Source: Dokdonella koreensis DS-123
Lineage (GTDB): Bacteria; Pseudomonadota; Gammaproteobacteria; Xanthomonadales; Rhodanobacteraceae
Length of the DNA stretch: 64,000 nt
Assembly (NCBI RefSeq): GCF_001632775.1
Contig: NZ_CP015249.1
Location: 1-64,000 of the forward strand
Reading direction: 5' to 3'
Every line of letters starts with the position of its first letter. The first letter of the stretch is position 1. The notes beneath the pieces are model-generated. The model did not search any database, had not been told where the DNA came from, and was given only the letters and a program-made list of their open reading frames with translations. The translations under genes were made by a program, and so were the position numbers. Of the stretch, positions 1-64,000 are shown piece after piece.

Positions 1-1
1 G

Positions 2-3000
2 CTGGTCGCGGGTGACCGCTCGCCGAGCAGCACCGACGGCGTCGTCGCCCTGTTGAACAGTGACGGCTCGACCGTGTTCCATCGTCTCGGCATGGCCGAC
101 GGGTCCGTCCGTGCGATCGCCGAGCTGGCGGGCGGAAAGATCCTGATCGCGGGTGCATTCACCCATGTCGACGGCCAGCCGCGCCCGCGCATCGCGCGCC
201 TGAACGCCGACGGCTCGCTGGATCAGAGCTACGCGCCGCCGGTGGGCGCGAATGCAGCGATCACGCAGCTGCTGGTCCAACCCGACGGAAAAACCGTGGT
301 GGCGGGCGAGTTCACCGCGATCGGCAACCAGCCGCGCGTCCGGATCGCGCGCCTGAACGCCGACGGCTCCCTCGACACCGGCTTCGAATTGCAGACGGGC
401 ACCAATGGCGCAATCGCCGCGCTCGCGTTGCAGGCCGACGGAAAACTACTGATCGCCGGCGCGTTCACGGCCGCGGGCCACAGCGTGCGCAACCGCATCG
501 CGCGCTTGAATGCCGATGGAACCCTCGACAACGCATTCGGCCCGAATCCCGGGCCGAATGCGACGGTGAACGACATCGCGTTGCAGCCCGACGGCAGTGT
601 GCTGATCGCCGGCAACTTTCTCGCGGTCGACGGCGAGCCGCGTACGCGGATTGCCCGCCTGCGCGCGGACGGCACGTTGGACGATCGCTTTCCGCCGAAC
701 AGCACCGCGGGACGCGACGTGCCGGCGAGTGCCGGCGCCAATTCGTCGGTCCTGGCACTGGCCGTGCAGCAGGACGGCAAGGTACTGATGGTCGGTTCGT
801 TCAACGAGGTCGACGGCGAGCCGCGCTCCGGCATCGCGCGATTGAACACGGACGGTTCGTTCGATGCGGATCTGAAGATCGGTCCGAACATGGTGATCCT
901 GGGCTGGCAGGGCGGCGGCACCGCCAGCGGCAACATCCTCGCGACCACGATCCAGCCGGATGGAAAGTACCTGGTCGGCGGGCGCTTCGATGAAAGCCAT
1001 GGCGTGCCGCGCAAGGGTATCGCCCGATTCAATGCGGACGGCACGCTCGATCTCGGCTTCGATCCCGGGGTCGGTCCCCGCTATCCGCTCGGAAGTGACG
1101 GCGACTTCTTCGCCATCGAAAGCGTGGTCCTGCAGCCCGACGAGAAAATCCTGGTCGGCGGCGCGTTCACGTCGTTCGACGACCTGCCGCGCCCGGGTTT
1201 CGTTCGACTCGCCAGCGACGGCAGCGTCGATCCGGACTTCGCGCTGCCGATGCTGTACCCGGAGACATCCGTCAGCGTGATACCCAAGGTGACCCACATC
1301 GCCACGCAGCCGGACGGCAACATGCTGATCGCCGGCCCGATCCGGACGCAAGCGAACGGCGGCCGTCGCAAGATCCTCCGCCTGCGGCCGGACGGCTCGC
1401 TCGATCCGGGCTTCGATCCGTATGACTTTTCCGCCGTCATCCCCTGGGCCAGCCACGTCAATGCCCTCGCGCTGCAGCGCGACGGCAAGGTACTGCTCGG
1501 CATCGAGGCGGGCGACTCGAGCGGAATCCATCTTCGGGAACTGATCCGGCTGCACCCGGACGGCTCGCTGGACCCGAGCTTCAGCCTCGTCCTCGACCTG
1601 GACGTCAACGCAGCTGGCATCGAGCGGGTCTTGCCGCAGCCGGACGGCAAGATTCTCATCGTCGGCGGCTTCGTCGAAATCCGCGGGCAGCCGCAGGCCT
1701 CCATCGCCCGCCTGAACCCCGAAGACGGATCGCTCGATGCCACGTTCGTCTCGGACGTGACGACTGCGAGCGGCTATTCCCACATCGCCCAGGCCGCCCT
1801 GCAATCGGACGGCTCGATCCTGATCGGCGGAAGTCCCGTGTTCAGCATCGACGGCGTGACGACGGGAAAAGTGGCACGGCTCTTCAACGATGGCTTGCTC
1901 GACCGGCGCTTCGACTTCAATCCGCCAGTGGGTCCGTTTGCGGCCGGAGGTGCGAGTCTCCTTTCCATCGATGCGTCCGGCAAGGCGCTGATGGCGGGAA
2001 GCTTCCAGTGGCGGTATCCGGGCACGCAATGCTGCGACAGCATCGCCCGCATACAGACCCGGCATTCGGCGCTGCATTCCCTTTCGATCGGCAGCGACCG
2101 GGCGAGCGCCGAATGGGTGCGCAGCGGCCCCGGGCCGGAGTTCGCGCGCGTCTCCTTCGAAGGGTCGGTGGATGGCGCGAACTGGCAGGCGCTGGGCGAG
2201 GCTACGCCGCTGCCATGCGAAGGGAGCGACTGCGGTGCCGGCCACTTTGCGGCGTCCCACGCGTTCGCTGCGCCGTCCGGCTACGCGGGCTCGCCGAAAT
2301 CCACGGCGGGCTCCGCATTGCGTGCCGAGGACCGAGCGTTCGCGCAGGGCAGCCGACCGGCCGACGCCGGCATGGGTCGATCAACGACGACGGATCGCGG
2401 CGGGCAGGGCATCGCGAAGGTCATCATCAGCCAGGTCTACTCCGGCAGCACCACGTCCACACCGATCCGCCGTGACTTCATCGAGCTGTTCAACGCGGGG
2501 GATGCGCCGCAGGCGTTGGACGGATGGTCCGTCCAGTACGCCCTGGCCGGGCTGGACAACTGGCAGGCGACACCCTTGCCCGACGTCACGCTGCAGCCGG
2601 GCCAGTACTACCTGATCCAGCAGGGCGGATCCGGAAGCGAGGTCGGTGCGCTTCCCACGCCCGATGCGATCGGCAACATCGACCTGGGTACGAACACCGG
2701 CAAGATCGCCCTGGTCAGGAGCGCCGTGCTGCTGACGGGCATGTGCCCGACGACGCCGGCCGTCGCCAGCTTCGTCGGCTACGGCACCGGCGCGAACTGC
2801 TACGAAATCGCCGCGGCCGGCCAGCTCTCGAGCGCCGTGGCCGCCGTTCGCGGCAGCGCCGGCTGTACCGACGGCTACAACAACCAGACGGACTTCGCGC
2901 TCGCGGCGCCGACGCCTCGAAACAGCGCGAGCGCGTTCAACGCCTGCAGCGGCACGGGTGCGCAGGCAGCGATTGCCGCCATCGAAGGCGCAACGCAAAG

Positions 3001-5356
3001 CGCGCCGGCCAACCTGCCGTTCACGATGGCCCTGAAGATCCGCGTGACGGATACGGGAGGCAATCCGGTTCCTGCCGCCGCCGTCGGTTTCGATGTGCCG
3101 GAGACCGGGGCGAGCGCCGTCGTGTCTCCCGACGGAGCACGGACGAACGCGCAGGGCGAGGCCGTCGTGGTCGCCACGGCGAACGCGACCGTCGGCAGCT
3201 ACGTGGTGACGGCGAGGGTTGCCGGCGTCGGCGCCGTTGCGAGTTTTGCGCTGTCCAACGTCGCGGAAGGATCGCCCGCGTCCATCGTCGCGGCCGGCGG
3301 AACACCGCAGGAGGTTCAGGTCAACCAGCCGTTCGCTGCGCCGCTCGCGGTCAGGGTCGTCGACGTCTTCGGAACGCCGGTGACGAATGCGTCGATCCGC
3401 TTCGATTCGCCGGCAACCGGTGCGCGCGCACTGCTGGCGTCGGCCGCTGCCTCGACGGACGGCAACGGCGAAGCCAGCATCACGGCACGCGCGAACCGGA
3501 CGGCCGGCAGCTACCGTGTCACCGCGACGGTGGCAGGGCTCGCGCCGGTCGATTTCCAATTGACCAATACGGCAGGTCCCGACGGAAAGATCGTCATCAG
3601 CCAGGTGTTCGTCAGCGGCGCGGCCTACAACAGCCGCTTCATCGAGCTGTTCAACGCAGGCAGTACCGCGCAAGACCTGACGGGATGGTCGGTGCAGTAC
3701 GGGCGTGCCGACCAACAGTCCTGGACCACGACGGCGCTGACCGGGCTCAGCTTGCAGCCCGGCCAGTACTACCTGATCCAGCAAAGAAGCAACGGCTCCG
3801 GCGGCGCCCCGCTGCCGACGCCCGATGCCGTCGGCTCCCTCAACATGCTCGATGCCGCCGGAAAGCTGGCCCTGGTCAGGACCACGACGGCCCTGACCGG
3901 GTTCTGCCCCAGCGACGATGCCAGCGTCGTCGACTTCGTCGGCTACGGCACGTTCACGCCCTGTGCCGAGTACCGGCCCATCCCCGTGAATACGCTGGCC
4001 GATCGCGCCGCACTGCGCTCCGGATCCGGCTGTACGGATACCGGCGACAACGGCGCGGATTTCCTGATCGGCGTCCCGTCGCCGCGCAATACCGCCAGTC
4101 CGATCCAGGCGTGCAGCACGGGAAGCCTCGAAGTCTTCGGCGGCACGCCGCAGAGCACGGCGGTCTATCGGCCGTTTCCGGCGCCCCTGGCCGTGCGCGT
4201 GGTCGATGCGCAGGGCAATCCGCTGCCCGGGCAGACGGTCAACTTCAACGTACCGGGGAGCGGCGCCACGGCGGCACTGTCGACGCCGAGCGCCGTCACC
4301 GACGCGAGCGGCATCGGCAGCGCCGTCGCCACGGCCAACGGCATCGCAGGCAGCTACGTCGTGACGGCGAGCGTGTCGGGGATCGACGGCTCGGTCGACT
4401 TCGAACTGACCAATACGATGGCCTCGCTGATCGCAACCAGCGGCACGCCGCAGCGGACCGTCGTCGATCAAGCGTTCGCACAGCCGCTGGTCGTGAAGTT
4501 GACCGGCAGCGACGGCAGCCCGATTCCGGGCATCGAAGTGACCTTCGCGGCGCCAGGCGGCGGTGCGAGTGCGGTGCTGTCCTCGACCTCGGTGATGACG
4601 AACCCGGGTGGCGTAGCCAGCGTGACCGCGACGGCGAACGCCATCGCCGGAGACTACGCAGTCACGGCCAGCGTCGCCGGCGCATCGGCTCCGGCCACCT
4701 TCCTCCTTTCCCAAACCGACCTGCCGACGGGTCCGTGGCGCGGCTGGGGAATCACCGGACTGAACCTGCCGCGCAACCGCAACGTGTGGATCCGCGCCCG
4801 CGGCTTCACCGTCGATGGCTCGATCCATGAATCGGTGAAGGTGTTCCATCCGGTCGGTGGCTACACGGCGACGCCGGTGGCGACGGCACATGGACGCATC
4901 GAGCCGGCCATCGCGCAAGGCGGCGATGCCGGCATGGTGCTCAGCTTCACGATCGTGCCGGACTCGGGGCATGGCATCTCCGGCGTGACCGGCTGTGGCG
5001 GCACGCTCAACGGCTCGACCTACCTGACCGCGCCGCTGGTGGCCGATTGCACGGTCGTGGCCAGTTTCAGCGGTGGCGTGGCCACGCACACGGTGACCGC
5101 GAGCGCCGGGCCGGGCGGCGCGATCGCGCCGGCGGGCGCGCAGGCGGTGAGCGACGGGCAGACGATGAGCTTCGTGCTGATACCCGATGCCGGCCAGCAG
5201 GCGGCGGCGGTCACCGGCACCTGCGGCGGCGTCCTGGCCGAGGAGGTGTTCACGACCGCACCGGTCACCGCCGACTGCTCGGTGCAGGCAGCCTTCCAGC
5301 CCGGCTCGGCCGGTGACCGGATCTTCGTGAACGGCTTCGACGGCTCCTCGCCGTAG
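2..5356 (+). CDS. Giant secreted delta-60 / lamin-tail / Ig-like repeat protein (5' end outside window)
   Basis: The reading frame is open to the left edge, and the codons before the first possible internal start (TTG at 53) already read as repeat protein, so the gene begins upstream. About the first 680 residues seen are tandem delta-60 type repeats (QPDGK, ILIGG, RLNADGSLD). A lamin-tail-like domain follows (IELFNAGDAPQALDGWSVQY, about 804-983), then two Big_1-like Ig repeats (about 989-1190), a second lamin-tail domain (about 1196-1374), two more Ig repeats (about 1376-1570) and two ~75-residue repeats. The last residues contain DRIFVNGFD, a tail shared with other secreted proteins in this window. 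Likely exported or surface-bound; the ligand is unknown. The signal peptide cannot be seen. Confidence 0.85.
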   Translation: MVAGDRSPSSTDGVVALLNSDGSTVFHRLGMADGSVRAIAELAGGKILIAGAFTHVDGQPRPRIARLNADGSLDQSYAPPVGANAAITQLLVQPDGKTVVAGEFTAIGNQPRVRIARLNADGSLDTGFELQTGTNGAIAALALQADGKLLIAGAFTAAGHSVRNRIARLNADGTLDNAFGPNPGPNATVNDIALQPDGSVLIAGNFLAVDGEPRTRIARLRADGTLDDRFPPNSTAGRDVPASAGANSSVLALAVQQDGKVLMVGSFNEVDGEPRSGIARLNTDGSFDADLKIGPNMVILGWQGGGTASGNILATTIQPDGKYLVGGRFDESHGVPRKGIARFNADGTLDLGFDPGVGPRYPLGSDGDFFAIESVVLQPDEKILVGGAFTSFDDLPRPGFVRLASDGSVDPDFALPMLYPETSVSVIPKVTHIATQPDGNMLIAGPIRTQANGGRRKILRLRPDGSLDPGFDPYDFSAVIPWASHVNALALQRDGKVLLGIEAGDSSGIHLRELIRLHPDGSLDPSFSLVLDLDVNAAGIERVLPQPDGKILIVGGFVEIRGQPQASIARLNPEDGSLDATFVSDVTTASGYSHIAQAALQSDGSILIGGSPVFSIDGVTTGKVARLFNDGLLDRRFDFNPPVGPFAAGGASLLSIDASGKALMAGSFQWRYPGTQCCDSIARIQTRHSALHSLSIGSDRASAEWVRSGPGPEFARVSFEGSVDGANWQALGEATPLPCEGSDCGAGHFAASHAFAAPSGYAGSPKSTAGSALRAEDRAFAQGSRPADAGMGRSTTTDRGGQGIAKVIISQVYSGSTTSTPIRRDFIELFNAGDAPQALDGWSVQYALAGLDNWQATPLPDVTLQPGQYYLIQQGGSGSEVGALPTPDAIGNIDLGTNTGKIALVRSAVLLTGMCPTTPAVASFVGYGTGANCYEIAAAGQLSSAVAAVRGSAGCTDGYNNQTDFALAAPTPRNSASAFNACSGTGAQAAIAAIEGATQSAPANLPFTMALKIRVTDTGGNPVPAAAVGFDVPETGASAVVSPDGARTNAQGEAVVVATANATVGSYVVTARVAGVGAVASFALSNVAEGSPASIVAAGGTPQEVQVNQPFAAPLAVRVVDVFGTPVTNASIRFDSPATGARALLASAAASTDGNGEASITARANRTAGSYRVTATVAGLAPVDFQLTNTAGPDGKIVISQVFVSGAAYNSRFIELFNAGSTAQDLTGWSVQYGRADQQSWTTTALTGLSLQPGQYYLIQQRSNGSGGAPLPTPDAVGSLNMLDAAGKLALVRTTTALTGFCPSDDASVVDFVGYGTFTPCAEYRPIPVNTLADRAALRSGSGCTDTGDNGADFLIGVPSPRNTASPIQACSTGSLEVFGGTPQSTAVYRPFPAPLAVRVVDAQGNPLPGQTVNFNVPGSGATAALSTPSAVTDASGIGSAVATANGIAGSYVVTASVSGIDGSVDFELTNTMASLIATSGTPQRTVVDQAFAQPLVVKLTGSDGSPIPGIEVTFAAPGGGASAVLSSTSVMTNPGGVASVTATANAIAGDYAVTASVAGASAPATFLLSQTDLPTGPWRGWGITGLNLPRNRNVWIRARGFTVDGSIHESVKVFHPVGGYTATPVATAHGRIEPAIAQGGDAGMVLSFTIVPDSGHGISGVTGCGGTLNGSTYLTAPLVADCTVVASFSGGVATHTVTASAGPGGAIAPAGAQAVSDGQTMSFVLIPDAGQQAAAVTGTCGGVLAEEVFTTAPVTADCSVQAAFQPGSAGDRIFVNGFDGSSP

Positions 5357-5406
5357 CCGATGAGGCGCCGCTCGATTCCCTGAGCCGGCATCGCCGGACA
5401 GCGGCC

Positions 5407-5440
5407 GAGCGCCGTGGCCGAAGCACGGGCCACGGCGCTC
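5407..5440. terminator. Strong hairpin after the giant repeat protein
   Basis: A perfect 13-bp inverted repeat (5407-5419 with 5428-5440, arm GAGCGCCGTGGCC) encloses an 8-nt loop 50 nt downstream of the stop codon. There is no T-tract, so it may be an RNA 3'-end stabiliser or a U-poor terminator rather than a classical intrinsic terminator. Confidence 0.55.
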
Positions 5441-5947
5441 CGGGCGCCGCACCCCGTTCGCCGGAGTGCCCGATCCGGTATGCCGGTGCCGAAGCGGAGC
5501 GCGGAGGAGCACGTGCCTCGCACCAGCGATGCCGTGGCCATGGATGCGCCGGCGCGGAGCCCGGTTTCACGAGCCGGATGTCCTGTGATCGGCTTTCCGG
5601 TCGAGCTTTGATGCCGCGCCCGAAGGACCGCGATGGAGGTGCGCAGTTGCGACTGTCTCCACGTTCCGTGGTTCCCCTCCCGATGAGACGTGGGGCGCCG
5701 GTTCGGCGCCTTGGGTTTCTGTGATGCAGTCGAACTATTCAGTGCATCGGCGCGCTCGATCGCCTCTACCGGCTCTGTGGAATTTGCGTACTATTTCCCG
5801 ATAGCGAATTGTGGACGTACAGGCGTAAGCGCGTGCCGGGCGCATGCGGGGATCCCTGGTGATACGGGGCGATGCAGGGTAGCTGCGTGGCGAGTCGACA
5901 GGCGCTCGGGAGGCTTGTCGACTCACCGCGATTCAGGGGATGCGCAC
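5441..5947. other. Intergenic region before the V4R gene
   Basis: About 500 bases without a convincing gene. The V4R frame stays open back to 5690, but the extra residues look unlike the family. The base composition is locally less GC-rich around 5740-5820 (for example TACTAT at 5789-5794, a possible -10 element), which suggests promoter DNA. A palindrome near the 3' end is listed separately. Confidence 0.4.
5892..5924 (+). promoter_or_regulatory. Inverted repeat just upstream of the V4R gene
   Basis: GAGTCGACA (5892-5900) and its exact complement TGTCGACTC (5916-5924) flank 15 nt. In RNA the stem can extend by a G-U and two G-C pairs. It lies 10 nt before an AGGGGA ribosome-binding site (5935-5940), so it could be an operator or a 5'-leader hairpin controlling the V4R/MHYT pair. 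Confidence 0.45.
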
Positions 5948-6736
5948 GTGGTTGAAGTGGAGTTTCAGGTGCTGGCCGACCAGCGCGAAGGCCTGCTGCT
6001 CCAATTGGGGCAGGCGGTGATATCCGCTGGATTCACGCTGGCGCGGCAACGCCTCACGGAATCGCCGGAGGGCGTTCGGTTGATGCTCGTCGTCCGCGGG
6101 CCGCAGGCGCAGCTGCTCGCGCTGGAGGAGCGGCTGGGAACGCACCGGCTGGTGCGCAGCTTCGAGGCCATCGCCCACGAGCCCGGGCAGCCGCTCAATG
6201 GTGCGAGCTACGGCGCGCCGCCGGTGACGCAGGCCCCCCGAACCCAGAACGCAGAACCGGTAGCGCGCGGGCCTGCCGTGGCGCTGGACATGCGCCGGAT
6301 CGAAGCGGAGCTGCGGCTGCTGGCGCAGGACTATCCGCAGGTGTTCCCGCGGCTGCTCAGCCTCGAACGCAGTTTCGACGCCGAGTCGAAGAGCACCGCG
6401 ATGCGCCACCTGGGGCAGCGCATCGGTGCCTGGGTGTACAAGCGGGACTTCGCCCTGGGCGCCCATCTCGCACCGGCCGACGCGCTCAAGCACGTCGCCG
6501 TGCCGGCGCTGCGGCCGCTGGTGCAGGCGGAGGCGCATGCCGCCAACGCCCTGCGCATCCGCAACAGTCCCTTCGTCGTCGCCGGCAAGGGAACCCAGTG
6601 CAACTGCCACTTCTTCAGCGGCTACCTCGAGGCCCTGCTCAAGGAGGCCAGCGGCAACACCGCAGCGGTCGCGGTACGCGAAACCCAGTGCCGCGGCATC
6701 GGCGCGGATGCCTGCGTGTTCGAGATCCACAGCTAA
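5948..6736 (+). CDS. V4R-domain protein
   Basis: A 262-residue protein from a GTG start chosen because AGGGGA lies 7 nt upstream; the longer frame to 5690 has no such signal. The C-terminal half looks like a V4R (4-vinyl-reductase) small-molecule-binding domain, with the family's late Cys-bearing segment (NCHFFSGYLEALL, then TQCRGIGADACVFEI at the end). The N-terminal ~85 residues (VEVEFQVLADQREGLLLQLG) look like an ACT-like or regulatory extension but are not firmly assigned. V4R domains bind hydrophobic small molecules or metals in sensors. The MHYT gene follows after 43 nt, so the two probably form an operon. The actual ligand is unknown. Confidence 0.7.
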   Translation: MVEVEFQVLADQREGLLLQLGQAVISAGFTLARQRLTESPEGVRLMLVVRGPQAQLLALEERLGTHRLVRSFEAIAHEPGQPLNGASYGAPPVTQAPRTQNAEPVARGPAVALDMRRIEAELRLLAQDYPQVFPRLLSLERSFDAESKSTAMRHLGQRIGAWVYKRDFALGAHLAPADALKHVAVPALRPLVQAEAHAANALRIRNSPFVVAGKGTQCNCHFFSGYLEALLKEASGNTAAVAVRETQCRGIGADACVFEIHS

Positions 6737-6779
6737 GCCTTTCCCGACGCCGTCCGCACTCAGCAAGGAGCCAAAAGCC

Positions 6780-7529
6780 ATGTCCGACGTCCATTGCGTG
6801 CACGATCCATTGCTCATGGTGCTTTCGTACCTGATCTCGGTACTGGGCTCGTTCGTGGCGCTGCAGCTGGCCATCGCGATTCCCGTCGCGGTCGATTCGG
6901 CACAGCGCTGGCGCGCCGTCCTGTCCGCCGGCGCGGCGATGGGCATCGGCGCGATCTGGTCGATGCACTTCATCGCGATGCTGGCCTGCCAGATGCACAT
7001 CCCGGTTGCCTACGACATCGGGCTGACCGTGCTGTCGGCGGTGCTGGCGTTGCTGGCCTGCTCGGCGGGTCTGGCGATCATGGGCACCGGTCTGTTCTCG
7101 TGGGGCAAGCTCACCGCCGCCGGCATCTTCATGGGCGGCGGCGTCGCCGCGATGCACTACACCGGCATGGCGGCCATGCTGATGCCGGCGACCACGCACT
7201 ACGACCTGGGGATCGTCGCCCTGTCGGTGGTGATCGCGGTCGTCGCGTCGATGGCGGCGCTGTGGCTCGCGTTCAACCTGCGCGGCTGGTTGCAGATGCT
7301 CGGCAGCGCGCTGGTGATGGGTGTCGCGGTGTGCGGCATGCACTACACCGGCATGTACGCGGCCCGCTTCGTCCCCGCCGAAGGCGCCCCGCTGCCAGCC
7401 GGCTTCGAGCAGGGGATACAGGGCGAGTACCTGGGCAGCACGATCTTCGTCGTCGCTGCCGTGCTGCTGGCGGCGATGCTGGTCCTGAACACGATTCGTC
7501 AGAAGCGCCGCGCCGCCGTCGCGATCTGA
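6780..7529 (+). CDS. Stand-alone MHYT-domain integral membrane sensor
   Basis: A 249-residue membrane protein with about seven transmembrane segments and three repeats of the MHYT signature (SMHFIAM, AMHYTGM, GMHYTGM), whose Met/His residues are proposed to bind copper and sense O2, CO or NO. The start is the ATG at 6780, with AAGGAG about 9 nt upstream. MHYT domains are most often fused to GGDEF/EAL or kinase modules. Here the protein ends soon after the last helix, so it has no output domain. The cytoplasmic V4R protein encoded 43 nt upstream is a candidate partner. Confidence 0.85.
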   Translation: MSDVHCVHDPLLMVLSYLISVLGSFVALQLAIAIPVAVDSAQRWRAVLSAGAAMGIGAIWSMHFIAMLACQMHIPVAYDIGLTVLSAVLALLACSAGLAIMGTGLFSWGKLTAAGIFMGGGVAAMHYTGMAAMLMPATTHYDLGIVALSVVIAVVASMAALWLAFNLRGWLQMLGSALVMGVAVCGMHYTGMYAARFVPAEGAPLPAGFEQGIQGEYLGSTIFVVAAVLLAAMLVLNTIRQKRRAAVAI

Positions 7530-7554
7530 CGATCACCACACGCACGGTCCCGCC

Positions 7555-7580
7555 GGGCGCCTTCGCCGGAGAAGGCGCCC
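7555..7580. terminator. Hairpin between convergent MHYT and YegP genes
   Basis: A perfect 10-bp stem (GGGCGCCTTC at 7555-7564 and its complement at 7571-7580) with a 6-nt loop lies 25 nt after the MHYT stop codon. There is no T-tract. Probably a bidirectional 3'-end structure for the two convergent genes. Confidence 0.5.
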
Positions 7581-7691
7581 CAAAGGCGTCCTCGTCCGGC
7601 GCCGCCCGGGCGCGACCGATGTGCAGCGGCGCACGCGCAGCCACGCGCGCCGACCGAGCGGCGTGCGCGGCCCGAATCGTGCGAAACGCGG

Positions 7692-8024
7692 CTAGGTGAG
7701 GTCCTTCACCGTCTTGCTGGGACCGTTGGTCTTGACGCTGGCGATGCCGGCGTCGCGCGACGCGGTCGTCGCGTACATCTGGCTGGTGCCGATGATCTGG
7801 TGGTTGGCGGCCTTCAACTTGAAGTACGCCTTGCCGTTCGACGCGGTGTCCTGCTCGTAGCGCTCGGCCAGCGGACTGTTGCTCTGGACCGAGGCGATGC
7901 CGTTCTCGGCCGAGGCCTTCGTCTTGTACAGCTCGCTGGTCAGGATCGTTTCCGCGTTGCCTGCCTTGAGGACGAAGCGGAACTGCCCATCGCTGCTCTT
8001 GCTCAACTCGAACCAACCGGCCAT
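7692..8024 (-). CDS. YegP-type protein with two DUF1508 repeats
   Basis: A 110-residue protein made of two tandem DUF1508 (YegP, UPF0339) repeats: FELSKSSDGQFRFVLKAGN near residue 5 and YEQDTASNGKAYFKLKAAN near residue 55, each ending in a GIASVxxN segment. The family is small and cytoplasmic, and its function is not established. The start ATG at 8024 has AGGAG about 7 nt upstream on the minus strand. It is transcribed alone and faces away from the regulator gene at 8468. Confidence 0.85.
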   Translation of the reverse strand: MAGWFELSKSSDGQFRFVLKAGNAETILTSELYKTKASAENGIASVQSNSPLAERYEQDTASNGKAYFKLKAANHQIIGTSQMYATTASRDAGIASVKTNGPSKTVKDLT

Positions 8025-8467
8025 GACACTGCTCCTGCGCTGTGGTGAGGACAGAGGCGTTTCTACAGCAAGAATACGGCGGCGAGTGTGCCATGTTGTT
8101 TCGGTGGTGTCCGGACGCGCCGCCACGCCGCCGTCGGGTGGACGGAGTACCCGCTGGCTAGGCGTTCGGAACGCCGCGCCCGACAGGTTCCATCGCGCCA
8201 CCCTGGCCACCGCCGCTGCGCCGGCGCATCCCTCGATCCGGGCCGCGCCCGCTACGATGCGCGCGTCCTCGCGTCGACCTCCAGGACAGGCCCCGTGCGA
8301 AGTACCTTCGAGATGGAACCGGACGACGAGGCTGCCACCCCTTCGGGTTACCGAGCGAACGCAGACCGGGGAACGAATCGCTAGACTGCGTCGGCTTGGC
8401 GGGTGTTCTTCGACTTTCTCCAAGGGACTGAATCCGTCGACTCTCCGGTTCCTCGAAAGCGACCGCA
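8025..8467. other. Divergent intergenic region
   Basis: About 440 bases between two divergently transcribed genes. On the minus strand TATTCT (8071-8076) is a possible -10 element for the YegP gene. No convincing small gene or strong hairpin is seen. The part near 8400-8467 presumably holds the promoter of the regulator. Confidence 0.4.
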
Positions 8468-10870
8468 ATGCGCAGAAGAATCTACCGATTTCGCAACTTC
8501 CGGCTCGATCCGCAGGGACGGGAGCTGAGCCGGGACGGCCAGGGCATCGTCTTGCCCGCCAGCAGTATCGACTGCTTGATCTACCTGATCGAGAACCGCG
8601 AACGGTCGGTCGGACGCGACGAACTGGCGGCGGCGGTATGGGGGCGCGTCAACGTCAGCGAAGTGTCGGTCAATCACGCCATCATGCGATTGCGCCGCGC
8701 CTTGGGGGACACCGGCAACGAGCAGACCTTTATCCGCACACTACCGCGGGTGGGCTATCGCTGGATCGGCGAGTCGATTGCGCAGGACCTGATCGTCGAT
8801 CAAGACGCCGCCGCCGATCCCCTGCAAGCACCCGTCGAGCATCCCGTCGAGCACCGGCCGATCCCCGTCGATGTCGTCGGCCACCGCCTCGCAACTCCTT
8901 CCAGGAAGCTGCCCTACGTGCGCGCCGCCGCGATGCTCGCGGCGCTGGGTCTAGCCGTCGGTTTGGCCGGAAGCCTGTGGTGGCATCGCGCGGGGCGCGT
9001 CGTGGATCCGCAGGAGGCCATGGTGATGCGCTCGGCGACCGCCGTGGTACTGCCGGCACGCATCGATGCGTCGGACGAATGGACCTGGCTGGGTTTGGGT
9101 CTGATGGACCTGATCGCCAATCAGCTGCGGCGCAGCAACGTTCCCACCCTGCCCAGCGAGACGGTAGTGGGCCTGGTCAGGACGAACAACGGCAGCTCCA
9201 CCGGCGATCTGGCCGGTGTGTTGGATCGCAGCGTCCGCGGTGCGGCCATCCTGCGGATCGATCCGTATGCCGAGCAAGCGGCGGGCGTCTGGACGGTGCG
9301 TCTGGACGTCAAGGTCGCCGGTCAGGCTTGGCATGTAGAAAGCGAATCGTCTGATGTCCTGGCCGCCGCGCGTGATGCTGCCGATCAGATGATGTTCAAG
9401 TTGGGTCGAACCCCGGCGGGCCGTAGCGGAACGAGTACCACCCAAGCGCTGGACCAGCTGCAGCAGCAGATCAATGCGGCCATGTTGGCCAGCCAGCTGG
9501 CGTTGGCACGTTCCCTGGTCGACAGCGCACCGCCGGACTTGCGATCGCGCCCGGAAATCGCTTTTGCCGAAGCATCCATCGAGTTCTTCGCCGGCCGCTA
9601 TGACGCTACGCAGCATCATCTGGAGGTCCTGCTCGACCGCTTGCCACCGACCGCCAGCCCGCGATTGCGAGCGCAAGCGCTCAACCGCCTCGCTGCCAGT
9701 CACGCCAGGCGCAACCAGCTCGACGATGCGGACGCCGCCAGCGCCAAGGCCATCGCGTTCCTCGCATCGCACGACGAACCGGACTTGCTGGCGCGTGCCC
9801 ATGTCGGCCGCGGTGCGGTGGCATTGCGACGCTGGAAGCTCGACGAGGCCACCGCGCATTTCGGGCAAGCGCGGATGCTGTATGACGCCAGCCACGATCT
9901 TTCCGGCGAAGCCGATGTGGACCTCAGTCTGGGCTCGACAGCCATGGCGCGTGGCCAGCCCGGTGTCGCCTTGCCGCTGGTGCGGCGTGCCGCCGAACGC
10001 TTCGAGGCGCTGGCGATGTCCGACGCGCGCATCATCGCGCTGCGCAATGTGGCCGACGCCCACACCCTGCTGCTGGAGCATCACGAGGCACTCGCGACGA
10101 CGGACCGCTTCTGGCCGGTGGAGACCCACTCTGGCAACCAGAGCGAGCGTTGGTGGACGATGCTGTCCCGGGCCCGCGCCTTGGTCGGTGTCGGGCGGCT
10201 GGCCGACGCCGATGCGTTGTTGCGCCAGGTGAGCGAACACAGTGATCCGCAGCGCGACGGCGTGGCGCGCGCCGTCAGTGCCGCTCAAGCGGCCCAGCTG
10301 AGCCTTCTGAAAGGCGACACCGACATGGCGCTCGCGCATGCCAGAGCGGCCCTGACGCCGGTGTTGGAGGAGCGTGATGACTTCATCTACGCCACGACCT
10401 GGCGGACGCGGATCATCGCCCTGCATCAGGCAGGCGAGGTAGCCGGCGCGGCGCGGGAGGTCGTCGCCTTGACCGCCTGGGCGGCGACCCGGCAAGCCAA
10501 CGACCGGCGCCAGCTCTACGTGGCAATGACCCAGGCCGAGCAGGCGGAGATCGAGGGACACGGCGATCAGGCACTGCAGCGCTACGGCCAGGCCATGGCG
10601 CAGGCGCAACGCATCGGCGTACCCGAGGACATCGTTGCGATCGGCCAACTCTACGTGCGTACCCTGCTGGCTGCCGGCCTGCTGGACCAGGCCAGCTCCG
10701 TCAGCGGCCAACTGGCCTCATGGGCCCACCAGGATGCCCGGGCCGCCTGGACCCAGGCCAGCGTCTATGCCGCTGCCGGCAACGACGATGCGGCACGCAA
10801 GGCGCTCGATCGGGCGCAGCACATAGCCGGTGAGCGACCGCTTCGGGACCCCGCCATCCAGCGGCCCTGA
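8468..10870 (+). CDS. Membrane-anchored winged-helix (CadC/ToxR-like) regulator with periplasmic TPR-like domain
   Basis: An 800-residue protein. Residues about 4-100 form an OmpR/PhoB-type winged-helix DNA-binding domain (FRNFRLDPQGREL, AAAVWGR, FIRTLPRVGYRWIG). One transmembrane helix (about 152-173) separates it from a long C-terminal part rich in Ala/Leu helical pairs typical of tetratricopeptide repeats, which should lie in the periplasm. This is the CadC/ToxR arrangement, in which a periplasmic signal is passed to a DNA-binding domain at the membrane. The protein at 30443 has the same length and layout and is a clear paralogue. Target genes are unknown. The secreted protein downstream (11212) is one candidate. 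Confidence 0.85.
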   Translation: MRRRIYRFRNFRLDPQGRELSRDGQGIVLPASSIDCLIYLIENRERSVGRDELAAAVWGRVNVSEVSVNHAIMRLRRALGDTGNEQTFIRTLPRVGYRWIGESIAQDLIVDQDAAADPLQAPVEHPVEHRPIPVDVVGHRLATPSRKLPYVRAAAMLAALGLAVGLAGSLWWHRAGRVVDPQEAMVMRSATAVVLPARIDASDEWTWLGLGLMDLIANQLRRSNVPTLPSETVVGLVRTNNGSSTGDLAGVLDRSVRGAAILRIDPYAEQAAGVWTVRLDVKVAGQAWHVESESSDVLAAARDAADQMMFKLGRTPAGRSGTSTTQALDQLQQQINAAMLASQLALARSLVDSAPPDLRSRPEIAFAEASIEFFAGRYDATQHHLEVLLDRLPPTASPRLRAQALNRLAASHARRNQLDDADAASAKAIAFLASHDEPDLLARAHVGRGAVALRRWKLDEATAHFGQARMLYDASHDLSGEADVDLSLGSTAMARGQPGVALPLVRRAAERFEALAMSDARIIALRNVADAHTLLLEHHEALATTDRFWPVETHSGNQSERWWTMLSRARALVGVGRLADADALLRQVSEHSDPQRDGVARAVSAAQAAQLSLLKGDTDMALAHARAALTPVLEERDDFIYATTWRTRIIALHQAGEVAGAAREVVALTAWAATRQANDRRQLYVAMTQAEQAEIEGHGDQALQRYGQAMAQAQRIGVPEDIVAIGQLYVRTLLAAGLLDQASSVSGQLASWAHQDARAAWTQASVYAAAGNDDAARKALDRAQHIAGERPLRDPAIQRP

Positions 10871-11211
10871 GCGACGCAGGCCGGCGTCCGGCGTCCGCGC
10901 ACAGCGCCGCACAGCGCCGCACAGCGGCTGCACAGCTCGATACAGCGCGCCGGAACGCACACGCCCCTTCGTTTGCAGACAATGGGTTACGTCCGCGATC
11001 GATCCCTCGCCCCTGCCGGTCGGGGCCGAAGAACCGGCCGGCACGGCTGAAGCCGGCAATGGCCGGAGCGTCACGGCAGGGGATCGGCGCCCGCCGCGAT
11101 TCGGGCTGCCGTCAACCGGCCGATCGCACGCGGAGCGCATACAGGGACATCCATCAACGGCGAGTGCCCAGGGGCGCCATGCCACACGACCATACGGGGA
11201 GTCATTCACTG
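10871..11211. other. Intergenic region with short tandem repeat
   Basis: About 340 bases without a supported gene. Near its start the 10-mer ACAGCGCCGC is repeated in tandem (10901-10920), followed by a degenerate third copy. The rest should hold the promoter of the secreted protein. A GGGGAG ribosome-binding site lies about 10 nt before its ATG. Confidence 0.5.
10901..10930. repeat. Short tandem repeat of ACAGCGCCGC
   Basis: Two exact 10-bp copies plus a third imperfect copy (ACAGCGGCTG), 31 nt after the regulator stop codon. Slippage-prone, and of unknown function. Confidence 0.6.
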
Positions 11212-14181
11212 ATGCACAAGCGCACGCCCACCCTCATCTGCCTCCTCCTCTGCCTGCTGGTGACCACCGCTGCGGCGTCCGCCAGCTCTCCCGCTGCCCT
11301 TCGCGACCCGCCGGACGCCGGACCGGCCGTCCCATCACCTTTCATGTACCCGAGAAACGTCTCCGGCAGAGCGGTGCTGTATTCGCAAACCGGCACCTAC
11401 AGCGCCGCCATCGTCGCCACCAACGCGATCGGCGACGACGTCTTCGACAGTTATGCCGCCGATGATTTCACGGTGTCCCACAGTGCCGGCTGGACGGTGA
11501 GCGCATTCAACTTCGCGGTCACGTTCCAGGACGGAGCTCCCGATCCTGGTACGACCTACAACGTCAACGTCTTCGCGGATGCCGGCGGCGTCCCGAACGA
11601 CGCAGTTCCCCCGCGCTGCGCCGGCGTCGATCTATCCGGCACGTTGGATGCAACACACACCGCACTGAGTGTCGCGCTGCCGACGGCGTGCCTGTTGCCT
11701 GCGGGCCTGTACTGGGTCGTACTGCAGGCCAATCTGAACGCCTCGGTTTCGGAGAACAAGATGTACTGGTCGTCGTGGCGATCGGCCACTCCTCCCGGCG
11801 CGCCGGCGCACTGGAAGAACCCCAGCGATGCATTCTTCACCGGTTGCCTGACCTGGCGCCCCACCACCCGTTGCGGCTACACGGGAAACACCCAGGGTTT
11901 CGAGGTGGTGGGCGCCATTGGCGGAGGCGGCGCATGCACGGTCGATGGCATCTGCCTGGACGTCACGCTCGGTACCGACCTGTCTCCGGGCGCCTGCGGG
12001 GATGCCCGGACGTTAGCGGTGTGGACCGGCGATCCGGTCAACTACTGCTACGTGCTGACCAACAACTCGGGCATGCCGCTACGGCATCATTCGCTCAGCG
12101 ACAACATCGACGGAACGATCCTCGACTTGCAGGTCGAGCCGGTGGCCGACGGGGCATCGCTGCAATACAACCGCATCTTGACACCGGCGGCCAGCCAGAC
12201 CCGAACAGCGGTCTGGTCCGCCTATGCCGTTCCCCCCGGCTACACCCATGCCTACGCGTACAGCGGGCCCATCGCGGACCGGCTCTTGTGCACCGGTTTC
12301 GAAGCGCCGCCGTGTGACCCGGGCGAAGGTGGCTTCATCGACATCACCATCACCGGCATCGGTGGTCCGATCGCGGACGACGGTGCCGTCGCGCGCACGC
12401 TGCCATTCTCCTTCACGTTCTATGGCACGACGTCCAATGCGCTGTGCATCGGCAACAATGGCTACATCCTGTTCGGGACCACGGCCTGTCCGACGGGCGG
12501 CTATTCGCAAAACACTCCCTTGCAGGACGCCTCGTTCCCGGCGCCGGCCATCCTCCCCTACTGGGACGATTTCGCCGCGACCGGCGGAGGCACGGCACGT
12601 GGCATCGTTCTGCACGCGACGACAGGCACCGCGCCGAACCGAAAGTACATCGTGGAATGGTTCAATGTGGCCCCGGCCAGCGACACCACGGGCAGCGACG
12701 ACGGTGTGACGTTCGAGGTCATCTTCGACGAAGCCACGCAAACCGTTCGCTTCGAGTACCAGGACGTGGCGATGACGGCCCAAGGAGCACCGGTCGGTGA
12801 AGGTCGTTCGGCGACGATCGGGCTGAAGAAGAACGCGGACCTGTTCAACGAGTTCTCGTTCGGCCAGGCGGTGCTCGCCGATCAGTCGCGGATCGAATGG
12901 CCCGCCGTCGCCGCCCAGAGCTTCACCGCCGCTACCACGACCGTCCTCGATGTCGGTCTGCCGGTGATCGCCGTGGCGCCGGCAGCACTGAGCGCCAGTG
13001 TGGCCCCCGGTGGAAGCCTCACGCTGCCGCTTGCCGTCAACAACACAGGCACACGCGAGCTGACCTGGCGCATCGATCCCGCGCCCTCCAACGCGCACCT
13101 GCGTGCGTACGCCGAGGCGATCGGTGCCAGCGCGACACCCGCCGATGTGGCATCGCGTATCGGCAGCGTCGACAGGCAGCGCCCTTCGACACCGCACAAG
13201 CCGCTCGAATCGAGCCCGGCGCCGCTCGGCGCCACGGCAGCGCCGTCCTTCGCCATCACCAACTACTCGCGCGAGTACCTGACACTGGATGCCGCCACAC
13301 CCGGGACGGCGACGGTCATTGCGCCGGCTCCTGAAGGGCCCTTGTACAAGACCGCCACCTTCGTCAACGACGTCTTCACCAAGCAGTATGTCGCCGCCGT
13401 CACGCCGGGCTACGGCACGGCGATCATCGATACCGCGACTGGTACGGCCACGCCGTTGGGCGGGCCACCCACGGTGCCGGGCGACCAGTGGTTCGGCATC
13501 AAGTGGGATGAGATTTCCGACACGCTGTACGGCGCCGGCTGTGGCGTCCTCAGCACCGAAGGGCCCTATTCGTGCCATCTCTACAAGATCGATCCACGGA
13601 CCGGCGCGGTGACCGAAGGCCCGCTGGTCACCGGGGCCGGCGATCCGACCTACGGCCTGATCCTCATCGACATCGCGATCGATCCCAGTGGCCTGATGTA
13701 CGGCATCAACTACATCAATGGCGATCTCGTAGCGATCGACAAGCTCACCGGTGCAGCGCAGGTTGTCGGCTCCACCGGCGTGCTTCCGCAGTACGTGCAG
13801 TCGATCGATTTCGACCAGGCCACCGGTTCGCTCTACTGGGCATCCTATGACGGGAGCATCGGCAACATGTATCGCGTCGATACCACTACCGCTGCCCTCA
13901 CCCTGGTGGGACCGCTGGTCAACAACGAGGAAATCTACGCGTTCTCGATCGCCACGTCGGGCGGCGCATGCCTCGATCCCGCCGATGTGCCGTGGCTTTC
14001 GACAGACCGTACCAGCGGACTGACCCTGCCCGGAACCGGTTCCATGATGAACGTGACCTTCAATGCGCTCGGCTTGGCGAGCGGAACCCACACCGCGATG
14101 CTTTGCATCTTCAGTAACGATCCGGCCAACCGGCGCATGACGGTACCGGTTCGCCTGGTGGTTGGCGACGGCTCGCCGTAG
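11212..14181 (+). CDS. Large secreted protein of unknown function
   Basis: A 989-residue protein with a signal peptide (MHKRTPTLICLLLCLLVTTAAASA). The ATG at 11212 is preceded by GGGGAG, so the longer frame from 11059 is not used. The N-terminal part (about 60-245) resembles beta-rich extracellular domains. The middle contains DRLLCTGFEAPPC (about 357), a segment like the C-terminal tails of neighbouring secreted proteins but internal here. After it comes a nidogen-like beta domain (FTFYGTTSNALCIGNNGYILFG) and a region with bacterial-protease-type companion features (ITNYSREYLTLDAATPG, then a propeller-like LYKIDPRTGAV section). The last ~100 residues (LSTDRTSGLTLPGTG to the stop) form an Ig-like end domain. 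Likely secreted; no catalytic motif was recognised. Confidence 0.75.
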   Translation: MHKRTPTLICLLLCLLVTTAAASASSPAALRDPPDAGPAVPSPFMYPRNVSGRAVLYSQTGTYSAAIVATNAIGDDVFDSYAADDFTVSHSAGWTVSAFNFAVTFQDGAPDPGTTYNVNVFADAGGVPNDAVPPRCAGVDLSGTLDATHTALSVALPTACLLPAGLYWVVLQANLNASVSENKMYWSSWRSATPPGAPAHWKNPSDAFFTGCLTWRPTTRCGYTGNTQGFEVVGAIGGGGACTVDGICLDVTLGTDLSPGACGDARTLAVWTGDPVNYCYVLTNNSGMPLRHHSLSDNIDGTILDLQVEPVADGASLQYNRILTPAASQTRTAVWSAYAVPPGYTHAYAYSGPIADRLLCTGFEAPPCDPGEGGFIDITITGIGGPIADDGAVARTLPFSFTFYGTTSNALCIGNNGYILFGTTACPTGGYSQNTPLQDASFPAPAILPYWDDFAATGGGTARGIVLHATTGTAPNRKYIVEWFNVAPASDTTGSDDGVTFEVIFDEATQTVRFEYQDVAMTAQGAPVGEGRSATIGLKKNADLFNEFSFGQAVLADQSRIEWPAVAAQSFTAATTTVLDVGLPVIAVAPAALSASVAPGGSLTLPLAVNNTGTRELTWRIDPAPSNAHLRAYAEAIGASATPADVASRIGSVDRQRPSTPHKPLESSPAPLGATAAPSFAITNYSREYLTLDAATPGTATVIAPAPEGPLYKTATFVNDVFTKQYVAAVTPGYGTAIIDTATGTATPLGGPPTVPGDQWFGIKWDEISDTLYGAGCGVLSTEGPYSCHLYKIDPRTGAVTEGPLVTGAGDPTYGLILIDIAIDPSGLMYGINYINGDLVAIDKLTGAAQVVGSTGVLPQYVQSIDFDQATGSLYWASYDGSIGNMYRVDTTTAALTLVGPLVNNEEIYAFSIATSGGACLDPADVPWLSTDRTSGLTLPGTGSMMNVTFNALGLASGTHTAMLCIFSNDPANRRMTVPVRLVVGDGSP

Positions 14182-14614
14182 CGCGTCGGTGCGGGTCGGA
14201 CGGCGAGGCATCCGGGTTGGGTGCCCGCCGTCGGGGGGAACCGGTGAGGCATCGGCCCAGGTGCCGGAGTCGCAACGAACCGGCCGTCCGCGGCCCCGAA
14301 ACCGGAGCGTCCGAGCGGGCGATGACGGAGAGCGCGAATGTCGCGGGTCTCCATGAGGTCCGGTGGATCGATCTACCGCTGGAGGACCTTTCGATGCGCT
14401 GGGAGCGCGGTGATCGCCTGCTGCCGTTCGGCGACCGGGACGAGGGCGGGCCGGGTCGAGGCGATCCGCGCGAGGCCCTGGTTGCACTGAGCCCGGACGA
14501 CGACGGCCTGCAGGGCCGGGACATCGGCGCAGCGAACGCGCCGGTGCTCCTTGGCGTGGCGTTGCCCGCCCGGGAGTGAGCAAGGACCGCGATGCAACCC
14601 AGGTCGGCCGACGC
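14182..14614. other. Intergenic region, no gene recognised
   Basis: About 430 bases between convergent genes. Open frames exist on both strands (for example 14217-14579 on plus), but their predicted proteins are Arg/Gly/Pro-rich composition artefacts with no recognisable domain. Possibly decayed sequence; nothing specific seen. Confidence 0.4.
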
Positions 14615-15928
14615 TCAGAAGCCCAGCGCGAACATCGCGAAGGCGACCCCCAGGCCGAGCAGCGGCACGACCACCGTCATCGCGGCCATCGGGAAGTAGG
14701 CGGCCTTGTGCGTCTCGCCGCAGACGGCGCGGATCGTCGTGACGATGTAGCCGTTGTGCGGCATCGCATCGAGCGTGCCCGATGCCAGGGCGACCGAGCG
14801 GTGCAACTGCGAAGGATCGACGCCCTGCGGCAGGTAGAGCGGGGCGAGGATCGGCAGTGCGATGGCTTGCCCCCCGGACGCGCTGCCGGTCATCGCGGCG
14901 ATCGCGGCGACGGCGAACGCGGCATTGACGACACCGTGGCCAGGCAGGTGTGTGATCCAGTCGACCGCCAACGTGAAGCCGGGTACGCCCTTGGCGACCG
15001 CGCCGAAGCCGACCACCGCCGCCGTGTTGCCGATCGCGATCAGTGCGTCGGCGCTGCCGCTGGCGAGCGCGGCACCCGGCGCGCTCAGGTGGCGCCAGCC
15101 GACCACGGCGGTCAGCACGCAGCCGGCGAGCAGGGCCACGATCAGCGCCGAGGTGTGCAGGCGCTCGTGCAGCAGAAAGCTCAGGACCAGCACCGCCAGC
15201 AATGGCACCAATGACAGCAGCGGCGAGGGCAGCGTCTCGCGGCTGTCGACCGGGTCGCCTTCCCGCGGCTCGAAGCGCTCGCCGCGCGCGCGAGCCCGAC
15301 CGATCATCCAGTTGAGCCAGTACTGGCCGACGATCGCCATGACGATCGCCGCAGCCAGGCTGGCCTGCCAGGCGGCCCATGGCGAGGTGCCGAGGTATTT
15401 GATCGGGATCCAGTTCTGGATCTCCGGCGAGCCGGCCGCCGTCATCGTGATCGAGATCGAGCCGAAGCCGAGCGCGGCCGGGATGAAGCGGCGCGGCAGG
15501 TCGGCGGCGCGGAACAGGCTGAGCGCGGTCGGGTACACCGAGAAGGCGACCACGAACAGGCTGACGCCGCCGTAGGTCAGCACGATGCAGGCCACGACGA
15601 TCGCCAGCGCCGCGTGGCGCGGGCCGATCGTGCGCAGCACCCAGCGCGCGACCGCGTCGGCGGCGCCGGTGTCCTGCATCAGCTTGCCGAAGATGCAGCC
15701 GAACAGGAACATGAAGAACCAGCTCGCGATGAAGCCGCTGAAGCCCTGCATGTAGCTGCCGAGCGCGTCGGTGGCCGCCGGCTCGCCGTTGGCCGGCAGC
15801 AGCGGCAGGCCGCTCGCCAGCGCGACGACGGCGGCGCAGACCGGCGTGGCGATGAACAGGCTGACGCCACGCATCGCCATGGCGACGAGCAGCGCCAGGC
15901 CGGCCAGGAGGCCGAACAGACTCAGCAT
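14615..15928 (-). CDS. GntP-family permease (candidate 3-hydroxybutyrate or hydroxy-acid importer)
   Basis: A 437-residue integral membrane protein with 12 or more hydrophobic helices and GntP/CitM-like sequence (FGCIFGKLMQDTGAADAVA, GGVSLFVVAFSVYPTALSLF, GSASGGQAIALPILAPLY, ASGTLDAMPHNGYIVTTI). GntP proteins are proton symporters for gluconate and related hydroxy acids. The Pseudomonas 3-hydroxybutyrate permease HbuT belongs to the same superfamily. The ATG at 15928 faces the TonB-dependent receptor across a 189-bp divergent region. Placement beside two poly-3-hydroxybutyrate hydrolases suggests monomer uptake. The substrate is inference. Confidence 0.8.
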   Translation of the reverse strand: MLSLFGLLAGLALLVAMAMRGVSLFIATPVCAAVVALASGLPLLPANGEPAATDALGSYMQGFSGFIASWFFMFLFGCIFGKLMQDTGAADAVARWVLRTIGPRHAALAIVVACIVLTYGGVSLFVVAFSVYPTALSLFRAADLPRRFIPAALGFGSISITMTAAGSPEIQNWIPIKYLGTSPWAAWQASLAAAIVMAIVGQYWLNWMIGRARARGERFEPREGDPVDSRETLPSPLLSLVPLLAVLVLSFLLHERLHTSALIVALLAGCVLTAVVGWRHLSAPGAALASGSADALIAIGNTAAVVGFGAVAKGVPGFTLAVDWITHLPGHGVVNAAFAVAAIAAMTGSASGGQAIALPILAPLYLPQGVDPSQLHRSVALASGTLDAMPHNGYIVTTIRAVCGETHKAAYFPMAAMTVVVPLLGLGVAFAMFALGF

Positions 15929-15957
15929 GGAGGACTTCCCGACGTAAGGACGCGGCC

Positions 15958-15998
15958 AGTATCCGAAGCGGTGCCCGGCGCCGGCATTGTACGAAGGT
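15958..15998 (-). promoter_or_regulatory. Putative activator site and -10 element for the permease
   Basis: CATTGTACGAAGGT (15985-15998, plus strand) contains half of a 16-bp palindrome, TTGTAC-GAAG-GTACAA (15987-16002). On the minus strand GATACT (15963 to 15958) is a plausible -10 for the permease. A start near 15951 would centre the motif at about -40, the usual place for a class II activator. The same motif with two changes lies in the crbR/oligomer-hydrolase promoter region. The bound protein is inferred to be the NarL-type regulator of this locus. Confidence 0.55.
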
Positions 15999-16117
15999 AC
16001 AACTGCCCCGCGGCCCGGTGCGTTGCAGACTTCGCTGCGATCCGGCCCGCGTGCCGCGCCGCGGTGCGTGCGCGCCGCGGCCGAAACGACGACAACGCCA
16101 CGAAGCGAGGGGACTCC

Positions 16118-18361
16118 ATGAAGCGCAATCATCTGAGCCTGGCCGTCGGCCTGGTCCTGGGCCTGGCCGCCGCCGTGCCGCCGGCGGCGGCGCAGACCGC
16201 CGAACCCGCCGCGCCGGCGCAGGACGGCGAGATCGAACGCCTCGACGGCATCACCGTGACGGCGCGCCGCCGCGAGGAGAGCATCCAGAAGGTGCCGGTG
16301 GCGGTCAGTGCGTTCGGCGAGCAGGACCTGCAGCAGATGCAGGCGCAGAACATCGACAGCCTGCAAGGCTCGGTGCCGAACATGAACATCGTCCAGGGGC
16401 GCGGCTCGTCCTCGTCGGTCAACGTGTTCATCCGCGGCATCGGCCAGCCCGACGCGCTGCAGACCTTCGACCCGGGCGTGGGCATCTACGTCGACGACGT
16501 CTACTACTCGCGCATCCAGGGTGCGCTGTTCGGCCTCTACGACGTCGACCACATCGAAGTGCTGCGCGGCCCGCAGGGCACGCTGTACGGCAAGAACTCG
16601 ACCGGCGGCGCGATCAAGATCGTCACGCGCGAACCGGGCGAGACCACCGAGGGCAACGTCGAGCTGACCGTCGGCGACCACGGCCTGTTCGAGGCCAAGG
16701 CCTATGCGGCGATGCCGCTCACCGAGCACTGGGGCTTGAGCGCCGCGCTGATGAGCACCGGCAACGACGGCTTCGTGAAGGATCCCGACACCGGCAAGCG
16801 CTACAACCAGAACGACACCGAGGCGGTGCGCATCAAGCTGGTCGGGCGCCCGACCGATACCTTCAAGGCGGCCTTCACGCTCGACTACACGCACCAGGAC
16901 AACCCGCTGACGCTGGGCAATCCGCAGGCGCCGCTGATCCAGACCGACCTGGCGCTCGGGCCGCGCGTGCTGCGCGAGCCGGTGGGTGGCGAGTACGACT
17001 TCCGTACGCGCACCTCGTTCGGGCCGGACCAGGGCCAGAAGCTCAACCACAAGGGCCTGGCGGCCAACCTCGGCTGGGACCTCTCCGACAGTTGGTCGCT
17101 CAAGAGCATCACCGCGTACCGGCAGCTGGTGTCCAAGTCCTACATCGACATCGACGCGTCGGAGTTCTCGCTCGGCGACGTCTACGTCGGCATCGACCAG
17201 AACCAGTTCAGCCAGGAGCTGCAGGCGCAGTTCGACAACGGCGGCCCGGTGCAGGCCACCTACGGCGTCTACTTCCTGCGCGAGCACGTGCCTTCGACGC
17301 AGTACGCCTGGGCCGACGACCTCTACAGCGTGGCGACCGCGCCGGTGACGTTCCTGCGCACCATCGGCGACGACCTCACCACCAAGAGCTACGCCGCCTA
17401 CGGCCAGGTCAACTGGGAATTCGCCCCGTCCTGGACGCTCGGCGCGGGCCTGCGCTACACGCGCGAGCGCAAGGAGTACGACCGCACCACCTCCACCTTC
17501 TGGGGTCCGCTGCTGGCCAGCCTCGACGGCACCGTCGCCTTCGACGCCAGCAAGAGCTGGGACGCCTGGACGCCGTCACTGAGCCTGACCAAGGCGTTCT
17601 CGGACCGGCTGATGGGCTACGTCTCGGCCAACCGCGGCTTCAAGTCTGGCGGCTTCAACGGCCGCGCCAACGCCGCCGCCGAGGCGGCGCGGCCGGAGTT
17701 CGATCCGGAGTTCGTCTGGACCTATGAGCTGGGCCTCAAGTCCAGTTCGGCGGACGGGCGCCTGATCGGCAACGTCAGCGTGTTCCACAGTGAGTACAAG
17801 AACTTCCAGGCGCGCGTCAGCGGCGAGGAAGTGGGCAGCTTCCCGGTGCTCAACGCCGCCAAGCTGAAGATGGACGGTGTCGAGTTCGAGGGCATCGCGC
17901 TGATCGGCGAGGGCACGCGCCTGTCCGCGCAGATCGGCTGGATGGATGCACGCTACGCCTCGTTCGACGACCCGCGCGTGGCCAGCGCCCCGATCTACGC
18001 GAACCTGCACGACCATGTGCCGTTCTCGCCGGAATGGACCGGACGCATCGCTGCCAGCCACACCTTCAACCTCGCCACCGCGGGCAGCCTGACGGTCGGC
18101 GGCGACTACGCCTACCGCTCCAAGACCTGGCTCAGCGTGGACAATCGCGACGTGCTGGCGCAGAACGGCTTCGGCCTGGCCGGGCTCTACGGGATCTGGG
18201 ATTCGCCGAGCCTGAAGTGGCAGGTCCGCGGCGGCGTGCGCAACCTCACCGACAAGGTCTACAAGACCGATGCGCAGGAGTTCTCGAGCGTCGGCAACAT
18301 CCAGACCGCGTACTATGGCGTGCCGCGCAACTACTACCTGACCGCCCGCTATAGCTTCTGA
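16118..18361 (+). CDS. TonB-dependent outer-membrane receptor
   Basis: A 747-residue outer-membrane receptor. The start ATG at 16118 follows GCGAGGGG, and a signal peptide is visible (about 1-26, AVPPAAAQTA). A TonB-box-like and plug start follows (DGITVTARRREESIQKVPVA), then plug motifs (DDVYYSRIQGALFGLYDVDH, LRGPQGTLYGKNSTGGAIKI) and a beta-barrel ending in YSF, the expected aromatic C-terminus. It takes up a substrate with energy from TonB-ExbBD. The substrate is not shown by sequence. Its place 32 nt upstream of a lipoprotein PHB depolymerase suggests uptake of 3-hydroxybutyrate oligomers, and the two genes are probably co-transcribed. Confidence 0.9.
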   Translation: MKRNHLSLAVGLVLGLAAAVPPAAAQTAEPAAPAQDGEIERLDGITVTARRREESIQKVPVAVSAFGEQDLQQMQAQNIDSLQGSVPNMNIVQGRGSSSSVNVFIRGIGQPDALQTFDPGVGIYVDDVYYSRIQGALFGLYDVDHIEVLRGPQGTLYGKNSTGGAIKIVTREPGETTEGNVELTVGDHGLFEAKAYAAMPLTEHWGLSAALMSTGNDGFVKDPDTGKRYNQNDTEAVRIKLVGRPTDTFKAAFTLDYTHQDNPLTLGNPQAPLIQTDLALGPRVLREPVGGEYDFRTRTSFGPDQGQKLNHKGLAANLGWDLSDSWSLKSITAYRQLVSKSYIDIDASEFSLGDVYVGIDQNQFSQELQAQFDNGGPVQATYGVYFLREHVPSTQYAWADDLYSVATAPVTFLRTIGDDLTTKSYAAYGQVNWEFAPSWTLGAGLRYTRERKEYDRTTSTFWGPLLASLDGTVAFDASKSWDAWTPSLSLTKAFSDRLMGYVSANRGFKSGGFNGRANAAAEAARPEFDPEFVWTYELGLKSSSADGRLIGNVSVFHSEYKNFQARVSGEEVGSFPVLNAAKLKMDGVEFEGIALIGEGTRLSAQIGWMDARYASFDDPRVASAPIYANLHDHVPFSPEWTGRIAASHTFNLATAGSLTVGGDYAYRSKTWLSVDNRDVLAQNGFGLAGLYGIWDSPSLKWQVRGGVRNLTDKVYKTDAQEFSSVGNIQTAYYGVPRNYYLTARYSF

Positions 18362-18393
18362 TCGCGGCCGCGCTCATGAGGAAGGACCAGTCG

Positions 18394-19431
18394 ATGACGA
18401 TGCCCTTGCCCTGCCGCGCCGCCCTGCCGGCGGCCGGTGCGTTGCTGGCGGGCCTGCTGCTGGCCGCCTGCACGAAGGCGCCGGCGGCCGCCCTGCCCAA
18501 GTTCGCGGTCGATGCCGATCGCGTGATGGTGGCCGGTCTCTCCTCGGGGGCCTACATGGCCACCCAGGCGCACCTGGCCTTGTCCGATCGCATCCACGGC
18601 GCCGCGCTGGTGGCCGGCGGTCCCTACGGCTGTGCCGGCGGCAAGCTCGAAGCCGCGCTGTCCACCTGCATGAAGGGCGAGCCGGCGATCGACGTCGCCG
18701 CGCTGGCCGCGCGTGCGGCCGAGCGCGCGGCCAAGGGCGAGATCGCGCCGCTTTCCAATCTCGCCGGCGACCCGGTCTACGTGCTGCACGGCCGCCGCGA
18801 CGCCACGGTGGCCGAGCCGGTCGCCCGCGCCGGGGCGGCGTTCTACGAGCGGCTGCGCGCCGATCACGCGGACCTGGCCACGCTCAAGGTCGCCTGGGAC
18901 GGTGGCCGTGATTTCCCGCATCTGCTGCCGACCGCGCAAGGCACCGGCGGCTGCGAATCGGCCGCGCCCTACATCGGCAACTGCGGCTTCGATGCGGCCG
19001 GCGCGATCTTCAACGCGCTCTACGGCGCGGCGCCGCGTCCGGCGCCCGCCACGGCCGCCGGCTCGCTGCAGGCGTTCGACCAGCGCGTGTTCGCACCCGC
19101 CGGCAAGGCGACCCAGCTGGCCGATCAGGGCCGGCTCTACGTGCCCAAGGCCTGCGCGGACGGCGCGCGTTGCGGCGTGCTCGTCGCGCTGCACGGCTGC
19201 CAGCAGAACGTCGAGGCGGTCGGCGAGGCCTTCGTGCGCGATGCCGGCTTCAACCGCTGGGCCGACGCCTACGACGTGATCGTGCTGTACCCTCAGACGC
19301 ACGCCAGTCTGGCGCCGCTGAATCCGAAAGCATGCTGGGACTGGTGGGGCTATACGGGTGCCGACTACGACACGCGCGACGGGGCGCAGGTGGCGTGGCT
19401 GGCGAACCTGATCGACGGGCTGAGGCGCTAG
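18394..19431 (+). CDS. Lipoprotein poly(3-hydroxybutyrate) depolymerase, type 2 (circularly permuted) arrangement
   Basis: A 345-residue lipoprotein. The ATG at 18394 is preferred to 18376 because GGAAGGA sits 7 nt before it and it gives a clean signal peptide with lipobox LLAAC (Cys26). The esterase nucleophile lies early in GLSSGAY (Ser50), with candidate Asp136 (HGRRDATV) and His176 (DFPHLLP), while the oxyanion-type ALHGCQQ segment is near the C-terminus. This is the permuted order of type 2 extracellular PHB depolymerases such as that of Penicillium funiculosum. No separate substrate-binding domain is present. Likely anchored at the cell surface or in the periplasm, hydrolysing PHB to oligomers. 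Confidence 0.8.
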   Translation: MTMPLPCRAALPAAGALLAGLLLAACTKAPAAALPKFAVDADRVMVAGLSSGAYMATQAHLALSDRIHGAALVAGGPYGCAGGKLEAALSTCMKGEPAIDVAALAARAAERAAKGEIAPLSNLAGDPVYVLHGRRDATVAEPVARAGAAFYERLRADHADLATLKVAWDGGRDFPHLLPTAQGTGGCESAAPYIGNCGFDAAGAIFNALYGAAPRPAPATAAGSLQAFDQRVFAPAGKATQLADQGRLYVPKACADGARCGVLVALHGCQQNVEAVGEAFVRDAGFNRWADAYDVIVLYPQTHASLAPLNPKACWDWWGYTGADYDTRDGAQVAWLANLIDGLRR

Positions 19432-19486
19432 CGATCGCCTCGCCGGTGCGCGCCGCGGCACCGCCGGTGCGGTCCGGAACGGCCCG

Positions 19487-22400
19487 ATGCTGAGCGCCCT
19501 GGTCGTCGCGGCCAGCCTGGTCTGGCTCGGGTTGCTGTTCGGCGCGGCGGTCTGGGGCGAGCGCCATCCGGAGGGCTTCGCGCGGCGCTGGTCGTACGTC
19601 TATGCGCTTTCGCTGGCGGCCTACTGTACGTCCTGGACGTTCTACGGCACCGTCACCCAGGCGGCGCGCTCGGGCTGGTGGCTGCCGCCGACCTTCGTCG
19701 GCACGATCCTGCTGTACGTGTTCGGCTTCGGCGCGCTGCAGCGCCTGGTGCGCCTGGTGCAGGAAACGCACAGCACCTCGATCGCCGACCTGGTCGCCGC
19801 GCGCCTCGGCAAGGACTCCCGGCTGGCCGCCGCGATCACCCTGGTCGCGATCCTCGGCATCGTGCCGTACATCGCGCTGCAGCTGAAGGCGGTCGCGATG
19901 AGCTTCGGCCTGCTGACGCGCGCCAGCCCGCTGGAGGCACCGCCCTGGCAGGACAGCGCGCTCTACGTGGCGCTGGTGCTGGCCCTGTTCGCGATGCTGT
20001 TCGGCACCCGCAGCGTCAGCACGGCCGAGCACAACCGCGGCCTGGTGCTGGCGATCGCGCTGGAGTCGCTGCTCAAGCTCGGCGCGATGCTGGCGATCGG
20101 CGCCTGGGTGCTGCTCGGCTACGGCTGGCCGGCACCGCCGCCCGCGGCCACGACGACGGCGAGCGGTTTTCCGGGCCTGGTCGTGCTCGGCATCCTGGCC
20201 CTGTTCACGCTGCCGCACCTGTACCACGTCGGCGTCGCCGAATGCCGCGACGTGCGCCACCTGGCCACCGCCCGCTGGCTGTTCCCGCTGTACATGGGCC
20301 TGATCGCGCTGCCGCTGCTGCCGCTGGCGCGCGCCGGCGAGTCACGCCTGGGCGGGCTGGGCGTGCCCTCGGACCTCTACGTGCTGGCGCTGCCGCTGGC
20401 CGACGGCAACGGCGCGCTGGCACTGCTCGCGTTCCTGGGCGGTCTCAGCGCCGCGACCGGCATGGTGATCGTCGCGACGCTGGCGCTCAGCCTGATGATC
20501 GGCAACCACTGGCTGACGCCGCTGCTGGTGCGTGGTGCGTGGCGGCAGAACCGCGGCGACCTGCGCGCCAGCGTGCTGCGCCAGCGCCGCCTGGCGATCC
20601 TGATCGTGGTGCTGCTGGCCTGGATCTACAGCCGCGCGACCAGCGGCAGCGAGGCGCTGGCCGACATCGGCGCGCTGTCGTTCTCCGGCCTGGGCACGCT
20701 GGCGCCGGCGGTGCTGTTCGCGGTGCTGCGCCCGCAGACGCCGCCGCGCGCGATGTTGTGGGGGCTGGCGGCCGGCGTAGTGGTGTGGGCCTGGTGCCTG
20801 CTGGTGCCGACACTGGCCACGCCGGACTGGCTCGACGCCGGCCCGTTCGGCATCGGCTGGCTGGCGCCGGACCACCTGTTCGGCCTGTCCGGCTGGAGCC
20901 GGCTGACGCGCGCGGTCATGCTGAGCCTGCTGGTGGAGACGACGGTCACCCTGCTGCTGGCCGCGCGTGCCACCGGGCCGCAGCCGGTCGAGGCGGGCGA
21001 GCTGGACGTGGCGACCCTGCGCGGCCTGGGCTGGCGCTTCCTGGCGCCCGAGCGCGTGGACCTGCTGATCGGCGAGCCGCGCAGCGGCCTGGCCGATCCC
21101 GGCCAGGTCGAGCGGGTCGAGCGCGAGCTGGCCACGGTCTTCGGTGCCGCGTCGGCGCGCCTGCTGCTCGACGCCGCGCGCCGCGCGCGCGGCCGCGACC
21201 TGGACACCGTCGCGACGATCGTCGGCGAGGCCTCGCAGGCGCTGCGCTTCAACCAGCGCCTGCTGGAGGCGGCGCTGGAGAACATGACGCAGGGCATCAG
21301 CGTCGTCGACCGCGAGCTCAACCTGGTCGCCTGGAACGCCCGCTACGCGCAGCTGTTCGGTTTTCCCGCCGACCTGCTGCGGGTCGGCCGGCCGATCGCC
21401 ACGCTGGCCGCGCATGCGCTGCGATCGGAAGGGCATGACGAGGCGCGGATCGCGCGGATGGTGGTGCGGCGGCTCGATCACATGCGCGCCGGTACGCCGC
21501 TGCTGTCCGAACGGCGCTTTCCGGACGGCAGCCTGATCGAGATCCGCGGCAACCCGATGCCCGGCGGCGGCTTCGTCGCCACCTTCACCGACGTCACCGC
21601 GTTCCGGCAGGCCGAGGCCGACCTCAAGCAGGTGGCCGAGCACCTCGAGCAGCGCGTGGCCGATCGTACCGCCGAGCTGGCGCGGGCCAGCGCGGCGGCC
21701 GAGCAGGCCAACCAGGCCAAGACGCGCCTGCTGGCGGCAGTCAGCCACGACTTGGCGCAGCCGCTCAATGCGGCGCACCTGTTCGTGCATGCGCTGGTGC
21801 AGCGCCTGGCGCATCCGGAGTACCGCGAGGCGCTCGGTCACATCGACGGCGCGCTGGGCTCGGCCGAGGAACTGCTGGCTGGCCTGCTGGACGTCTCGCG
21901 GCTGGACGCCGGCGGCCTGGTGCCGGCCCGGCAATCCTTCCGCGTCGACACGCTGCTGCGCGGCCTGGCGGCGGAGTTCGGTGTCCTGGCGCAACAGAAA
22001 GGCCTGCGCCTGGCCTATGTCGCCTCGTCGGCCTGGCTCGACACCGATCCGCAGCTGCTGCGGCGCGTGCTGCAGAACTTCCTCGCCAATGCGGTGCGCT
22101 ACACACCGTACGGCCGCATCGTGATCGGCGGCCGCCGGCGCGGCGACCGGCTGCGCATCGAGATCTGGGACAGCGGGCCGGGCATCGCCGCCGCCGATCG
22201 CACGGTGATCTTCGAGGAGTTCCGCCGCCTGGGCCGCGACGGCCAGGGCCTGGGCCTGGGCCTGTCGATCGCCGAGCGCATCGCGCGCCTGCTCGGCCTG
22301 CCCTTGAGCCTGCGCTCCTGGCCGGGACGCGGCAGCGTGTTCGCCATCGACGTGCCGTTCGGGCAGCCCCAGCCGCAAGCACCCGCCGCCGCGCCGCCAC

Positions 22401-22771
22401 CCCCGGCGCAGGCGCTGCGCGGCCGCGTGCTGGTGGTCGACAACGACGCCGCCGTGCGGGCGGCGATGACCGAGCTGCTGGCCGGCTGGCAGTTCCAGGT
22501 GCTGGCGGCGGCCGACGCGGACGAGGCCGCGCGGTTGTGCGCGAGCGGGTGGCCGGACCTGCTGGTGGTCGATTTCCACCTCGATGCGGGCTCGACCGGG
22601 CTGCAACTGCGCGAGGCCCTGCCCGCCCCCGTGCGTGCGCGGCCGTGCATCGTGGTCACGGCCGACCACGGCGAGGCGGTGCGCGCCGCGGTCGCCGCGA
22701 CCGGCTGCCACCTGCTCTACAAGCCGCTCAAGCCGCTGGCGCTGAAGTCGCTGATGGCGCGCCTGCTGTGA
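19487..22771 (+). CDS. CrbS-like hybrid histidine kinase with N-terminal sodium:solute-symporter domain
   Basis: A 1094-residue protein. An SLC5/SSS transporter-like membrane domain (about 1-500, 12-13 helices) is followed by a linker, a PAS domain (about 597-710, MTQGISVVDRELNLVAWNAR), a HisKA domain with H-box His754 (SHDLAQPLN), an HATPase_c domain (LQNFLANAVRYTPYG, DSGPGIAAADR, GLGLGLSIAERI) and a C-terminal receiver with phospho-acceptor Asp1029 (LLVVDFHLD). This is the layout of CrbS/MxtR/ErcS kinases, which in Vibrio and Pseudomonas control acetate or alcohol scavenging with a NarL-type regulator. Such a regulator is encoded convergently 38 bp away. It probably senses a small acid transported or bound by the SSS domain. 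Confidence 0.88.
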   Translation: MLSALVVAASLVWLGLLFGAAVWGERHPEGFARRWSYVYALSLAAYCTSWTFYGTVTQAARSGWWLPPTFVGTILLYVFGFGALQRLVRLVQETHSTSIADLVAARLGKDSRLAAAITLVAILGIVPYIALQLKAVAMSFGLLTRASPLEAPPWQDSALYVALVLALFAMLFGTRSVSTAEHNRGLVLAIALESLLKLGAMLAIGAWVLLGYGWPAPPPAATTTASGFPGLVVLGILALFTLPHLYHVGVAECRDVRHLATARWLFPLYMGLIALPLLPLARAGESRLGGLGVPSDLYVLALPLADGNGALALLAFLGGLSAATGMVIVATLALSLMIGNHWLTPLLVRGAWRQNRGDLRASVLRQRRLAILIVVLLAWIYSRATSGSEALADIGALSFSGLGTLAPAVLFAVLRPQTPPRAMLWGLAAGVVVWAWCLLVPTLATPDWLDAGPFGIGWLAPDHLFGLSGWSRLTRAVMLSLLVETTVTLLLAARATGPQPVEAGELDVATLRGLGWRFLAPERVDLLIGEPRSGLADPGQVERVERELATVFGAASARLLLDAARRARGRDLDTVATIVGEASQALRFNQRLLEAALENMTQGISVVDRELNLVAWNARYAQLFGFPADLLRVGRPIATLAAHALRSEGHDEARIARMVVRRLDHMRAGTPLLSERRFPDGSLIEIRGNPMPGGGFVATFTDVTAFRQAEADLKQVAEHLEQRVADRTAELARASAAAEQANQAKTRLLAAVSHDLAQPLNAAHLFVHALVQRLAHPEYREALGHIDGALGSAEELLAGLLDVSRLDAGGLVPARQSFRVDTLLRGLAAEFGVLAQQKGLRLAYVASSAWLDTDPQLLRRVLQNFLANAVRYTPYGRIVIGGRRRGDRLRIEIWDSGPGIAAADRTVIFEEFRRLGRDGQGLGLGLSIAERIARLLGLPLSLRSWPGRGSVFAIDVPFGQPQPQAPAAAPPPPAQALRGRVLVVDNDAAVRAAMTELLAGWQFQVLAAADADEAARLCASGWPDLLVVDFHLDAGSTGLQLREALPAPVRARPCIVVTADHGEAVRAAVAATGCHLLYKPLKPLALKSLMARLL

Positions 22772-22773
22772 GG

Positions 22774-22803
22774 CCGCCGTACGCGGCCGCTGCCGCGCGG
22801 CGG
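22774..22803. terminator. GC-rich hairpin between convergent kinase and regulator genes
   Basis: The 38-bp space between the two stop codons holds inverted repeats (CCGCCG at 22774-22779 with CGGCGG at 22798-22803, and an inner GCGGCCGC palindrome). Possibly a shared terminator; there is no T-tract. Confidence 0.35.
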
Positions 22804-22809
22804 TGGCTG

Positions 22810-23484
22810 TCAGGCACCGGCGGCCGGATCGTCGTGCTCGCGCGCGGTCAGCTGCAGCGTGCTCAGCAGCACGCCGGCCTGCGTGCGGTTGCGCACGCCC
22901 AGCTTCTCGAAGATCGCGGTGACGTGCGCCTTCACGGTGCGTTCCTGGATCGCCAGCGCAGCGGCGATCTGCTTGTTGAGCCGCCCCTGCGCGACCAGGG
23001 CCAGCACACGGAACTGCTGCGGACTCAAGGTATTGAGCCGGGTCGCCAGTGTGCCGTCGCCGGCATCGGTGCCGGTCGCGGCGACGTCCGCGCGCCGCTC
23101 GGGCGGAATCCAGGTCTGGCAGGCGAGGATCGCGCGCAGGGCTGTCTGCAGGTCCTCCAGACCGGCGCGCTTGGCGATGAAGCCGGCCGCGCCGTAGGCG
23201 AGCGCACGGCGGATCGTGTCCGGCTCGTCGTGGGCCGAGACCATCGCGACGGCGACGGCCGGGAACTCGGCGCGCAGCGACGCCAGGCCCATCAGGCCGT
23301 GGTTGCCGGGCATGTGCAGGTCGAGCAGGGCCAGGTCGGTGTCCGGATGCTCGGCCAGCTGCGCGCGCGCGGCATCCAGGTCGTCGGCCTCGGTGATCCG
23401 CACGCCGGTGTCGATGCCGGCCACCGCCTGCCGCAGCGCCAGCCGGAACAGCGGATGGTCGTCGGCGATCAGCACCTTGAGCAT
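22810..23484 (-). CDS. NarL/LuxR-type response regulator (CrbR-like)
   Basis: A 224-residue response regulator. The receiver domain (1-120) has the acidic pair DD near residue 8, phospho-acceptor Asp55 (LALLDLHMPG) and Lys in FIAKRAG. The C-terminal GerE/LuxR helix-turn-helix (about 155-210) reads LSPQQFRVLALVAQGRLNKQ and TVKAHVTAIFEKLGVRNRTQA. The ATG at 23484 is chosen because the receiver starts there with MLKVLIADDH. Convergent with the hybrid kinase, it is the obvious partner, as CrbR/ErdR is for CrbS/MxtR. It should activate genes for acetate or 3-hydroxybutyrate use. A TATGCT -10-like hexamer (23521-23516) precedes it. Confidence 0.88.
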   Translation of the reverse strand: MLKVLIADDHPLFRLALRQAVAGIDTGVRITEADDLDAARAQLAEHPDTDLALLDLHMPGNHGLMGLASLRAEFPAVAVAMVSAHDEPDTIRRALAYGAAGFIAKRAGLEDLQTALRAILACQTWIPPERRADVAATGTDAGDGTLATRLNTLSPQQFRVLALVAQGRLNKQIAAALAIQERTVKAHVTAIFEKLGVRNRTQAGVLLSTLQLTAREHDDPAAGA

Positions 23485-23536
23485 CGAGCCACCCTGGTGA
23501 CGGAGACGGTTCCGCAGCATACCGCGCAGGGCTGCG

Positions 23537-23583
23537 ACTTTCGTACGATGGCGCGGGCGGCACCGGCACGTATCGTAGACCGA
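23537..23583 (+). promoter_or_regulatory. Putative activator site and leaderless promoter of the oligomer hydrolase
   Basis: The reverse complement of 23537-23550 is CATCGTACGAAAGT, matching the permease-side motif at 12 of 14 positions. TATCGT (23571-23576) is a possible -10, and the ATG at 23583 would lie about 7 nt beyond it, so the mRNA may be leaderless. The motif would then centre at about -40. The same site lies about 53 nt upstream of the crbR-like gene on the other strand and may also serve it. Confidence 0.55.
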
Positions 23584-25409
23584 TGCCGCCACGTTCTTGT
23601 CTGTTGCTTGTGTCGCTCCTGCTGCTCGGCGCCTGCGCCGCGCCGGCGCGGCGCGAACGTCCGCCTTCGCCGATGACCGACTTCCTTGCCAGCCCGATCC
23701 GCGAGACGCGCCATGCCGGCGGCGACGACCTGCTGACCGCGGGCCTGGGCCTGGCCGGGTTGCGCGGCGCGCCGGTCGCGTTCGCCGACCCGGAGCGGCC
23801 CACGCCGGAGGAGCTGCGGCGGCGTGCGATCCAGGTCAGCTGGAAGGGCATCGCCGACCTCGGGCCGCTCGGCGGCTACGGCACGCTGTACGGCAGCACG
23901 GCGACGGTGACCGGTCGCGAGTTCTCGGCATTCGCGCGCCTGCCCGGTGCGCATTCGCCGCACCGCGTGCTGGTGCAGGTGCCGGACGCGTTCGATGCGT
24001 CGGCACGCTGCCTGGTCGTGACCGCCTCGTCCGGTTCGCGCGGCATCTACGGCGCGATCGCATTGGCCGGCGCGGCCGGCCTGCCGCGCGGCTGCGCCGT
24101 GGCCTACACCGACAAGGGCACCGGCAGCGGCTACTTCGACCCGGCCACGCGCAGCGGCGTGCAGCTGGACGGCACGCGCGCCGCGGCCGGCACGGCGCTG
24201 CTGGAGTTCGAACCGGCGGCCGACGTTCCCAGCGACGCGGGGATCGCGGTCAAGCATGCCCATTCGGGCGACAACCCCGAGGCCGACTGGGGCCGGCACC
24301 TGCTGCAGGCGGCGCGCTTCGGCCTGGCGATGCTCGACCGCGCGCATCCGGACCAGGCGCCGTTCACGCCGGCCAATACGCGCATCGTCGCGATCGGCCT
24401 GTCCAACGGCGGCGGCGCGGTGCTGCGTGCGGCCGGGATCGACGACGGCCTGCTCGACGCGGCGATCGCGCTGGCGCCCAACATCGCCACGCCGGGCCGG
24501 GGCCGCGCGCTCTACGACTACGCGACCGAGGCGGCGCTGTGGCTGCCGTGCGCCCTGCTCGATCCGCGCTTCGACCCGGTGCCGATGGCGCGCGAGGCCG
24601 ATGGCAGCGCGCCGGCCGCCGGCCGTGCCCGTTGTGCGTCGCTGCAGGCGCACGGCCTGCCCGGCAGTGCCGCGCCGGCCGCCACGGCGCTGGCGCAGCT
24701 GCGGGCCGCCGGCTGGTCCGACGCGGCGCTGGCGACCGCCGCGAGTACCACGCGCCTGGACCTGTGGCGCGCGGTAGCCGCGACCTATGCCTCGGGCTAC
24801 CTGCGGGCGCCGGCCGGCCCGATGCCGTGCGGCTTCGGCTTCAGCGGCCACGATGCGCAGGGGCGGCCGGGCGTCGTCTCCGAGGCGGTGCGCGCGGCAT
24901 GGTGGGCGGACGCCAGCGGCATTCCGCCCGGTGCCGGCGTGCTGCTGACCGCGCCCGCCGCGACCGGTGAGGATCCGGCCTGGCCCGGCCTGGCCTGCCT
25001 GCGCGGCCTGTGGACCGGCACCGATGCCCCGGCGACGCGCCTGCGCGCGGCGGTCGAGGCGACCCGCGCCGCGCTGCCGCGTCGCGACCTGCCGGTCGTG
25101 GTCATCCACGGCGAAGCGGACGGGCTGGTGCCGATGGCGTTCAGTGCCGAGCCGTACGTGGAATGGCTGCGCGCCCACGATCGCACGCCCACCTGGTGGC
25201 CGATCGCCCACGGCCAGCATTTCGATGCGTTCCTCGCCCTGCCCGGCTTCGGCGATCGCTACGTGCCGTTGCTGGCCTATGGCTATGCCGCATTCGACAC
25301 GGTACTGGACGCGCTGCGCAGCGGCGGGCCACTGCGCTTGCCACCGGCCCCGCAACCACGCGCACGCGGCAACGGTGCGCTGGAAGCGGCACATCTGGGC
25401 CTGCGCTGA
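23583..25409 (+). CDS. Lipoprotein D-(-)-3-hydroxybutyrate oligomer hydrolase
   Basis: A 608-residue protein of the 3HB-oligomer hydrolase family (close to the family's usual length of about 600-700), with a short lipoprotein signal (LLLLGAC, Cys18). Conserved features include SWKGIADLGPLGGYGTLYG, VTASSGSRGIYGAI, the nucleophile segment IGLSNGGG (Ser274) and HGEADGLVP near the C-terminus. The family cleaves 3-hydroxybutyrate dimers and oligomers released from PHB to monomers. The lipobox suggests it acts outside the cytoplasm, next to the PHB depolymerase and receptor encoded upstream. It is divergent from the regulator gene and has a candidate regulator site 33 nt before its ATG. Confidence 0.88.
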   Translation: MPPRSCLLLVSLLLLGACAAPARRERPPSPMTDFLASPIRETRHAGGDDLLTAGLGLAGLRGAPVAFADPERPTPEELRRRAIQVSWKGIADLGPLGGYGTLYGSTATVTGREFSAFARLPGAHSPHRVLVQVPDAFDASARCLVVTASSGSRGIYGAIALAGAAGLPRGCAVAYTDKGTGSGYFDPATRSGVQLDGTRAAAGTALLEFEPAADVPSDAGIAVKHAHSGDNPEADWGRHLLQAARFGLAMLDRAHPDQAPFTPANTRIVAIGLSNGGGAVLRAAGIDDGLLDAAIALAPNIATPGRGRALYDYATEAALWLPCALLDPRFDPVPMAREADGSAPAAGRARCASLQAHGLPGSAAPAATALAQLRAAGWSDAALATAASTTRLDLWRAVAATYASGYLRAPAGPMPCGFGFSGHDAQGRPGVVSEAVRAAWWADASGIPPGAGVLLTAPAATGEDPAWPGLACLRGLWTGTDAPATRLRAAVEATRAALPRRDLPVVVIHGEADGLVPMAFSAEPYVEWLRAHDRTPTWWPIAHGQHFDAFLALPGFGDRYVPLLAYGYAAFDTVLDALRSGGPLRLPPAPQPRARGNGALEAAHLGLR

Positions 25410-25808
25410 ACGCACGCACGCGATCCGCCGCTGCGTGCGAGGGGCCGCGCTTCACCCGCACGGCCGGGATCGGCAAGGACGACGGTTCGAGCGACGGCTG
25501 GGCGTGACCATCGCTTGGCGAACCGGTCGATGGCGTCCTGCCATCGAGCCCGCGCCGGTGCGCGCGCAGCGTCATGTCCTTGACGGCGGCTGGCGCGCGC
25601 AGCCGATGTCCGGCACGCCCTGTGCCGATCGACTGCAAGAAACGTGGGAAACGTCCAGTGCCGGCCCGCCCGCCGTCGGAGTAGGGTGTGCTGGCCTCTC
25701 CGGTGCGGCCTCACACAGCACCGTTGGGTACCGTCCCGGAGCGGCGGGTTGTTGTTCTCAGAGCTGCATTGACCGCGTCGAGAGATTCGACGCCATCAGG
25801 AGAAGGTC
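25410..25808. other. Intergenic region before small secreted protein
   Basis: About 400 bases with no supported gene. Open frames on minus are composition artefacts. A perfect 7-bp hairpin, GCGTCGA-GAGAT-TCGACGC (25775-25793), sits 4 nt before the AGGAGAAGG ribosome-binding site of the next gene and may affect translation. Confidence 0.45.
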
Positions 25809-26177
25809 ATGACGAGAGCAGGTATGGCATTGCTGGTATTCGCCGGTTCACTGGTGTCGGGGCTGCTTCCCTCGCAAGCCCACGCGTTCTCGATATCCCT
25901 CAGCTGTTCGACCGGCCTGTGCGTCGTGTCCCTGGACACGACCGGCGTCAGCACGCCGGTCAGCATCGACTGGGACATCGCGGGCAGCGCCAACATCATC
26001 ATTCCCCGCTACTGCGGCAACAAGAGGCTGTGCTCGTTCTATTGCCCCGACGGCAACGACGATCCGACGCATCCGGTCGCCTTCCCGGTGACGGTGACCG
26101 TCGTCGTGGCCGACGCAGGCAACCAGATCGTGGGGACGGCCTCCGCGCACGCGCTGTGCGCGGGACAGGTCGGGTGA
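25809..26177 (+). CDS. Small secreted protein with six cysteines, unknown function
   Basis: A 122-residue protein. The ATG at 25809 has a strong AGGAGAAGG site 2-3 nt upstream, and a signal peptide ends near SQAHA (about residue 26). The mature part of about 95 residues has six Cys (SCSTGLC, YCGNKRLCSFYC, HALC), which suggests disulfides and an extracytoplasmic location, and beta-rich sequence (PVTVTVVVADAG). No family recognised. It stands alone between the PHB block and the ABC transporter genes, which run towards it. Confidence 0.7.
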   Translation: MTRAGMALLVFAGSLVSGLLPSQAHAFSISLSCSTGLCVVSLDTTGVSTPVSIDWDIAGSANIIIPRYCGNKRLCSFYCPDGNDDPTHPVAFPVTVTVVVADAGNQIVGTASAHALCAGQVG

Positions 26178-26253
26178 GCGTCGTCGGATGAGGTGCCGGT
26201 CCCGGTAGCGACCGGGACCGGCTTCAACGGCCCCGCATCGGCGTGGATGCCGT

Positions 26254-26982
26254 TCACGGCAGCGGGCGCGTCGCCTCCGCCAGCGCCGCCTCCAGACCGA
26301 GACCGCCCAGGGCGTCGAGGCGATCGCGGTCCCAGTCGGCGGCGATGCGGCCTTCGTGCAGCAGCAGCGCGCGGTCGACCCAGTGCTCGACCACGTCCAG
26401 TGCATGCGTGGCCAGCACGATCGCGCAGCCGTCGGCGGTGCGCGCCCGCAGGTGCCGCTTGAGCACAAGGCCGCTGGTGGGATCGAGCCCGTTGAGCGAC
26501 TCGTCCAGCAGCAGCAGGGCCGGCGCGCCGGCCAGCGCCAGCAGCACGCCGAGCTTCTGCCGCATGCCGTAGGAATACATTGCCACCGGCTCGTGCAGGC
26601 GCGGTGCCAGCGCCAGGTCCGCCGCCAGCGCCAGCACGTCGTCGCCGATCGCCGCGCGGCCGTGCGCGGCGGCATGGACGGCCAGGCATTCGTGCCCGGT
26701 TAGCACCGCCGGCAGGCGCTCGGCACCGACGGCATGGCCCAGGCGCCGCCGGGCGTCCGGCCCACGGTCGGACAGGACCACGCCGTCGATCAGGATCGTT
26801 CCGGCGGCCTGGCGACGTCCGCCGATGCAATCGAGCAGCGTGCTCTTGCCGCTGCCATTGGCGCCGAGCAGGGCCACCCATTCGCCACGCGGCACGCGCA
26901 GGTCGATGCCATCGAGCACCTGCAACGGAAACGCCTCCGGATAGCCGGCCGACAGTCCGCGCACCTCCAGCGCCGCGTTCAT
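26254..26982 (-). CDS. ABC transporter ATP-binding protein
   Basis: A 242-residue ABC ATPase with Walker A (GANGSGKST, about 41), an ABC signature of the form YSYGMRQKLG, Walker B plus Glu (LLLLDESLNGLDP) and the switch His (LATHALD). Its ATG overlaps the stop of the permease gene by 4 nt (ATGA at 26979-26982), so the two are translationally coupled. The Q-loop Gln is not obvious (HAVGAERLPAVLTGHE). The single ATPase plus single permease arrangement resembles ABC-2 or heme-exporter-like exporters. The substrate is unknown. Confidence 0.88.
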   Translation of the reverse strand: MNAALEVRGLSAGYPEAFPLQVLDGIDLRVPRGEWVALLGANGSGKSTLLDCIGGRRQAAGTILIDGVVLSDRGPDARRRLGHAVGAERLPAVLTGHECLAVHAAAHGRAAIGDDVLALAADLALAPRLHEPVAMYSYGMRQKLGVLLALAGAPALLLLDESLNGLDPTSGLVLKRHLRARTADGCAIVLATHALDVVEHWVDRALLLHEGRIAADWDRDRLDALGGLGLEAALAEATRPLP

Positions 26983-27968
26983 CGGCCGGCCTGCAACGGG
27001 CGATGGCGGACGAAGGCGGACGCGACGGCGATGGCCGCGACGACGGCCGGCAGCACGGTGCCTGCCAGCGCCGCGCGCGGCGGCAGGCCGCGCAGGAACA
27101 GCGCGAACAGCACCAGCAGGCCGCCGAGCTGCACCAGCGCGCTGCGGCTGCACAGCGCGACGACGAAGCGCCGGCCGGCCAGCGGCGTGCCGCGCAGCCA
27201 GCCGCCGCTCGCCGCGATCGCGGCCAGCAGGCCACGCAGGCATTCGACGAGGGCGACCAGCGCGACCAGCACCAGCAGCGCCGGCAGCACGATGTCGAGC
27301 GGCGTGCTCATCGGCAGCGGCATCGCCAGGATCAGCGGACCGAGCACGCGCGCGTGGACGGCCGGATCGGCCTGGGCGCGGGCGATCCGCAGCGGCCAGG
27401 CGGCCAGCACGCGCCAGCCGCTGGCGCCGGCCGGCCGGGCCGCGGTCCGCGGTTGCCGCCGTCGCGGCGCCGCCGGCCGCCGGTCGAACCCGGCGCCGAT
27501 CAGGCTGCCCGCCAGCCAACCGGCGGCGACCAGCACGGCAAGCCGGAGCGGGAACGCGCCCGGGCTGCCGGCCAGGGCCAGCCAGCCGAGGGCGGCCAGC
27601 GCGCCGGCCAGCGGGCCCGCCTGGGCCAGCGCCAGGCGCACGGTGGTCGCGACCGCCCGCTGTCCGGGCGTGACCGGCAGTGCGGCGAGCCAGCTCCGGG
27701 CCTGCGCGGCCCGCCAGCGCCGGCGCAGCCGCCGGGTACGGATCGCGGCCAGTGCACCGGCCAGCACCAGCACCCCTGCCGGTGCCGCCGCCAGCCAGAC
27801 GGCCAGGCGATCGGCCGGCGGCCAGGGCGCAAGCATCCAGGCGCCGGCGCAGGCCGCCAGCAGCGCACCGAGCGCGGCCAGCGCCCAGCGTGGCCGGCGC
27901 GCGGCCGCCGCCAGGCGCCGGCGCAGCGCCAGCCCATCGGCGAGCAGCAGGGGATTGGTACGAGGCAT
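26979..27968 (-). CDS. Putative ABC transporter permease subunit
   Basis: A 329-residue, very hydrophobic protein with about eight predicted membrane segments (for example ALAALGALLAACAGAWMLA, GVLVLAGALAAI, IVLPALLVLVALVALVECL) and an Arg-rich cytoplasmic loop near 170-190. No family signature was recognised. The assignment as permease rests on the 4-nt overlap with the ATPase gene and on topology. The ATG at 27968 faces the dipeptidyl peptidase gene across 139 bp. Confidence 0.65.
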   Translation of the reverse strand: MPRTNPLLLADGLALRRRLAAAARRPRWALAALGALLAACAGAWMLAPWPPADRLAVWLAAAPAGVLVLAGALAAIRTRRLRRRWRAAQARSWLAALPVTPGQRAVATTVRLALAQAGPLAGALAALGWLALAGSPGAFPLRLAVLVAAGWLAGSLIGAGFDRRPAAPRRRQPRTAARPAGASGWRVLAAWPLRIARAQADPAVHARVLGPLILAMPLPMSTPLDIVLPALLVLVALVALVECLRGLLAAIAASGGWLRGTPLAGRRFVVALCSRSALVQLGGLLVLFALFLRGLPPRAALAGTVLPAVVAAIAVASAFVRHRPLQAGR

Positions 27969-28107
27969 GGCGCCTTCGGACAACGATTCGACGGCAGGAT
28001 TCCCGACGCCTGCCGCGACGGCGGCAGGCCATGCACAAGTACGAATTCTGCCGTGCACGTTCCCCGGCCGAATCACGGCGATAATGCCGCCTCCACGGGA
28101 GAGAGCG

Positions 28108-30351
28108 ATGCGAGCGTTGTTGTTGGCCGCCACGATGGCGGCGGGAATGCCTGCGATGGCCGAGAAGCTGAGCCTGCAAAGCGTCTACGAGGGCGGCGGC
28201 CTCAACGGTCCGGTGCCGCGCAGTCTGAAGATCTCGCCGGACGGCCAGCGTGTGACGTTCCTGCGCGCCAAGGCGGGCGACCAGAACCGGCTGGACCTGT
28301 GGGAGTACCACGTCAAGGACCAGCGCACGCGCCTGCTGGTGGATGCCGATACGCTGGGTGGCGAGGAGGCCCTCAGCGACGCCGAGAAAGCGCGGCGCGA
28401 ACGCGCGCGCATGGCCGGCCTCAGCGGCATCGTCGACTACCACTGGTCGCCGGACGGCACCAAGCTGCTGTTCCCGGTCGGCGGCGAGCTGTACCTGTAC
28501 GAGCTGGCCGCGAAGGACAAGCCGCTGCGCAAGCTGGACACCGGCGGCGACTTCATCGATCCGCAGATCTCGCCGGCCGGCGGCTACGTGTCCTTCGTGC
28601 GTGACCAGAACCTGTGGGTCATCGAGCTGGCCACCGATACCCTGCGTCCGCTGACCCGCGACGGCGGCGGCACGATCCACAACGGCGAAGCCGAGTTCGT
28701 CGCGCAGGAGGAGATGAGCCGCAGCGAGGGCTACTGGTGGGCGCCCGACGATTCGGCGATCGCGTTCCAGCGCTACGACGAAGCCGCCGTGCCGGTGGTC
28801 AAGCGCTTCGAGGTCTACGCCGACCGCACCGACGTGATCGAGCAGCGCTATCCCGCGGCCGGCGATCCGAACGTCGAATCCCGGCTGGGTCTGGTCGCGC
28901 CGGGCGGCGGCGCCGTGCGCTGGATCGACCTGGGCGAGGACCGCGACATCTACCTGGCGCGCGTCAAATGGCTGCCGGATGCGCGCCGCCTGTCCTACCA
29001 GATCCAGCCGCGCAGCCAGCGCCGGCTCGATCTGAAGCTGGTGGACGTCGCGACGCTCGAGCAGCGCACGCTGCTCAGCGAGACCAGCTCGACCTGGATC
29101 AACCTCAACGACGACCTGCGCTTCCTCGACAAGCACCAGGCGTTCATCTGGGGCAGCGAGCGCACCGGTTTCCACCACCTGTACCTCTACGACCTCGACG
29201 GCACGCTCAAGCACGCGATCAGCCGCGGCGACTGGAACATCGACGGCCTGTCCGGCGTGGACGAGAAGGCCGGCCTGGTCTATGTCGCCTCCAACCGCGA
29301 CTTCGTGCCCGACACGCAGATCTACGCGCTCAAGCTCGACGGCTCGACCGCCGACCGGCCGCAGCGGATCAGCCGCGAAGACGGCACGCACGCGGCGACG
29401 TTCGCCAAGAGCGGGGCGTTCTACCTCGACGCCTTCAGCGATCCGCACACGCCGCCGCAGGTCAGCCTGCGCAAGCCCGACGGCAGCCGGCTGGCCTGGA
29501 TCGAGGAGAACCGGCTCGACGAGCGGCATCCCTACGCGCCGTACCGGGCGGCGTTCGTCGAACCGCAGTTCGGCACGCTCAAGAGCGACGACGGGCAGAC
29601 CCTGCACTACCGCCTCTACCGGCCGGCGGATGCGACGGATGCTTCCGGCGAGCCGCGGCGCCATCCGGTCTTCGTCTTCTACTACGGCGGTCCGGGCGTC
29701 CAGAGCGTCGCGCGCAGCTGGGGCGATCACTTCAACCAGTACATGGTCCAGCGCGGCTACGTCGTGTTCACGGTCGACAACCGCGGCATGGCCCGCCGGG
29801 GCCGGCAGTTCTCCGATGCGATCCACCGCCAGCTCGGCGTGGCGGAGGTGGCCGACCAGCTCGCCGGCATCCGCTGGCTCAAGGAGCAGCCGTTCGTCGA
29901 CGGCGAGCGCATCGGCGTGTTCGGCTGGAGCTACGGCGGCTACCTGACGACGATGCTGCTGGCGAAGGCCTCCGGCGAGATCGCCGCCGGCGCCGCGGTG
30001 GCGCCGGTCACGGACTGGGCGCTCTACGACACCCACTACACCGAGCGCTACCTGTCCACGCCCGCGGACAATCCGGCCGGCTACATCCGCAGCACGCCGT
30101 TCGCCTGGCTGGACGGAATGAGTGCGCCACTGCTGCTGGTGCACGGCATGGCCGACGACAACGTGCTGTTCACGCATTCCACGCGGCTGATGGCCGCGTT
30201 GCAGGAAAAAGGCACGCCGTTCGAGCTGATGACCTACCCCGGCGGCAAGCACGGCCTGTCGACGCCGGCGATGCGCATGCACGTCTACACGCTGATCACG
30301 AACTTCTTCGACCGCACGCTGCGGCGCGGCGAGGCGGCGGCCGCGCGTTAG
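28108..30351 (+). CDS. Dipeptidyl peptidase IV (S9B family), secreted
   Basis: A 747-residue serine peptidase. The ATG at 28108 follows GGGAGAGAG and begins a signal peptide (AAGMPAMAEK). The N-terminal beta-propeller includes the Glu-Glu motif that binds the substrate amino terminus (EFVAQEEMSRSEGYWW). The C-terminal alpha/beta-hydrolase domain has catalytic Ser608 (GWSYGG), Asp683 (HGMADDNV) and His715 (GGKHGLS), spaced as in mammalian DPP IV. It should release Xaa-Pro or Xaa-Ala dipeptides in the periplasm or outside, as is usual for peptide-feeding Xanthomonadales. The winged-helix/TPR regulator gene begins 91 nt downstream and may respond to the same nutrient state. Confidence 0.95.
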   Translation: MRALLLAATMAAGMPAMAEKLSLQSVYEGGGLNGPVPRSLKISPDGQRVTFLRAKAGDQNRLDLWEYHVKDQRTRLLVDADTLGGEEALSDAEKARRERARMAGLSGIVDYHWSPDGTKLLFPVGGELYLYELAAKDKPLRKLDTGGDFIDPQISPAGGYVSFVRDQNLWVIELATDTLRPLTRDGGGTIHNGEAEFVAQEEMSRSEGYWWAPDDSAIAFQRYDEAAVPVVKRFEVYADRTDVIEQRYPAAGDPNVESRLGLVAPGGGAVRWIDLGEDRDIYLARVKWLPDARRLSYQIQPRSQRRLDLKLVDVATLEQRTLLSETSSTWINLNDDLRFLDKHQAFIWGSERTGFHHLYLYDLDGTLKHAISRGDWNIDGLSGVDEKAGLVYVASNRDFVPDTQIYALKLDGSTADRPQRISREDGTHAATFAKSGAFYLDAFSDPHTPPQVSLRKPDGSRLAWIEENRLDERHPYAPYRAAFVEPQFGTLKSDDGQTLHYRLYRPADATDASGEPRRHPVFVFYYGGPGVQSVARSWGDHFNQYMVQRGYVVFTVDNRGMARRGRQFSDAIHRQLGVAEVADQLAGIRWLKEQPFVDGERIGVFGWSYGGYLTTMLLAKASGEIAAGAAVAPVTDWALYDTHYTERYLSTPADNPAGYIRSTPFAWLDGMSAPLLLVHGMADDNVLFTHSTRLMAALQEKGTPFELMTYPGGKHGLSTPAMRMHVYTLITNFFDRTLRRGEAAAAR

Positions 30352-30359
30352 CGCGTACC

Positions 30360-30379
30360 GGAGCGCGGCCGGGCGCTCC
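30360..30379. terminator. Hairpin after the dipeptidyl peptidase gene
   Basis: GGAGCGC (30360-30366) and GCGCTCC (30373-30379) form a perfect 7-bp stem with a 6-nt loop 8 nt after the stop codon. There is no T-tract. It may separate the peptidase transcript from the regulator gene. Confidence 0.4.
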
Positions 30380-30442
30380 GCTCCACCGCGGCTCGGGCAG
30401 CGGCCGGCAGCAAATCGGCGGCAAGCCGGCTACGCTTGAGCG

Positions 30443-32851
30443 ATGGCCCGTCTTCTCTACCGCTTCGGGGATTGCAGCGTCGATCCGGCGGCGCGTGAGC
30501 TGTGCCGGAACGGCACGCCGGTCACGGTGTCGCCGAAGGTGTTCGACGTGATCGCGTACCTGATCGACCGGCGCGACCGCGCCGTGGGCCGCGACGAGCT
30601 GATCGCGGCGGTCTGGGGGCGCGCCGACGTCACCGATGCCCTGCTCGGCCAGGTCGTGCTGAAGGCCCGCCGCGCGATCGGCGATACCGGCGACGAGCAG
30701 AACGCGATCCGCACGATCCCGCGCTTCGGCTACCGCTGGGTCGCCGAACTGGCCACCGAGGAACGCCCCGACCCACCGCCTGCGGCCGGGCCGGCGATGG
30801 CGGGCGCGGACGCTTCCGGTGACCGCGCGCCGCCGGCTGTCGCGGCGCCGTCGCCACGCCGCGGCCGTTCGCGCTGGGTGGCGGCGGCGACGGTCCTGGC
30901 GCTGGCCGTCGCTGTGCTGACGGTGCTCGCGCTCATGCGCGGGCGACACGGGGCATCGCCGCTGGCACCCCGGGCGACGCCGGCCGCAGCCGATGCCGTT
31001 GCCGTGCTGCCGCTGGTGATCGCCGCCGAACCGGAATGGGGCTGGCTGCGCCTGGGGCTGATGGATCTGGTCGCCACGCGCCTGCGCGGCGCGGGCCTGG
31101 CGGTGGTCCCCAACGAGACGATCGTCGCGCTGACGCGCGATCCGCCGGCCGATGCGGCGATCCTCGCCTCGAACGTCCGTGTGGTGACCGGCGCGCAGCG
31201 GCTGCTGACGTCGAGCGCGACACGCGGCCCCGGCGGCTGGCGCGTGCGCCTGGAACTGCACCCGGCCGACGGCGAACCGATCCTGATCGAGGCGCAGCAG
31301 CCCGATGCCGCGGCGGCGGCGCGCGTGGCGGTCGCGCAATTGCTGCTGCGGCTCGGCAAGCCGGTGAGCGCCGAGGCGACGGCGACCACGGCGCTCGACG
31401 ACGTGCGTCAGCGCGCGGAGGCGGCCCTGCTGTCGGACCAGCTCGAGGAGGTGCAGCGGATCATCCAGGCCGCACCGCCGGATGTTCGCGATGCGCCGCT
31501 GCTGCGCCTGCGCCTGGCGCAGGTCGATTTCCGCAGCGGCCGCATGATCGAGGCACGCGCGAAGCTGGACCGCCTGCTCGCCGACGTCGGACCCGAGGCC
31601 GATCCGGTGCTGCGTGCCCTGATACTGACCGTGTCGAGCTCGGTCCGGATCCATCTCGGCGATGCGGCGGCGGCCGGCCGCGACTGCGCCGCCGCGGTCG
31701 CGCTGGTGGCCGACCGCGACGAACCGGGCATGCTCGGCCGCGCGTACACGGCCTGCGGCATCGCCGAGGCGGTCCAGGGCCGGTTCGACGCGGCGATGAG
31801 CGAGTTCGCGCGGGCGCGCATCGCGCTGGAGATCACCGGCGATGCGCTGTCGCTCGCGCGCATCGAGGCGAACGAAGGCCTGATGGAGAGCACGCGTGGC
31901 CGCTATGCCGAAGGCTTGGCGGTCATGCGCCGCTCGGAGGAGCACTTCCGGCGCCTGGGCGGACGCAACGAGATGATGATGGCCCTCGACGACCAGATCG
32001 ACGCCCTGCTCGCGCTGCTGCAACCGCTGGAGGCGTTGGCGACCAGCGAGCGTGCCTGGGGGCTGCTGCCGCAGATCAGCAACACCGGCCTGCGCCATTC
32101 GGTGCAGGTGCAGCATGCGCGCGCCCTGGCGGCGAACGGCCGGCTCGGCGAGGCTGCGGCCCTGCTGGTGCGGATCACCAGCGAGGCGGCGACGGAACAG
32201 GACCAGCCGGTGCTGGGACATGCGCTCGCGGAGCGCGCCCGCATCGAGCTGGCGACCGGCCGCGCCGACGCCGCGGCCGGGCATGCGGCCGAGGCGGTGC
32301 AGACGTTGGCCGGGCCGGACCGCGGCCGCGCGCGGGCGCAGGCCTGGCTGACGCGCGTGCGCGCCCTGCGCGTGCTCGCGCGCGACGCCGACGCGGCTGC
32401 CGAGGTGCGCGGCTTCGCTGACTGGGCCGCCACGGCGCAGGTCCCGGCCAGCACGGTGCTGGCGCAGCTGGCACAGGCGGAGCTGCACTCGACGGCGCAG
32501 CCCGCGGCCGCCACGGCCGCCTACGAGCAGGCGCTCGCGCAGGCCGAGCGCACCGGCATCCCGGCTGATGTCGTCGAAGTCGTCGTGTCCTGGGGCAATG
32601 CCCTGCTCGATGCCGGCCAGACCGAACGGGCCAGCGCGGTGGCCGGGCGCGTGCAGCGCTGGGCGGGGACCGATTTCCGCTCCAGCCTGCTGCAGGCGCG
32701 CCTGTACCGGGCGCTCGGCCAGGAGGCCGCCTGGCGCGAAGCGCTCCAGCGCACGCAGCGGCTGGCCGGCGAGCGCCCGATCCCGCCGACCGACGGGTCG
32801 GCGCTGCTGGCGCCGTTCGGCGCCGCGCCGCCGTCGCCGCCAAGCGATTGA
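30443..32851 (+). CDS. Second membrane-anchored winged-helix (CadC/ToxR-like) regulator with TPR-like domain
   Basis: An 802-residue protein parallel to the one at 8468. It has an OmpR-type winged helix (about 3-100: YRFGDCSVDPAARELCRNG, AAVWGRADVTDALLGQ, TIPRFGYRWV), a Pro/Ala-rich linker, one membrane helix (about 145-165, ATVLALAVAVLTVLALM) and about 630 residues of TPR-like helical pairs predicted to be periplasmic. It starts 91 nt after the dipeptidyl peptidase stop, which suggests that gene or the following secreted protein as targets. The start at 30443 fits the conserved beginning of the DNA-binding domain. Confidence 0.85.
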   Translation: MARLLYRFGDCSVDPAARELCRNGTPVTVSPKVFDVIAYLIDRRDRAVGRDELIAAVWGRADVTDALLGQVVLKARRAIGDTGDEQNAIRTIPRFGYRWVAELATEERPDPPPAAGPAMAGADASGDRAPPAVAAPSPRRGRSRWVAAATVLALAVAVLTVLALMRGRHGASPLAPRATPAAADAVAVLPLVIAAEPEWGWLRLGLMDLVATRLRGAGLAVVPNETIVALTRDPPADAAILASNVRVVTGAQRLLTSSATRGPGGWRVRLELHPADGEPILIEAQQPDAAAAARVAVAQLLLRLGKPVSAEATATTALDDVRQRAEAALLSDQLEEVQRIIQAAPPDVRDAPLLRLRLAQVDFRSGRMIEARAKLDRLLADVGPEADPVLRALILTVSSSVRIHLGDAAAAGRDCAAAVALVADRDEPGMLGRAYTACGIAEAVQGRFDAAMSEFARARIALEITGDALSLARIEANEGLMESTRGRYAEGLAVMRRSEEHFRRLGGRNEMMMALDDQIDALLALLQPLEALATSERAWGLLPQISNTGLRHSVQVQHARALAANGRLGEAAALLVRITSEAATEQDQPVLGHALAERARIELATGRADAAAGHAAEAVQTLAGPDRGRARAQAWLTRVRALRVLARDADAAAEVRGFADWAATAQVPASTVLAQLAQAELHSTAQPAAATAAYEQALAQAERTGIPADVVEVVVSWGNALLDAGQTERASAVAGRVQRWAGTDFRSSLLQARLYRALGQEAAWREALQRTQRLAGERPIPPTDGSALLAPFGAAPPSPPSD

Positions 32852-33010
32852 ATCTGAAGCCATTCATGGAACGGTAACGCAGCGATAGCGGAGCGCGAGT
32901 GGAACGCCGGATCGACACGGCTAGCGTGCAGCGGCTGCAGCCCAGGACCGGCGGCCGAAACGAGCCGGTCCTCGCGCATGCGCCCCATCCTGCCGGAGAC
33001 CTCAATCCCC

Positions 33011-35035
33011 ATGGTCCAGTCCCCTGTCCATCGGACGCTTTGCCGATTCGTGCTGCCGCTGGCAGCCCTGTTCCTCAACGCCCTCGTCATCGCCTCGCCG
33101 CCCGCCCACCCCGCCGCGGAGATCTGGACCGAGCAGCGCGTGCTCGATCCGCAGGCGCAAGGCTTCGACCACTTCGGCCAGGCGGTCGCGATTTCCGGTC
33201 CGGTCGCGCTGGTGTCGGCTTCCGAGGCGACGATCGACGGCCAATCCTCCCAGGGCAAGGTGCTGGTCTACCGGCAGGCCGCGGACGGCAGCTGGGGCCT
33301 CGTGCAGACCCTGGTCGCCAGCGACGGCGCCGCCTACAACGAGTTCGGCTGGTCCGTCGCGGTGTCCGGCCGCACGGCGGTCATCGGCGCGCTCAACGCG
33401 AGGATCGGCAGCAACAACTCGCAGGGCGCGGCCTACGTGTTCACGCAGGGCGACGACGGCACCTGGACCGAGACGCAGAAGCTGGTCGCCAGCGACGGCA
33501 TGCCGGTCGACTGGTTCGGCAATGCGGTGGCCCTGACCGACGACATGATCGTCGTGGCGGCCTACGGCGCGCACTACAACGACCAGATGATGCGTGGATC
33601 GGTCTACGTGTACACGCAGGTCGACGGCCGCTGGACGCAGACGCAGCAACTGGCCGCTGCCGACGGCACCGTCGGCGACGGCTTCGGCTCCGCCATCGCG
33701 CTGTCGGGGGCGAACCTGCTGGTCAGCGCTCCGGGCGCTGACATCGACGACCGCCATGCGCAGGGCGCGGTGTATCGCTTCGCGCGGGCCGACGGCGCCT
33801 GGCACCAGGCGCAGAAAATCGTCGTCGCGGAAGGTGTCGAGAACGACCAGCTCGGCTCTTCGCTCGCGATCGACGGCGACACCGCGCTGGTCGGCGCGAT
33901 GTGGCGTGCGGGTGGCCAGGGCGTGGTCTACGTGTTCACCGGGAGCGCCGGCGACTGGGTGCAGAGCCAGCGGCTGAGCGCGGCCGATGGCGCGGCGAAC
34001 GGGACCGAAGGCATCGGCCTGCCGCCGACCGACAACTTCGGCATGACGGTCGCCCTGCAGAACGGAACGGCGATCGTCGGCGCCAGCAACGTGACGATCG
34101 ACGGCACCGAAGGACAGGGCGCGGCCTACCTGTTCCGCCGGTCCGGCGGCACGCTGGCCGGCGCCCACACGTTCACCAAGTACGAAGGCATCGTCTCGCC
34201 GTACTTCGGTGCCGCGGTCGCGCTCGACGGCGACAACGTGCTGGTCGGCGTGTTCGGCTACACGCCCGACTGGGAGCACTACCAGCAGGGCGCGGCCTAC
34301 TTCTACCGCCGCGCGGCGGCCGGCATTCCCGCCAGCGAGCGTGCGGTGCTGGTGGACCTCTACGAGCGGACCAACGGCGCGGACTGGTGGGACATGAACG
34401 GCTGGCTGGGGGCGCCCGGTACCGAATGCGACTGGACCGGCGTGACCTGCGACGAAAGCGGCACCACCGTGACCGGGTTGATGTTCGGCTTCACGAACAT
34501 GACGGGCACGCTGCCGCCGACCCTGAACCAGCTGACCAACCTCGCCAGCCTGCAGATCGCCGATCAGAGCCAGCTGGTCGGTTCGTTCCCGTCGCTGGCC
34601 GGCCTGACGCAGCTGCAATCGATCGACATCCGCAGCACCGGCGTGAGCGGCAACCTGCCGTCGCTGGCCGGCCTGACCAGCCTGCAGTCGGCGATGTTCC
34701 TCAACAACAACTTCAGCGGCTCGATACCGCCGTTCGGCGAGCTGCCGGCGCTGACCTGGTTCTCGGCCGCCGGCAACCGCCTCGGCGGCAGCCTGCCGTC
34801 GCTGGCCGGCTTGTCCGCGCTGGAGGGGTTCTTCGTGGGCGGCAACCTGCTGGTCGGTCCGCCGCCGGCGCCGTCCCCGAACCTCGGCCCGTACGGCGCC
34901 GAGCTGTGCCCGAATGCCCTGCAGCACGTGCCGTCGCCGGAATGGGATGCGATCACCGGCATCACGCCCTGGTACCGCGACTGCACCGATGCGCCGCCGG
35001 AGACGATCTTCGGCGACGGCTTCGACGGACCGTAG
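33011..35035 (+). CDS. Secreted FG-GAP and plant-type leucine-rich-repeat protein
   Basis: A 674-residue protein. The ATG at 33011 is preferred to 32978 (GGAGA about 11 nt upstream, and a better signal peptide ending near AHPAAE). Residues about 45-430 hold seven or so FG-GAP-like repeats (DHFGQAVAISGPVALVSA, GDTALVGA), a propeller fold seen in integrin-like proteins. A plant-type LRR N-cap follows (NGADWWDMNGW, CDWTGVTCDESG, about 460-495) with about five leucine-rich repeats built on SLAGLTxLQSxD. It ends in ETIFGDGFDGP, the tail also seen in the giant repeat protein. Likely surface-exposed and binding; the ligand is unknown. Confidence 0.82.
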   Translation: MVQSPVHRTLCRFVLPLAALFLNALVIASPPAHPAAEIWTEQRVLDPQAQGFDHFGQAVAISGPVALVSASEATIDGQSSQGKVLVYRQAADGSWGLVQTLVASDGAAYNEFGWSVAVSGRTAVIGALNARIGSNNSQGAAYVFTQGDDGTWTETQKLVASDGMPVDWFGNAVALTDDMIVVAAYGAHYNDQMMRGSVYVYTQVDGRWTQTQQLAAADGTVGDGFGSAIALSGANLLVSAPGADIDDRHAQGAVYRFARADGAWHQAQKIVVAEGVENDQLGSSLAIDGDTALVGAMWRAGGQGVVYVFTGSAGDWVQSQRLSAADGAANGTEGIGLPPTDNFGMTVALQNGTAIVGASNVTIDGTEGQGAAYLFRRSGGTLAGAHTFTKYEGIVSPYFGAAVALDGDNVLVGVFGYTPDWEHYQQGAAYFYRRAAAGIPASERAVLVDLYERTNGADWWDMNGWLGAPGTECDWTGVTCDESGTTVTGLMFGFTNMTGTLPPTLNQLTNLASLQIADQSQLVGSFPSLAGLTQLQSIDIRSTGVSGNLPSLAGLTSLQSAMFLNNNFSGSIPPFGELPALTWFSAAGNRLGGSLPSLAGLSALEGFFVGGNLLVGPPPAPSPNLGPYGAELCPNALQHVPSPEWDAITGITPWYRDCTDAPPETIFGDGFDGP

Positions 35036-35061
35036 GGCGCGCTTCGATCCGTTCCGGCATC

Positions 35062-35095
35062 GCGGCGCGCAGCGGCTCCGGTCGCTGCGCGCCGC
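35062..35095. terminator. Strong hairpin between convergent LRR protein and pirin genes
   Basis: A perfect 13-bp stem (GCGGCGCGCAGCG at 35062-35074, complement at 35083-35095) with an 8-nt loop lies between two convergent stop codons. Arm and loop lengths equal those of the hairpin at 5407-5440. There is no T-tract. Probable bidirectional 3'-end signal. Confidence 0.6.
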
Positions 35096-35114
35096 GTGAC
35101 CGCGCAGCGCGCGA

Positions 35115-35981
35115 TCAGAAGCGACCGGACTGGAAGTCGCGTACTGCCGCGACGATCTCGTCCTGCGTGTTCATCACGAACGGACCGTACTTGGCGACCG
35201 GTTCGCCCAGCGGCTTGCCCGCGACCAGGATCAGGCGCGCCGGTGACGTACCCGCGGCCACCTCCACGTCCGTGCCGCGGCCGAGCACGGCCAGCTCGCC
35301 GCGCTGCACCGGCTGGGCCGCATCGGCCGGGCCCACCGCGGCGGCGCCTTCGAACACGTAGACGAAGCCGTTGTGGCCATCCGGTACCGGCAGTGCCAGG
35401 CGCGCGCCGGCCGGCACCGTGACGTCCAGGTACAGCGGTGCGGTCGCCGCCGCGTTGACCGGGCCTTCGGTGGTACCGAAGCGGCCGGCGATCACGCGCA
35501 CCAGCGCGCCCTCGTCGGTGTGCACCTCGGGAATCCGTTCCGGCGCGATGTCCTGGTAGCGCGGTGCGGTCATCTTCTGGCTGGCGGGCAGGTTCACCCA
35601 GAGCTGGAAGCCCCACATCAGGCCGTCCTCCTGCTCGGGCATCTCCGAATGCACGATGCCGCGCCCGGCAGTCATCCACTGCACGCTGCCGGCGGTGAGC
35701 AGGCCCGAGTTGCCCTGGTTGTCGCCGTGGCGCATGCGCCCGGCCAGCATGTAGGTGACGGTCTCGAAGCCGCGGTGCGGGTGATTCGGAAAACCGGCGA
35801 GGTAGTCGCCGGCCTGGTCGGAACGGAACTCGTCGAGCATCAGGAACGGATCGAGCATGTCGAGCGCACGCTGGCCGATGACGCGGTTGAGCTTGACGCC
35901 GGCGCCGTCGGAGGTCGGCTGGCCGCGGACGAGCTGCAGCACGCGCCGGCTCTGGGCCGGTGGGGCGGAAACGGTGGACAT
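35115..35981 (-). CDS. Pirin family protein
   Basis: A 288-residue bicupin. The metal-binding set of the pirin N-terminal cupin is visible: His-x-His in NHPHRGFETVTY, then His and Glu in IVHSEMPEQ. Bacterial pirins include quercetin 2,3-dioxygenases and regulators of central metabolism; which applies here cannot be read from sequence. The ATG at 35981 has GGAG about 8 nt upstream on the minus strand. The gene lies 235 nt downstream of the UPF0149 stop and appears to be its own unit. Confidence 0.92.
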   Translation of the reverse strand: MSTVSAPPAQSRRVLQLVRGQPTSDGAGVKLNRVIGQRALDMLDPFLMLDEFRSDQAGDYLAGFPNHPHRGFETVTYMLAGRMRHGDNQGNSGLLTAGSVQWMTAGRGIVHSEMPEQEDGLMWGFQLWVNLPASQKMTAPRYQDIAPERIPEVHTDEGALVRVIAGRFGTTEGPVNAAATAPLYLDVTVPAGARLALPVPDGHNGFVYVFEGAAAVGPADAAQPVQRGELAVLGRGTDVEVAAGTSPARLILVAGKPLGEPVAKYGPFVMNTQDEIVAAVRDFQSGRF

Positions 35982-36215
35982 GGCGGACTCCGTGGCACGA
36001 GGAAGCCTCCAAGATGTCGTCACGCACCGGTGCCTACAAGCGCCGCGACGTGGACGGCCTGGATCGCCGGCGTGAACAATCGGTACGCGGCCGGCGGCAG
36101 GGTCTGTCGCCGGTCCGGCGCGGCCCGCGTTGCCACGGACCTGCAGGTGGGACGCCGCGCCGGCGTGCCTGCCGGCGGCCTGTGTTTCCCGGCCCCGCGG
36201 CCCGGCCCGCACTTT

Positions 36216-36887
36216 CTAGTGCAGCGTGCGTCCGCCGCGCCGGCGCTGCATGCCGGGCCGGCGCGATGCCGCGGCGTCTTGGGCGGCGCGCTGCTCCTCG
36301 GCGCTCGGTGGGTGGTTGCGCCAGTAGTCGGCGACGGCCGCGACCACGCTGGGGATGTGCGCCAGGCACTCGTCGTACTCCTCGTCGCTGAGTTCGGCGA
36401 ACTCGGCGTCGGCTTCGAACACGCCGTCGTCGATCGCCAGCGCGATGATCGGGCCGAGCAGTTCCATCAGCTGCGTGTCCTGCCCCAGGCGTGATTCCCA
36501 GGCGGACGCGCGCAGGTCGATGCCGCGGCTGAAGCCTTCGCACCAGCCGCGCGCGGTGTACACCGTGCTGCCTTCGTCGTCGTCGTCGACCTCGCCGAGG
36601 ATCGGCTCGTAGGCACCGGTTTCCAGTTCCGGCGCGATCGAGTCGTTGAGGTGCGCCAGCAGCTGTAGCACGCGCTGGCCTTCCGCCGGATCGGTGAACG
36701 GCTCGTGCAGCACGTCGGGCAGCCATTCCTCGGGCTTGGCCGGGGCCGGGCCGATCGCCAGTGCGGTCAGCAGGCCGTGCACGCCGTCGAGCAGCAGGTC
36801 CTCGTCGCCGCCGTGCGCACGCAGGAACTGGTCCAGTTCCTCCAGCTCGGAGTCGCTCGGAGACGAGGGCCAGTCATGATCAGTCAT
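36216..36887 (-). CDS. UPF0149 (YecA/YgfB) family protein
   Basis: A 223-residue acidic protein of the UPF0149 family (SELEELDQFLRAHGG near the start, LDGVHGLLTALAIGP, WCEGFSRGIDLR, LSDEEYDECLAHIPSVVAAV). There is no C-terminal SEC-C zinc motif; it ends in an Arg-rich tail. Its ATG (36887) overlaps the last 8 nt of the exonuclease III gene, so it is translationally coupled to xth. A further-upstream TTG at 36893 is a possible but weaker start. Function unknown. Confidence 0.85.
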   Translation of the reverse strand: MTDHDWPSSPSDSELEELDQFLRAHGGDEDLLLDGVHGLLTALAIGPAPAKPEEWLPDVLHEPFTDPAEGQRVLQLLAHLNDSIAPELETGAYEPILGEVDDDDEGSTVYTARGWCEGFSRGIDLRASAWESRLGQDTQLMELLGPIIALAIDDGVFEADAEFAELSDEEYDECLAHIPSVVAAVADYWRNHPPSAEEQRAAQDAAASRRPGMQRRRGGRTLH

Positions 36888-37650
36888 CGGCAAGTTCCAG
36901 AAGGGCGGGCGCGTGGTCGGACGGGCGTTCCCAGGCGCGGGGGATGCGGTCGATAGTGGCGGCGCGCGCGCGCGCCTTCAAGCGTTCGCCGGCCAGCACC
37001 AGGTCGATGCGCAGGCCGAGGTTGCGTCGGAAGCCGGCCTGCCGGTAGTCCCACCAGCTGTAGTGGCCCGGATCGGCGTCGAACAGGCGGAAACTGTCGA
37101 GCAAGCCCAGGTCCAGCAGCCGGCGCAGCGCTTCGCGCTCCGGCGTCGAGCACAGGATCTGTTCATGCCAGGCCACCGGGTCGTGCACGTCGCGATCGTC
37201 CGGGGCGATGTTGAAATCGCCCATGACGACCAGCCGCGGATCGTTGCGCAGCTCGCCCGCGAGGAATGCGGAGACCTTGGCCAGCCAATCGAGCTTGTAG
37301 GCGTACTTCTCGCTGCCGACGGCCTGGCCGTTGACGACGTACAGGTTGGCGACCCTGAGCTCGCCGACGGTCGCGACCAGCACGCGCCGCTGCGGATCGT
37401 CCAATCCCGGGATGTCGGTGACGACGTCCAGGATCGGCTGGCGCGCCATCAGGGCGACGCCGTTGTAGGTCTTCTGGCCGGAGAACGCGACGTGGTAGCC
37501 GAGCGCCTCGATCGCGGCGCGCGGGAACTTGGCGTCCTCCAGCTTGGTTTCCTGCAGCGCGAGCACGTCCGGCTGCGCCGATGCGCACCACAGCTCGACG
37601 TGCGGCAGGCGGACGTTCAGTGAATTGACGTTCCAGGTGGCGATTCGCAT
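36880..37650 (-). CDS. xthA: Exodeoxyribonuclease III (AP endonuclease)
   Basis: A 256-residue enzyme of the exonuclease III/APE1 family, which cleaves at abasic sites and removes 3'-blocking groups in base-excision repair. Motifs seen are WNVNSLNVRLPHV, LQETKLED (metal-binding Glu), GDFNIAPDDRDVHDP (Asp/Asn) and the C-terminal SDHAPALLEL (catalytic Asp-His). The ATG at 37650 begins MRIATWNVNS, the family's standard start. On the minus strand TACAAT (37768-37763) is a likely -10, and a 7-bp hairpin (37736-37753) lies in the leader. Confidence 0.95.
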   Translation of the reverse strand: MRIATWNVNSLNVRLPHVELWCASAQPDVLALQETKLEDAKFPRAAIEALGYHVAFSGQKTYNGVALMARQPILDVVTDIPGLDDPQRRVLVATVGELRVANLYVVNGQAVGSEKYAYKLDWLAKVSAFLAGELRNDPRLVVMGDFNIAPDDRDVHDPVAWHEQILCSTPEREALRRLLDLGLLDSFRLFDADPGHYSWWDYRQAGFRRNLGLRIDLVLAGERLKARARAATIDRIPRAWERPSDHAPALLELADD

Positions 37651-38003
37651 GGTCGGGACGAGGTCCGTTTTCTGAAGGGGGGCAGCGTCCCGGGCCCGCG
37701 TGAGGGTCCCGAGACACACGGCTGCGGAAGCGCCACGGCCGGTTTCCCGGCCGATACCCGGGATTGTATTTCAGCGACCGCGCAAAGCCGCGGGTTTGCC
37801 GGAAACGGCCCTGCCGTGCGGCAGACAGGCGCCCCGCCGATGCGACATCCCGCGCACTCCCGGCCGCTCGGCCGGAACGCGCCGCCGGCGCGTCGGTCCG
37901 CGCGCGGTTCGTCCACCGTCCGTGAGCCACTTTTCGCGAAACCCACGCATAGCGGATCGAACGGGCGGTCGATGCCCGACCTGCGATCCAACGGGAGCCC
38001 GGC
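37651..38003. other. Divergent intergenic region between xthA and lipoprotein gene
   Basis: About 350 bases. Features seen are a perfect 7-bp hairpin (CGGCCGG-TTTC-CCGGCCG, 37736-37753) and, on minus, TACAAT at 37768-37763. The lipoprotein start at 38004 has a GGGAG site shortly before it. No gene recognised. Confidence 0.45.
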
Positions 38004-39299
38004 GTGAACCTGAGCAAGCCGATCGAAGCGGTGGTGTTGAGTGTGCTGGTCGTCCTGGCCGGGTGTTCGGAGGCAGGCGGCGACCGCGCAACAGCGGGCG
38101 GATCGCCGCCGGCCGCGCCGGTCGCCGGGCGGTCCGAGGCCGGAACCGCGGACGAGCGTGCGGCGAAGATCGTCGAGGAGCACGCCAGAGGCGTGTTCTT
38201 CGATCGCCGGCCGGTGGTACGGCAGGCCCAGCAGATCGCGCGGGCATCCCGCCCCGCCGCGGACCGCCTGGAGCGCGTGGCGGTCATGGACCCGGCCGGG
38301 TTCGGCCAGCCGCTGCCGGCGCTGACGATCGAGGTCCCGATCGGCTGGGTCGCGCGGGGCGGCGTGGAATGGGACCGCGGCGTCGAATGCGTCGGCAATA
38401 CGCATGCGTTTCGCTGGAGCGCAGCCTCGCCGGATGGTTTCTACGAAGTGTCGCTGCTGCCGAAGCTGTCGTGGCAGGTGCAGTCGGCGCCCGGTGGGAT
38501 CGTGCCGATGAACCCATGCGCGGCCGCGCCGATGGCGACGGCGCGCCAGTACCTGGAACACCTCGTGCGCAGCGCGCGGCCGGCGGCGCAGGTGATCGCC
38601 TACCGCGACCGCCCCGATCTGGTCGCGCAGCAGCAGGCCGCGGCGCGGCAGTCCGGCGCGCCGCCGTCGACCGGCCTCCGCCTCGAAGCCGGCGAGCTGC
38701 TGATCGGCTATGTCCTGCAAGGGCAGGCGATGCGCGAAGCGATCGTGGCGAGCGTCACCTTTTCCGAGCTGCAGGGCACGATCGCGGCCTGGTCGGAAAC
38801 CGGCATCGCCTTGCGGGCGCCGGACGGCCTGCTCGACGCCGCCCTGCTCGAGCGCATCCGCGCCTCCGGACGCTACGAGAAGCCCTGGGCCGACCAGATG
38901 CTGGCCTGGTCGCGGCAGCACGTCGAGCGCGTCAACCAGCACCAGATCAGCTCGATCCAGCAGTGGCACGCGCGCCGCATGCGCGAGATCGACATCGCCG
39001 GCATGACGGCACGGCACCGCATCCGGATGGACACGATCGCCGATATCGGCCGGATCAACGACCGCATCGTCGCGCAGACCGGTGCCACCGGCGAACGCAT
39101 CCACGCCACGACCCTCGACGCGATCCAGGAAGTCCAGCCGTGGCGCGACCCGTCGTCAGGACAGCAGGTGGATCTGTCGATCCACTACGCCAATGCCTGG
39201 CAACTGGGCGATGGCCGCCAGTTCCTCACCAACGACGACACATTCGATCCCAACCGCGATCTGGGCATGGCCGGGCACCGGCTGGAGCCCGTGCGGTGA
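38004..39299 (+). CDS. Lipoprotein of unknown function
   Basis: A 431-residue protein from a GTG start with GGGAG upstream. The N-terminus is a lipoprotein signal (VVLAGCSE, Cys about 21) followed by a low-complexity Gly/Ala linker. The body has no recognised domain. It includes GWVARGGVEWDRGVEC, an ARQYLEHLV helix and a strongly helical region (LAWSRQHVERVNQHQISSIQ, ADIGRINDRI) that could be a coiled coil. It ends with a beta segment (NAWQLGDGRQFLTNDDTFDP). Located in the cell envelope. The propeller protein begins 35 nt downstream, so they are probably co-transcribed. Confidence 0.7.
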   Translation: MNLSKPIEAVVLSVLVVLAGCSEAGGDRATAGGSPPAAPVAGRSEAGTADERAAKIVEEHARGVFFDRRPVVRQAQQIARASRPAADRLERVAVMDPAGFGQPLPALTIEVPIGWVARGGVEWDRGVECVGNTHAFRWSAASPDGFYEVSLLPKLSWQVQSAPGGIVPMNPCAAAPMATARQYLEHLVRSARPAAQVIAYRDRPDLVAQQQAAARQSGAPPSTGLRLEAGELLIGYVLQGQAMREAIVASVTFSELQGTIAAWSETGIALRAPDGLLDAALLERIRASGRYEKPWADQMLAWSRQHVERVNQHQISSIQQWHARRMREIDIAGMTARHRIRMDTIADIGRINDRIVAQTGATGERIHATTLDAIQEVQPWRDPSSGQQVDLSIHYANAWQLGDGRQFLTNDDTFDPNRDLGMAGHRLEPVR

Positions 39300-39334
39300 C
39301 GACACCCCGTTTTCAATCGGCCAGAGGATTCGCC

Positions 39335-40462
39335 ATGCGTACGACGGCGGCATGTTTTTTCGCGGCTCTGCTTTCGCTGGCGGGTGCCGCGCAGGCGACC
39401 GGTAGTGCGTCGGAGGTGGCGCATCCCGAGGGCACCGGTACCTGGTCGCAACTGGGCGCGTTCGGTGCCAGCGGCTCGATCCGCGCGTTCACGGTCTTCG
39501 GCGGCGAGCTGGTGATGGGCGGCGAGTTCACGAGCATCGGCACGGCCAGCCACTTCTACGTCGCGCGATGGAACGGCACGGCCTGGTCCTCGCTCGGCAG
39601 CGGCATGAGCACCTACGTCCACGCGCTGACCGTCTACGGCGGCGAGCTGGTGGCCGCCGGCAACTTCACCACGGCCGGCGGCACGACGGTGAACCGGATC
39701 GCGCGATGGAACGGTTCGAGCTGGTCGCCGCTCGGCGGCGGCGTGAACGGTACGGTGCTGGCGCTGGCGGTGTACCAGGGCGAGCTGGTGGCGGCCGGTG
39801 GCTTCACGACCGCCGGCGGCGTCAGTGCGACCCGGATCGCGAAATGGAACGGCAGCCAGTGGACGCCGCTCGGAACCGGTATCGACGGCACCGTCCGCGC
39901 GCTGGCCGTCTACGACGGCGAGCTGGTGGCCGCAGGCGAGTTCTTCACCGCCGGCAGCGCGAGCGCCAGCCGGATCGCCAAATGGAACGGCACCGCCTGG
40001 TCGGCGCTCGGCTTCGGCGCCGACGATGCGGTGTTCGCACTGGCCGTCCACGGCAATGCCCTGGTCGCCGGCGGCGATTTCATCCGTGCCGGCGAGGTCA
40101 ATGCCGCCCGCGTCGCCCGCTGGAACGGGTCGGCCTGGTCGGCGCTCGGCAGCGGCGTCGACGACGTCGTGCGATCGCTGCACGTCTACAACGGCGAACT
40201 CGTGGCCGGTGGCCGTTTCCGCACGGCCGGCGGCATCGCGGCACCGCGCATCGCGAAATGGAACGGTGCGGCCTGGTCGGGCCTCGGTTCGGGCATCTCC
40301 AATGGCGGCTCGACCAGTGGCGTGGTGCAGGCGTTCGGTGTCTACGGCGCCGATCTCGGCGTCGGCGGGACCTTCAGCAACGCCGGCGGCACGCCGGTGC
40401 TGCACATGGCCCGGTGGCACGACAGCGGCAACGATCCGATCTTCCGCGGCAGCTTCGACTAG
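39335..40462 (+). CDS. Secreted seven-repeat beta-propeller-like protein
   Basis: A 375-residue protein with a signal peptide (AALLSLAGAAQATG) and seven repeats of about 46 residues with the pattern V-x-A-L-x-V-Y-x-G-E-L-V-A-A-G-x-F, then A-x-W-N-G-x-x-W-x-x-L-G. The length and number fit a seven-bladed propeller. It ends DPIFRGSFD, a shorter version of the D-x-I-F tail of other secreted proteins here. The TAG stop (40460-40462) is part of the CTAG at the left edge of a MITE-like element, so the insertion abuts the gene exactly. Likely exported; function unknown. Confidence 0.78.
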   Translation: MRTTAACFFAALLSLAGAAQATGSASEVAHPEGTGTWSQLGAFGASGSIRAFTVFGGELVMGGEFTSIGTASHFYVARWNGTAWSSLGSGMSTYVHALTVYGGELVAAGNFTTAGGTTVNRIARWNGSSWSPLGGGVNGTVLALAVYQGELVAAGGFTTAGGVSATRIAKWNGSQWTPLGTGIDGTVRALAVYDGELVAAGEFFTAGSASASRIAKWNGTAWSALGFGADDAVFALAVHGNALVAGGDFIRAGEVNAARVARWNGSAWSALGSGVDDVVRSLHVYNGELVAGGRFRTAGGIAAPRIAKWNGAAWSGLGSGISNGGSTSGVVQAFGVYGADLGVGGTFSNAGGTPVLHMARWHDSGNDPIFRGSFD

Positions 40463-40729
40463 GGCGTGTCATCAATCCCTCGGTAGGCCGCGCCGTTCTT
40501 GCGTGCGTCCGGGCCAAGGAAGAGGGAGGAAGTGGACGTGGGTCCACGCCCGAGCGATGACGCAGTCCCGGGCGCACGCAAGAGCGGCCCTACGGGTTGG
40601 CCCTGGAAAGCCGCCAGCGTGCGTTGCGCGGCTTGACCTGACGGCCAGTCAGGCGCGGCGCCACACACCACCCCCTGACGACTTTCCAGGGCCAACGCGA
40701 CCTGCCGGGGGATTGATGACACGCCCTAG
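40459..40729. mobile_element. MITE-like element with 34-bp terminal inverted repeats
   Basis: The ends (40459-40492 and 40696-40729) are inverted copies with about 31 of 34 matches; the outer 22 (CTAGGGCGTGTCATCAATCC and two more bases) are identical. Both ends show CTAG, the 4-bp target typical of IS5-family transposons. The inside has no transposase but a second inverted repeat (40597-40617 with 40675-40695, 19 of 21). Best read as a non-autonomous derivative of an IS5-type element. The CTAG target would have supplied the same TAG stop to the upstream gene before insertion. Confidence 0.7.
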
Positions 40730-40892
40730 CGCTTCGCCCGCACGCGCGCCGTGCACGCACCGGCCGCGGGTCGCGGCGCGCGCCGGTGCCCGCGCGCCGG
40801 GCCGGCGCGCACTGGCGGAAGTCCGGCATCGGCCGCTACGCTGCCCGGGCCGTCGCGGTCCGCGCCGGTTCCTACCGCGACGAGGCGTGCCG
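40730..40892. other. Short region between MITE and ltaE
   Basis: About 160 GC-rich bases with many GCGCGCC steps. No gene or clear promoter elements seen beyond a weak GAGG before the ltaE ATG. Confidence 0.35.
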
Positions 40893-41906
40893 ATGATCGA
40901 CCTGCGCAGCGACACCGTGACCCGGCCGACCGCGGCGATGCGCGCGGCGATGGCCGCCGCCGCCGTCGGCGACGACGTCTACGGCGACGACCCGACCGTG
41001 CACCGGCTGGAGGAGCGTCTGGCCGGCGACCTCGGTTTCGCCGCCGGCCTGTTCATGCCGAGCGGCACGCAGGCCAACCTGGTCGCCCTGCTCTGCCACT
41101 GCCAGCGCGGCGACGAATACCTGGTCGGCATGGAGGCGCACACCTACAAGTACGAAGGCGGCGGTGCCGCCGTGCTCGGCTCGATCCAGCCGCAGCCGAT
41201 CGTCCCGGCCGCCGACGGCAGCCTGCCGCTGCCGGCGCTGGCCGCCGCGGTGAAGCCGGACGATCCGCATTTCGCGCGCACGCGCCTGCTCGCGCTGGAG
41301 AACACCTGGCACGGCCGCGTGCTGCCGCAGGACTACGTCCAGGACGCCGCGGCGTGGGCGCGCTCGGTCGGCCTGGCGGTGCACCTGGACGGCGCGCGGC
41401 TGTTCAACGCGGCGGTCGCCTCGCGCGTGCCCGCGCGCACGCTGGCGGCGCCGTTCGACAGCGTATCGGTCTGCCTGTCCAAGGGCCTCGGCGCGCCGGT
41501 CGGCTCCGTGCTGCTCGGCAGCGCCGACCTGATCGCGGCCGCGCGCCGCTGGCGCAAGATGCTCGGCGGCGGCATGCGGCAGTCGGGGCTGCTCGCCGCG
41601 GCCGGCCTGCATGCGCTGGACCATCACGTCGAGCGGCTGGCCGAGGACCATGCGCGCGCGCAGCGGCTCGCCGCCGGCCTGGCCGACGCCGGCGTGGCGG
41701 TCCTCGGCCACCACACGAACATGGTCTTCATCGACGTGCCGCCGGCACGGCTGCAGGCGCTGGCCCGGCACCTGGAGGCCGGCGGCGTGCGCGCCAGCAT
41801 CGGCTACCTGCCGACCGTGCGCCTGGTCACCCACCTGGACGTCGACGACGCGGCGATCGACCGCGTCATCGAGGTCGTGCGCGCGTTTCAGGCCGCCAGG
41901 CCGTAG
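40893..41906 (+). CDS. ltaE: Low-specificity L-threonine aldolase
   Basis: A 337-residue PLP enzyme that splits L-threonine or L-allo-threonine into glycine and acetaldehyde. Family features are MIDLRSDTVTRPT at the start, GDDVYGDDPTV, SGTQANL (cofactor phosphate site), ENTWHG, HLDGARLFNA and the PLP lysine Lys197 in CLSKGLGAPVGS. The start is the ATG directly before the conserved IDLRSDT. Its 3' end overlaps the 3' end of the convergent oligopeptidase gene by 19 nt. It follows a MITE, with no obvious operon partner. Confidence 0.95.
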   Translation: MIDLRSDTVTRPTAAMRAAMAAAAVGDDVYGDDPTVHRLEERLAGDLGFAAGLFMPSGTQANLVALLCHCQRGDEYLVGMEAHTYKYEGGGAAVLGSIQPQPIVPAADGSLPLPALAAAVKPDDPHFARTRLLALENTWHGRVLPQDYVQDAAAWARSVGLAVHLDGARLFNAAVASRVPARTLAAPFDSVSVCLSKGLGAPVGSVLLGSADLIAAARRWRKMLGGGMRQSGLLAAAGLHALDHHVERLAEDHARAQRLAAGLADAGVAVLGHHTNMVFIDVPPARLQALARHLEAGGVRASIGYLPTVRLVTHLDVDDAAIDRVIEVVRAFQAARP

Positions 41907-43930
41907 CTGCGCAGCAGCGCATCCGGCGACGGCTCGCGGCCGCGGAACTCGACGAAGGACTCCAGCGCCGGTCGCGAGCCGCCGACTGCCAGCACCGCCT
42001 TGCGCCAGGCCGCGCCGACCGCACGGTCGAACACGCCCTCGGTCTCGAAGCGGTCGAACGCATCGGCGGACAGGACCTCGGCCCACAGGTAGCTGTAGTA
42101 GCCGGCCGCATAGCCTCCCGAGAAGATGTGCGTGAAGGTGTGCGGGAAGCGATGCCAGGCCGGCGGCACGATGACGGCCGTCTCGCGGCGCACCTCGGCG
42201 AGGATCTCCAGCGCGCGCGCGCCGCGTGCCGGGTCGTAGCGATGATGCAGCAGGAAGTCGAACAGGCCGAACTCGAGCTGGCGCACCAGGAACAACCCGG
42301 ACTGGAAGTTGCGCGCCGCCTGCATGCGCTCGAACAGCGCATCGGGCAGGCCCTCGCCGGTCTGCCAGTGGCGCGCGATCAGGGCCAGACCTTCGCGTTG
42401 CCAGGCGAAGTTCTCCATGAACTGGCTCGGCAGTTCCACCGCGTCCCACTCGACGCCGCTGATGCCCGAGACGCCGGCGAAATCGACCTCGGTCAGCATG
42501 TGGTGCAGGCCGTGGCCGAACTCGTGGAACAGCGTGACGACGTCGTCGTGGGTCAGCAGCGACGGCGTCGATCCGGTCGGCGGCGCGAAATTGCAGGTCA
42601 GGTAGGCGACCGGCAGCTGCAGGCCGTCGTCACGGCGGTAGCGCGTCGTGCACACGTCCATCCAGGCGCCGCCGCGCTTGCCGGTGCGTGCGTACAGGTC
42701 CACGTAGGCGCCGGCGAAGACCTGGCCCTGCGTGTCGAGCAGGTCGTAGTAGCACGCGTCCGGGTGCCACAGGTCGACATCGGTGCGCGGCCGGAAGGTG
42801 ACGCCGAGCACGCGCTCGACCACGGCGAACAATCCCTCCATGACGGCCGGCAATGGGAAGTACGGCTTGAGCTCCTCCTCGCTGAGCGCGTAGGTGCGCA
42901 TGCGCAGCTTCTCCGAGGCATAGGCCACGTCCCAGGGTTCGAGCGTGTCGATGCCCAGCGCCTGCGCGGCGAACGCGCGCAGCTCGGCCAGGTCGCGCTC
43001 GGCCATCGGCCGGGCCTTGGCGACGAAGTCGCGCAGGAACGCGATGACGGCGTCGGCCGACGGCGCCATCTTGGTCGCCAGCGATTCATCGGCGGCACTG
43101 GCGAAGCCCAGCAACTGGGCCGCCTCGTGCCGCAGTGCGACGATCTTCTCGATCCGCTCGCTGTTGTCGAAGCGGCCGCCGTCGGCGTTCTCCGAGGCTC
43201 GCGTGCCGTAGGCGCGATAGACGCGCGCGCGCAGCGCACGATCGTCGGCGTAGGTCAGCACCGCCTGCACGCTGGGCTGCTTGAGCGTGACCAGCCAGCC
43301 TTCCAGGTCCTTTTCCTGCGCATAGGCGCGCAGGACGGCCAGCCCGGACTCGGGGACCCCGGCAAGGGCCGCGACGTCGCCGACGTGCTCGCTCCAGGCG
43401 TCGGTGGCGTCCAGGACGGCCTCCTCGAACTCGGTCGAGAGCCGGGCCAGCTCGCTGGAGATCTCGCGATAGCGCGTGCGCGCCGGCTCTTCCAGCGCGA
43501 CGCCGGACAGCACGAAGTCGCGCAGCTCGTGCTCGACCACGGTGCGGGCGGCGCGCGGCAGGTCGGCGAAGCCGGGGCCTTCGGCCACCGCCTTCACGGC
43601 GGCGTAGAGCGCGCGGTTCTGGCCGAGCGCGGTGTTGAACGCGACGATCTTCTCCTGCGCGGCCGAGTAGGCCTTGCGCAGCGCGTCCGAGTCCTTGACG
43701 CCGTGCAGGTGGCCGACCGGCGACCAGGCGCGCGCCAGGCGGTCGTCCAGGCGCTCGGCCACCTGGATCACGCTGTCGTAGGTGCGTGGCGCGTCGGAAG
43801 CGAGCATGGCGTCGATGCCGGCCTGGTAGTCGGCCAGGATCGCGTCGATGGCCGGCTCGACGTGCTCGGGCCGGATCGTCGAGAAGCGTGGCAGGCCGCT
43901 CGGTGCGAGCAACGGGTTGGTGTCGGTCAT
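41888..43930 (-). CDS. prlC: Oligopeptidase A (M3 zinc metallopeptidase)
   Basis: A 680-residue cytoplasmic M3 peptidase, the usual length for OpdA/PrlC, which degrades oligopeptides such as cleaved signal peptides. The zinc motif is HEFGH in VTLFHEFGHGLHHMLTE, with a downstream Glu segment (SGVEWDAVELPSQFMENF). Other family segments are RPEHVEPAIDAIL, YFPLPAVMEGLFAVV and FSGGYAAGYYSYLWAEV. The start ATG at 43930 gives MTDTNPLLA. The 3' end overlaps ltaE. The SPOR-domain gene lies upstream on the same strand after a 40-nt gap, so they may be co-transcribed. Confidence 0.95.
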   Translation of the reverse strand: MTDTNPLLAPSGLPRFSTIRPEHVEPAIDAILADYQAGIDAMLASDAPRTYDSVIQVAERLDDRLARAWSPVGHLHGVKDSDALRKAYSAAQEKIVAFNTALGQNRALYAAVKAVAEGPGFADLPRAARTVVEHELRDFVLSGVALEEPARTRYREISSELARLSTEFEEAVLDATDAWSEHVGDVAALAGVPESGLAVLRAYAQEKDLEGWLVTLKQPSVQAVLTYADDRALRARVYRAYGTRASENADGGRFDNSERIEKIVALRHEAAQLLGFASAADESLATKMAPSADAVIAFLRDFVAKARPMAERDLAELRAFAAQALGIDTLEPWDVAYASEKLRMRTYALSEEELKPYFPLPAVMEGLFAVVERVLGVTFRPRTDVDLWHPDACYYDLLDTQGQVFAGAYVDLYARTGKRGGAWMDVCTTRYRRDDGLQLPVAYLTCNFAPPTGSTPSLLTHDDVVTLFHEFGHGLHHMLTEVDFAGVSGISGVEWDAVELPSQFMENFAWQREGLALIARHWQTGEGLPDALFERMQAARNFQSGLFLVRQLEFGLFDFLLHHRYDPARGARALEILAEVRRETAVIVPPAWHRFPHTFTHIFSGGYAAGYYSYLWAEVLSADAFDRFETEGVFDRAVGAAWRKAVLAVGGSRPALESFVEFRGREPSPDALLRSYGLAA

Positions 43931-43970
43931 GGTGTCGGGTGGTCCGTGATTCGGGGAGAGAGGCGCCGGG

Positions 43971-44642
43971 CTAGAAGCACGCGATGGCTTCCTCGCGCAG
44001 CTCCGGCGCGCCTTCGATGCGCGGCCGCCAGGCGATCGGCAGCTCGTCGCGGGTGGCGTAGTCGATCCAGTACTGCGGCATCTCCTCGGTGCGGGCGGTC
44101 ATCTGCGGCTTCAAGCCCAGCGCGGTGATCTCCGCGCGCCGCCGCTCGGCATTGACCTGGTCGCGGAACAGGCCCAGCGAGATCGTGTTCTGCTGGTCGC
44201 CGGCGGTGACGATGTAGTAGTCGCGCATGCCCCTGGCCGAAAGCGCCCGCGCCGCCGTCAGCGCGCGTTCGCGGGTCGGGAAGGCCGGCAGGTAGACCCA
44301 CCAGCCGCGCGATTGCGTGGCGCGGGTCTCGCGCGGGCGGATGCGGTTGACTAGCGGCGTCACCGCGGTCAGCGCGGCACGCTGGTCGGCCTGGGTCGCG
44401 AAGGGTCCGATGGTCTTGCAGACGTCGTTGCCGGCGGCGGCCGGCGTATCGGGCGCGGCGGCCAGCTCGGCGCTGGCCGCTTCGACGTCCTGGTCACGCT
44501 CGGACAGCAGTTCCAGTTGCGGCACCGTGGTTCCCGTCGGCACCGCCGAGGTCGGCGTGGCCTGGCGCGGCAGGGCGAAGATCCAGCCGGCGACGCCGAG
44601 ATTGAGCACCAGCAGCACCAGGAAGAGAAGGCGGATGAACAT
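43971..44642 (-). CDS. SPOR-domain membrane-anchored protein
   Basis: A 223-residue protein with one N-terminal membrane helix (LLFLVLLVLNLGVAGWIFAL), a Pro/Ala-rich linker and a C-terminal SPOR-like domain (about 125-195: WWVYLPAFPTRERALTAARAL, DYYIVTAGDQQNTISLGLF). SPOR domains bind denuded peptidoglycan and often locate proteins to the division site. The ATG at 44642 gives the membrane helix directly. Role in envelope or division is inferred from the domain. Confidence 0.8.
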   Translation of the reverse strand: MFIRLLFLVLLVLNLGVAGWIFALPRQATPTSAVPTGTTVPQLELLSERDQDVEAASAELAAAPDTPAAAGNDVCKTIGPFATQADQRAALTAVTPLVNRIRPRETRATQSRGWWVYLPAFPTRERALTAARALSARGMRDYYIVTAGDQQNTISLGLFRDQVNAERRRAEITALGLKPQMTARTEEMPQYWIDYATRDELPIAWRPRIEGAPELREEAIACF

Positions 44643-44717
44643 CGAATCGGTATCGGGGTCGGCGGGGTCCGGCAAGGATAGGGTTTTGCGTCACGCAGGA
44701 GTGTGCCGCGCCGCCGG

Positions 44718-45473
44718 TCACGCTCCGGCTGGCGGCGGGCTCGGCGCGAACGCCCAGCGGGCCAGTCCGCGCAGGACCAGGTCCTCGATGCGCTCGGCAT
44801 CCGGCAGCCACGGCGCCAGCTCCCCGGCGCCGCCGCCGGTCAGTATCAGCGCAGGCCAGCCGCCGAGCGGGCCGGCAGCGGCGCTGCGGAAGCGCTCGGT
44901 CAGCGCGACGGCGCCGAGGACCGCGCCGGACTGCACCGCGTCGGCCGTGGTGTCGGCCAGCATGCGGACCTGGCGCGATGGGGGCTGCAAGCGCGCGGTG
45001 GCGGCGGCCAGCGCGCCGCGCGCCAGCGTGGGGCTGGCGGCGATCAGGCCGCCCAGGTGACGGCCGTCGGCCGCCAGCGCGTCCAGCGTCAGCGCGGTGC
45101 CGACACTGACCAGCACTTGCGCGCGCGGTCGCGCCTGCAGCGCGGCCAGCGCCAGGAAACGGTCGATGCCGAGCCGTTCCGGCTCGGCATAGGCATTGCG
45201 CACGCCGAGCGCCGCCGCCGGGCTGCGCACGAAGGCGACCGGTGTGTCCGGGACCGCGGCCTGCAGCAGCGCCTGCAGTTCCGCCTCGCGCTCGGCGGAG
45301 ACCACGCTCGAAACCAGGACGTCCTCGACCTGCCCCCGCAGGGCGGCGAAGGCGTCGTGCAGGCCGTCCGGCCAGGCGGGGCCGGTGGTGGCGGCGGGTT
45401 CCGCCAGCCGCGCCTCGGCGGTCGCGGTCGTCCATTTCAGGCGCGTATTGCCGATGTCGATCAGCAGTTTCAT
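44718..45473 (-). CDS. coaX: Type III pantothenate kinase
   Basis: A 251-residue enzyme of the CoaX family, catalysing ATP-dependent phosphorylation of pantothenate, the first step of coenzyme A synthesis. Motifs seen are LLIDIGNTRLKW (phosphate-binding Asp/Gly/Asn), ERLGIDRFLALAAL, VLVSVGTALTLDAL and GGLIAASPTLA. Its ATG overlaps the birA stop by 4 nt (ATGA at 45470-45473), the common birA-coaX coupling of Xanthomonadales and relatives. Confidence 0.95.
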   Translation of the reverse strand: MKLLIDIGNTRLKWTTATAEARLAEPAATTGPAWPDGLHDAFAALRGQVEDVLVSSVVSAEREAELQALLQAAVPDTPVAFVRSPAAALGVRNAYAEPERLGIDRFLALAALQARPRAQVLVSVGTALTLDALAADGRHLGGLIAASPTLARGALAAATARLQPPSRQVRMLADTTADAVQSGAVLGAVALTERFRSAAAGPLGGWPALILTGGGAGELAPWLPDAERIEDLVLRGLARWAFAPSPPPAGA

Positions 45474-46453
45474 CGGTCGTCCAGGCGGATGCTGACCTCG
45501 CCGCTGTCGACCCGGCACTCGCCTTCGGCGGTACGGATCCGCAGCGCACCGCCGGCGTCGACGCCGCAGGCGGTACCGGTGCGGTCGCCGCCGGGTGCCA
45601 GCACGCGGACCGGGCGGCCGGCCAGCGCGTCGTGGTCGGCGTAGGCCTCGGCGAACGCCGGGAAGCCGTGCTCGGCGAACACCGCCAGCGCGTCGAGCAG
45701 GCGTGCCAGCAGGTGTCCGGCCAGGCGGTTGCGCGACGGCGCGACGCCGCCGGCGAGGGTCGCCAGGTCGGTCCAGGGCTGGCCGACGGCCGCTTCCGGG
45801 TCCAGCCGCAGGTTGATGCCGATGCCGATCACGGCATGGCACGGGCCGAGCGCGTCGCCGCCCAGCTCGATCAGGATGCCGGCCAGCTTGCGGTCGGCAA
45901 CGGTGACGTCGTTGGGCCACTTCAGACGGGCTCCGTCGATCCCGCAATCGGCCAGTGCCTGCACCAGCACCACGCCGACGGCCGCGCTCAGCCCGGCCAG
46001 CCCGGCCAGCCCGCATTCGAAGCGCTTGAGCAGCGAGAAGGCCAGGCCGCCGCCGAGCGGCAGGTGCCAGGCACGGCCACGGCGGCCGCGCCCCTGGGTC
46101 TGCAGTTCCGCCAGGCAGACGAGGTTGTCGCGACGGTCGCCGCCGGCGCGGCGCAGCAGTGCGCTGTTGGTCGAGTCCAGCTGCCAGTGGACGGCGAGAT
46201 CGCCGAGCCGGCTCCGCTGTGCGGGCGCCAGCTCGGCCGCGATGGCCTTGCCGTCGAGCAGTTCCACCGGTGTTTCCAGCCGGTAGCCGACGCCCGCCTG
46301 CGCCGTCACCGGCAGGCCGGCCGCGCGCAAGCCTTCGATCTGCTTCCAGACCGCGGCGCGGCTGAGACCGAGCCGGCGGGCGAGCTCGGCACCGGACAGG
46401 GCAGGGTTCGCGACCAGGGCGGCGAGAACGGCGGGCGGCGCGGCGAAGGACAT
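45470..46453 (-). CDS. birA: BirA: biotin-protein ligase and biotin operon repressor
   Basis: A 327-residue bifunctional protein. A winged helix at the N-terminus (about 5-60: LSGAELARRLGLSRAAVWKQ) precedes the ligase domain with the biotin/ATP loop (GRGRRGRAWHLPLGGGLAF), KWPNDV and the KLAGILIE segment, and a C-terminal SH3-like domain. It biotinylates the carboxyl carrier protein and, through the winged helix, probably represses biotin genes. The ATG at 46453 is the first in frame that keeps the helix complete. Confidence 0.95.
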   Translation of the reverse strand: MSFAAPPAVLAALVANPALSGAELARRLGLSRAAVWKQIEGLRAAGLPVTAQAGVGYRLETPVELLDGKAIAAELAPAQRSRLGDLAVHWQLDSTNSALLRRAGGDRRDNLVCLAELQTQGRGRRGRAWHLPLGGGLAFSLLKRFECGLAGLAGLSAAVGVVLVQALADCGIDGARLKWPNDVTVADRKLAGILIELGGDALGPCHAVIGIGINLRLDPEAAVGQPWTDLATLAGGVAPSRNRLAGHLLARLLDALAVFAEHGFPAFAEAYADHDALAGRPVRVLAPGGDRTGTACGVDAGGALRIRTAEGECRVDSGEVSIRLDDR

Positions 46454-46499
46454 CCGCGCGAGTGTAGCGGCGCCGGGCCGGCATGACAGCGCGCCGGCG

Positions 46500-46623
46500 T
46501 GTCCAAAGGTGCCGGACTGCCCGCCGGCGGACGGCAGTGTCCGTCCGGGTGTCCGTCCACCTGTCCGCCGGACACACGCAATGTCTTTCCGGACAAGCAC
46601 TTGCGACTGGCACGGAGTCTGCT
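46500..46623 (+). promoter_or_regulatory. Sigma-54-like promoter with upstream TGTCC repeats
   Basis: TGGCACG-GAGT-CTGCT (46608-46623) matches the sigma-54 -24/-12 consensus with one change and exact GG-to-GC spacing. Upstream are TGTC boxes at 46538, 46550 and 46562, exactly 12 bp apart, plus others at 46500 and 46582. Two form palindromes with GGACA (46562-46574 and 46582-46595). Tandem C/G-TGTC boxes are the described enhancer of the PilR activator, but the gene downstream is not a pilin. Confidence 0.6.
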
Positions 46624-46721
46624 AAGCCTTTGGCACATGCACTGGCGTTCAGTCGGCGATCATGCGAGGATCGTGGTCTTAATTGCCGTGCGACCGGTCC
46701 CCTACCTTCTGGATTCGACCG

Positions 46722-47138
46722 ATGTCCTTACGCAGCCCGTTTTCCATTCGTCCGGCGTGCCTGAGTCTCGGACTCGTCCTTGCCGCCTGCGTCGCCCCGG
46801 TCTACGCGGGCTCGCTTCCGTTCGGCCTCGGCAGCGTGGCCGGTGGCGAATCGGGCATCGAAGCGGCCCGGCCATCGCGCAGCAGCACCGAAACCGACAC
46901 CGCCGGCGGCGAGTCGGGCAGTTCGGGTTATTTCCGCAACGTCGGCAGCGTCTCGGCCGGCGCGACACCCCCGGCCTTGCCGGCGGCCGCACCGGCCCCC
47001 GTCGAGGAAGCCGATGCCGACGATCTGGTCCGGCCGGCACCCCCGGTGCGGCCCACGCTTCCGGCCGCCGCGGCCCCGGCCGGTGAACGCAAGACCGGCC
47101 ACCGCTGGCAGTCGCTGGTACCCGGCGCCATCAAGTGA
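46722..47138 (+). CDS. Small secreted Ala/Pro-rich protein of unknown function
   Basis: A 138-residue protein. The ATG at 46722 starts a signal peptide with AACVAPVYAG, which could be cleaved after VYA or, less likely, be lipidated. The mature part is low-complexity and rich in Ser, Gly, Ala and Pro (GGESGSSGYFRNVGSVSAG, PPALPAAAPAPVEE), suggesting a flexible extracytoplasmic protein. No domain recognised. It lies about 90 nt downstream of a sigma-54-like promoter with TGTCC repeats. The mtfA gene begins 43 nt after its stop. Confidence 0.6.
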   Translation: MSLRSPFSIRPACLSLGLVLAACVAPVYAGSLPFGLGSVAGGESGIEAARPSRSSTETDTAGGESGSSGYFRNVGSVSAGATPPALPAAAPAPVEEADADDLVRPAPPVRPTLPAAAAPAGERKTGHRWQSLVPGAIK

Positions 47139-47181
47139 CCGGCGGACCGGGCCGATTCCGACGGCGGACCCTGCCGATCGG

Positions 47182-47937
47182 ATGATCGGTGTGCGCTGGC
47201 TGGCCCGGCTTCGCGATGCCTGGCGTCCACCCGACCGGATCGCCGATGCCGACTGGGCCCGGCTGCTGGCGAGCAGCCGCCTGTTCGATCGGCTCGACGC
47301 CACACAGCGCGGACACCTGCGTGAACTCAGTGAGCGTTTCCTCGCACGCAAGCGCTTCAGCGCGGCGGGCGGCCATGTGCTCGAGGATGCGCACTGCCTG
47401 GCGATCGCGGCGCTGGCGGCGCTGCCGGTCCTCAATCTCGGTTTCGAGGCGCTCGCCGGCTGGCGCGAAGTGATCGTCTATCCCGGCGAGTTCCGCGTTC
47501 GCCGCACGCATCACGACGAGGAGTCCGGCGTCGTCACCGAAGGCGACGAGGCGCTGATCGGCGAAGCCTGGGAACGCGGGCCGCTGATCGTGTCGTGGGC
47601 CGACATCGCGACCGACCTGGAGCACCCGTTCGACGGCTTCAATGTCGTCGTGCACGAGATCGCGCACAAGCTCGACATGCTCGACGGCGCTGCCGACGGC
47701 ATGCCGCCCCTGCCGGCGACCATCGCGCGGCGCGAATGGATCCACACGATGCAGCGCGCGTACGACGCCCTCGCGGCGGCGGTCGATCGCGGCGAGGAGA
47801 CCGCCGTCGATCCCTATGCCGCCGAGAGCGCCGACGAGTTCTTCGCGGTGGTCAGCGAGCTGCACTTCTCCGACCCGGCCACGCTCGCCACGGCGATGCC
47901 CGGCGTGGCCGGCCTGCTGCGCCGCTACTACGGCTGA
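47182..47937 (+). CDS. mtfA: MtfA-type zinc metallopeptidase (M90 family)
   Basis: A 251-residue protein with the M90 zinc motif [12 protein letters not shown] (HExxH; about residue 160), an upstream segment, [21 protein letters not shown], and a downstream [14 protein letters not shown] that supplies the third ligand region. In enterobacteria MtfA is an aminopeptidase that also sequesters the repressor Mlc. A role for Mlc in this organism is not shown. The start ATG at 47182 is the first that precedes the conserved part without a long Ser/Arg-rich extension. Its 3' end overlaps the convergent tdk gene by 10 nt. Confidence 0.92.
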
Positions 47938-48569
47938 TTCGCGGGCGTCCCGAGCGGCAGGACCGGCTGCTTGAGCTCGATGCGGCCTTCGCCGGAGACG
48001 ATCTTCTTGTACTCGCGGCGGCTCACCGACACGTAGCGCTCGTTGCCGCCGATCTCGACCTGCGGCCCGTCGGTGATCGCGCGGCCGTGCTCGTCGACGC
48101 GCACCACCATCGTCGCCTTCTTTCCACTGTGGCAGATCGTCTTGATCTCGACGAGGTCGTCGGCCCAGGCGAGCAGGTACTGGCTGCCTTCGAACAGCTC
48201 GCCGCGAAAGTCGGTGCGCAGGCCGTACGCCAGCACCGGAATGCCGAGCCGGTCGACCACGTCCGTCAGCTGCCAGACCTGCGGCTTGGCCAGGAACTGC
48301 GCCTCGTCGACGAGCACGCAGTGCAGACGGCCGTTGGCGGCGATGTCGGACTGGACCACGGCGAACAGGTCGTCATCGGATCCGAAGCGCAGCGCCTGCG
48401 CGCGCAGGCCGATCCGCGAGGCGACCACGCCCTCCCCGGCGCGGTGGTCCACGGCCGGCGTCAGGATCAGCGTCCGCATGCCGCGCTCGTGGTAGTTGTA
48501 CGCGCTTTGCAGCAGCGTGGTGGTCTTTCCGGCGTTCATCGCCGAATAGTAGAAGTGCAGCTTGGCCAT
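47928..48569 (-). CDS. tdk: Thymidine kinase (TK1 type) lacking canonical zinc ligands
   Basis: A 213-residue TK1-type kinase that phosphorylates thymidine to dTMP. It has the P-loop [11 protein letters not shown] (about 9), the catalytic Glu segment [10 protein letters not shown] and the substrate lasso YVSVSRREY. In E. coli Tdk the zinc is held by C-x-C and a C-x-x-H pair; here the matching positions read CHSG and SVSRREY, so three of four ligands are replaced by Ser, Ser and Glu. The enzyme may fold without zinc. The start ATG at 48569 gives MAKLHFYYS. It runs convergently into mtfA. Confidence 0.92.
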
Positions 48570-48629
48570 CGGAGTCGGCGTCGGAACGGTAGGCGATCAA
48601 ACCATGAAACGGGCCGGTCCGGCCAACGA

Positions 48630-48657
48630 AAAGGGCCCGGCCTTGCGGCCGGGCCCC
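48630..48657 (-). terminator. Intrinsic terminator of the CsbD-family gene
   Basis: A perfect 10-bp GC stem (GGGCCCGGCC at 48634-48643, complement at 48648-48657, loop TTGC) followed on the minus strand by TTTT. It lies 20 nt after the csbD-type stop. Confidence 0.75.
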
Positions 48658-48677
48658 GGTTGTCGCGATCGACCGCT

Positions 48678-48875
48678 TCAGAAGCGGTCGTTGAACTCGC
48701 GGACCTGCTTCTCGGCCTCGTCCTTGGCGATGCCGTAGCGCTCCTGGAGCTTGCCGGCCAGGTACTGGCTGTTGCCTTCGGCGATCGTCAGGTCGTCGTC
48801 GGTCAGCTTGCCCCACTTGGCCTTGATCTGCCCCGCCAGCTGTTTCCACTGGCCCTTGATGCGGTCTTCATTCAT
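48678..48875 (-). CDS. CsbD family stress-response protein
   Basis: A 65-residue protein, very close to the CsbD consensus: [18 protein letters not shown], then [10 protein letters not shown] and [20 protein letters not shown]. CsbD/YjbJ proteins are small, hydrophilic and induced by general stress in many bacteria; their biochemical role is unsettled. It has its own terminator. The neighbouring BON-domain gene upstream on the same strand is another osmotic/envelope stress type, which suggests a shared stress response. Confidence 0.92.
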
Positions 48876-48910
48876 GGCGATTTCTCCGTTGCGGGAATGG
48901 GTGAGCGGCT

Positions 48911-49255
48911 TCAGCGCGCCTTGAGACCGGACGCATCGACGTCCTTGACGCCCTTGATGCCGCGAGCGACCGCGATCGCCTTGTCGACCGCCGTGCTCGA
49001 GTCCTGCACGCCGATCAGCGTCACGATGCCGTTGGTGGTCTCGACCGAGATGTCGGTGCTCTTGACGCCTTCGGTCGTCGCCAGATCGGCCTTGACCTTG
49101 GTGGTGATCCAGGTGTCGGACACCGGCTGCTCGGACTTCTTGTCGGCTGCGTTGTCATTGGCCGGCATCTGCGGGCCTGCCAGTGCGATGCCGCCGCCGG
49201 CAGCGAGCACCAGTGCGAGTGAATGGACGACAACAGCTTTGGATGTGAATTTCAT
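48911..49255 (-). CDS. Periplasmic BON-domain protein
   Basis: A 114-residue protein. The ATG at 49255 follows AGGAGAG. A signal peptide ([14 protein letters not shown]) leads to one BON domain (about 47-112: [52 protein letters not shown]). BON proteins such as OsmY bind phospholipid or help protect the envelope under osmotic stress. It lies 35 nt upstream of the CsbD-type gene on the same strand and may share its transcript. Confidence 0.9.
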
Positions 49256-49472
49256 CGTTCTCTCCTCGATGGGATCCCATGCGTCGGGACCGGAACCGGC
49301 CTGAGCGGAGTCAGGTCTCCCTCGTGCCGCCGGTGCACCCTGCCCGAGGCGATGGATACCCCGGATGAACAACGGGAATTTAATTGGGGGCATCATTCAG
49401 GCTCGGCGCTCGACCAGACGCCGCGCATGCCGGAAAACGCGACGCAGGCACCGCGGGCGGTGCCGATGTAGG

Positions 49473-49488
49473 TAAACTCCGCGCCCCC
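49473..49488 (+). promoter_or_regulatory. Possible near-leaderless promoter of rep
   Basis: TAAACT (49473-49478) lies 10 nt before the rep ATG, and no ribosome-binding site is visible (GGTAAACTCCGCGCCCCC). A start 7 nt after the hexamer would leave a leader of only a few bases. No clear -35 was seen. Confidence 0.4.
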
Positions 49489-51468
49489 ATGAACCTCAAT
49501 CCGCAACAGCGCGCCGCAATCGAGTACGTCGAAGGGCCCCTGCTGGTGCTGGCCGGCGCGGGTTCCGGCAAGACGCGCGTGATCACCGAGAAGATCGCGC
49601 ACCTGATCAAGCGGCTGCACCTGCCGGCGGCGAAGATCGCGGCGATCACGTTCACCAACAAGGCGTCGCGCGAGATGCGCGAGCGCGTCGGCAAGCTGGT
49701 TTCCGGAAGCCAGGCCGAGGGCCTGACGGTCTGCACGTTCCACGCGTTGGGGCTCAAGTTCCTGCAGATCGAGCACGCGCGTGCCGGCCTGCGGCGCGGC
49801 TTCTCGATCTTCGATGCCGACGATGCGCAGAGCATGATCCGCGAGCTGGCGCCCAAGGGCATCAAGAACGACGCGCTGTTCGCGCTGCAGTCGCTGGTCT
49901 CGCGCGCCAAGAACGACGGCCTGACGCCGGAACAGGCCGCGGCGCGCGCCGCCAGCGCGCGCGAGCGCGAAGCGGCGATGATCTATGCGCTCTACCAGAA
50001 GCGCCTCGCGGCCTTCAACGCGGTCGATTTCGACGACCTGGTGCGGCTGCCGCTGGCGATCCTCGAAGAGGACGCCGAGGCACGCACGATCTGGCGCGAG
50101 CGCATCCGCTACCTGCTCGTCGACGAGTACCAGGACACCAACAGCGGCCAGTACCGCCTCATCAAGGCGCTGGCCGGCGAACGCGGCGCGTTCACGGCGG
50201 TCGGCGACGACGACCAGAGCATCTATGCCTGGCGCGGCGCCAATCCCGAGAACCTCGACGAGCTGGCTCGCGACTACCCGCGCCTGAAGGTCATCAAGCT
50301 CGAGCAGAACTACCGCTGCGCGCGCCGCATCCTGCGCGCCGCCAATGCGCTGATCGCCAACAACGCGCACCTGTTCGAGAAACGCCTGTGGAGCGAGGCC
50401 GCCGAGGGCCCGGCGATCCGCGTGGTGGAATGCCGCGACGACGAGCACGAGGCCGAGCGCGTCGCCGGCGAGATCGCCTTCCTGGCCGAGAAGCACAAGG
50501 CGCGCTGGAACGAGTTCGCCGTGCTGTACCGCGGCAACTTCCAGTCGCGCGCGCTGGAGAAGGCGCTGCGGCTGGCGCGCGTGACCTACCACCTGACCGG
50601 CGGCACCGCGTTCCTCGAACGCGCCGAGGTCAAGGACCTGCTCGGCTACCTGCGCCTGATCAACAACCCCGACGACGATGCGGCGTTCCTGCGCGTGGTC
50701 AACACGCCGCGCCGCGACATCGGATCGACGACGCTGGAGAAGCTCGGGCAGCTGGCCGGGGCGCGGCATGTCTCGTTGCTGCAGGCGGCGCAAAGCGACG
50801 CGGTGCTGGCGCAGCTGCCCGCGCGGACCGGTGGAGCGCTGGCCGGCTTCGTCGCGCTGGCCGGCGAACTGTCCGTGCTGGCCCGGCGCCTGCCGGCGGC
50901 CGAGCTGGTCGGCGAACTGGTGCGGCGCACGCGCTATGTCGAGCACCTGACGGCCCAGATCAAGGAGCCGGCGCTGCGCGAGCGGCGCCTGCAGAACCTC
51001 ACCGAACTGTCCGACTGGTTCCGGGCGATGCAGAAGGACGGCGCCAGCGGCGACCTGGCTGCGCAGCTCGCGCTGATGACGAACGCCGACCGCGACGATC
51101 CCGGCAATGCCGTCCGGCTGATGACCCTGCACTCGGCCAAGGGCCTGGAGTTCCGGTTCGTCTTCATCGTCGGTGTCGAGGAAGGCGTGCTGCCGCACGA
51201 GGGCAGCCTCGAGGAAGGTCGGGTCGAGGAGGAGCGGCGGCTGATGTACGTCGGCATCACGCGCGCGAAGGAGCAGCTCACCTTGAGCTACGCCAAGCGC
51301 AAGCGCCGCTTCGGCGAGATCACCGCCAACGAACCGAGCCGCTTCCTCAAGGAGCTGCCGCAGGACGACCTGGCCTGGTCGGGCCGCGACCAGACCGCCG
51401 ATGCCGAGCACCGCAAGGAGCTGGCCTCCTCGCACCTGGCCCGGATCGCCAACCTGCTGGCCGACTGA
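49489..51468 (+). CDS. rep: ATP-dependent DNA helicase Rep
   Basis: A 659-residue SF1A 3'-5' helicase that helps replication forks past obstacles. Motifs in order are the Q motif LNPQQRAAIEYVEG, Walker A GAGSGKT (about 24), TFTNKASREM, motif II DEYQDTN, motif III GDDDQSIYAWRGA, motif IV EQNYRC, motif V TLHSAKGLEF and motif VI VGITRAKEQL. The length is close to E. coli Rep (673) and short of UvrD (720). The ATG at 49489 begins the Q motif directly. Confidence 0.95.
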   Translation: MNLNPQQRAAIEYVEGPLLVLAGAGSGKTRVITEKIAHLIKRLHLPAAKIAAITFTNKASREMRERVGKLVSGSQAEGLTVCTFHALGLKFLQIEHARAGLRRGFSIFDADDAQSMIRELAPKGIKNDALFALQSLVSRAKNDGLTPEQAAARAASAREREAAMIYALYQKRLAAFNAVDFDDLVRLPLAILEEDAEARTIWRERIRYLLVDEYQDTNSGQYRLIKALAGERGAFTAVGDDDQSIYAWRGANPENLDELARDYPRLKVIKLEQNYRCARRILRAANALIANNAHLFEKRLWSEAAEGPAIRVVECRDDEHEAERVAGEIAFLAEKHKARWNEFAVLYRGNFQSRALEKALRLARVTYHLTGGTAFLERAEVKDLLGYLRLINNPDDDAAFLRVVNTPRRDIGSTTLEKLGQLAGARHVSLLQAAQSDAVLAQLPARTGGALAGFVALAGELSVLARRLPAAELVGELVRRTRYVEHLTAQIKEPALRERRLQNLTELSDWFRAMQKDGASGDLAAQLALMTNADRDDPGNAVRLMTLHSAKGLEFRFVFIVGVEEGVLPHEGSLEEGRVEEERRLMYVGITRAKEQLTLSYAKRKRRFGEITANEPSRFLKELPQDDLAWSGRDQTADAEHRKELASSHLARIANLLAD

Positions 51469-51570
51469 CGCCGCCCTGCGGCCCGGGGCTGCCGCCGTCG
51501 GGGCGCGCGGCCCCGGTTTCGGGCCGGACCTGGCATCCGCTCGCGTGGACGGTTCGGGCGCGCCCGCGCC

Positions 51571-52581
51571 TCAGCCGGCGCGTGCCGGGCCGAGATGGCG
51601 ATCGAGCCGTTCGGCGATGTAGTCCTCGGTCCAGCTGCGCAGCGAGAAATCGCCGATGAAGGCGCAATGGCCGCCGTAGCGGGCGATGTCGAGCTCGGCG
51701 TGGGGCGGCAGCACGAGGCCGTAGAAGTCGGCGATCGGAATCACCGGATCGTCGGCTGCGGTGAGGATGGTGGCCGGCAGCGCGAGGCCCGCCAGCGTCG
51801 GGCCGGCCACCGAATAGCCGGCCAGGTAGTCCTCCAGCGAGGCGAACGGCGTGTGCCGCAGGACCAGCAGCCGCGTCAGGTCGCGCAGCCCGCAGCGCAG
51901 CTCGCCCTCGCCGAACAGGGCCGTATCGGGGAACGCCGCCTGCTTGCGGCGCAGCGATTCGCGCCACTTGTGCATGAAGTAGCGCTCGTACAGCCGCGGA
52001 CCGGTCTCCAGGCCGAACAGGCCGGCCTGCGGATCGATCACCGGACAGACCGCGAGCACGTATGCCAGCGCGATGCCGGCGGCCGGTGCCCGCAGCGCGA
52101 TGCGGAGCGCGAAGTTGCCCCCGAGCGAAAAGCCGACCACGGCCAGCGGCTGCTGCGGGTAGTGGCCGGCCACCGCACGGACGGCGCCGACCGCCTCGTC
52201 GATCAGGCACGAATGGAACAGGCCGGGATTGAGATGGTGGGTGTCGCCGTGGTCGCGGAAATTCAGGCGGAAGATGTCGAAACCCTCGCGCAGCAGCCGC
52301 AGGCCGGTGGCCACGACATACGAGGAATCGGTGCTGCCTTCCCAGCCGTGCAGCAGCACCACCAGCCCGCGCGAGGCGGCCCTGGCCTGCTGCGCGTTGT
52401 AGTAGCCCTGCAGGCGCACGCCGCCGCCGCAGTCGAGGATCTGCTCGACTGCGCCGGGGATGGCCGCGACGGCGGCCGGCCGCCGCAGCAGGCGGCGCAC
52501 GCCGCTGGAGGCGAGGATCGACTGCAGGTGGCGATTGCGCAGCAGCGGGTGCGGGCGGAAGTCGGCTGCGCGCACCGCCAT
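51571..52581 (-). CDS. YheT-type alpha/beta hydrolase
   Basis: A 336-residue alpha/beta hydrolase of the YheT/ABHD1-3 group (LLRNRHLQSIL near the start, LLHGWEGSTDSSYV oxyanion loop). The nucleophile is in GFSLGG, with acid/base candidates in AADDPVIP and GGHCAFIGD. Substrate unknown; the family includes esterases and lipid hydrolases. The ATG at 52581 lies 2 nt after the plsC-type stop, so the two genes form a tight operon and may act on related lipids. Confidence 0.88.
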   Translation of the reverse strand: MAVRAADFRPHPLLRNRHLQSILASSGVRRLLRRPAAVAAIPGAVEQILDCGGGVRLQGYYNAQQARAASRGLVVLLHGWEGSTDSSYVVATGLRLLREGFDIFRLNFRDHGDTHHLNPGLFHSCLIDEAVGAVRAVAGHYPQQPLAVVGFSLGGNFALRIALRAPAAGIALAYVLAVCPVIDPQAGLFGLETGPRLYERYFMHKWRESLRRKQAAFPDTALFGEGELRCGLRDLTRLLVLRHTPFASLEDYLAGYSVAGPTLAGLALPATILTAADDPVIPIADFYGLVLPPHAELDIARYGGHCAFIGDFSLRSWTEDYIAERLDRHLGPARAG

Positions 52582-52583
52582 CG

Positions 52584-53384
52584 TCAGTCTCCGTAGCCCA
52601 GCACGGCGACGATGCGGCGGCGCGACTCCTCGGCCATCAGCCGGCGCGCATCGGGTGTGGAGGGCACCGGTTCGAGGAAGTGGATCTCCGCGTCCATCGG
52701 CGCGTTGCCCAGGATGCGCAGGAAATTGGTGAAGAAGCTTTCCTTCACGCCGAACGGTACGTCCGGATGCTGGCGGCCGTCGCGGCCATAGCGCAGCGCC
52801 ACCGGCTGCACCGGCACCTGGGCGTCCAGCGCGGTCTGGAAGATGCGCGCGTGGAACGTGCCGACGCGGTTGCCGTGGCCGCTGCCGCCTTCCGGGAACA
52901 CGCCGACCGGTTCGCCCGCGCGCAGCTGGGTCACGACACGCGCCATGACAGCGGCGAGCGAGTCGGTATTGCCGCGGCGATGGAAGATCGTCCCGCCGCG
53001 GGTGGCCAGCCAGCCGACCAGCGGCCAGCTCGCGATCTCGCTCTTGGCGACGAAGTTGACCGCGCGCTGGCTGTGCAGCAGCACGATGTCGAGCCAGGAG
53101 ATGTGGTTGGCGACGAACAGCACCGCCCCCGGCAAGGGCGTGCCGTGGGCGCGGATGCGGAAGCCGCAGATGCGCAGCAGGCTGGCCGACCACCAGCGGA
53201 TCAGCCGCTTGCCGAGCCGCCGGTCGTCCGAGCCGCCGATGCCGGCCAACCGCCGGCTGGCCAGCAGCAGGGCGATCAGGACGGCGATCAGGACGTGCAC
53301 CACCAGCAGTGGGGCGCGCAGCAGGTAACGCAGCGGCCGCCGCAGGTCACGGGGCGCGGCGGACGATTCGACCGGAATGCTCAT
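52584..53384 (-). CDS. 1-acyl-sn-glycerol-3-phosphate acyltransferase (PlsC family)
   Basis: A 266-residue membrane-associated acyltransferase with an N-terminal hydrophobic segment (VHVLIAVLIALLLA) and the catalytic NHISWLD (H-x4-D) motif, plus the phosphate-binding FPEGG. It should transfer a second acyl chain to lysophosphatidic acid in phospholipid synthesis. Close paralogues can act in lipid A or ornithine-lipid pathways. The ATG at 53384 gives MSIPVESSAAP. It is the first gene of the pair with the YheT-type hydrolase. Confidence 0.9.
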   Translation of the reverse strand: MSIPVESSAAPRDLRRPLRYLLRAPLLVVHVLIAVLIALLLASRRLAGIGGSDDRRLGKRLIRWWSASLLRICGFRIRAHGTPLPGAVLFVANHISWLDIVLLHSQRAVNFVAKSEIASWPLVGWLATRGGTIFHRRGNTDSLAAVMARVVTQLRAGEPVGVFPEGGSGHGNRVGTFHARIFQTALDAQVPVQPVALRYGRDGRQHPDVPFGVKESFFTNFLRILGNAPMDAEIHFLEPVPSTPDARRLMAEESRRRIVAVLGYGD

Positions 53385-53431
53385 GGGCGTGGATTATTAC
53401 ACCAAGCGGTGCGGGGTGATGCGATGCACCA

Positions 53432-54394
53432 TCAGGGGAACGTCGCGTCCAGGCGCTCGCGCGCCTCGGCGAGGTCGGCCAGGTGCTGGTCCCACCAGCG
53501 CGCCTCGCCGACCTGCGGGAAGGCCTGCGGGAACGCCGGATCGTGCCAGCGCGCCACCACCCAGCCGGCCCAGTGCATCTGGCGCATCACGCGCAGCGGC
53601 TCGATCAGGCGGCGCTCGTTCCAGTCGAAATCGCGGAACTCGGCATAGCCTTCCAGCAGCGCATCGAGTGCCTCGGCCGACGGCGCCAGCATCCACAGGT
53701 CCTGCACCGCCGGCCCCATGCGGCTGTCGTCGAGGTCCACGAAATGGGGGCCGGCGTCGGTCCACAGCACGTTGCCGGCGTGGCAGTCGCCGTGCAGGCG
53801 CAGCAGGCGCGGCCCGACGGCGGCGAAGGCCTGCTCGACGCGATCGGCCAGCTCGGCCGCCAACGCGAGGTAGCGCGAATGATGCTGCGGCGGCAGCAGG
53901 GGCGAGCCGGCCACGGTGCGCGCCGAGGCGCGCACGAAGGTCTCGGCGTCGATCGTGCCGCGCTGGCGGAACACCTGCCGCGATCCCACCGCGTGCAGGC
54001 GTGCCATCAGGCGCCCGATCCAGGCCAGGTGTTCGGACGATTCCAGCTCCGGCGCCCGCCCGCCGCGGCGCGGAAACAGCGTGTAGCGAAAACCTTCGTG
54101 CCGGAGCAGGCTTTCGCCGCCGATGCGCAGCGGCGCCACGACCGGCAGCTCGCCCTCGGCCAGTTCGTGGGCGAAGGCGTGTTCTTCGGCGATCGCCACA
54201 TCGGTCCAGCGTTGCGGGCGGTAGAACTTCGCCACCAGCGGGCTGCCGTCCTCGATACCGACCTGGTAGACGCGGTTCTCGTAGCTCGGCAGCGCCAGCA
54301 GCCGCCCGTCCGGCTCGAAGCCGGCGGCGGCGACCGCATCGAGCACGCGATCGGGCGTCAGCCCGGCGTACGGCGCCGGTGCCGGCGCGTTCAC
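53432..54394 (-). CDS. srkA: Stress response kinase A (SrkA/YihE)
   Basis: A 320-residue kinase of the aminoglycoside-phosphotransferase-like SrkA family. Motifs are HGDCHAGNVLW (catalytic Asp) and VDLDDSRMGPAVQDLWML (metal-binding DxD), with the N-terminal ATP-binding Lys in VAKFYRP. In E. coli it protects from death by MazF or oxidative stress and has a role in the Cpx response. The GTG start at 54394 overlaps the preceding thioesterase stop by 4 nt (GTGA), which supports the start choice. Confidence 0.92.
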   Translation of the reverse strand: MNAPAPAPYAGLTPDRVLDAVAAAGFEPDGRLLALPSYENRVYQVGIEDGSPLVAKFYRPQRWTDVAIAEEHAFAHELAEGELPVVAPLRIGGESLLRHEGFRYTLFPRRGGRAPELESSEHLAWIGRLMARLHAVGSRQVFRQRGTIDAETFVRASARTVAGSPLLPPQHHSRYLALAAELADRVEQAFAAVGPRLLRLHGDCHAGNVLWTDAGPHFVDLDDSRMGPAVQDLWMLAPSAEALDALLEGYAEFRDFDWNERRLIEPLRVMRQMHWAGWVVARWHDPAFPQAFPQVGEARWWDQHLADLAEARERLDATFP

Positions 54395-54822
54395 GAAGCG
54401 GCCGGTCGCGGCACCACGGCCAGGGTGATCCGCGACACGCAGACCAGCCGGGCGCGCTCGTCCTCGATGCGGATCTCCCAGACCTGGGTGCTGCGGCCGA
54501 TGTGCAGCGGTCGCGCGGTACCGGTGACCCGGCCCTCGGTCACGGCGCGCAGATGATTGGCGTTGATCTCCAGGCCCACCACCATCGCGCCGTCGGCGAC
54601 GCAATGGTTGCCGGCGACACTGCCGAGGGTTTCGGCCAGCGCGACCGATGCGCCGCCGTGCAGCAGGCCGAACGGCTGGAGGGTGCGTTGATCGACCGGC
54701 ATCGTGCCGCGCAGGAAATCCTCACCGGCTTCGGTGAGCTCGATGCCGAGCGCGCCGAGCAGGGTCTGGCGGCTACCGCCGGTCAGGCGGTCCAGATCGA
54801 GGGGTTGTTTCCAGATCGACAT
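54391..54822 (-). CDS. Hotdog-fold acyl-CoA thioesterase (MenI/EntH type)
   Basis: A 143-residue PaaI/MenI-type hotdog thioesterase with the catalytic segment of the family (FGLLHGGASVALAETLGSVA, where His-Gly-Gly and Glu are conserved) and the CoA-side GLEINANHLR region. Such enzymes hydrolyse small or aromatic acyl-CoAs. The ATG at 54822 begins MSIWKQPLDLD, the common start of this subgroup. The stop overlaps the srkA start, so these two genes form an operon. Confidence 0.92.
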   Translation of the reverse strand: MSIWKQPLDLDRLTGGSRQTLLGALGIELTEAGEDFLRGTMPVDQRTLQPFGLLHGGASVALAETLGSVAGNHCVADGAMVVGLEINANHLRAVTEGRVTGTARPLHIGRSTQVWEIRIEDERARLVCVSRITLAVVPRPAAS

Positions 54823-54907
54823 GCGGCGTTCCTCGGCGGGCGTTCGACTATAGCAAGGCGGGGTTCGGGTCCGTGGTGCGACGCTATCCCTCGCACTGGC
54901 GTCCCTG

Positions 54908-54964
54908 GAGCGTGTCGTGGGCTTCGAGATGAGCTGCGTCGAGCTCGCAGTCCATGACACGCTC
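54908..54964. repeat. Long imperfect palindrome in a divergent promoter region
   Basis: GAGCGTGTC (54908-54916) and GACACGCTC (54956-54964) are exact complements, and pairing continues inward for about 12 more positions with a few mismatches. The arm resembles the outer sequence of the MITE-like element at 40459 (GGGCGTGTCATC). It could be a minimal palindromic repeat of the same family or a cruciform-forming operator between divergent genes. Confidence 0.45.
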
Positions 54965-55030
54965 TGAGTTCGGGCGGCGCTTCCGGTGGTCCGGTGTCTG
55001 CGCCGCCTCGATGCGGCAGGAGTGGTATCG

Positions 55031-55597
55031 ATGGGTTCTCGATGGTGGGTGGGGGCGTTGTTGCTGGTCGCCAGCTCCGGCGCCTTCGCGATGCGGTGCG
55101 GCACTCGTCTGATCGTCGGCGGCGATCGCGATTTCCAGGTGCGCGAACGGTGCGGCGCGCCGTTCTGGATCGACGACTATGTCGGCGTCGACGTGCTCGG
55201 CGCGCGCACGCCGCTGGAACGCCAGATCGACGTGCAGTTTGAGGTCTGGTATTTCAACTTCGGCCCGCGCCAGCTGATGCGGCGGCTGGTCTTCCGCGAC
55301 GGCGTGTTGCAGCGGGAGGAAACGCTCGGCTACGGCGTGCGCGAGCTGGGCGGTGACTGCCCGGCCGATGCGCTGTGGAACGGCCTCAGCAGCGGCGAGC
55401 TGGTCGCCCGTTGCGGCCAGCCGGCGTCACGGCGCAGCCGGCCGACGACGGTCGTCCGGCGCCCGGGGCCACGCCACGAGCTGTGGCGCGAGGAACGCCG
55501 CGAGGAATGGGTCTACGACGACGGCGACGCCCCGCGGGTGCGGCTGGTGCATCTTCTGGATGGGCGCGTGACCGCGATCGAGCGGCTGGCGCGCTGA
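55031..55597 (+). CDS. DUF2845-type secreted protein
   Basis: A 188-residue protein. The ATG at 55031 has GGCAGGAG about 8 nt upstream, and a signal peptide ends near SSGAFA. The mature part has DUF2845 features: MRCGTRLIVGGDRDFQVRERCG, YNF-like VWYFNFGPRQLMRRLVF and a second Cys-Gly segment (VARCGQPAS), ending with a region rich in charged residues. Proteins of this group are short periplasmic or envelope proteins of unknown function. It stands alone, facing convergent hemY. Confidence 0.78.
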   Translation: MGSRWWVGALLLVASSGAFAMRCGTRLIVGGDRDFQVRERCGAPFWIDDYVGVDVLGARTPLERQIDVQFEVWYFNFGPRQLMRRLVFRDGVLQREETLGYGVRELGGDCPADALWNGLSSGELVARCGQPASRRSRPTTVVRRPGPRHELWREERREEWVYDDGDAPRVRLVHLLDGRVTAIERLAR

Positions 55598-55623
55598 GGC
55601 CGCGGTCGCGGCGCCGATGGCCG

Positions 55624-56889
55624 TCAACCGGCGGCCGGCAGCCGCGGTACCCCGTGGGCGTTGCGTTCTTCCACCATCAGCGCATGGGTGTCGATGCCGC
55701 TGCGCTCGGCGCCGGCGCCGCCGAGCGGTTCGCTGCGCTCGCCGCGCGCGACGCGCAGCGCGTTGCGGTAGCACAGCGCCGCACCGGTCGCGTCGCCGCG
55801 GCCGCGCAGGCAGTCGCCGAACACTTCCCAGGTGCGCGCGGTCTCTTCCACCGCCAGGGCGCGTTCGAGGTACTGCTCGGCCTTGGGCCAGGCGCCGAGT
55901 TCGGTGTGCAGGCGTCCCAGGCTGGTCAGCAGAGCCGGGCTGTTCGGTGCGGTGGCGAGCCAGGCTTCGGCGGTGCGGCTGCGGGCCGGCAGCTCCAGCG
56001 GACCAAGTTCGCCGTAGACGCGTGCCAGGTCCTCGTTCCAGGCGCGCTTCTGCGCCGACTGGATCTCGTCCATCGCGGCCAGGATCTGGCCTTGCGCCGC
56101 GGCGCGCCGCGCGAACGCGGCGATCAGTTCCGGGTGTCGGCGTTGCTGCCGGCTGAGGCCGCTCCACAGCGCGTTGAGACCCGCCGTGTCGGCTGCGCGT
56201 CCGAGCGCCGCTTCGCGCACGCGGACGTCCAGCGTCTCGAGCAGGGCCGGCGAAACGGTCTGCGAGCGCGCCAGGGCTTCGAGCGCGGCCAAAGCGGTCG
56301 CCGGGTCACCGACGGCCAGCGCGGTCTCGGTCAGCAGCTGCTGGCCGAGCGGCGGCAGACGGCCCTCGGCCAGCGCAGTCTTGAGCAGGTCGACCGCCGG
56401 GCCGGCCTGTCCGGCGTCGATCAACTGCCGGGCGCGCAGCACCAGCGCGGCCGATGCGCAGCCGTCGGGGACCTCGTCCAGCGCGCGGTTGGCACGCGCG
56501 TCGTCGCCGCGGGCATGGGCGGCCTGGGCCACGCCGAGCAGCGCCGGTCCGCGCAGCGCGGCCTGGCCCGTGAGCTTGCCGAGGTCGCGCTCGGCCTGGG
56601 CATAGCGTCCCTCGGCGAGCGCGGTGAGGCCGCCGGACAGGCGTGCCTGCCCGCGCCGGGTGCGGCTGCGGCCGAGCGCGCGCAGCGGCCATCGGACCAG
56701 CCGCAGGGCCAGGTAGGCCAGCAGCCAGAGCGCCACCAGTGCGACCAGCGCGAAGACGACGCTGGTTTCGATCGACCAGCCGCGCAGGCGGATGAGCAGG
56801 TAACCAGGGTCGGCCGCCATCCAGTGCCAGCCGAAGGCGGCGGCCGCGGCGATCGCCAGCAGCAGCGCGATCCCGATCCACAGCCTCAC
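55624..56889 (-). CDS. hemY: HemY protein (heme biosynthesis-associated TPR protein)
   Basis: A 421-residue protein with two N-terminal membrane helices (IGIALLLAIAAAAAFGWHW, VVFALVALVALWLLAYLAL) and a long TPR-like C-terminal part (about 90-421). This is the gammaproteobacterial HemY encoded downstream of hemX, whose function is uncertain and which is not the protoporphyrinogen oxidase of other bacteria. The GTG start at 56889 overlaps the hemX stop by 4 nt (GTGA). Last gene of the hemD-hemX-hemY group. Confidence 0.92.
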   Translation of the reverse strand: MRLWIGIALLLAIAAAAAFGWHWMAADPGYLLIRLRGWSIETSVVFALVALVALWLLAYLALRLVRWPLRALGRSRTRRGQARLSGGLTALAEGRYAQAERDLGKLTGQAALRGPALLGVAQAAHARGDDARANRALDEVPDGCASAALVLRARQLIDAGQAGPAVDLLKTALAEGRLPPLGQQLLTETALAVGDPATALAALEALARSQTVSPALLETLDVRVREAALGRAADTAGLNALWSGLSRQQRRHPELIAAFARRAAAQGQILAAMDEIQSAQKRAWNEDLARVYGELGPLELPARSRTAEAWLATAPNSPALLTSLGRLHTELGAWPKAEQYLERALAVEETARTWEVFGDCLRGRGDATGAALCYRNALRVARGERSEPLGGAGAERSGIDTHALMVEERNAHGVPRLPAAG

Positions 56890-58007
56890 GTGCCGGCTCC
56901 GGCCGGTACCTGCTCGGCCGGTTCGGCCGCCGGCTCGGCGCCGGATGCGTCGGGCGCCGGCGGTGGCGCCACGGGCTGCGAAAGGGCGCGCGTGGCGCGC
57001 AGGTTGCGCAGTTCCTTCAGGGCGGTGCCCAGTGCCGGCAGGTCCGGTGCCAGCGCTGTGGCCGCCAGCTTGGCGAGCTGGTCCTGGCCGGTGCGGACCG
57101 GCTCGCTGTCGGTATCGAAGGCGACCTGGATATTGGCGCGCGCACTGGCGAGCGCGCGCGCGTACGCGTCGGCATCACGCGCCAGCACCGCCGCTTCGGC
57201 CGACCGCAGGTCGATCGTCACCAGCGAGCGCGCCAGCGTCGTGTCGCGCGAGGCCACGGCGTCGACACCCTCGCGCGAGACCCGCACGAACGCGCCGAAC
57301 ATGCGCGCGAAGCGGGAGTCGGCGGCCGCGGCCGTCGCCGGCTCCAGCGGCCGGGGAGGCCAGGACGCCAGCGCCGAGCGGACCGCTTCCAGCGCCGCCA
57401 GCAGCGATTGGGTGTCGCCGGGATGCGCCGCGTTCAGCGCCTCGATCTCGGCGGCGATGGTCTGCCGGGTCGAGGCGTACAGCGGATTCTCCGCCGCCGC
57501 CAGCGCGCCGTCGGCCAGCCGGTACGCGGCCAGCGTGCCGGGTACGTCCTGGAACAGCTCCAGCCGCTGGCGTGCGATCAGCAGCAGGTATTCGGCCTCG
57601 TTCAACGCGATGGCGTCGCGGCTGCTCAAGCGCTGGTCGGCGAGGTTGGCGATCGCGTCCTCGAGATTGCGCGAGCGTTCGCCGAGGCCGAGCACTTCCT
57701 CGCGCAGGCTGCGATTGACGCTGTCGCCGTCGGCCAGGCGGGCGCGCAGGGCGTCCAGTTCGCGCTGCACCTGCTGGTCGTTCTGCAGCAGCGGCTGCAG
57801 CCGGGTCTGGATGTCGTCGCGCCCGGCGGCGCTGGCCGCTGCCAGGCCGCGCTCCAGATCGGTCACGCGCCAGACCGCATAGGCCCCGGCACCGATTGCC
57901 AGCAGACCCAGCACGACCGCCAGCGGACTGCCGCGCCTGACGCGCGTGTCCGCCTGGGCCGGCGGGGTGGCAGGTGACGGCAGCCGCGGTTCGATCGTCT
58001 CATCCAT
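56886..58007 (-). CDS. hemX: HemX-family protein (uroporphyrinogen-III C-methyltransferase-like)
   Basis: A 373-residue protein with one N-terminal membrane helix (SPLAVVLGLLAIGAGAYAVW), a coiled-coil-rich region (about 60-130, QQVQRELDALRARLADG) and the conserved core AIALNEAEYLLLIARQRL. It ends in a Pro/Ala-rich tail. The family is annotated HemX; no methyltransferase motif is visible. The start is the ATG at 58007. An ATG at 58016 would add three residues and cannot be excluded; no strong ribosome-binding site precedes either. Coupled to hemY. Confidence 0.88.
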   Translation of the reverse strand: MDETIEPRLPSPATPPAQADTRVRRGSPLAVVLGLLAIGAGAYAVWRVTDLERGLAAASAAGRDDIQTRLQPLLQNDQQVQRELDALRARLADGDSVNRSLREEVLGLGERSRNLEDAIANLADQRLSSRDAIALNEAEYLLLIARQRLELFQDVPGTLAAYRLADGALAAAENPLYASTRQTIAAEIEALNAAHPGDTQSLLAALEAVRSALASWPPRPLEPATAAAADSRFARMFGAFVRVSREGVDAVASRDTTLARSLVTIDLRSAEAAVLARDADAYARALASARANIQVAFDTDSEPVRTGQDQLAKLAATALAPDLPALGTALKELRNLRATRALSQPVAPPPAPDASGAEPAAEPAEQVPAGAGT

Positions 58008-58093
58008 GAGCGGCATCGTAGTGCAGGACTGCCAACAAATCATTAACGAATCGGTCAACGATCGTGGCGAAATCGACCCACGCGCGCGCCGGT

Positions 58094-58894
58094 CTAGGAC
58101 ACCGGTACGGTGCGCGAACGACCCTCGCCCCCGGGCTGCAGCCGGGCCAGTGCGGTGTCGAGGAGATCGGCCGGCGCCGGCGAGCGCGCGACCAGGATCT
58201 CGCCGAAGCGCAGGTCCCGCGCCAGGCCGGCCAGCCGCTCGCTGCTGACCACCACCGGCACGCCGCGCAGCCGCGCCGAGGCCGGCGGCGGCAGGTGCCG
58301 GGACAGGTTGTCCAGCGCTTCGCCGCTCGAAACGAGCGTGGCCAACGGCTCTTCCGCTCGGCAGAAGGCATCGATCTGCGCCGGCCGCCACATCGGCAGC
58401 GTCCGCCGGTAGACGTGGACCGGTTGCACCGTGGCGCCGCGCGCGTGCAGCGCCGGTGCCAACAGGTCGCGGCCGCCCGGCGCACCGATCAGGGCCAGCG
58501 TTTGGCCCTCGACCGCGCCCAGTACCGGCAGCGCCAGCATGCCTTCGCTGTCCTCGCGGCCGGCGGGCGCGATCGCGGTCACGCCGACGCGTGCCAATGC
58601 CTGCGCGGTGCCGCGGCCCACCGCCACGACGGAAATCCGTTGCGGCAGCCGCAGGTCCGGCACGAGCGTCCAGGCGAAATGCACGGCGGCCGGGCTGGTG
58701 AAGATCCAGACCTGCGAGGACAGCGCTGCCCGCAGATGGCGGCGCGCGTCCGCCGGGTCGGCTGCCGGTTCCAGCGCAAGGCCGGGCAGTCCGAGCGGCT
58801 CGGCACCGCGCCGGCGTATGGCGCGGCGCAGGGGCGCGGCCGTCAGCGTCGGCCGGGTCACGACGATCCGCGGCCTGCCTTCGCGTGTTCGCAT
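58094..58894 (-). CDS. hemD: Uroporphyrinogen-III synthase
   Basis: A 266-residue enzyme that closes hydroxymethylbilane to uroporphyrinogen III in heme synthesis. Recognisable segments are IVVTRPTLTAAPLRRA near the start, WIFTSPAAVHFAW, VVAVGRGTAQALARVG, VYRRTLP and LVSSGEALDNL. Sequence is weakly conserved in this family, so the length, the order of motifs and the hemX-hemY neighbours support the call. hemC, its usual upstream partner, is not present next to it; a thioesterase gene faces away instead. The ATG at 58894 is the only Met near the conserved start. Confidence 0.9.
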   Translation of the reverse strand: MRTREGRPRIVVTRPTLTAAPLRRAIRRRGAEPLGLPGLALEPAADPADARRHLRAALSSQVWIFTSPAAVHFAWTLVPDLRLPQRISVVAVGRGTAQALARVGVTAIAPAGREDSEGMLALPVLGAVEGQTLALIGAPGGRDLLAPALHARGATVQPVHVYRRTLPMWRPAQIDAFCRAEEPLATLVSSGEALDNLSRHLPPPASARLRGVPVVVSSERLAGLARDLRFGEILVARSPAPADLLDTALARLQPGGEGRSRTVPVS

Positions 58895-59082
58895 CGCAGC
58901 TGCTCCATGACGGTCGCCGGCGCGTTCGCACCGGCCGAGGCGATGATACCCGCGCGATCGTCGCGCCCTCCCGGAACGGCCGCCGGTCATCGTCCGGCGT
59001 GCCGGCGCCGGCTTGTGCAGCCCGGCGCCATTGCGCACACTCGCGCGCCCCGCCGTTGCGCCCCGCCTTCGTTGCTCGATCG

Positions 59083-59583
59083 ATGACCCCGCCTTCCACT
59101 CCCGAGACGTCCGCTTCCCTCCCCGAGTTCGAGCGGCAGGTGCGCAAAGAGATTCCACTGGCGCAGGCGATGGACCTGCGGTTCGTGGCGCACGACGCGC
59201 AGTCGCTGACCGTGACGGCGCCGCTGTCGCCGAACATCAACGACAAGGGCTGCGCCTTCGGCGGCAGCCTGGCCAGCATCCTCACGCTGGCCGGCTGGGG
59301 ATTGGTCTGCCTGGAACTCCAGCAGCGCGGCCTGTCCGCCGGGGTCTACGTGGCGGACAGCACGATCCGCTATCTCGCTCCGGTCTGGAGCGAGATCACC
59401 GCCGTCGCCCGGCTGGCGGACGGCGAGTCGTTCGACGGCTTCGCCGGCATGCTGGCCGTGCGCGGCCGATCGCGGATCAGCGTGGTGTGCGAGGTCCCGT
59501 TGCCGGACGGCAAGCCGGCCGCGGTGCTGATCGCCCGCTTCGCGGCGATCGACGAGGCGCGCAGCCGCAAGGCAGCCGGCTGA
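59083..59583 (+). CDS. YiiD-type thioesterase-domain protein
   Basis: A 166-residue hotdog-fold protein of the YiiD C-terminal thioesterase group, with IPLAQAMDLRFVAHDAQSL, NINDKGCAFGGSLASILTLA (the conserved Gly-rich segment) and ADSTIRYLAPV. It should act on an acyl-thioester; the substrate is unknown. It lacks the acetyltransferase domain fused in E. coli YiiD. The ATG at 59083 is the first before the domain. It diverges from hemD over 188 bp. Confidence 0.85.
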   Translation: MTPPSTPETSASLPEFERQVRKEIPLAQAMDLRFVAHDAQSLTVTAPLSPNINDKGCAFGGSLASILTLAGWGLVCLELQQRGLSAGVYVADSTIRYLAPVWSEITAVARLADGESFDGFAGMLAVRGRSRISVVCEVPLPDGKPAAVLIARFAAIDEARSRKAAG

Positions 59584-59740
59584 CCCGCGCGCGGCGACAC
59601 CGCTGCGACGATTCGATGCGACAATCACGTCGAAGACCGGTGTCCGGCGTTGCGGTTCCCGGCGCGGCGTCGGGCGTGCCCGGCGGAGGACGCCCGGCGA
59701 CGAGGCCGGTGCACGGCGCACCCACTAGCGGAGGTAGGCG

Positions 59741-60160
59741 ATGAGACTGCGTTGGATTGTGGCGATGCTCGTTCCGGTGCTGCTGGCCGCCTGCGCCAAC
59801 GATCCCACGCGCACCAAGGAGCGGGCCCTGCGCGATACGCTGCGTTCGTACGCCGGCACGCTGCGCTGGGGCGACATCGCCCAGGCGCAGGTCTTTCTCG
59901 ACCCGGAGTACCTGAAGGAGCACCCGCTCTCGGAGGTGGACCTGGCGCGCTACCGGCAGGTGCAGGTCAGCCAGTACAACGAGCATCCTTCGGTGCCGGT
60001 CAGCGACACGGAAATCCAGCAGGTGGTCGAGATCGGCGTGATCAACGTGCATACGCAGAACGTGCGCAGCATCGTCGACCGGCAGACCTGGCGCTACGAC
60101 GCCAAGCAGAAGCGCTGGTGGCTGACGTCGGGGTTGCCCGACATCACGCGGCGCGAGTAG
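59741..60160 (+). CDS. Small lipoprotein of unknown function
   Basis: A 139-residue lipoprotein with lipobox LLAAC (Cys18) and a good site (GGAGGTAGG) before the ATG at 59741. The mature part is predicted as a helix (KERALRDTLRSYAGTLRWGD) followed by a beta-rich domain (VQVSQYNEHPSVPVSDTEIQ, DRQTWRYDAKQKRWWLTSG), like NTF2-type or small envelope lipoproteins. No function recognised. Confidence 0.8.
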   Translation: MRLRWIVAMLVPVLLAACANDPTRTKERALRDTLRSYAGTLRWGDIAQAQVFLDPEYLKEHPLSEVDLARYRQVQVSQYNEHPSVPVSDTEIQQVVEIGVINVHTQNVRSIVDRQTWRYDAKQKRWWLTSGLPDITRRE

Positions 60161-60193
60161 CGCCGCCGTTCCCGCCTTGCGCCTGCGGCGCGA

Positions 60194-60388
60194 TCACGCG
60201 GGCAGTCGGCTCAGCGCTTCGTTGATGCGGGCGCGGCGCGTTTCCAGCTGCACGACCAGTTCGTTCTGCGGGGTCTGCTGGCGCGAACGCGCATCCTCGA
60301 TCACCATGTCCAGGCGACCCAGTTCGATCATGAGGTCGTGGCGGAGGAACAGCGGGTTGATGTTCAACGCAGCGGCGGCGGTGCTCAT
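60194..60388 (-). CDS. Small hypothetical protein
   Basis: A 64-residue, mostly helical, charged protein (PLFLRHDLMIELGRLDMVIE, then ETRRARINEALSRLPA). The ATG at 60388 has AGGAA about 9 nt upstream. No family recognised. It lies downstream of the candidate small RNA on the same strand and is convergent with the lipoprotein gene. The coding call rests on the start signal and the helical composition. Confidence 0.5.
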   Translation of the reverse strand: MSTAAAALNINPLFLRHDLMIELGRLDMVIEDARSRQQTPQNELVVQLETRRARINEALSRLPA

Positions 60389-60597
60389 GGCCAGATTCCT
60401 GATGGGATATCTGCGTTGGAGCAAGGAGCATGCCAGCGTTGCGGGCGATCCTGCGGCCAAGCCTGCATTGCGAAACATCTGACGTTCCGCGTCGCATTCG
60501 GACCGGCCTCGACAGGTCGCAACCTGAATCGAAGGGGGGCGACGATTGTCACAGACTGTGAAGCAACTTGCGGCTAGGCTAGCCGCGTCACAGAATG
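60389..60597. other. Region upstream of the small ORF, rich in palindromes
   Basis: About 210 bases with inverted repeats CACAG-A-CTGTG (60550-60560) and GCGGCTA-GGC-TAGCCGC (60570-60586), and GTCA...TGAC nearby. It probably holds regulatory sites for the minus-strand gene. No gene recognised. Confidence 0.4.
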
Positions 60598-60713
60598 ACA
60601 AAAGCCGCAGGCTGTTCACCTGCGGCTTTCATGCAACGTCAGATTTTCAAGTCAACTGACGCCCGGCAATGGTCCTCTGGATTCCCCCTGTTCCTAAGAC
60701 CGCCGGGCGTCAG
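60598..60713 (-). ncRNA. Candidate small RNA ending in an intrinsic terminator
   Basis: On the minus strand a 12-bp perfect stem (60713-60702 with 60667-60656, CTGACGCCCGGC) encloses a 34-nt loop with an inner GGTC/GACC helix and three GGA motifs. A single-stranded linker and an 11-bp terminator hairpin follow (60629-60619 with 60611-60601), ending in TTTT. No ORF is present in it. The arrangement is that of a small regulatory RNA. The 5' end and promoter are not defined, and no known family was recognised. Confidence 0.45.
60600..60629 (-). terminator. Intrinsic terminator on the minus strand
   Basis: AAAGCCGCAGG (60601-60611) and CCTGCGGCTTT (60619-60629) form a perfect 11-bp stem with a 7-nt loop. 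On the minus strand it is followed by TTTT, and on plus by only TTT, so the minus direction is favoured. The terminated gene would be the candidate small RNA. Confidence 0.7.
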
Positions 60714-60895
60714 CCTTTCTGTGCCGATCCTGCGGGATCCGCGCATGCGCGCCGCGATCGACGATTGATAGCGTCCTCCCGCCGACGCGCGACCGGCCCC
60801 TGAATTCCGGTCCGACGAGCTCGCATTCGCCGTGCGTCGGCGGGAGTGCGCTCTCTACCAGCAGTTTTCGTGCCAGGTCCGCCGACGGACTCGGA

Positions 60896-60901
60896 TACAA
60901 T
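60896..60901 (+). promoter_or_regulatory. Possible -10 element of mnmG
   Basis: TACAAT lies 49 nt before the mnmG ATG. No clear -35 box was found at the expected spacing. Confidence 0.35.
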
Positions 60902-60949
60902 CGCTCGCTCCGAAGAATCACCCGCCGTTCCTCGACGGACACCCACGCC

Positions 60950-62830
60950 ATGCACTACCCGACCCGTTTCGACGTGATCGTCGTCGGCGGCGGCCACGCC
61001 GGAACCGAAGCGGCCCTGGCGGCGGCGCGCTCCGGCGCCAGCACCCTGCTCCTCAGCCACAACATCGAGACGATCGGCCAGATGAGCTGCAACCCGGCGA
61101 TCGGCGGGATCGGCAAGGGCCACCTGGTTCGCGAGATCGACGCCCTCGGCGGCGCGATGGCCTGGGCGGCGGACCGGGCGGGCATCCAGTGGCGTACCTT
61201 GAATGCATCGAAGGGGCCGGCGGTCCGTGCCACGCGCTGCCAGGCCGATCGGGTTTTGTACAAAGCTGCCATCCGCCGTCTGATCGAGTCGCAGCCCGGT
61301 CTGTGGGTGTTCCAGCAGGCGGTCGAGGACCTGAACCTCGCCGGCGAGCGCATCCGCGGCGTCGTCACCCAGGCCGGCCTGCGCTTCGAGGCGGCCACCG
61401 TGGTCCTGACCGCCGGTACCTTCCTCGCCGGCAAGATCCATATCGGCCAGGCCAGCTATGCCGGGGGTCGCGCCGGCGATGCGCCGGCGCAGCGGCTGGC
61501 CGACCGGCTGCGCGAGCTGCCGCTCGGCGCCGACCGTCTCAAGACCGGCACGCCGCCGCGGATCGACGGACGCACGATCGACTTCTCCGGACTCGAGGAA
61601 CAGCCCGGCGACGATCCGGCACCGGTCTTCTCGTTCCTCGGTTCGCGCGCCGACCATCCGCGCCAGGTCGGCTGCTGGATCACCCATACCTCGGAGCGAA
61701 CCCACCAGGTCATCCGCGACGGGCTGGATCGCTCGCCGCTGTACACCGGCGCGATCGAGGGCATCGGGCCGCGCTACTGCCCGTCGATCGAAGACAAGGT
61801 CGTGCGTTTCGGCGACAAGTCCTCGCACCAGATCTTCATCGAGCCGGAAGGCCTCGACACCCACGAGGTCTATCCCAACGGCATCTCCACCTCGCTGCCG
61901 TTCGACGTGCAGCTCGCCCTGGTGCGCTCGATCAAAGGCTTCGAGAACGCCCATATCACGCGCCCGGGCTACGCGATCGAGTACGACTACTTCGACCCGC
62001 GCGGGCTGAAGCCGTCGCTGGAGACCCGCGCGATCGCCGGCCTGTACTTCGCCGGCCAGATCAACGGTACCACCGGCTACGAGGAGGCCGCCGCGCAGGG
62101 CCTGGTCGCCGGCCTCAATGCGGCGCGGGCCGCCCGCGACGAGGCGCCCTGGACGCCGCGCCGCGACGAGGCCTACATCGGCGTGCTGATCGACGACCTG
62201 ACCACCAACGGCACGCTGGAACCGTACCGGATGTTCACCTCGCGCGCCGAGTACCGGCTGCAGTTGCGCGAGGACAATGCCGACCTGCGGCTGACCGCGG
62301 TCGGCCATGGCCTGGGCTGCGTGCCCGAGTCACGCTATGCGGCCGTGTGCCGCAAGGTCGAGGCGATCGAGCACGAGCGCCAGCGGCTGGCCGCCATCCG
62401 GGTCGCGCCGGCCGGCCGCCTGGCCCAGGCGCTGGAAGCCGCGCTCGGGGTCGCCCTCTCGCGTGAATCCACGGCGCTGGACCTGATCCGCCGGCCGGAG
62501 CTCGACTATGCCGGGCTGACGGCGATACCGGGCATCGGTCCGGCGGTCGCCGATCCCCAGGTCGCCGAGCAGGTCGAGGTCGGCGTCAAGTACGCCGGGT
62601 ACCTCGACCGGCAGCGCGAGGAGATCGAGCGCAATCGCCGGCACGAGGAAACGGCGATTCCCGACAGCTTCGACTACGATGCGGTGCGCGGCCTCTCGGC
62701 CGAGGTCCTGGCCAAGCTCAAGCGCGGCCTGCCGGCGACGATCGGTCAGGCGCAGCGCATCAGCGGCGTCACGCCGGCGGCGATCTCCCTGCTGCTGGTC
62801 CATCTCAAGCGCCACCGCCGCGTCGCCTGA
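60950..62830 (+). CDS. mnmG: tRNA uridine-5-carboxymethylaminomethyl modification enzyme MnmG (GidA)
   Basis: A 626-residue FAD-binding protein, close to E. coli MnmG (629). With MnmE it installs the cmnm5 group on U34 of certain tRNAs. Motifs are the dinucleotide fold [20 protein letters not shown] (about 9), the conserved [35 protein letters not shown] and the C-terminal helices ([20 protein letters not shown]). The ATG at 60950 fits the family's start. The 3' neighbour is tex. Confidence 0.97.
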
Positions 62831-62898
62831 AGGCCCGCTCGGTCTCGGCGTACGCGTCCCGCGAGCGGGATTCCTGCACAGGCCCGCCCGCATCCATC

Positions 62899-62926
62899 GC
62901 GCGAAGCGCGGTCCGGCGCTTCGCGC
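62899..62926 (+). terminator. Hairpin after mnmG
   Basis: A perfect 11-bp stem (GCGCGAAGCGC at 62899-62909, complement at 62916-62926) with a 6-nt loop 69 nt after the mnmG stop. There is no T-tract. A candidate 3'-end structure for mnmG. Confidence 0.5.
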
Positions 62927-63090
62927 CGCGCGGGCCGGTCGTCGGCACACCGAATCGGAACGCAGCAGGCCCGGCGTCCGGCAACCTGCAGACCGGCGCG
63001 GCCGGCCATCGGAGCCGGCCGCGTCGCGCCGAAACGCCGAGGCCGGTGCGGCAGCTGTCTCAAACTCCGTGACACGCTCTAGAATCGCCC

Positions 63091-63122
63091 CGGCGGGCCG
63101 CTTCGGCGGCCCGCCGCTTTTT
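63091..63122 (+). terminator. Intrinsic terminator or attenuator just before tex
   Basis: A perfect 11-bp stem (CGGCGGGCCGC at 63091-63101, complement at 63106-63116) with a UUCG tetraloop, followed by CTTTTTC. It points to plus-strand termination only 25 nt before the tex start codon, so it either ends read-through from mnmG or regulates tex by attenuation. Confidence 0.75.
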
Positions 63123-63147
63123 CAAGGTCACTCGGATCATCGGACGC

Positions 63148-64000
<853 letters not shown>

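Follow-up and report, generated by a model that had tools for sequence, protein, structure and literature searches.

The closest described relative of the locus analysed here is the acetate-responsive CrbS/CrbR system (MxtR/ErdR), in which an SLC5-STAC-PAS hybrid histidine kinase is paired with a NarL-type regulator (PMC5715377, PMC8402216, PMC9927353) and whose targets are acs and actP. The CrbR/ErdR family acts through an inverted repeat, the ACTU motif, which is required by CrbR and lies at -52 to -36 of the P. fluorescens acs promoter (PMC5715377). In S. fredii, crbS and crbR are reported to be adjacent and convergent, and a second SLC5/STAC two-component system, the pyruvate system RpuS/RpuR, controls a short-acid transporter operon (target mctP) via a promoter motif (PMC9100948). 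A further SLC5-STAC sensor is found in CbrA/CbrB, the system concerned with histidine and carbon balance. CbrB is a sigma-54 regulator of the NtrC type.

We analysed the first 64,000 nt of the Dokdonella koreensis DS-123 contig NZ_CP015249.1 (the window), which carries a block of genes for the use of external PHB together with two candidate operators. Features of the block are as follows.

14615 to 15928, minus strand: CitMHS/GntP-type permease, assigned from sequence families
15958 to 15963, minus strand: predicted -10 box of the permease promoter, GATACT, 23 nt from the dyad
15987 to 16002, strand not assigned: site 1, a perfect 16-bp inverted repeat, TTGTAC-GAAG-GTACAA, proposed operator of both divergent promoters
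16026 to 16031, plus strand: CAGACT, predicted as the -10 box for the receptor, 23 nt from the dyad
16118 to 18361, plus strand: TonB-dependent receptor
18376 to 19431, plus strand: extracellular type 2 short-chain PHA (PHB) depolymerase (NF050059, 324.2 bits, cut-off 280)
19487 to 22771, plus strand: CrbS-type hybrid histidine kinase (SLC5-STAC, PAS, HisKA, HATPase, receiver)
22810 to 23484, minus strand: response regulator of the NarL family, CrbR/ErdR type, the candidate to bind both sites
23533 to 23548, plus strand: site 2, TGCGAC-TTTC-GTACGA, an imperfect dyad and putative operator of the oligomer-hydrolase gene
23571 to 23576, plus strand: predicted -10 box of the hydrolase promoter, TATCGT, 22 nt from the dyad
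23583 to 25409, plus strand: 3-hydroxybutyrate-oligomer hydrolase (PF10605, 382.5 bits), predicted leaderless mRNA

The block resembles CrbS/CrbR in its pair of protein families, in the convergent arrangement of kinase and regulator genes seen in S. fredii, and in a 4-bp-spacer inverted repeat centred ~43-44 nt upstream of the predicted start. It differs in its putative targets, which concern PHB and oligomer use (the permease probably carries 3-hydroxybutyrate or a similar acid), in a half-site of TGTAC rather than TCGAC, and in a dyad that would serve two divergent promoters. RpuS/RpuR belongs to another organism group and differs in target and operon gene layout (PMC9100948). As to CbrA/CbrB, a profile of 15 kinases of the window's type (residues 7-556) matches the solved CbrA SLC5-STAC structure (PDB 10ED; E 1.9e-83), indicating homology of the N-terminal half, for which a Pfam search gives no transporter family; unlike that system, however, the window has a NarL-type partner and a kinase with a receiver domain. 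PAS_7, HisKA and HATPase are found in 15/15 members of the kinase family and Response_reg in 14/15. By its domain content, the window kinase is an SLC5/STAC histidine kinase of the CrbS type. The regulator has NarL-type receiver and GerE domains with ErdR as its best family, but it scores 218.5 bits against NCBIfam NF041830 (ErdR), under the 390-bit cut-off, and it belongs to a clade separate from, and next to, the acs-side copies encoded in the same genomes. Sequence comparison thus identifies it as a paralogue of ErdR/CrbR, not ErdR itself. Because it is a relative of a family acting through such inverted repeats, the convergent NarL-type regulator is supported as the candidate binder of both sites.

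A preliminary description of this DNA had drawn attention to a near-identical pair of 14-bp words, CATTGTACGAAGGT (15985-15998, plus strand) and CATCGTACGAAAGT (23537-23550, minus strand). Both copies are real and identical at 12/14 positions, but the word is too short, being a fragment of the 16-bp dyad with its 4-bp spacer. The exact pattern CATYGTACGAARGT occurs at two places in the 4,446,619-bp genome, i.e., sites 1 and 2 only, and with up to two mismatches at 26 places versus 8 for the reversed pattern. Site 1 is the sole match to TTGTACNNNNGTACAA without a mismatch. With one mismatch allowed, TGKACYWWSGTMCA gave 42 genomic matches (31 in the control) and TCKACYWWNGTMGA gave 59 (24 in the control), while the loose dyad with three mismatches was uninformative (179 places per strand versus 292 for the reversed control). 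A second exact match to TGKACYWWSGTMCA, at 4222240, falls within a long coding frame, and a one-mismatch site at 1869049, although intergenic, was set aside, as neither expected -10 box was visible by eye.

The comparative test is decisive for the reality of the motif. De novo searches recovered the dyad in 16/17 and 27/27 permease/receptor intergenic regions (two sets), placing site 1 at that divergence in relatives as had been described for the window, and in 47/48 oligomer-hydrolase promoters. The LL of the dyad was 247.5, compared with 56.8-65.2 in four shuffles, and in another search 407.7 compared with 63.4 in one shuffle. Information content was 1.55 bits per site column versus 0.46 and 0.43 in the flanks (42 rows, including one doubtful row, L117), with sites picked here, as for the -10 distances around site 1 and the matrix counts below, by a consensus already containing the invariant bases. 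Read by eye, each of the 41 distinct permease/receptor regions that contain the site has G as the third base of both half-sites; these regions come from the unbiased de novo lists (L117 excluded; L113 and L201 are one contig, and both lists include the window). The exact 18-mer was present, in one copy each, in 75/398 genomes of the window's order (reversed control, 0) and lay between permease and receptor in 30/30 loci checked, which were the first 30 of the 75 matches, all from the window's own family and including the window. Each of the 75 genomes encodes a protein closely related to the window regulator; the 18-mer was found in 0/196 genomes that have only weaker relatives. The remaining 202 genomes have a close regulator, and 127 of these are without the exact 18-mer, looser forms falling outside this count. 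The split, at a best E-value of 1e-58, was set after the first 60 genomes had been viewed, with genome labels taken from the table by eye. Since site and regulator are mostly neighbours, their co-occurrence is partly built in, and the 398 genomes share ancestry, so that a Fisher value for the association should not be taken as a real probability. In several genomes that have the regulator, neither PHB block nor site was present within the 20 kb examined.

The geometry of the promoters is similar to that of acs. The -10 elements given in the preliminary description, GATACT (15963-15958) and TATCGT (23571-23576), are both present, and the dyad centres lie 31.5 nt (site 1) and 30.5 nt (site 2) from the first base of the hexamers. 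If that base is taken as -12, the centres fall at ~-43.5 and -42.5, which bears out the earlier estimate of near -40 and agrees with the ACTU position at P. fluorescens acs. The PHB dyad shares the ACTU layout (inverted repeat, AC-N4-GT core, about -52 to -36), but has G instead of the canonical half-site letter, mostly C, at the third base. Among relatives, the distance from dyad to -10 box is fixed on both sides of site 1 and at the hydrolase, where -10 boxes were counted in 42/48 promoters (all rows used); counts of 34/37 and 18/37 at this promoter exclude the 11/48 rows below 12/16. The receptor -10 box is weak in the window (CAGACT) and TANNCT-like in many relatives. Site 2 had been assigned to the regulator/hydrolase divergence; among relatives it goes with the hydrolase and not with the regulator, the two genes being >400 bp apart in 18/37 well-scored rows. 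Motif searches in the region immediately 5' of the regulator yielded a mixed picture, since the hydrolase is often non-adjacent. The hydrolase ATG follows the predicted -10 box by 6 nt, and the mRNA looks leaderless from this predicted start.

Considering what is read directly from the sequence, namely the two sites, how they are conserved and spaced, the families of the genes and the difference from the acs operator, we judge it likely that both sites serve as operators for the CrbS/CrbR-type system encoded in the window itself, a duplicate of acetate CrbSR re-targeted to external PHB and oligomer use. The active SLC5-STAC kinase, perhaps responding to 3-hydroxybutyrate or a related acid, would phosphorylate the NarL-type regulator, and a dimer of the latter, bound to the dyad ~43 nt ahead of the start, would act as a class II activator. 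A single dimer at site 1 may serve two symmetrically placed divergent promoters (permease; receptor-depolymerase-kinase), so that the kinase gene would probably be under positive feedback, and at site 2 a dimer would drive the predicted leaderless oligomer-hydrolase mRNA. The open-licence literature, surveyed by titles and abstract openings and mostly without subscription papers, gave no link of CrbR or ErdR to PHB use and, among the matches listed, no two-component system for the oligomer hydrolase. The regulator, operator and signal proposed here are testable candidates for how environmental bacteria switch on the use of biodegradable plastic.

The same genome encodes a second, acetate-type CrbR (88816-89442), and it is this copy, not the window regulator, that adjoins acs. 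This paralogue might bind the sites, alone or with the window regulator, making acetate and PHB use one regulon. The two proteins are 46% identical and share K185, A186, H187 and nearly all of the remaining recognition helix, and the window's site 2 scores 7.4 bits with the acs matrix versus 1.9 with the PHB matrix. However, the operators are related but distinct (TCGAC at acs promoters, TGTAC at PHB sites), with C at the third base in 42/52 acs half-sites (from the best-scoring 30 of 57 genomes with a match), and leave-one-out matrices sorted 42/42 PHB sites (L117 doubtful) and 25/26 acs sites. Upstream of acs, where the motif had been expected, there is a sister version of the box (91596-91611) but not the window's motif itself. 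Since the site also tracks the PHB-side regulator, being absent from the 196 genomes with only weaker relatives, a shared regulon appears unlikely. Less likely still is that the window regulator binds but represses, or that an unrelated factor occupies the dyad. Most of the ErdR targets tested in P. aeruginosa increased when erdR was deleted, interpreted by the authors as repression (PMC9927353), and the sign at the PHB promoters could accordingly differ; but the dyad is placed immediately ahead of -35, and the -10 boxes on either side keep a fixed distance from it, as in the CrbR-activated acs promoter, and its form matches the CrbR family motif. Chance likeness of two short words can be dismissed: the window shows no excess of the 14-bp pattern (3 matches versus 5.45 expected with up to three mismatches), a poor test because the pattern was derived from both sites themselves, and it is refuted by the fact that the sites are conserved at equivalent promoters in different families of the order.

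Where the recognition helix begins, the acs-side regulator clade has SEA and the PHB-side clade QER. We tentatively suggest, as a reading about as likely as not, that a duplicated acetate system became a dedicated PHB-scavenging switch through changes in the box (G replacing C as the third base of both half-sites) and in the helix (S180-x-A182 versus Q180-x-R182), insulating two parallel regulons in one cell, with a similar switch beyond the order in Alteromonas. A natural pair of paralogous regulators such as this one, whose operators can be aligned across many species, is well suited to the study of how DNA specificity and insulation evolve after duplication. Outside the order, a comparable block in Alteromonas flava carries a perfect dyad of the type seen here. 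Arginine 182 as the sole specificity determinant was ruled out by Alteromonas, which combines SES with a GTAC-type site.

The preliminary description had drawn attention to two 14-bp motifs at divergent promoters of the PHB block and had named the convergent NarL-type regulator as the candidate to bind them. This finding is real and was well interpreted: both 14-mers lie at 15985-15998 and 23537-23550 as reported, are identical at 12/14 positions, and a search of the 4.45-Mb genome for exact CATYGTACGAARGT returned two occurrences, which are these places only. The places therefore stand, while the length does not, since the true unit at each is a dyad. The two sites are best described as the predicted operator of a PHB-dedicated CrbSR paralogue.

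Genes of the PHB block in order, with the two dyads
Minus strand, CitMHS/GntP-type permease
15987-16002, site 1, TTGTAC-GAAG-GTACAA, a perfect dyad and the genome's only 0-mismatch match to TTGTACNNNNGTACAA
Plus strand, TonB-dependent receptor
Plus strand, type 2 PHB depolymerase
Plus strand, hybrid kinase
22810-23484, minus strand, NarL-type regulator
23533-23548, site 2, TGCGAC-TTTC-GTACGA
Plus strand, 3-hydroxybutyrate-oligomer hydrolase

Phylogenetic footprinting was performed by de novo motif search of the permease/receptor intergenic regions of relatives. The best motif, TTGTACCTTcGTACARTG, was found in 16/17 regions (the window and 16 genomes; L117 is the region without it), with an LL of 247.5 vs 56.8-65.2 in four shuffles, and the dyad recurred in 27/27 further permease/receptor regions (26 records and the window; LL 407.7 vs 63.4 in one shuffle). 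Of 48 oligomer-hydrolase upstream regions (47 records and the window), 47 contained it, L202 being the exception, with an LL of 586.2 vs 89.1 when shuffled; site 2 of the window is the weakest of this set at 12.8 bits. Anchored columns averaged 1.55 bits over the site vs 0.46 and 0.43 over its flanks. A similar block occurs in another order, in Alteromonas flava (L237), where permease and receptor flank a perfect TAGTAC-CATC-GTACTA, with identities of 59% (permease), 29% (receptor), 40% (depolymerase), 37% (kinase), and 49% (regulator). In Stenotrophomonas maltophilia (L219 and L226), where the regulator is a QLR variant, a GGAC-type palindrome, CTGGACCTAGGTCCAC, lies upstream of the receptor.

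The anchored columns also showed information peaks flanking the dyad on both sides. Among 44 permease-side rows, in which the window is counted twice, the hexamer that begins exactly 23 nt away from the dyad is GATACT in 21 and GACACT in 6. On the receptor side, many relatives have a TANNCT-like box at this spacing, and the window's own box is weak (CAGACT). Since these -10-like boxes lie at equal distance on the two sides, the divergent promoters sit symmetrically about one dyad, whose centre would be near -43.5 with the first base of the -10 box taken as -12, in agreement with the centre near -40 originally proposed. In 42/48 hydrolase rows, a TANNNT box begins at a distance of 20-24 nt from the dyad (22 nt in the window). 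As the ATG lies only 6 nt past the predicted -10 box in 23/31 measurable rows (23571-23585 in the window), the hydrolase transcript is probably leaderless. Site 2 had been assigned to the regulator/hydrolase divergence; only the hydrolase half of that assignment holds, because the regulator is often distant (>400 bp from the hydrolase in 18/37 rows scoring 12 or more). A regulator-direction -10-like TATGCT (23517-23522, minus strand) lies 10 bp from site 2 in the window and by eye is missing in most relatives; if this box is functional, the regulator bound at site 2 would sit across its own promoter and might act as an autorepressor.

The receptor, depolymerase, and kinase genes are separated by gaps of 14 and 55 bp. 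The hybrid kinase has PAS, HisKA, HATPase, and receiver domains; Pfam assigned its N-terminal half to no transporter family, but a profile of 15 relatives matched PDB 10ED over positions 7-556 (E 1.9e-83), an entry reported as the CbrA SLC5-STAC structure (PMC13022988). The top NCBIfam family of the regulator was ErdR, at 218.5 bits, below the cut-off of 390. Taken together, the kinase domains, the 10ED match, and the regulator's best family mark this as a CrbS/CrbR-type pair. The genome holds a second regulator of this kind (88816-89442; 46% identical) adjoining acs (89593-91461) and a second full-length kinase (4406909-4410355; 47% identical). A phylogeny of 63 regulators, drawn almost entirely from relatives, divides acs-side from PHB-side copies at one branch (support 98/86).

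CrbR-dependent activation requires the ACTU motif, which is present in 91/112 promoters of 31 species (Sepulveda and Lupas; PMC5715377). Site 1 read in the permease direction, TTGTACCTTCGTACAAT, shares 12/17 letters with the ACTU acs example of P. fluorescens, TACTACCATCGTCGAAT (PMC5715377). ErdR of P. aeruginosa is reported to have bound 13/15 promoters in EMSA, but erdR deletion raised most tested targets, which its authors interpreted as repression (PMC9927353). In P. putida, binding was seen at other targets but not at acsA-I (PMC8402216).

De novo search of the DNA ahead of acs in relatives and the window (30 regions, the best-scoring of 57 genomes with a match) found two boxes, with LLs of 299.0 and 284.8 vs 74.8-78.6 in two shuffles each. 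The CTATTCGCCNNTGGTCGA-like box exceeded 19 bits in 25/30 regions, and a TCGACCAAAGTCGAA-like site scored 11 or more of 16 in 26/30. The third half-site base was G in 84/84 PHB half-sites from a biased picker, and likewise in all 41 distinct regions of unbiased lists, vs C in 42/52 acs half-sites; the fourth was T in 79/84 PHB and G in 52/52 acs half-sites. In the four verified P. fluorescens sites, 5/8 half-sites carry C at the third base, counted by eye (Table 4, PMC5715377). Leave-one-out matrices placed 42/42 PHB and 25/26 acs sites correctly; the window's site 2 has hybrid character, with a higher score under the acs matrix (7.4 bits) than under the PHB matrix (1.9 bits). In the source genome, two tandem ACTU-like boxes, TGCGACCAAAGTCGTA and CTATTCGCCTATGGTCGA, occupy the region that separates acs from a divergently oriented porin-like gene (G000:C1:91596-91628); both are kept in relatives, and each may serve one gene. 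An acs-like acyl-CoA synthetase gene that starts at 845138 has a CGAC-type dyad, TTCGACCAAAGTCCAA (G000:C1:845063-845078), 60 bp ahead of it and is likely a second target of the acs-side regulator.

The regulators also differ where the recognition helix begins, with Q180 in 34/38 and R182 in 37/38 of the PHB clade and S180 in 24/25 and A182 in 25/25 of the acs clade. Of 80 loci read by eye, L160-L213 have R182 (54/54) and another set, listed under Pseudomonas or Pantoea, has SEA (23/23), which leaves three, with QLR in two S. maltophilia and SES in Alteromonas. In NarL, K188, V189, and K192 contact bases; R182 aligns three residues ahead of K188. From one duplication we infer that the residues at the helix start may have a role in specificity. 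The Alteromonas regulator has SES, not QER, yet accompanies a perfect GTAC-type dyad, and so breaks a simple residue-operator rule.

Across the order, the exact 18-mer CAYTGTMCGAAGGTACRA was found in 75/398 genomes, as a single copy in each (reversed control, 0), and lay between permease and receptor in 30/30 loci, the first 30 of the 75 matches, all from the window's family and including the window. Each of the 75 site-bearing genomes also encodes a regulator closely related to that of the window, with a best E of 6.4e-67 or stronger. The site occurs in 0/196 genomes with a weaker relative or none, and its exact 18-mer form is missing from 127/202 with a close one. Four loci of the window's genus (L100, L105, L107, and L109) keep a PHB-clade regulator with the PHB block absent nearby, and the sole scan match among them was in L105 (13.3 bits). 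Because the site and the regulator gene mostly sit side by side, some of this co-occurrence follows from their proximity; in two genomes, however, G117 and G255, one contig carries both at separations of 145 and 69 kb, respectively.
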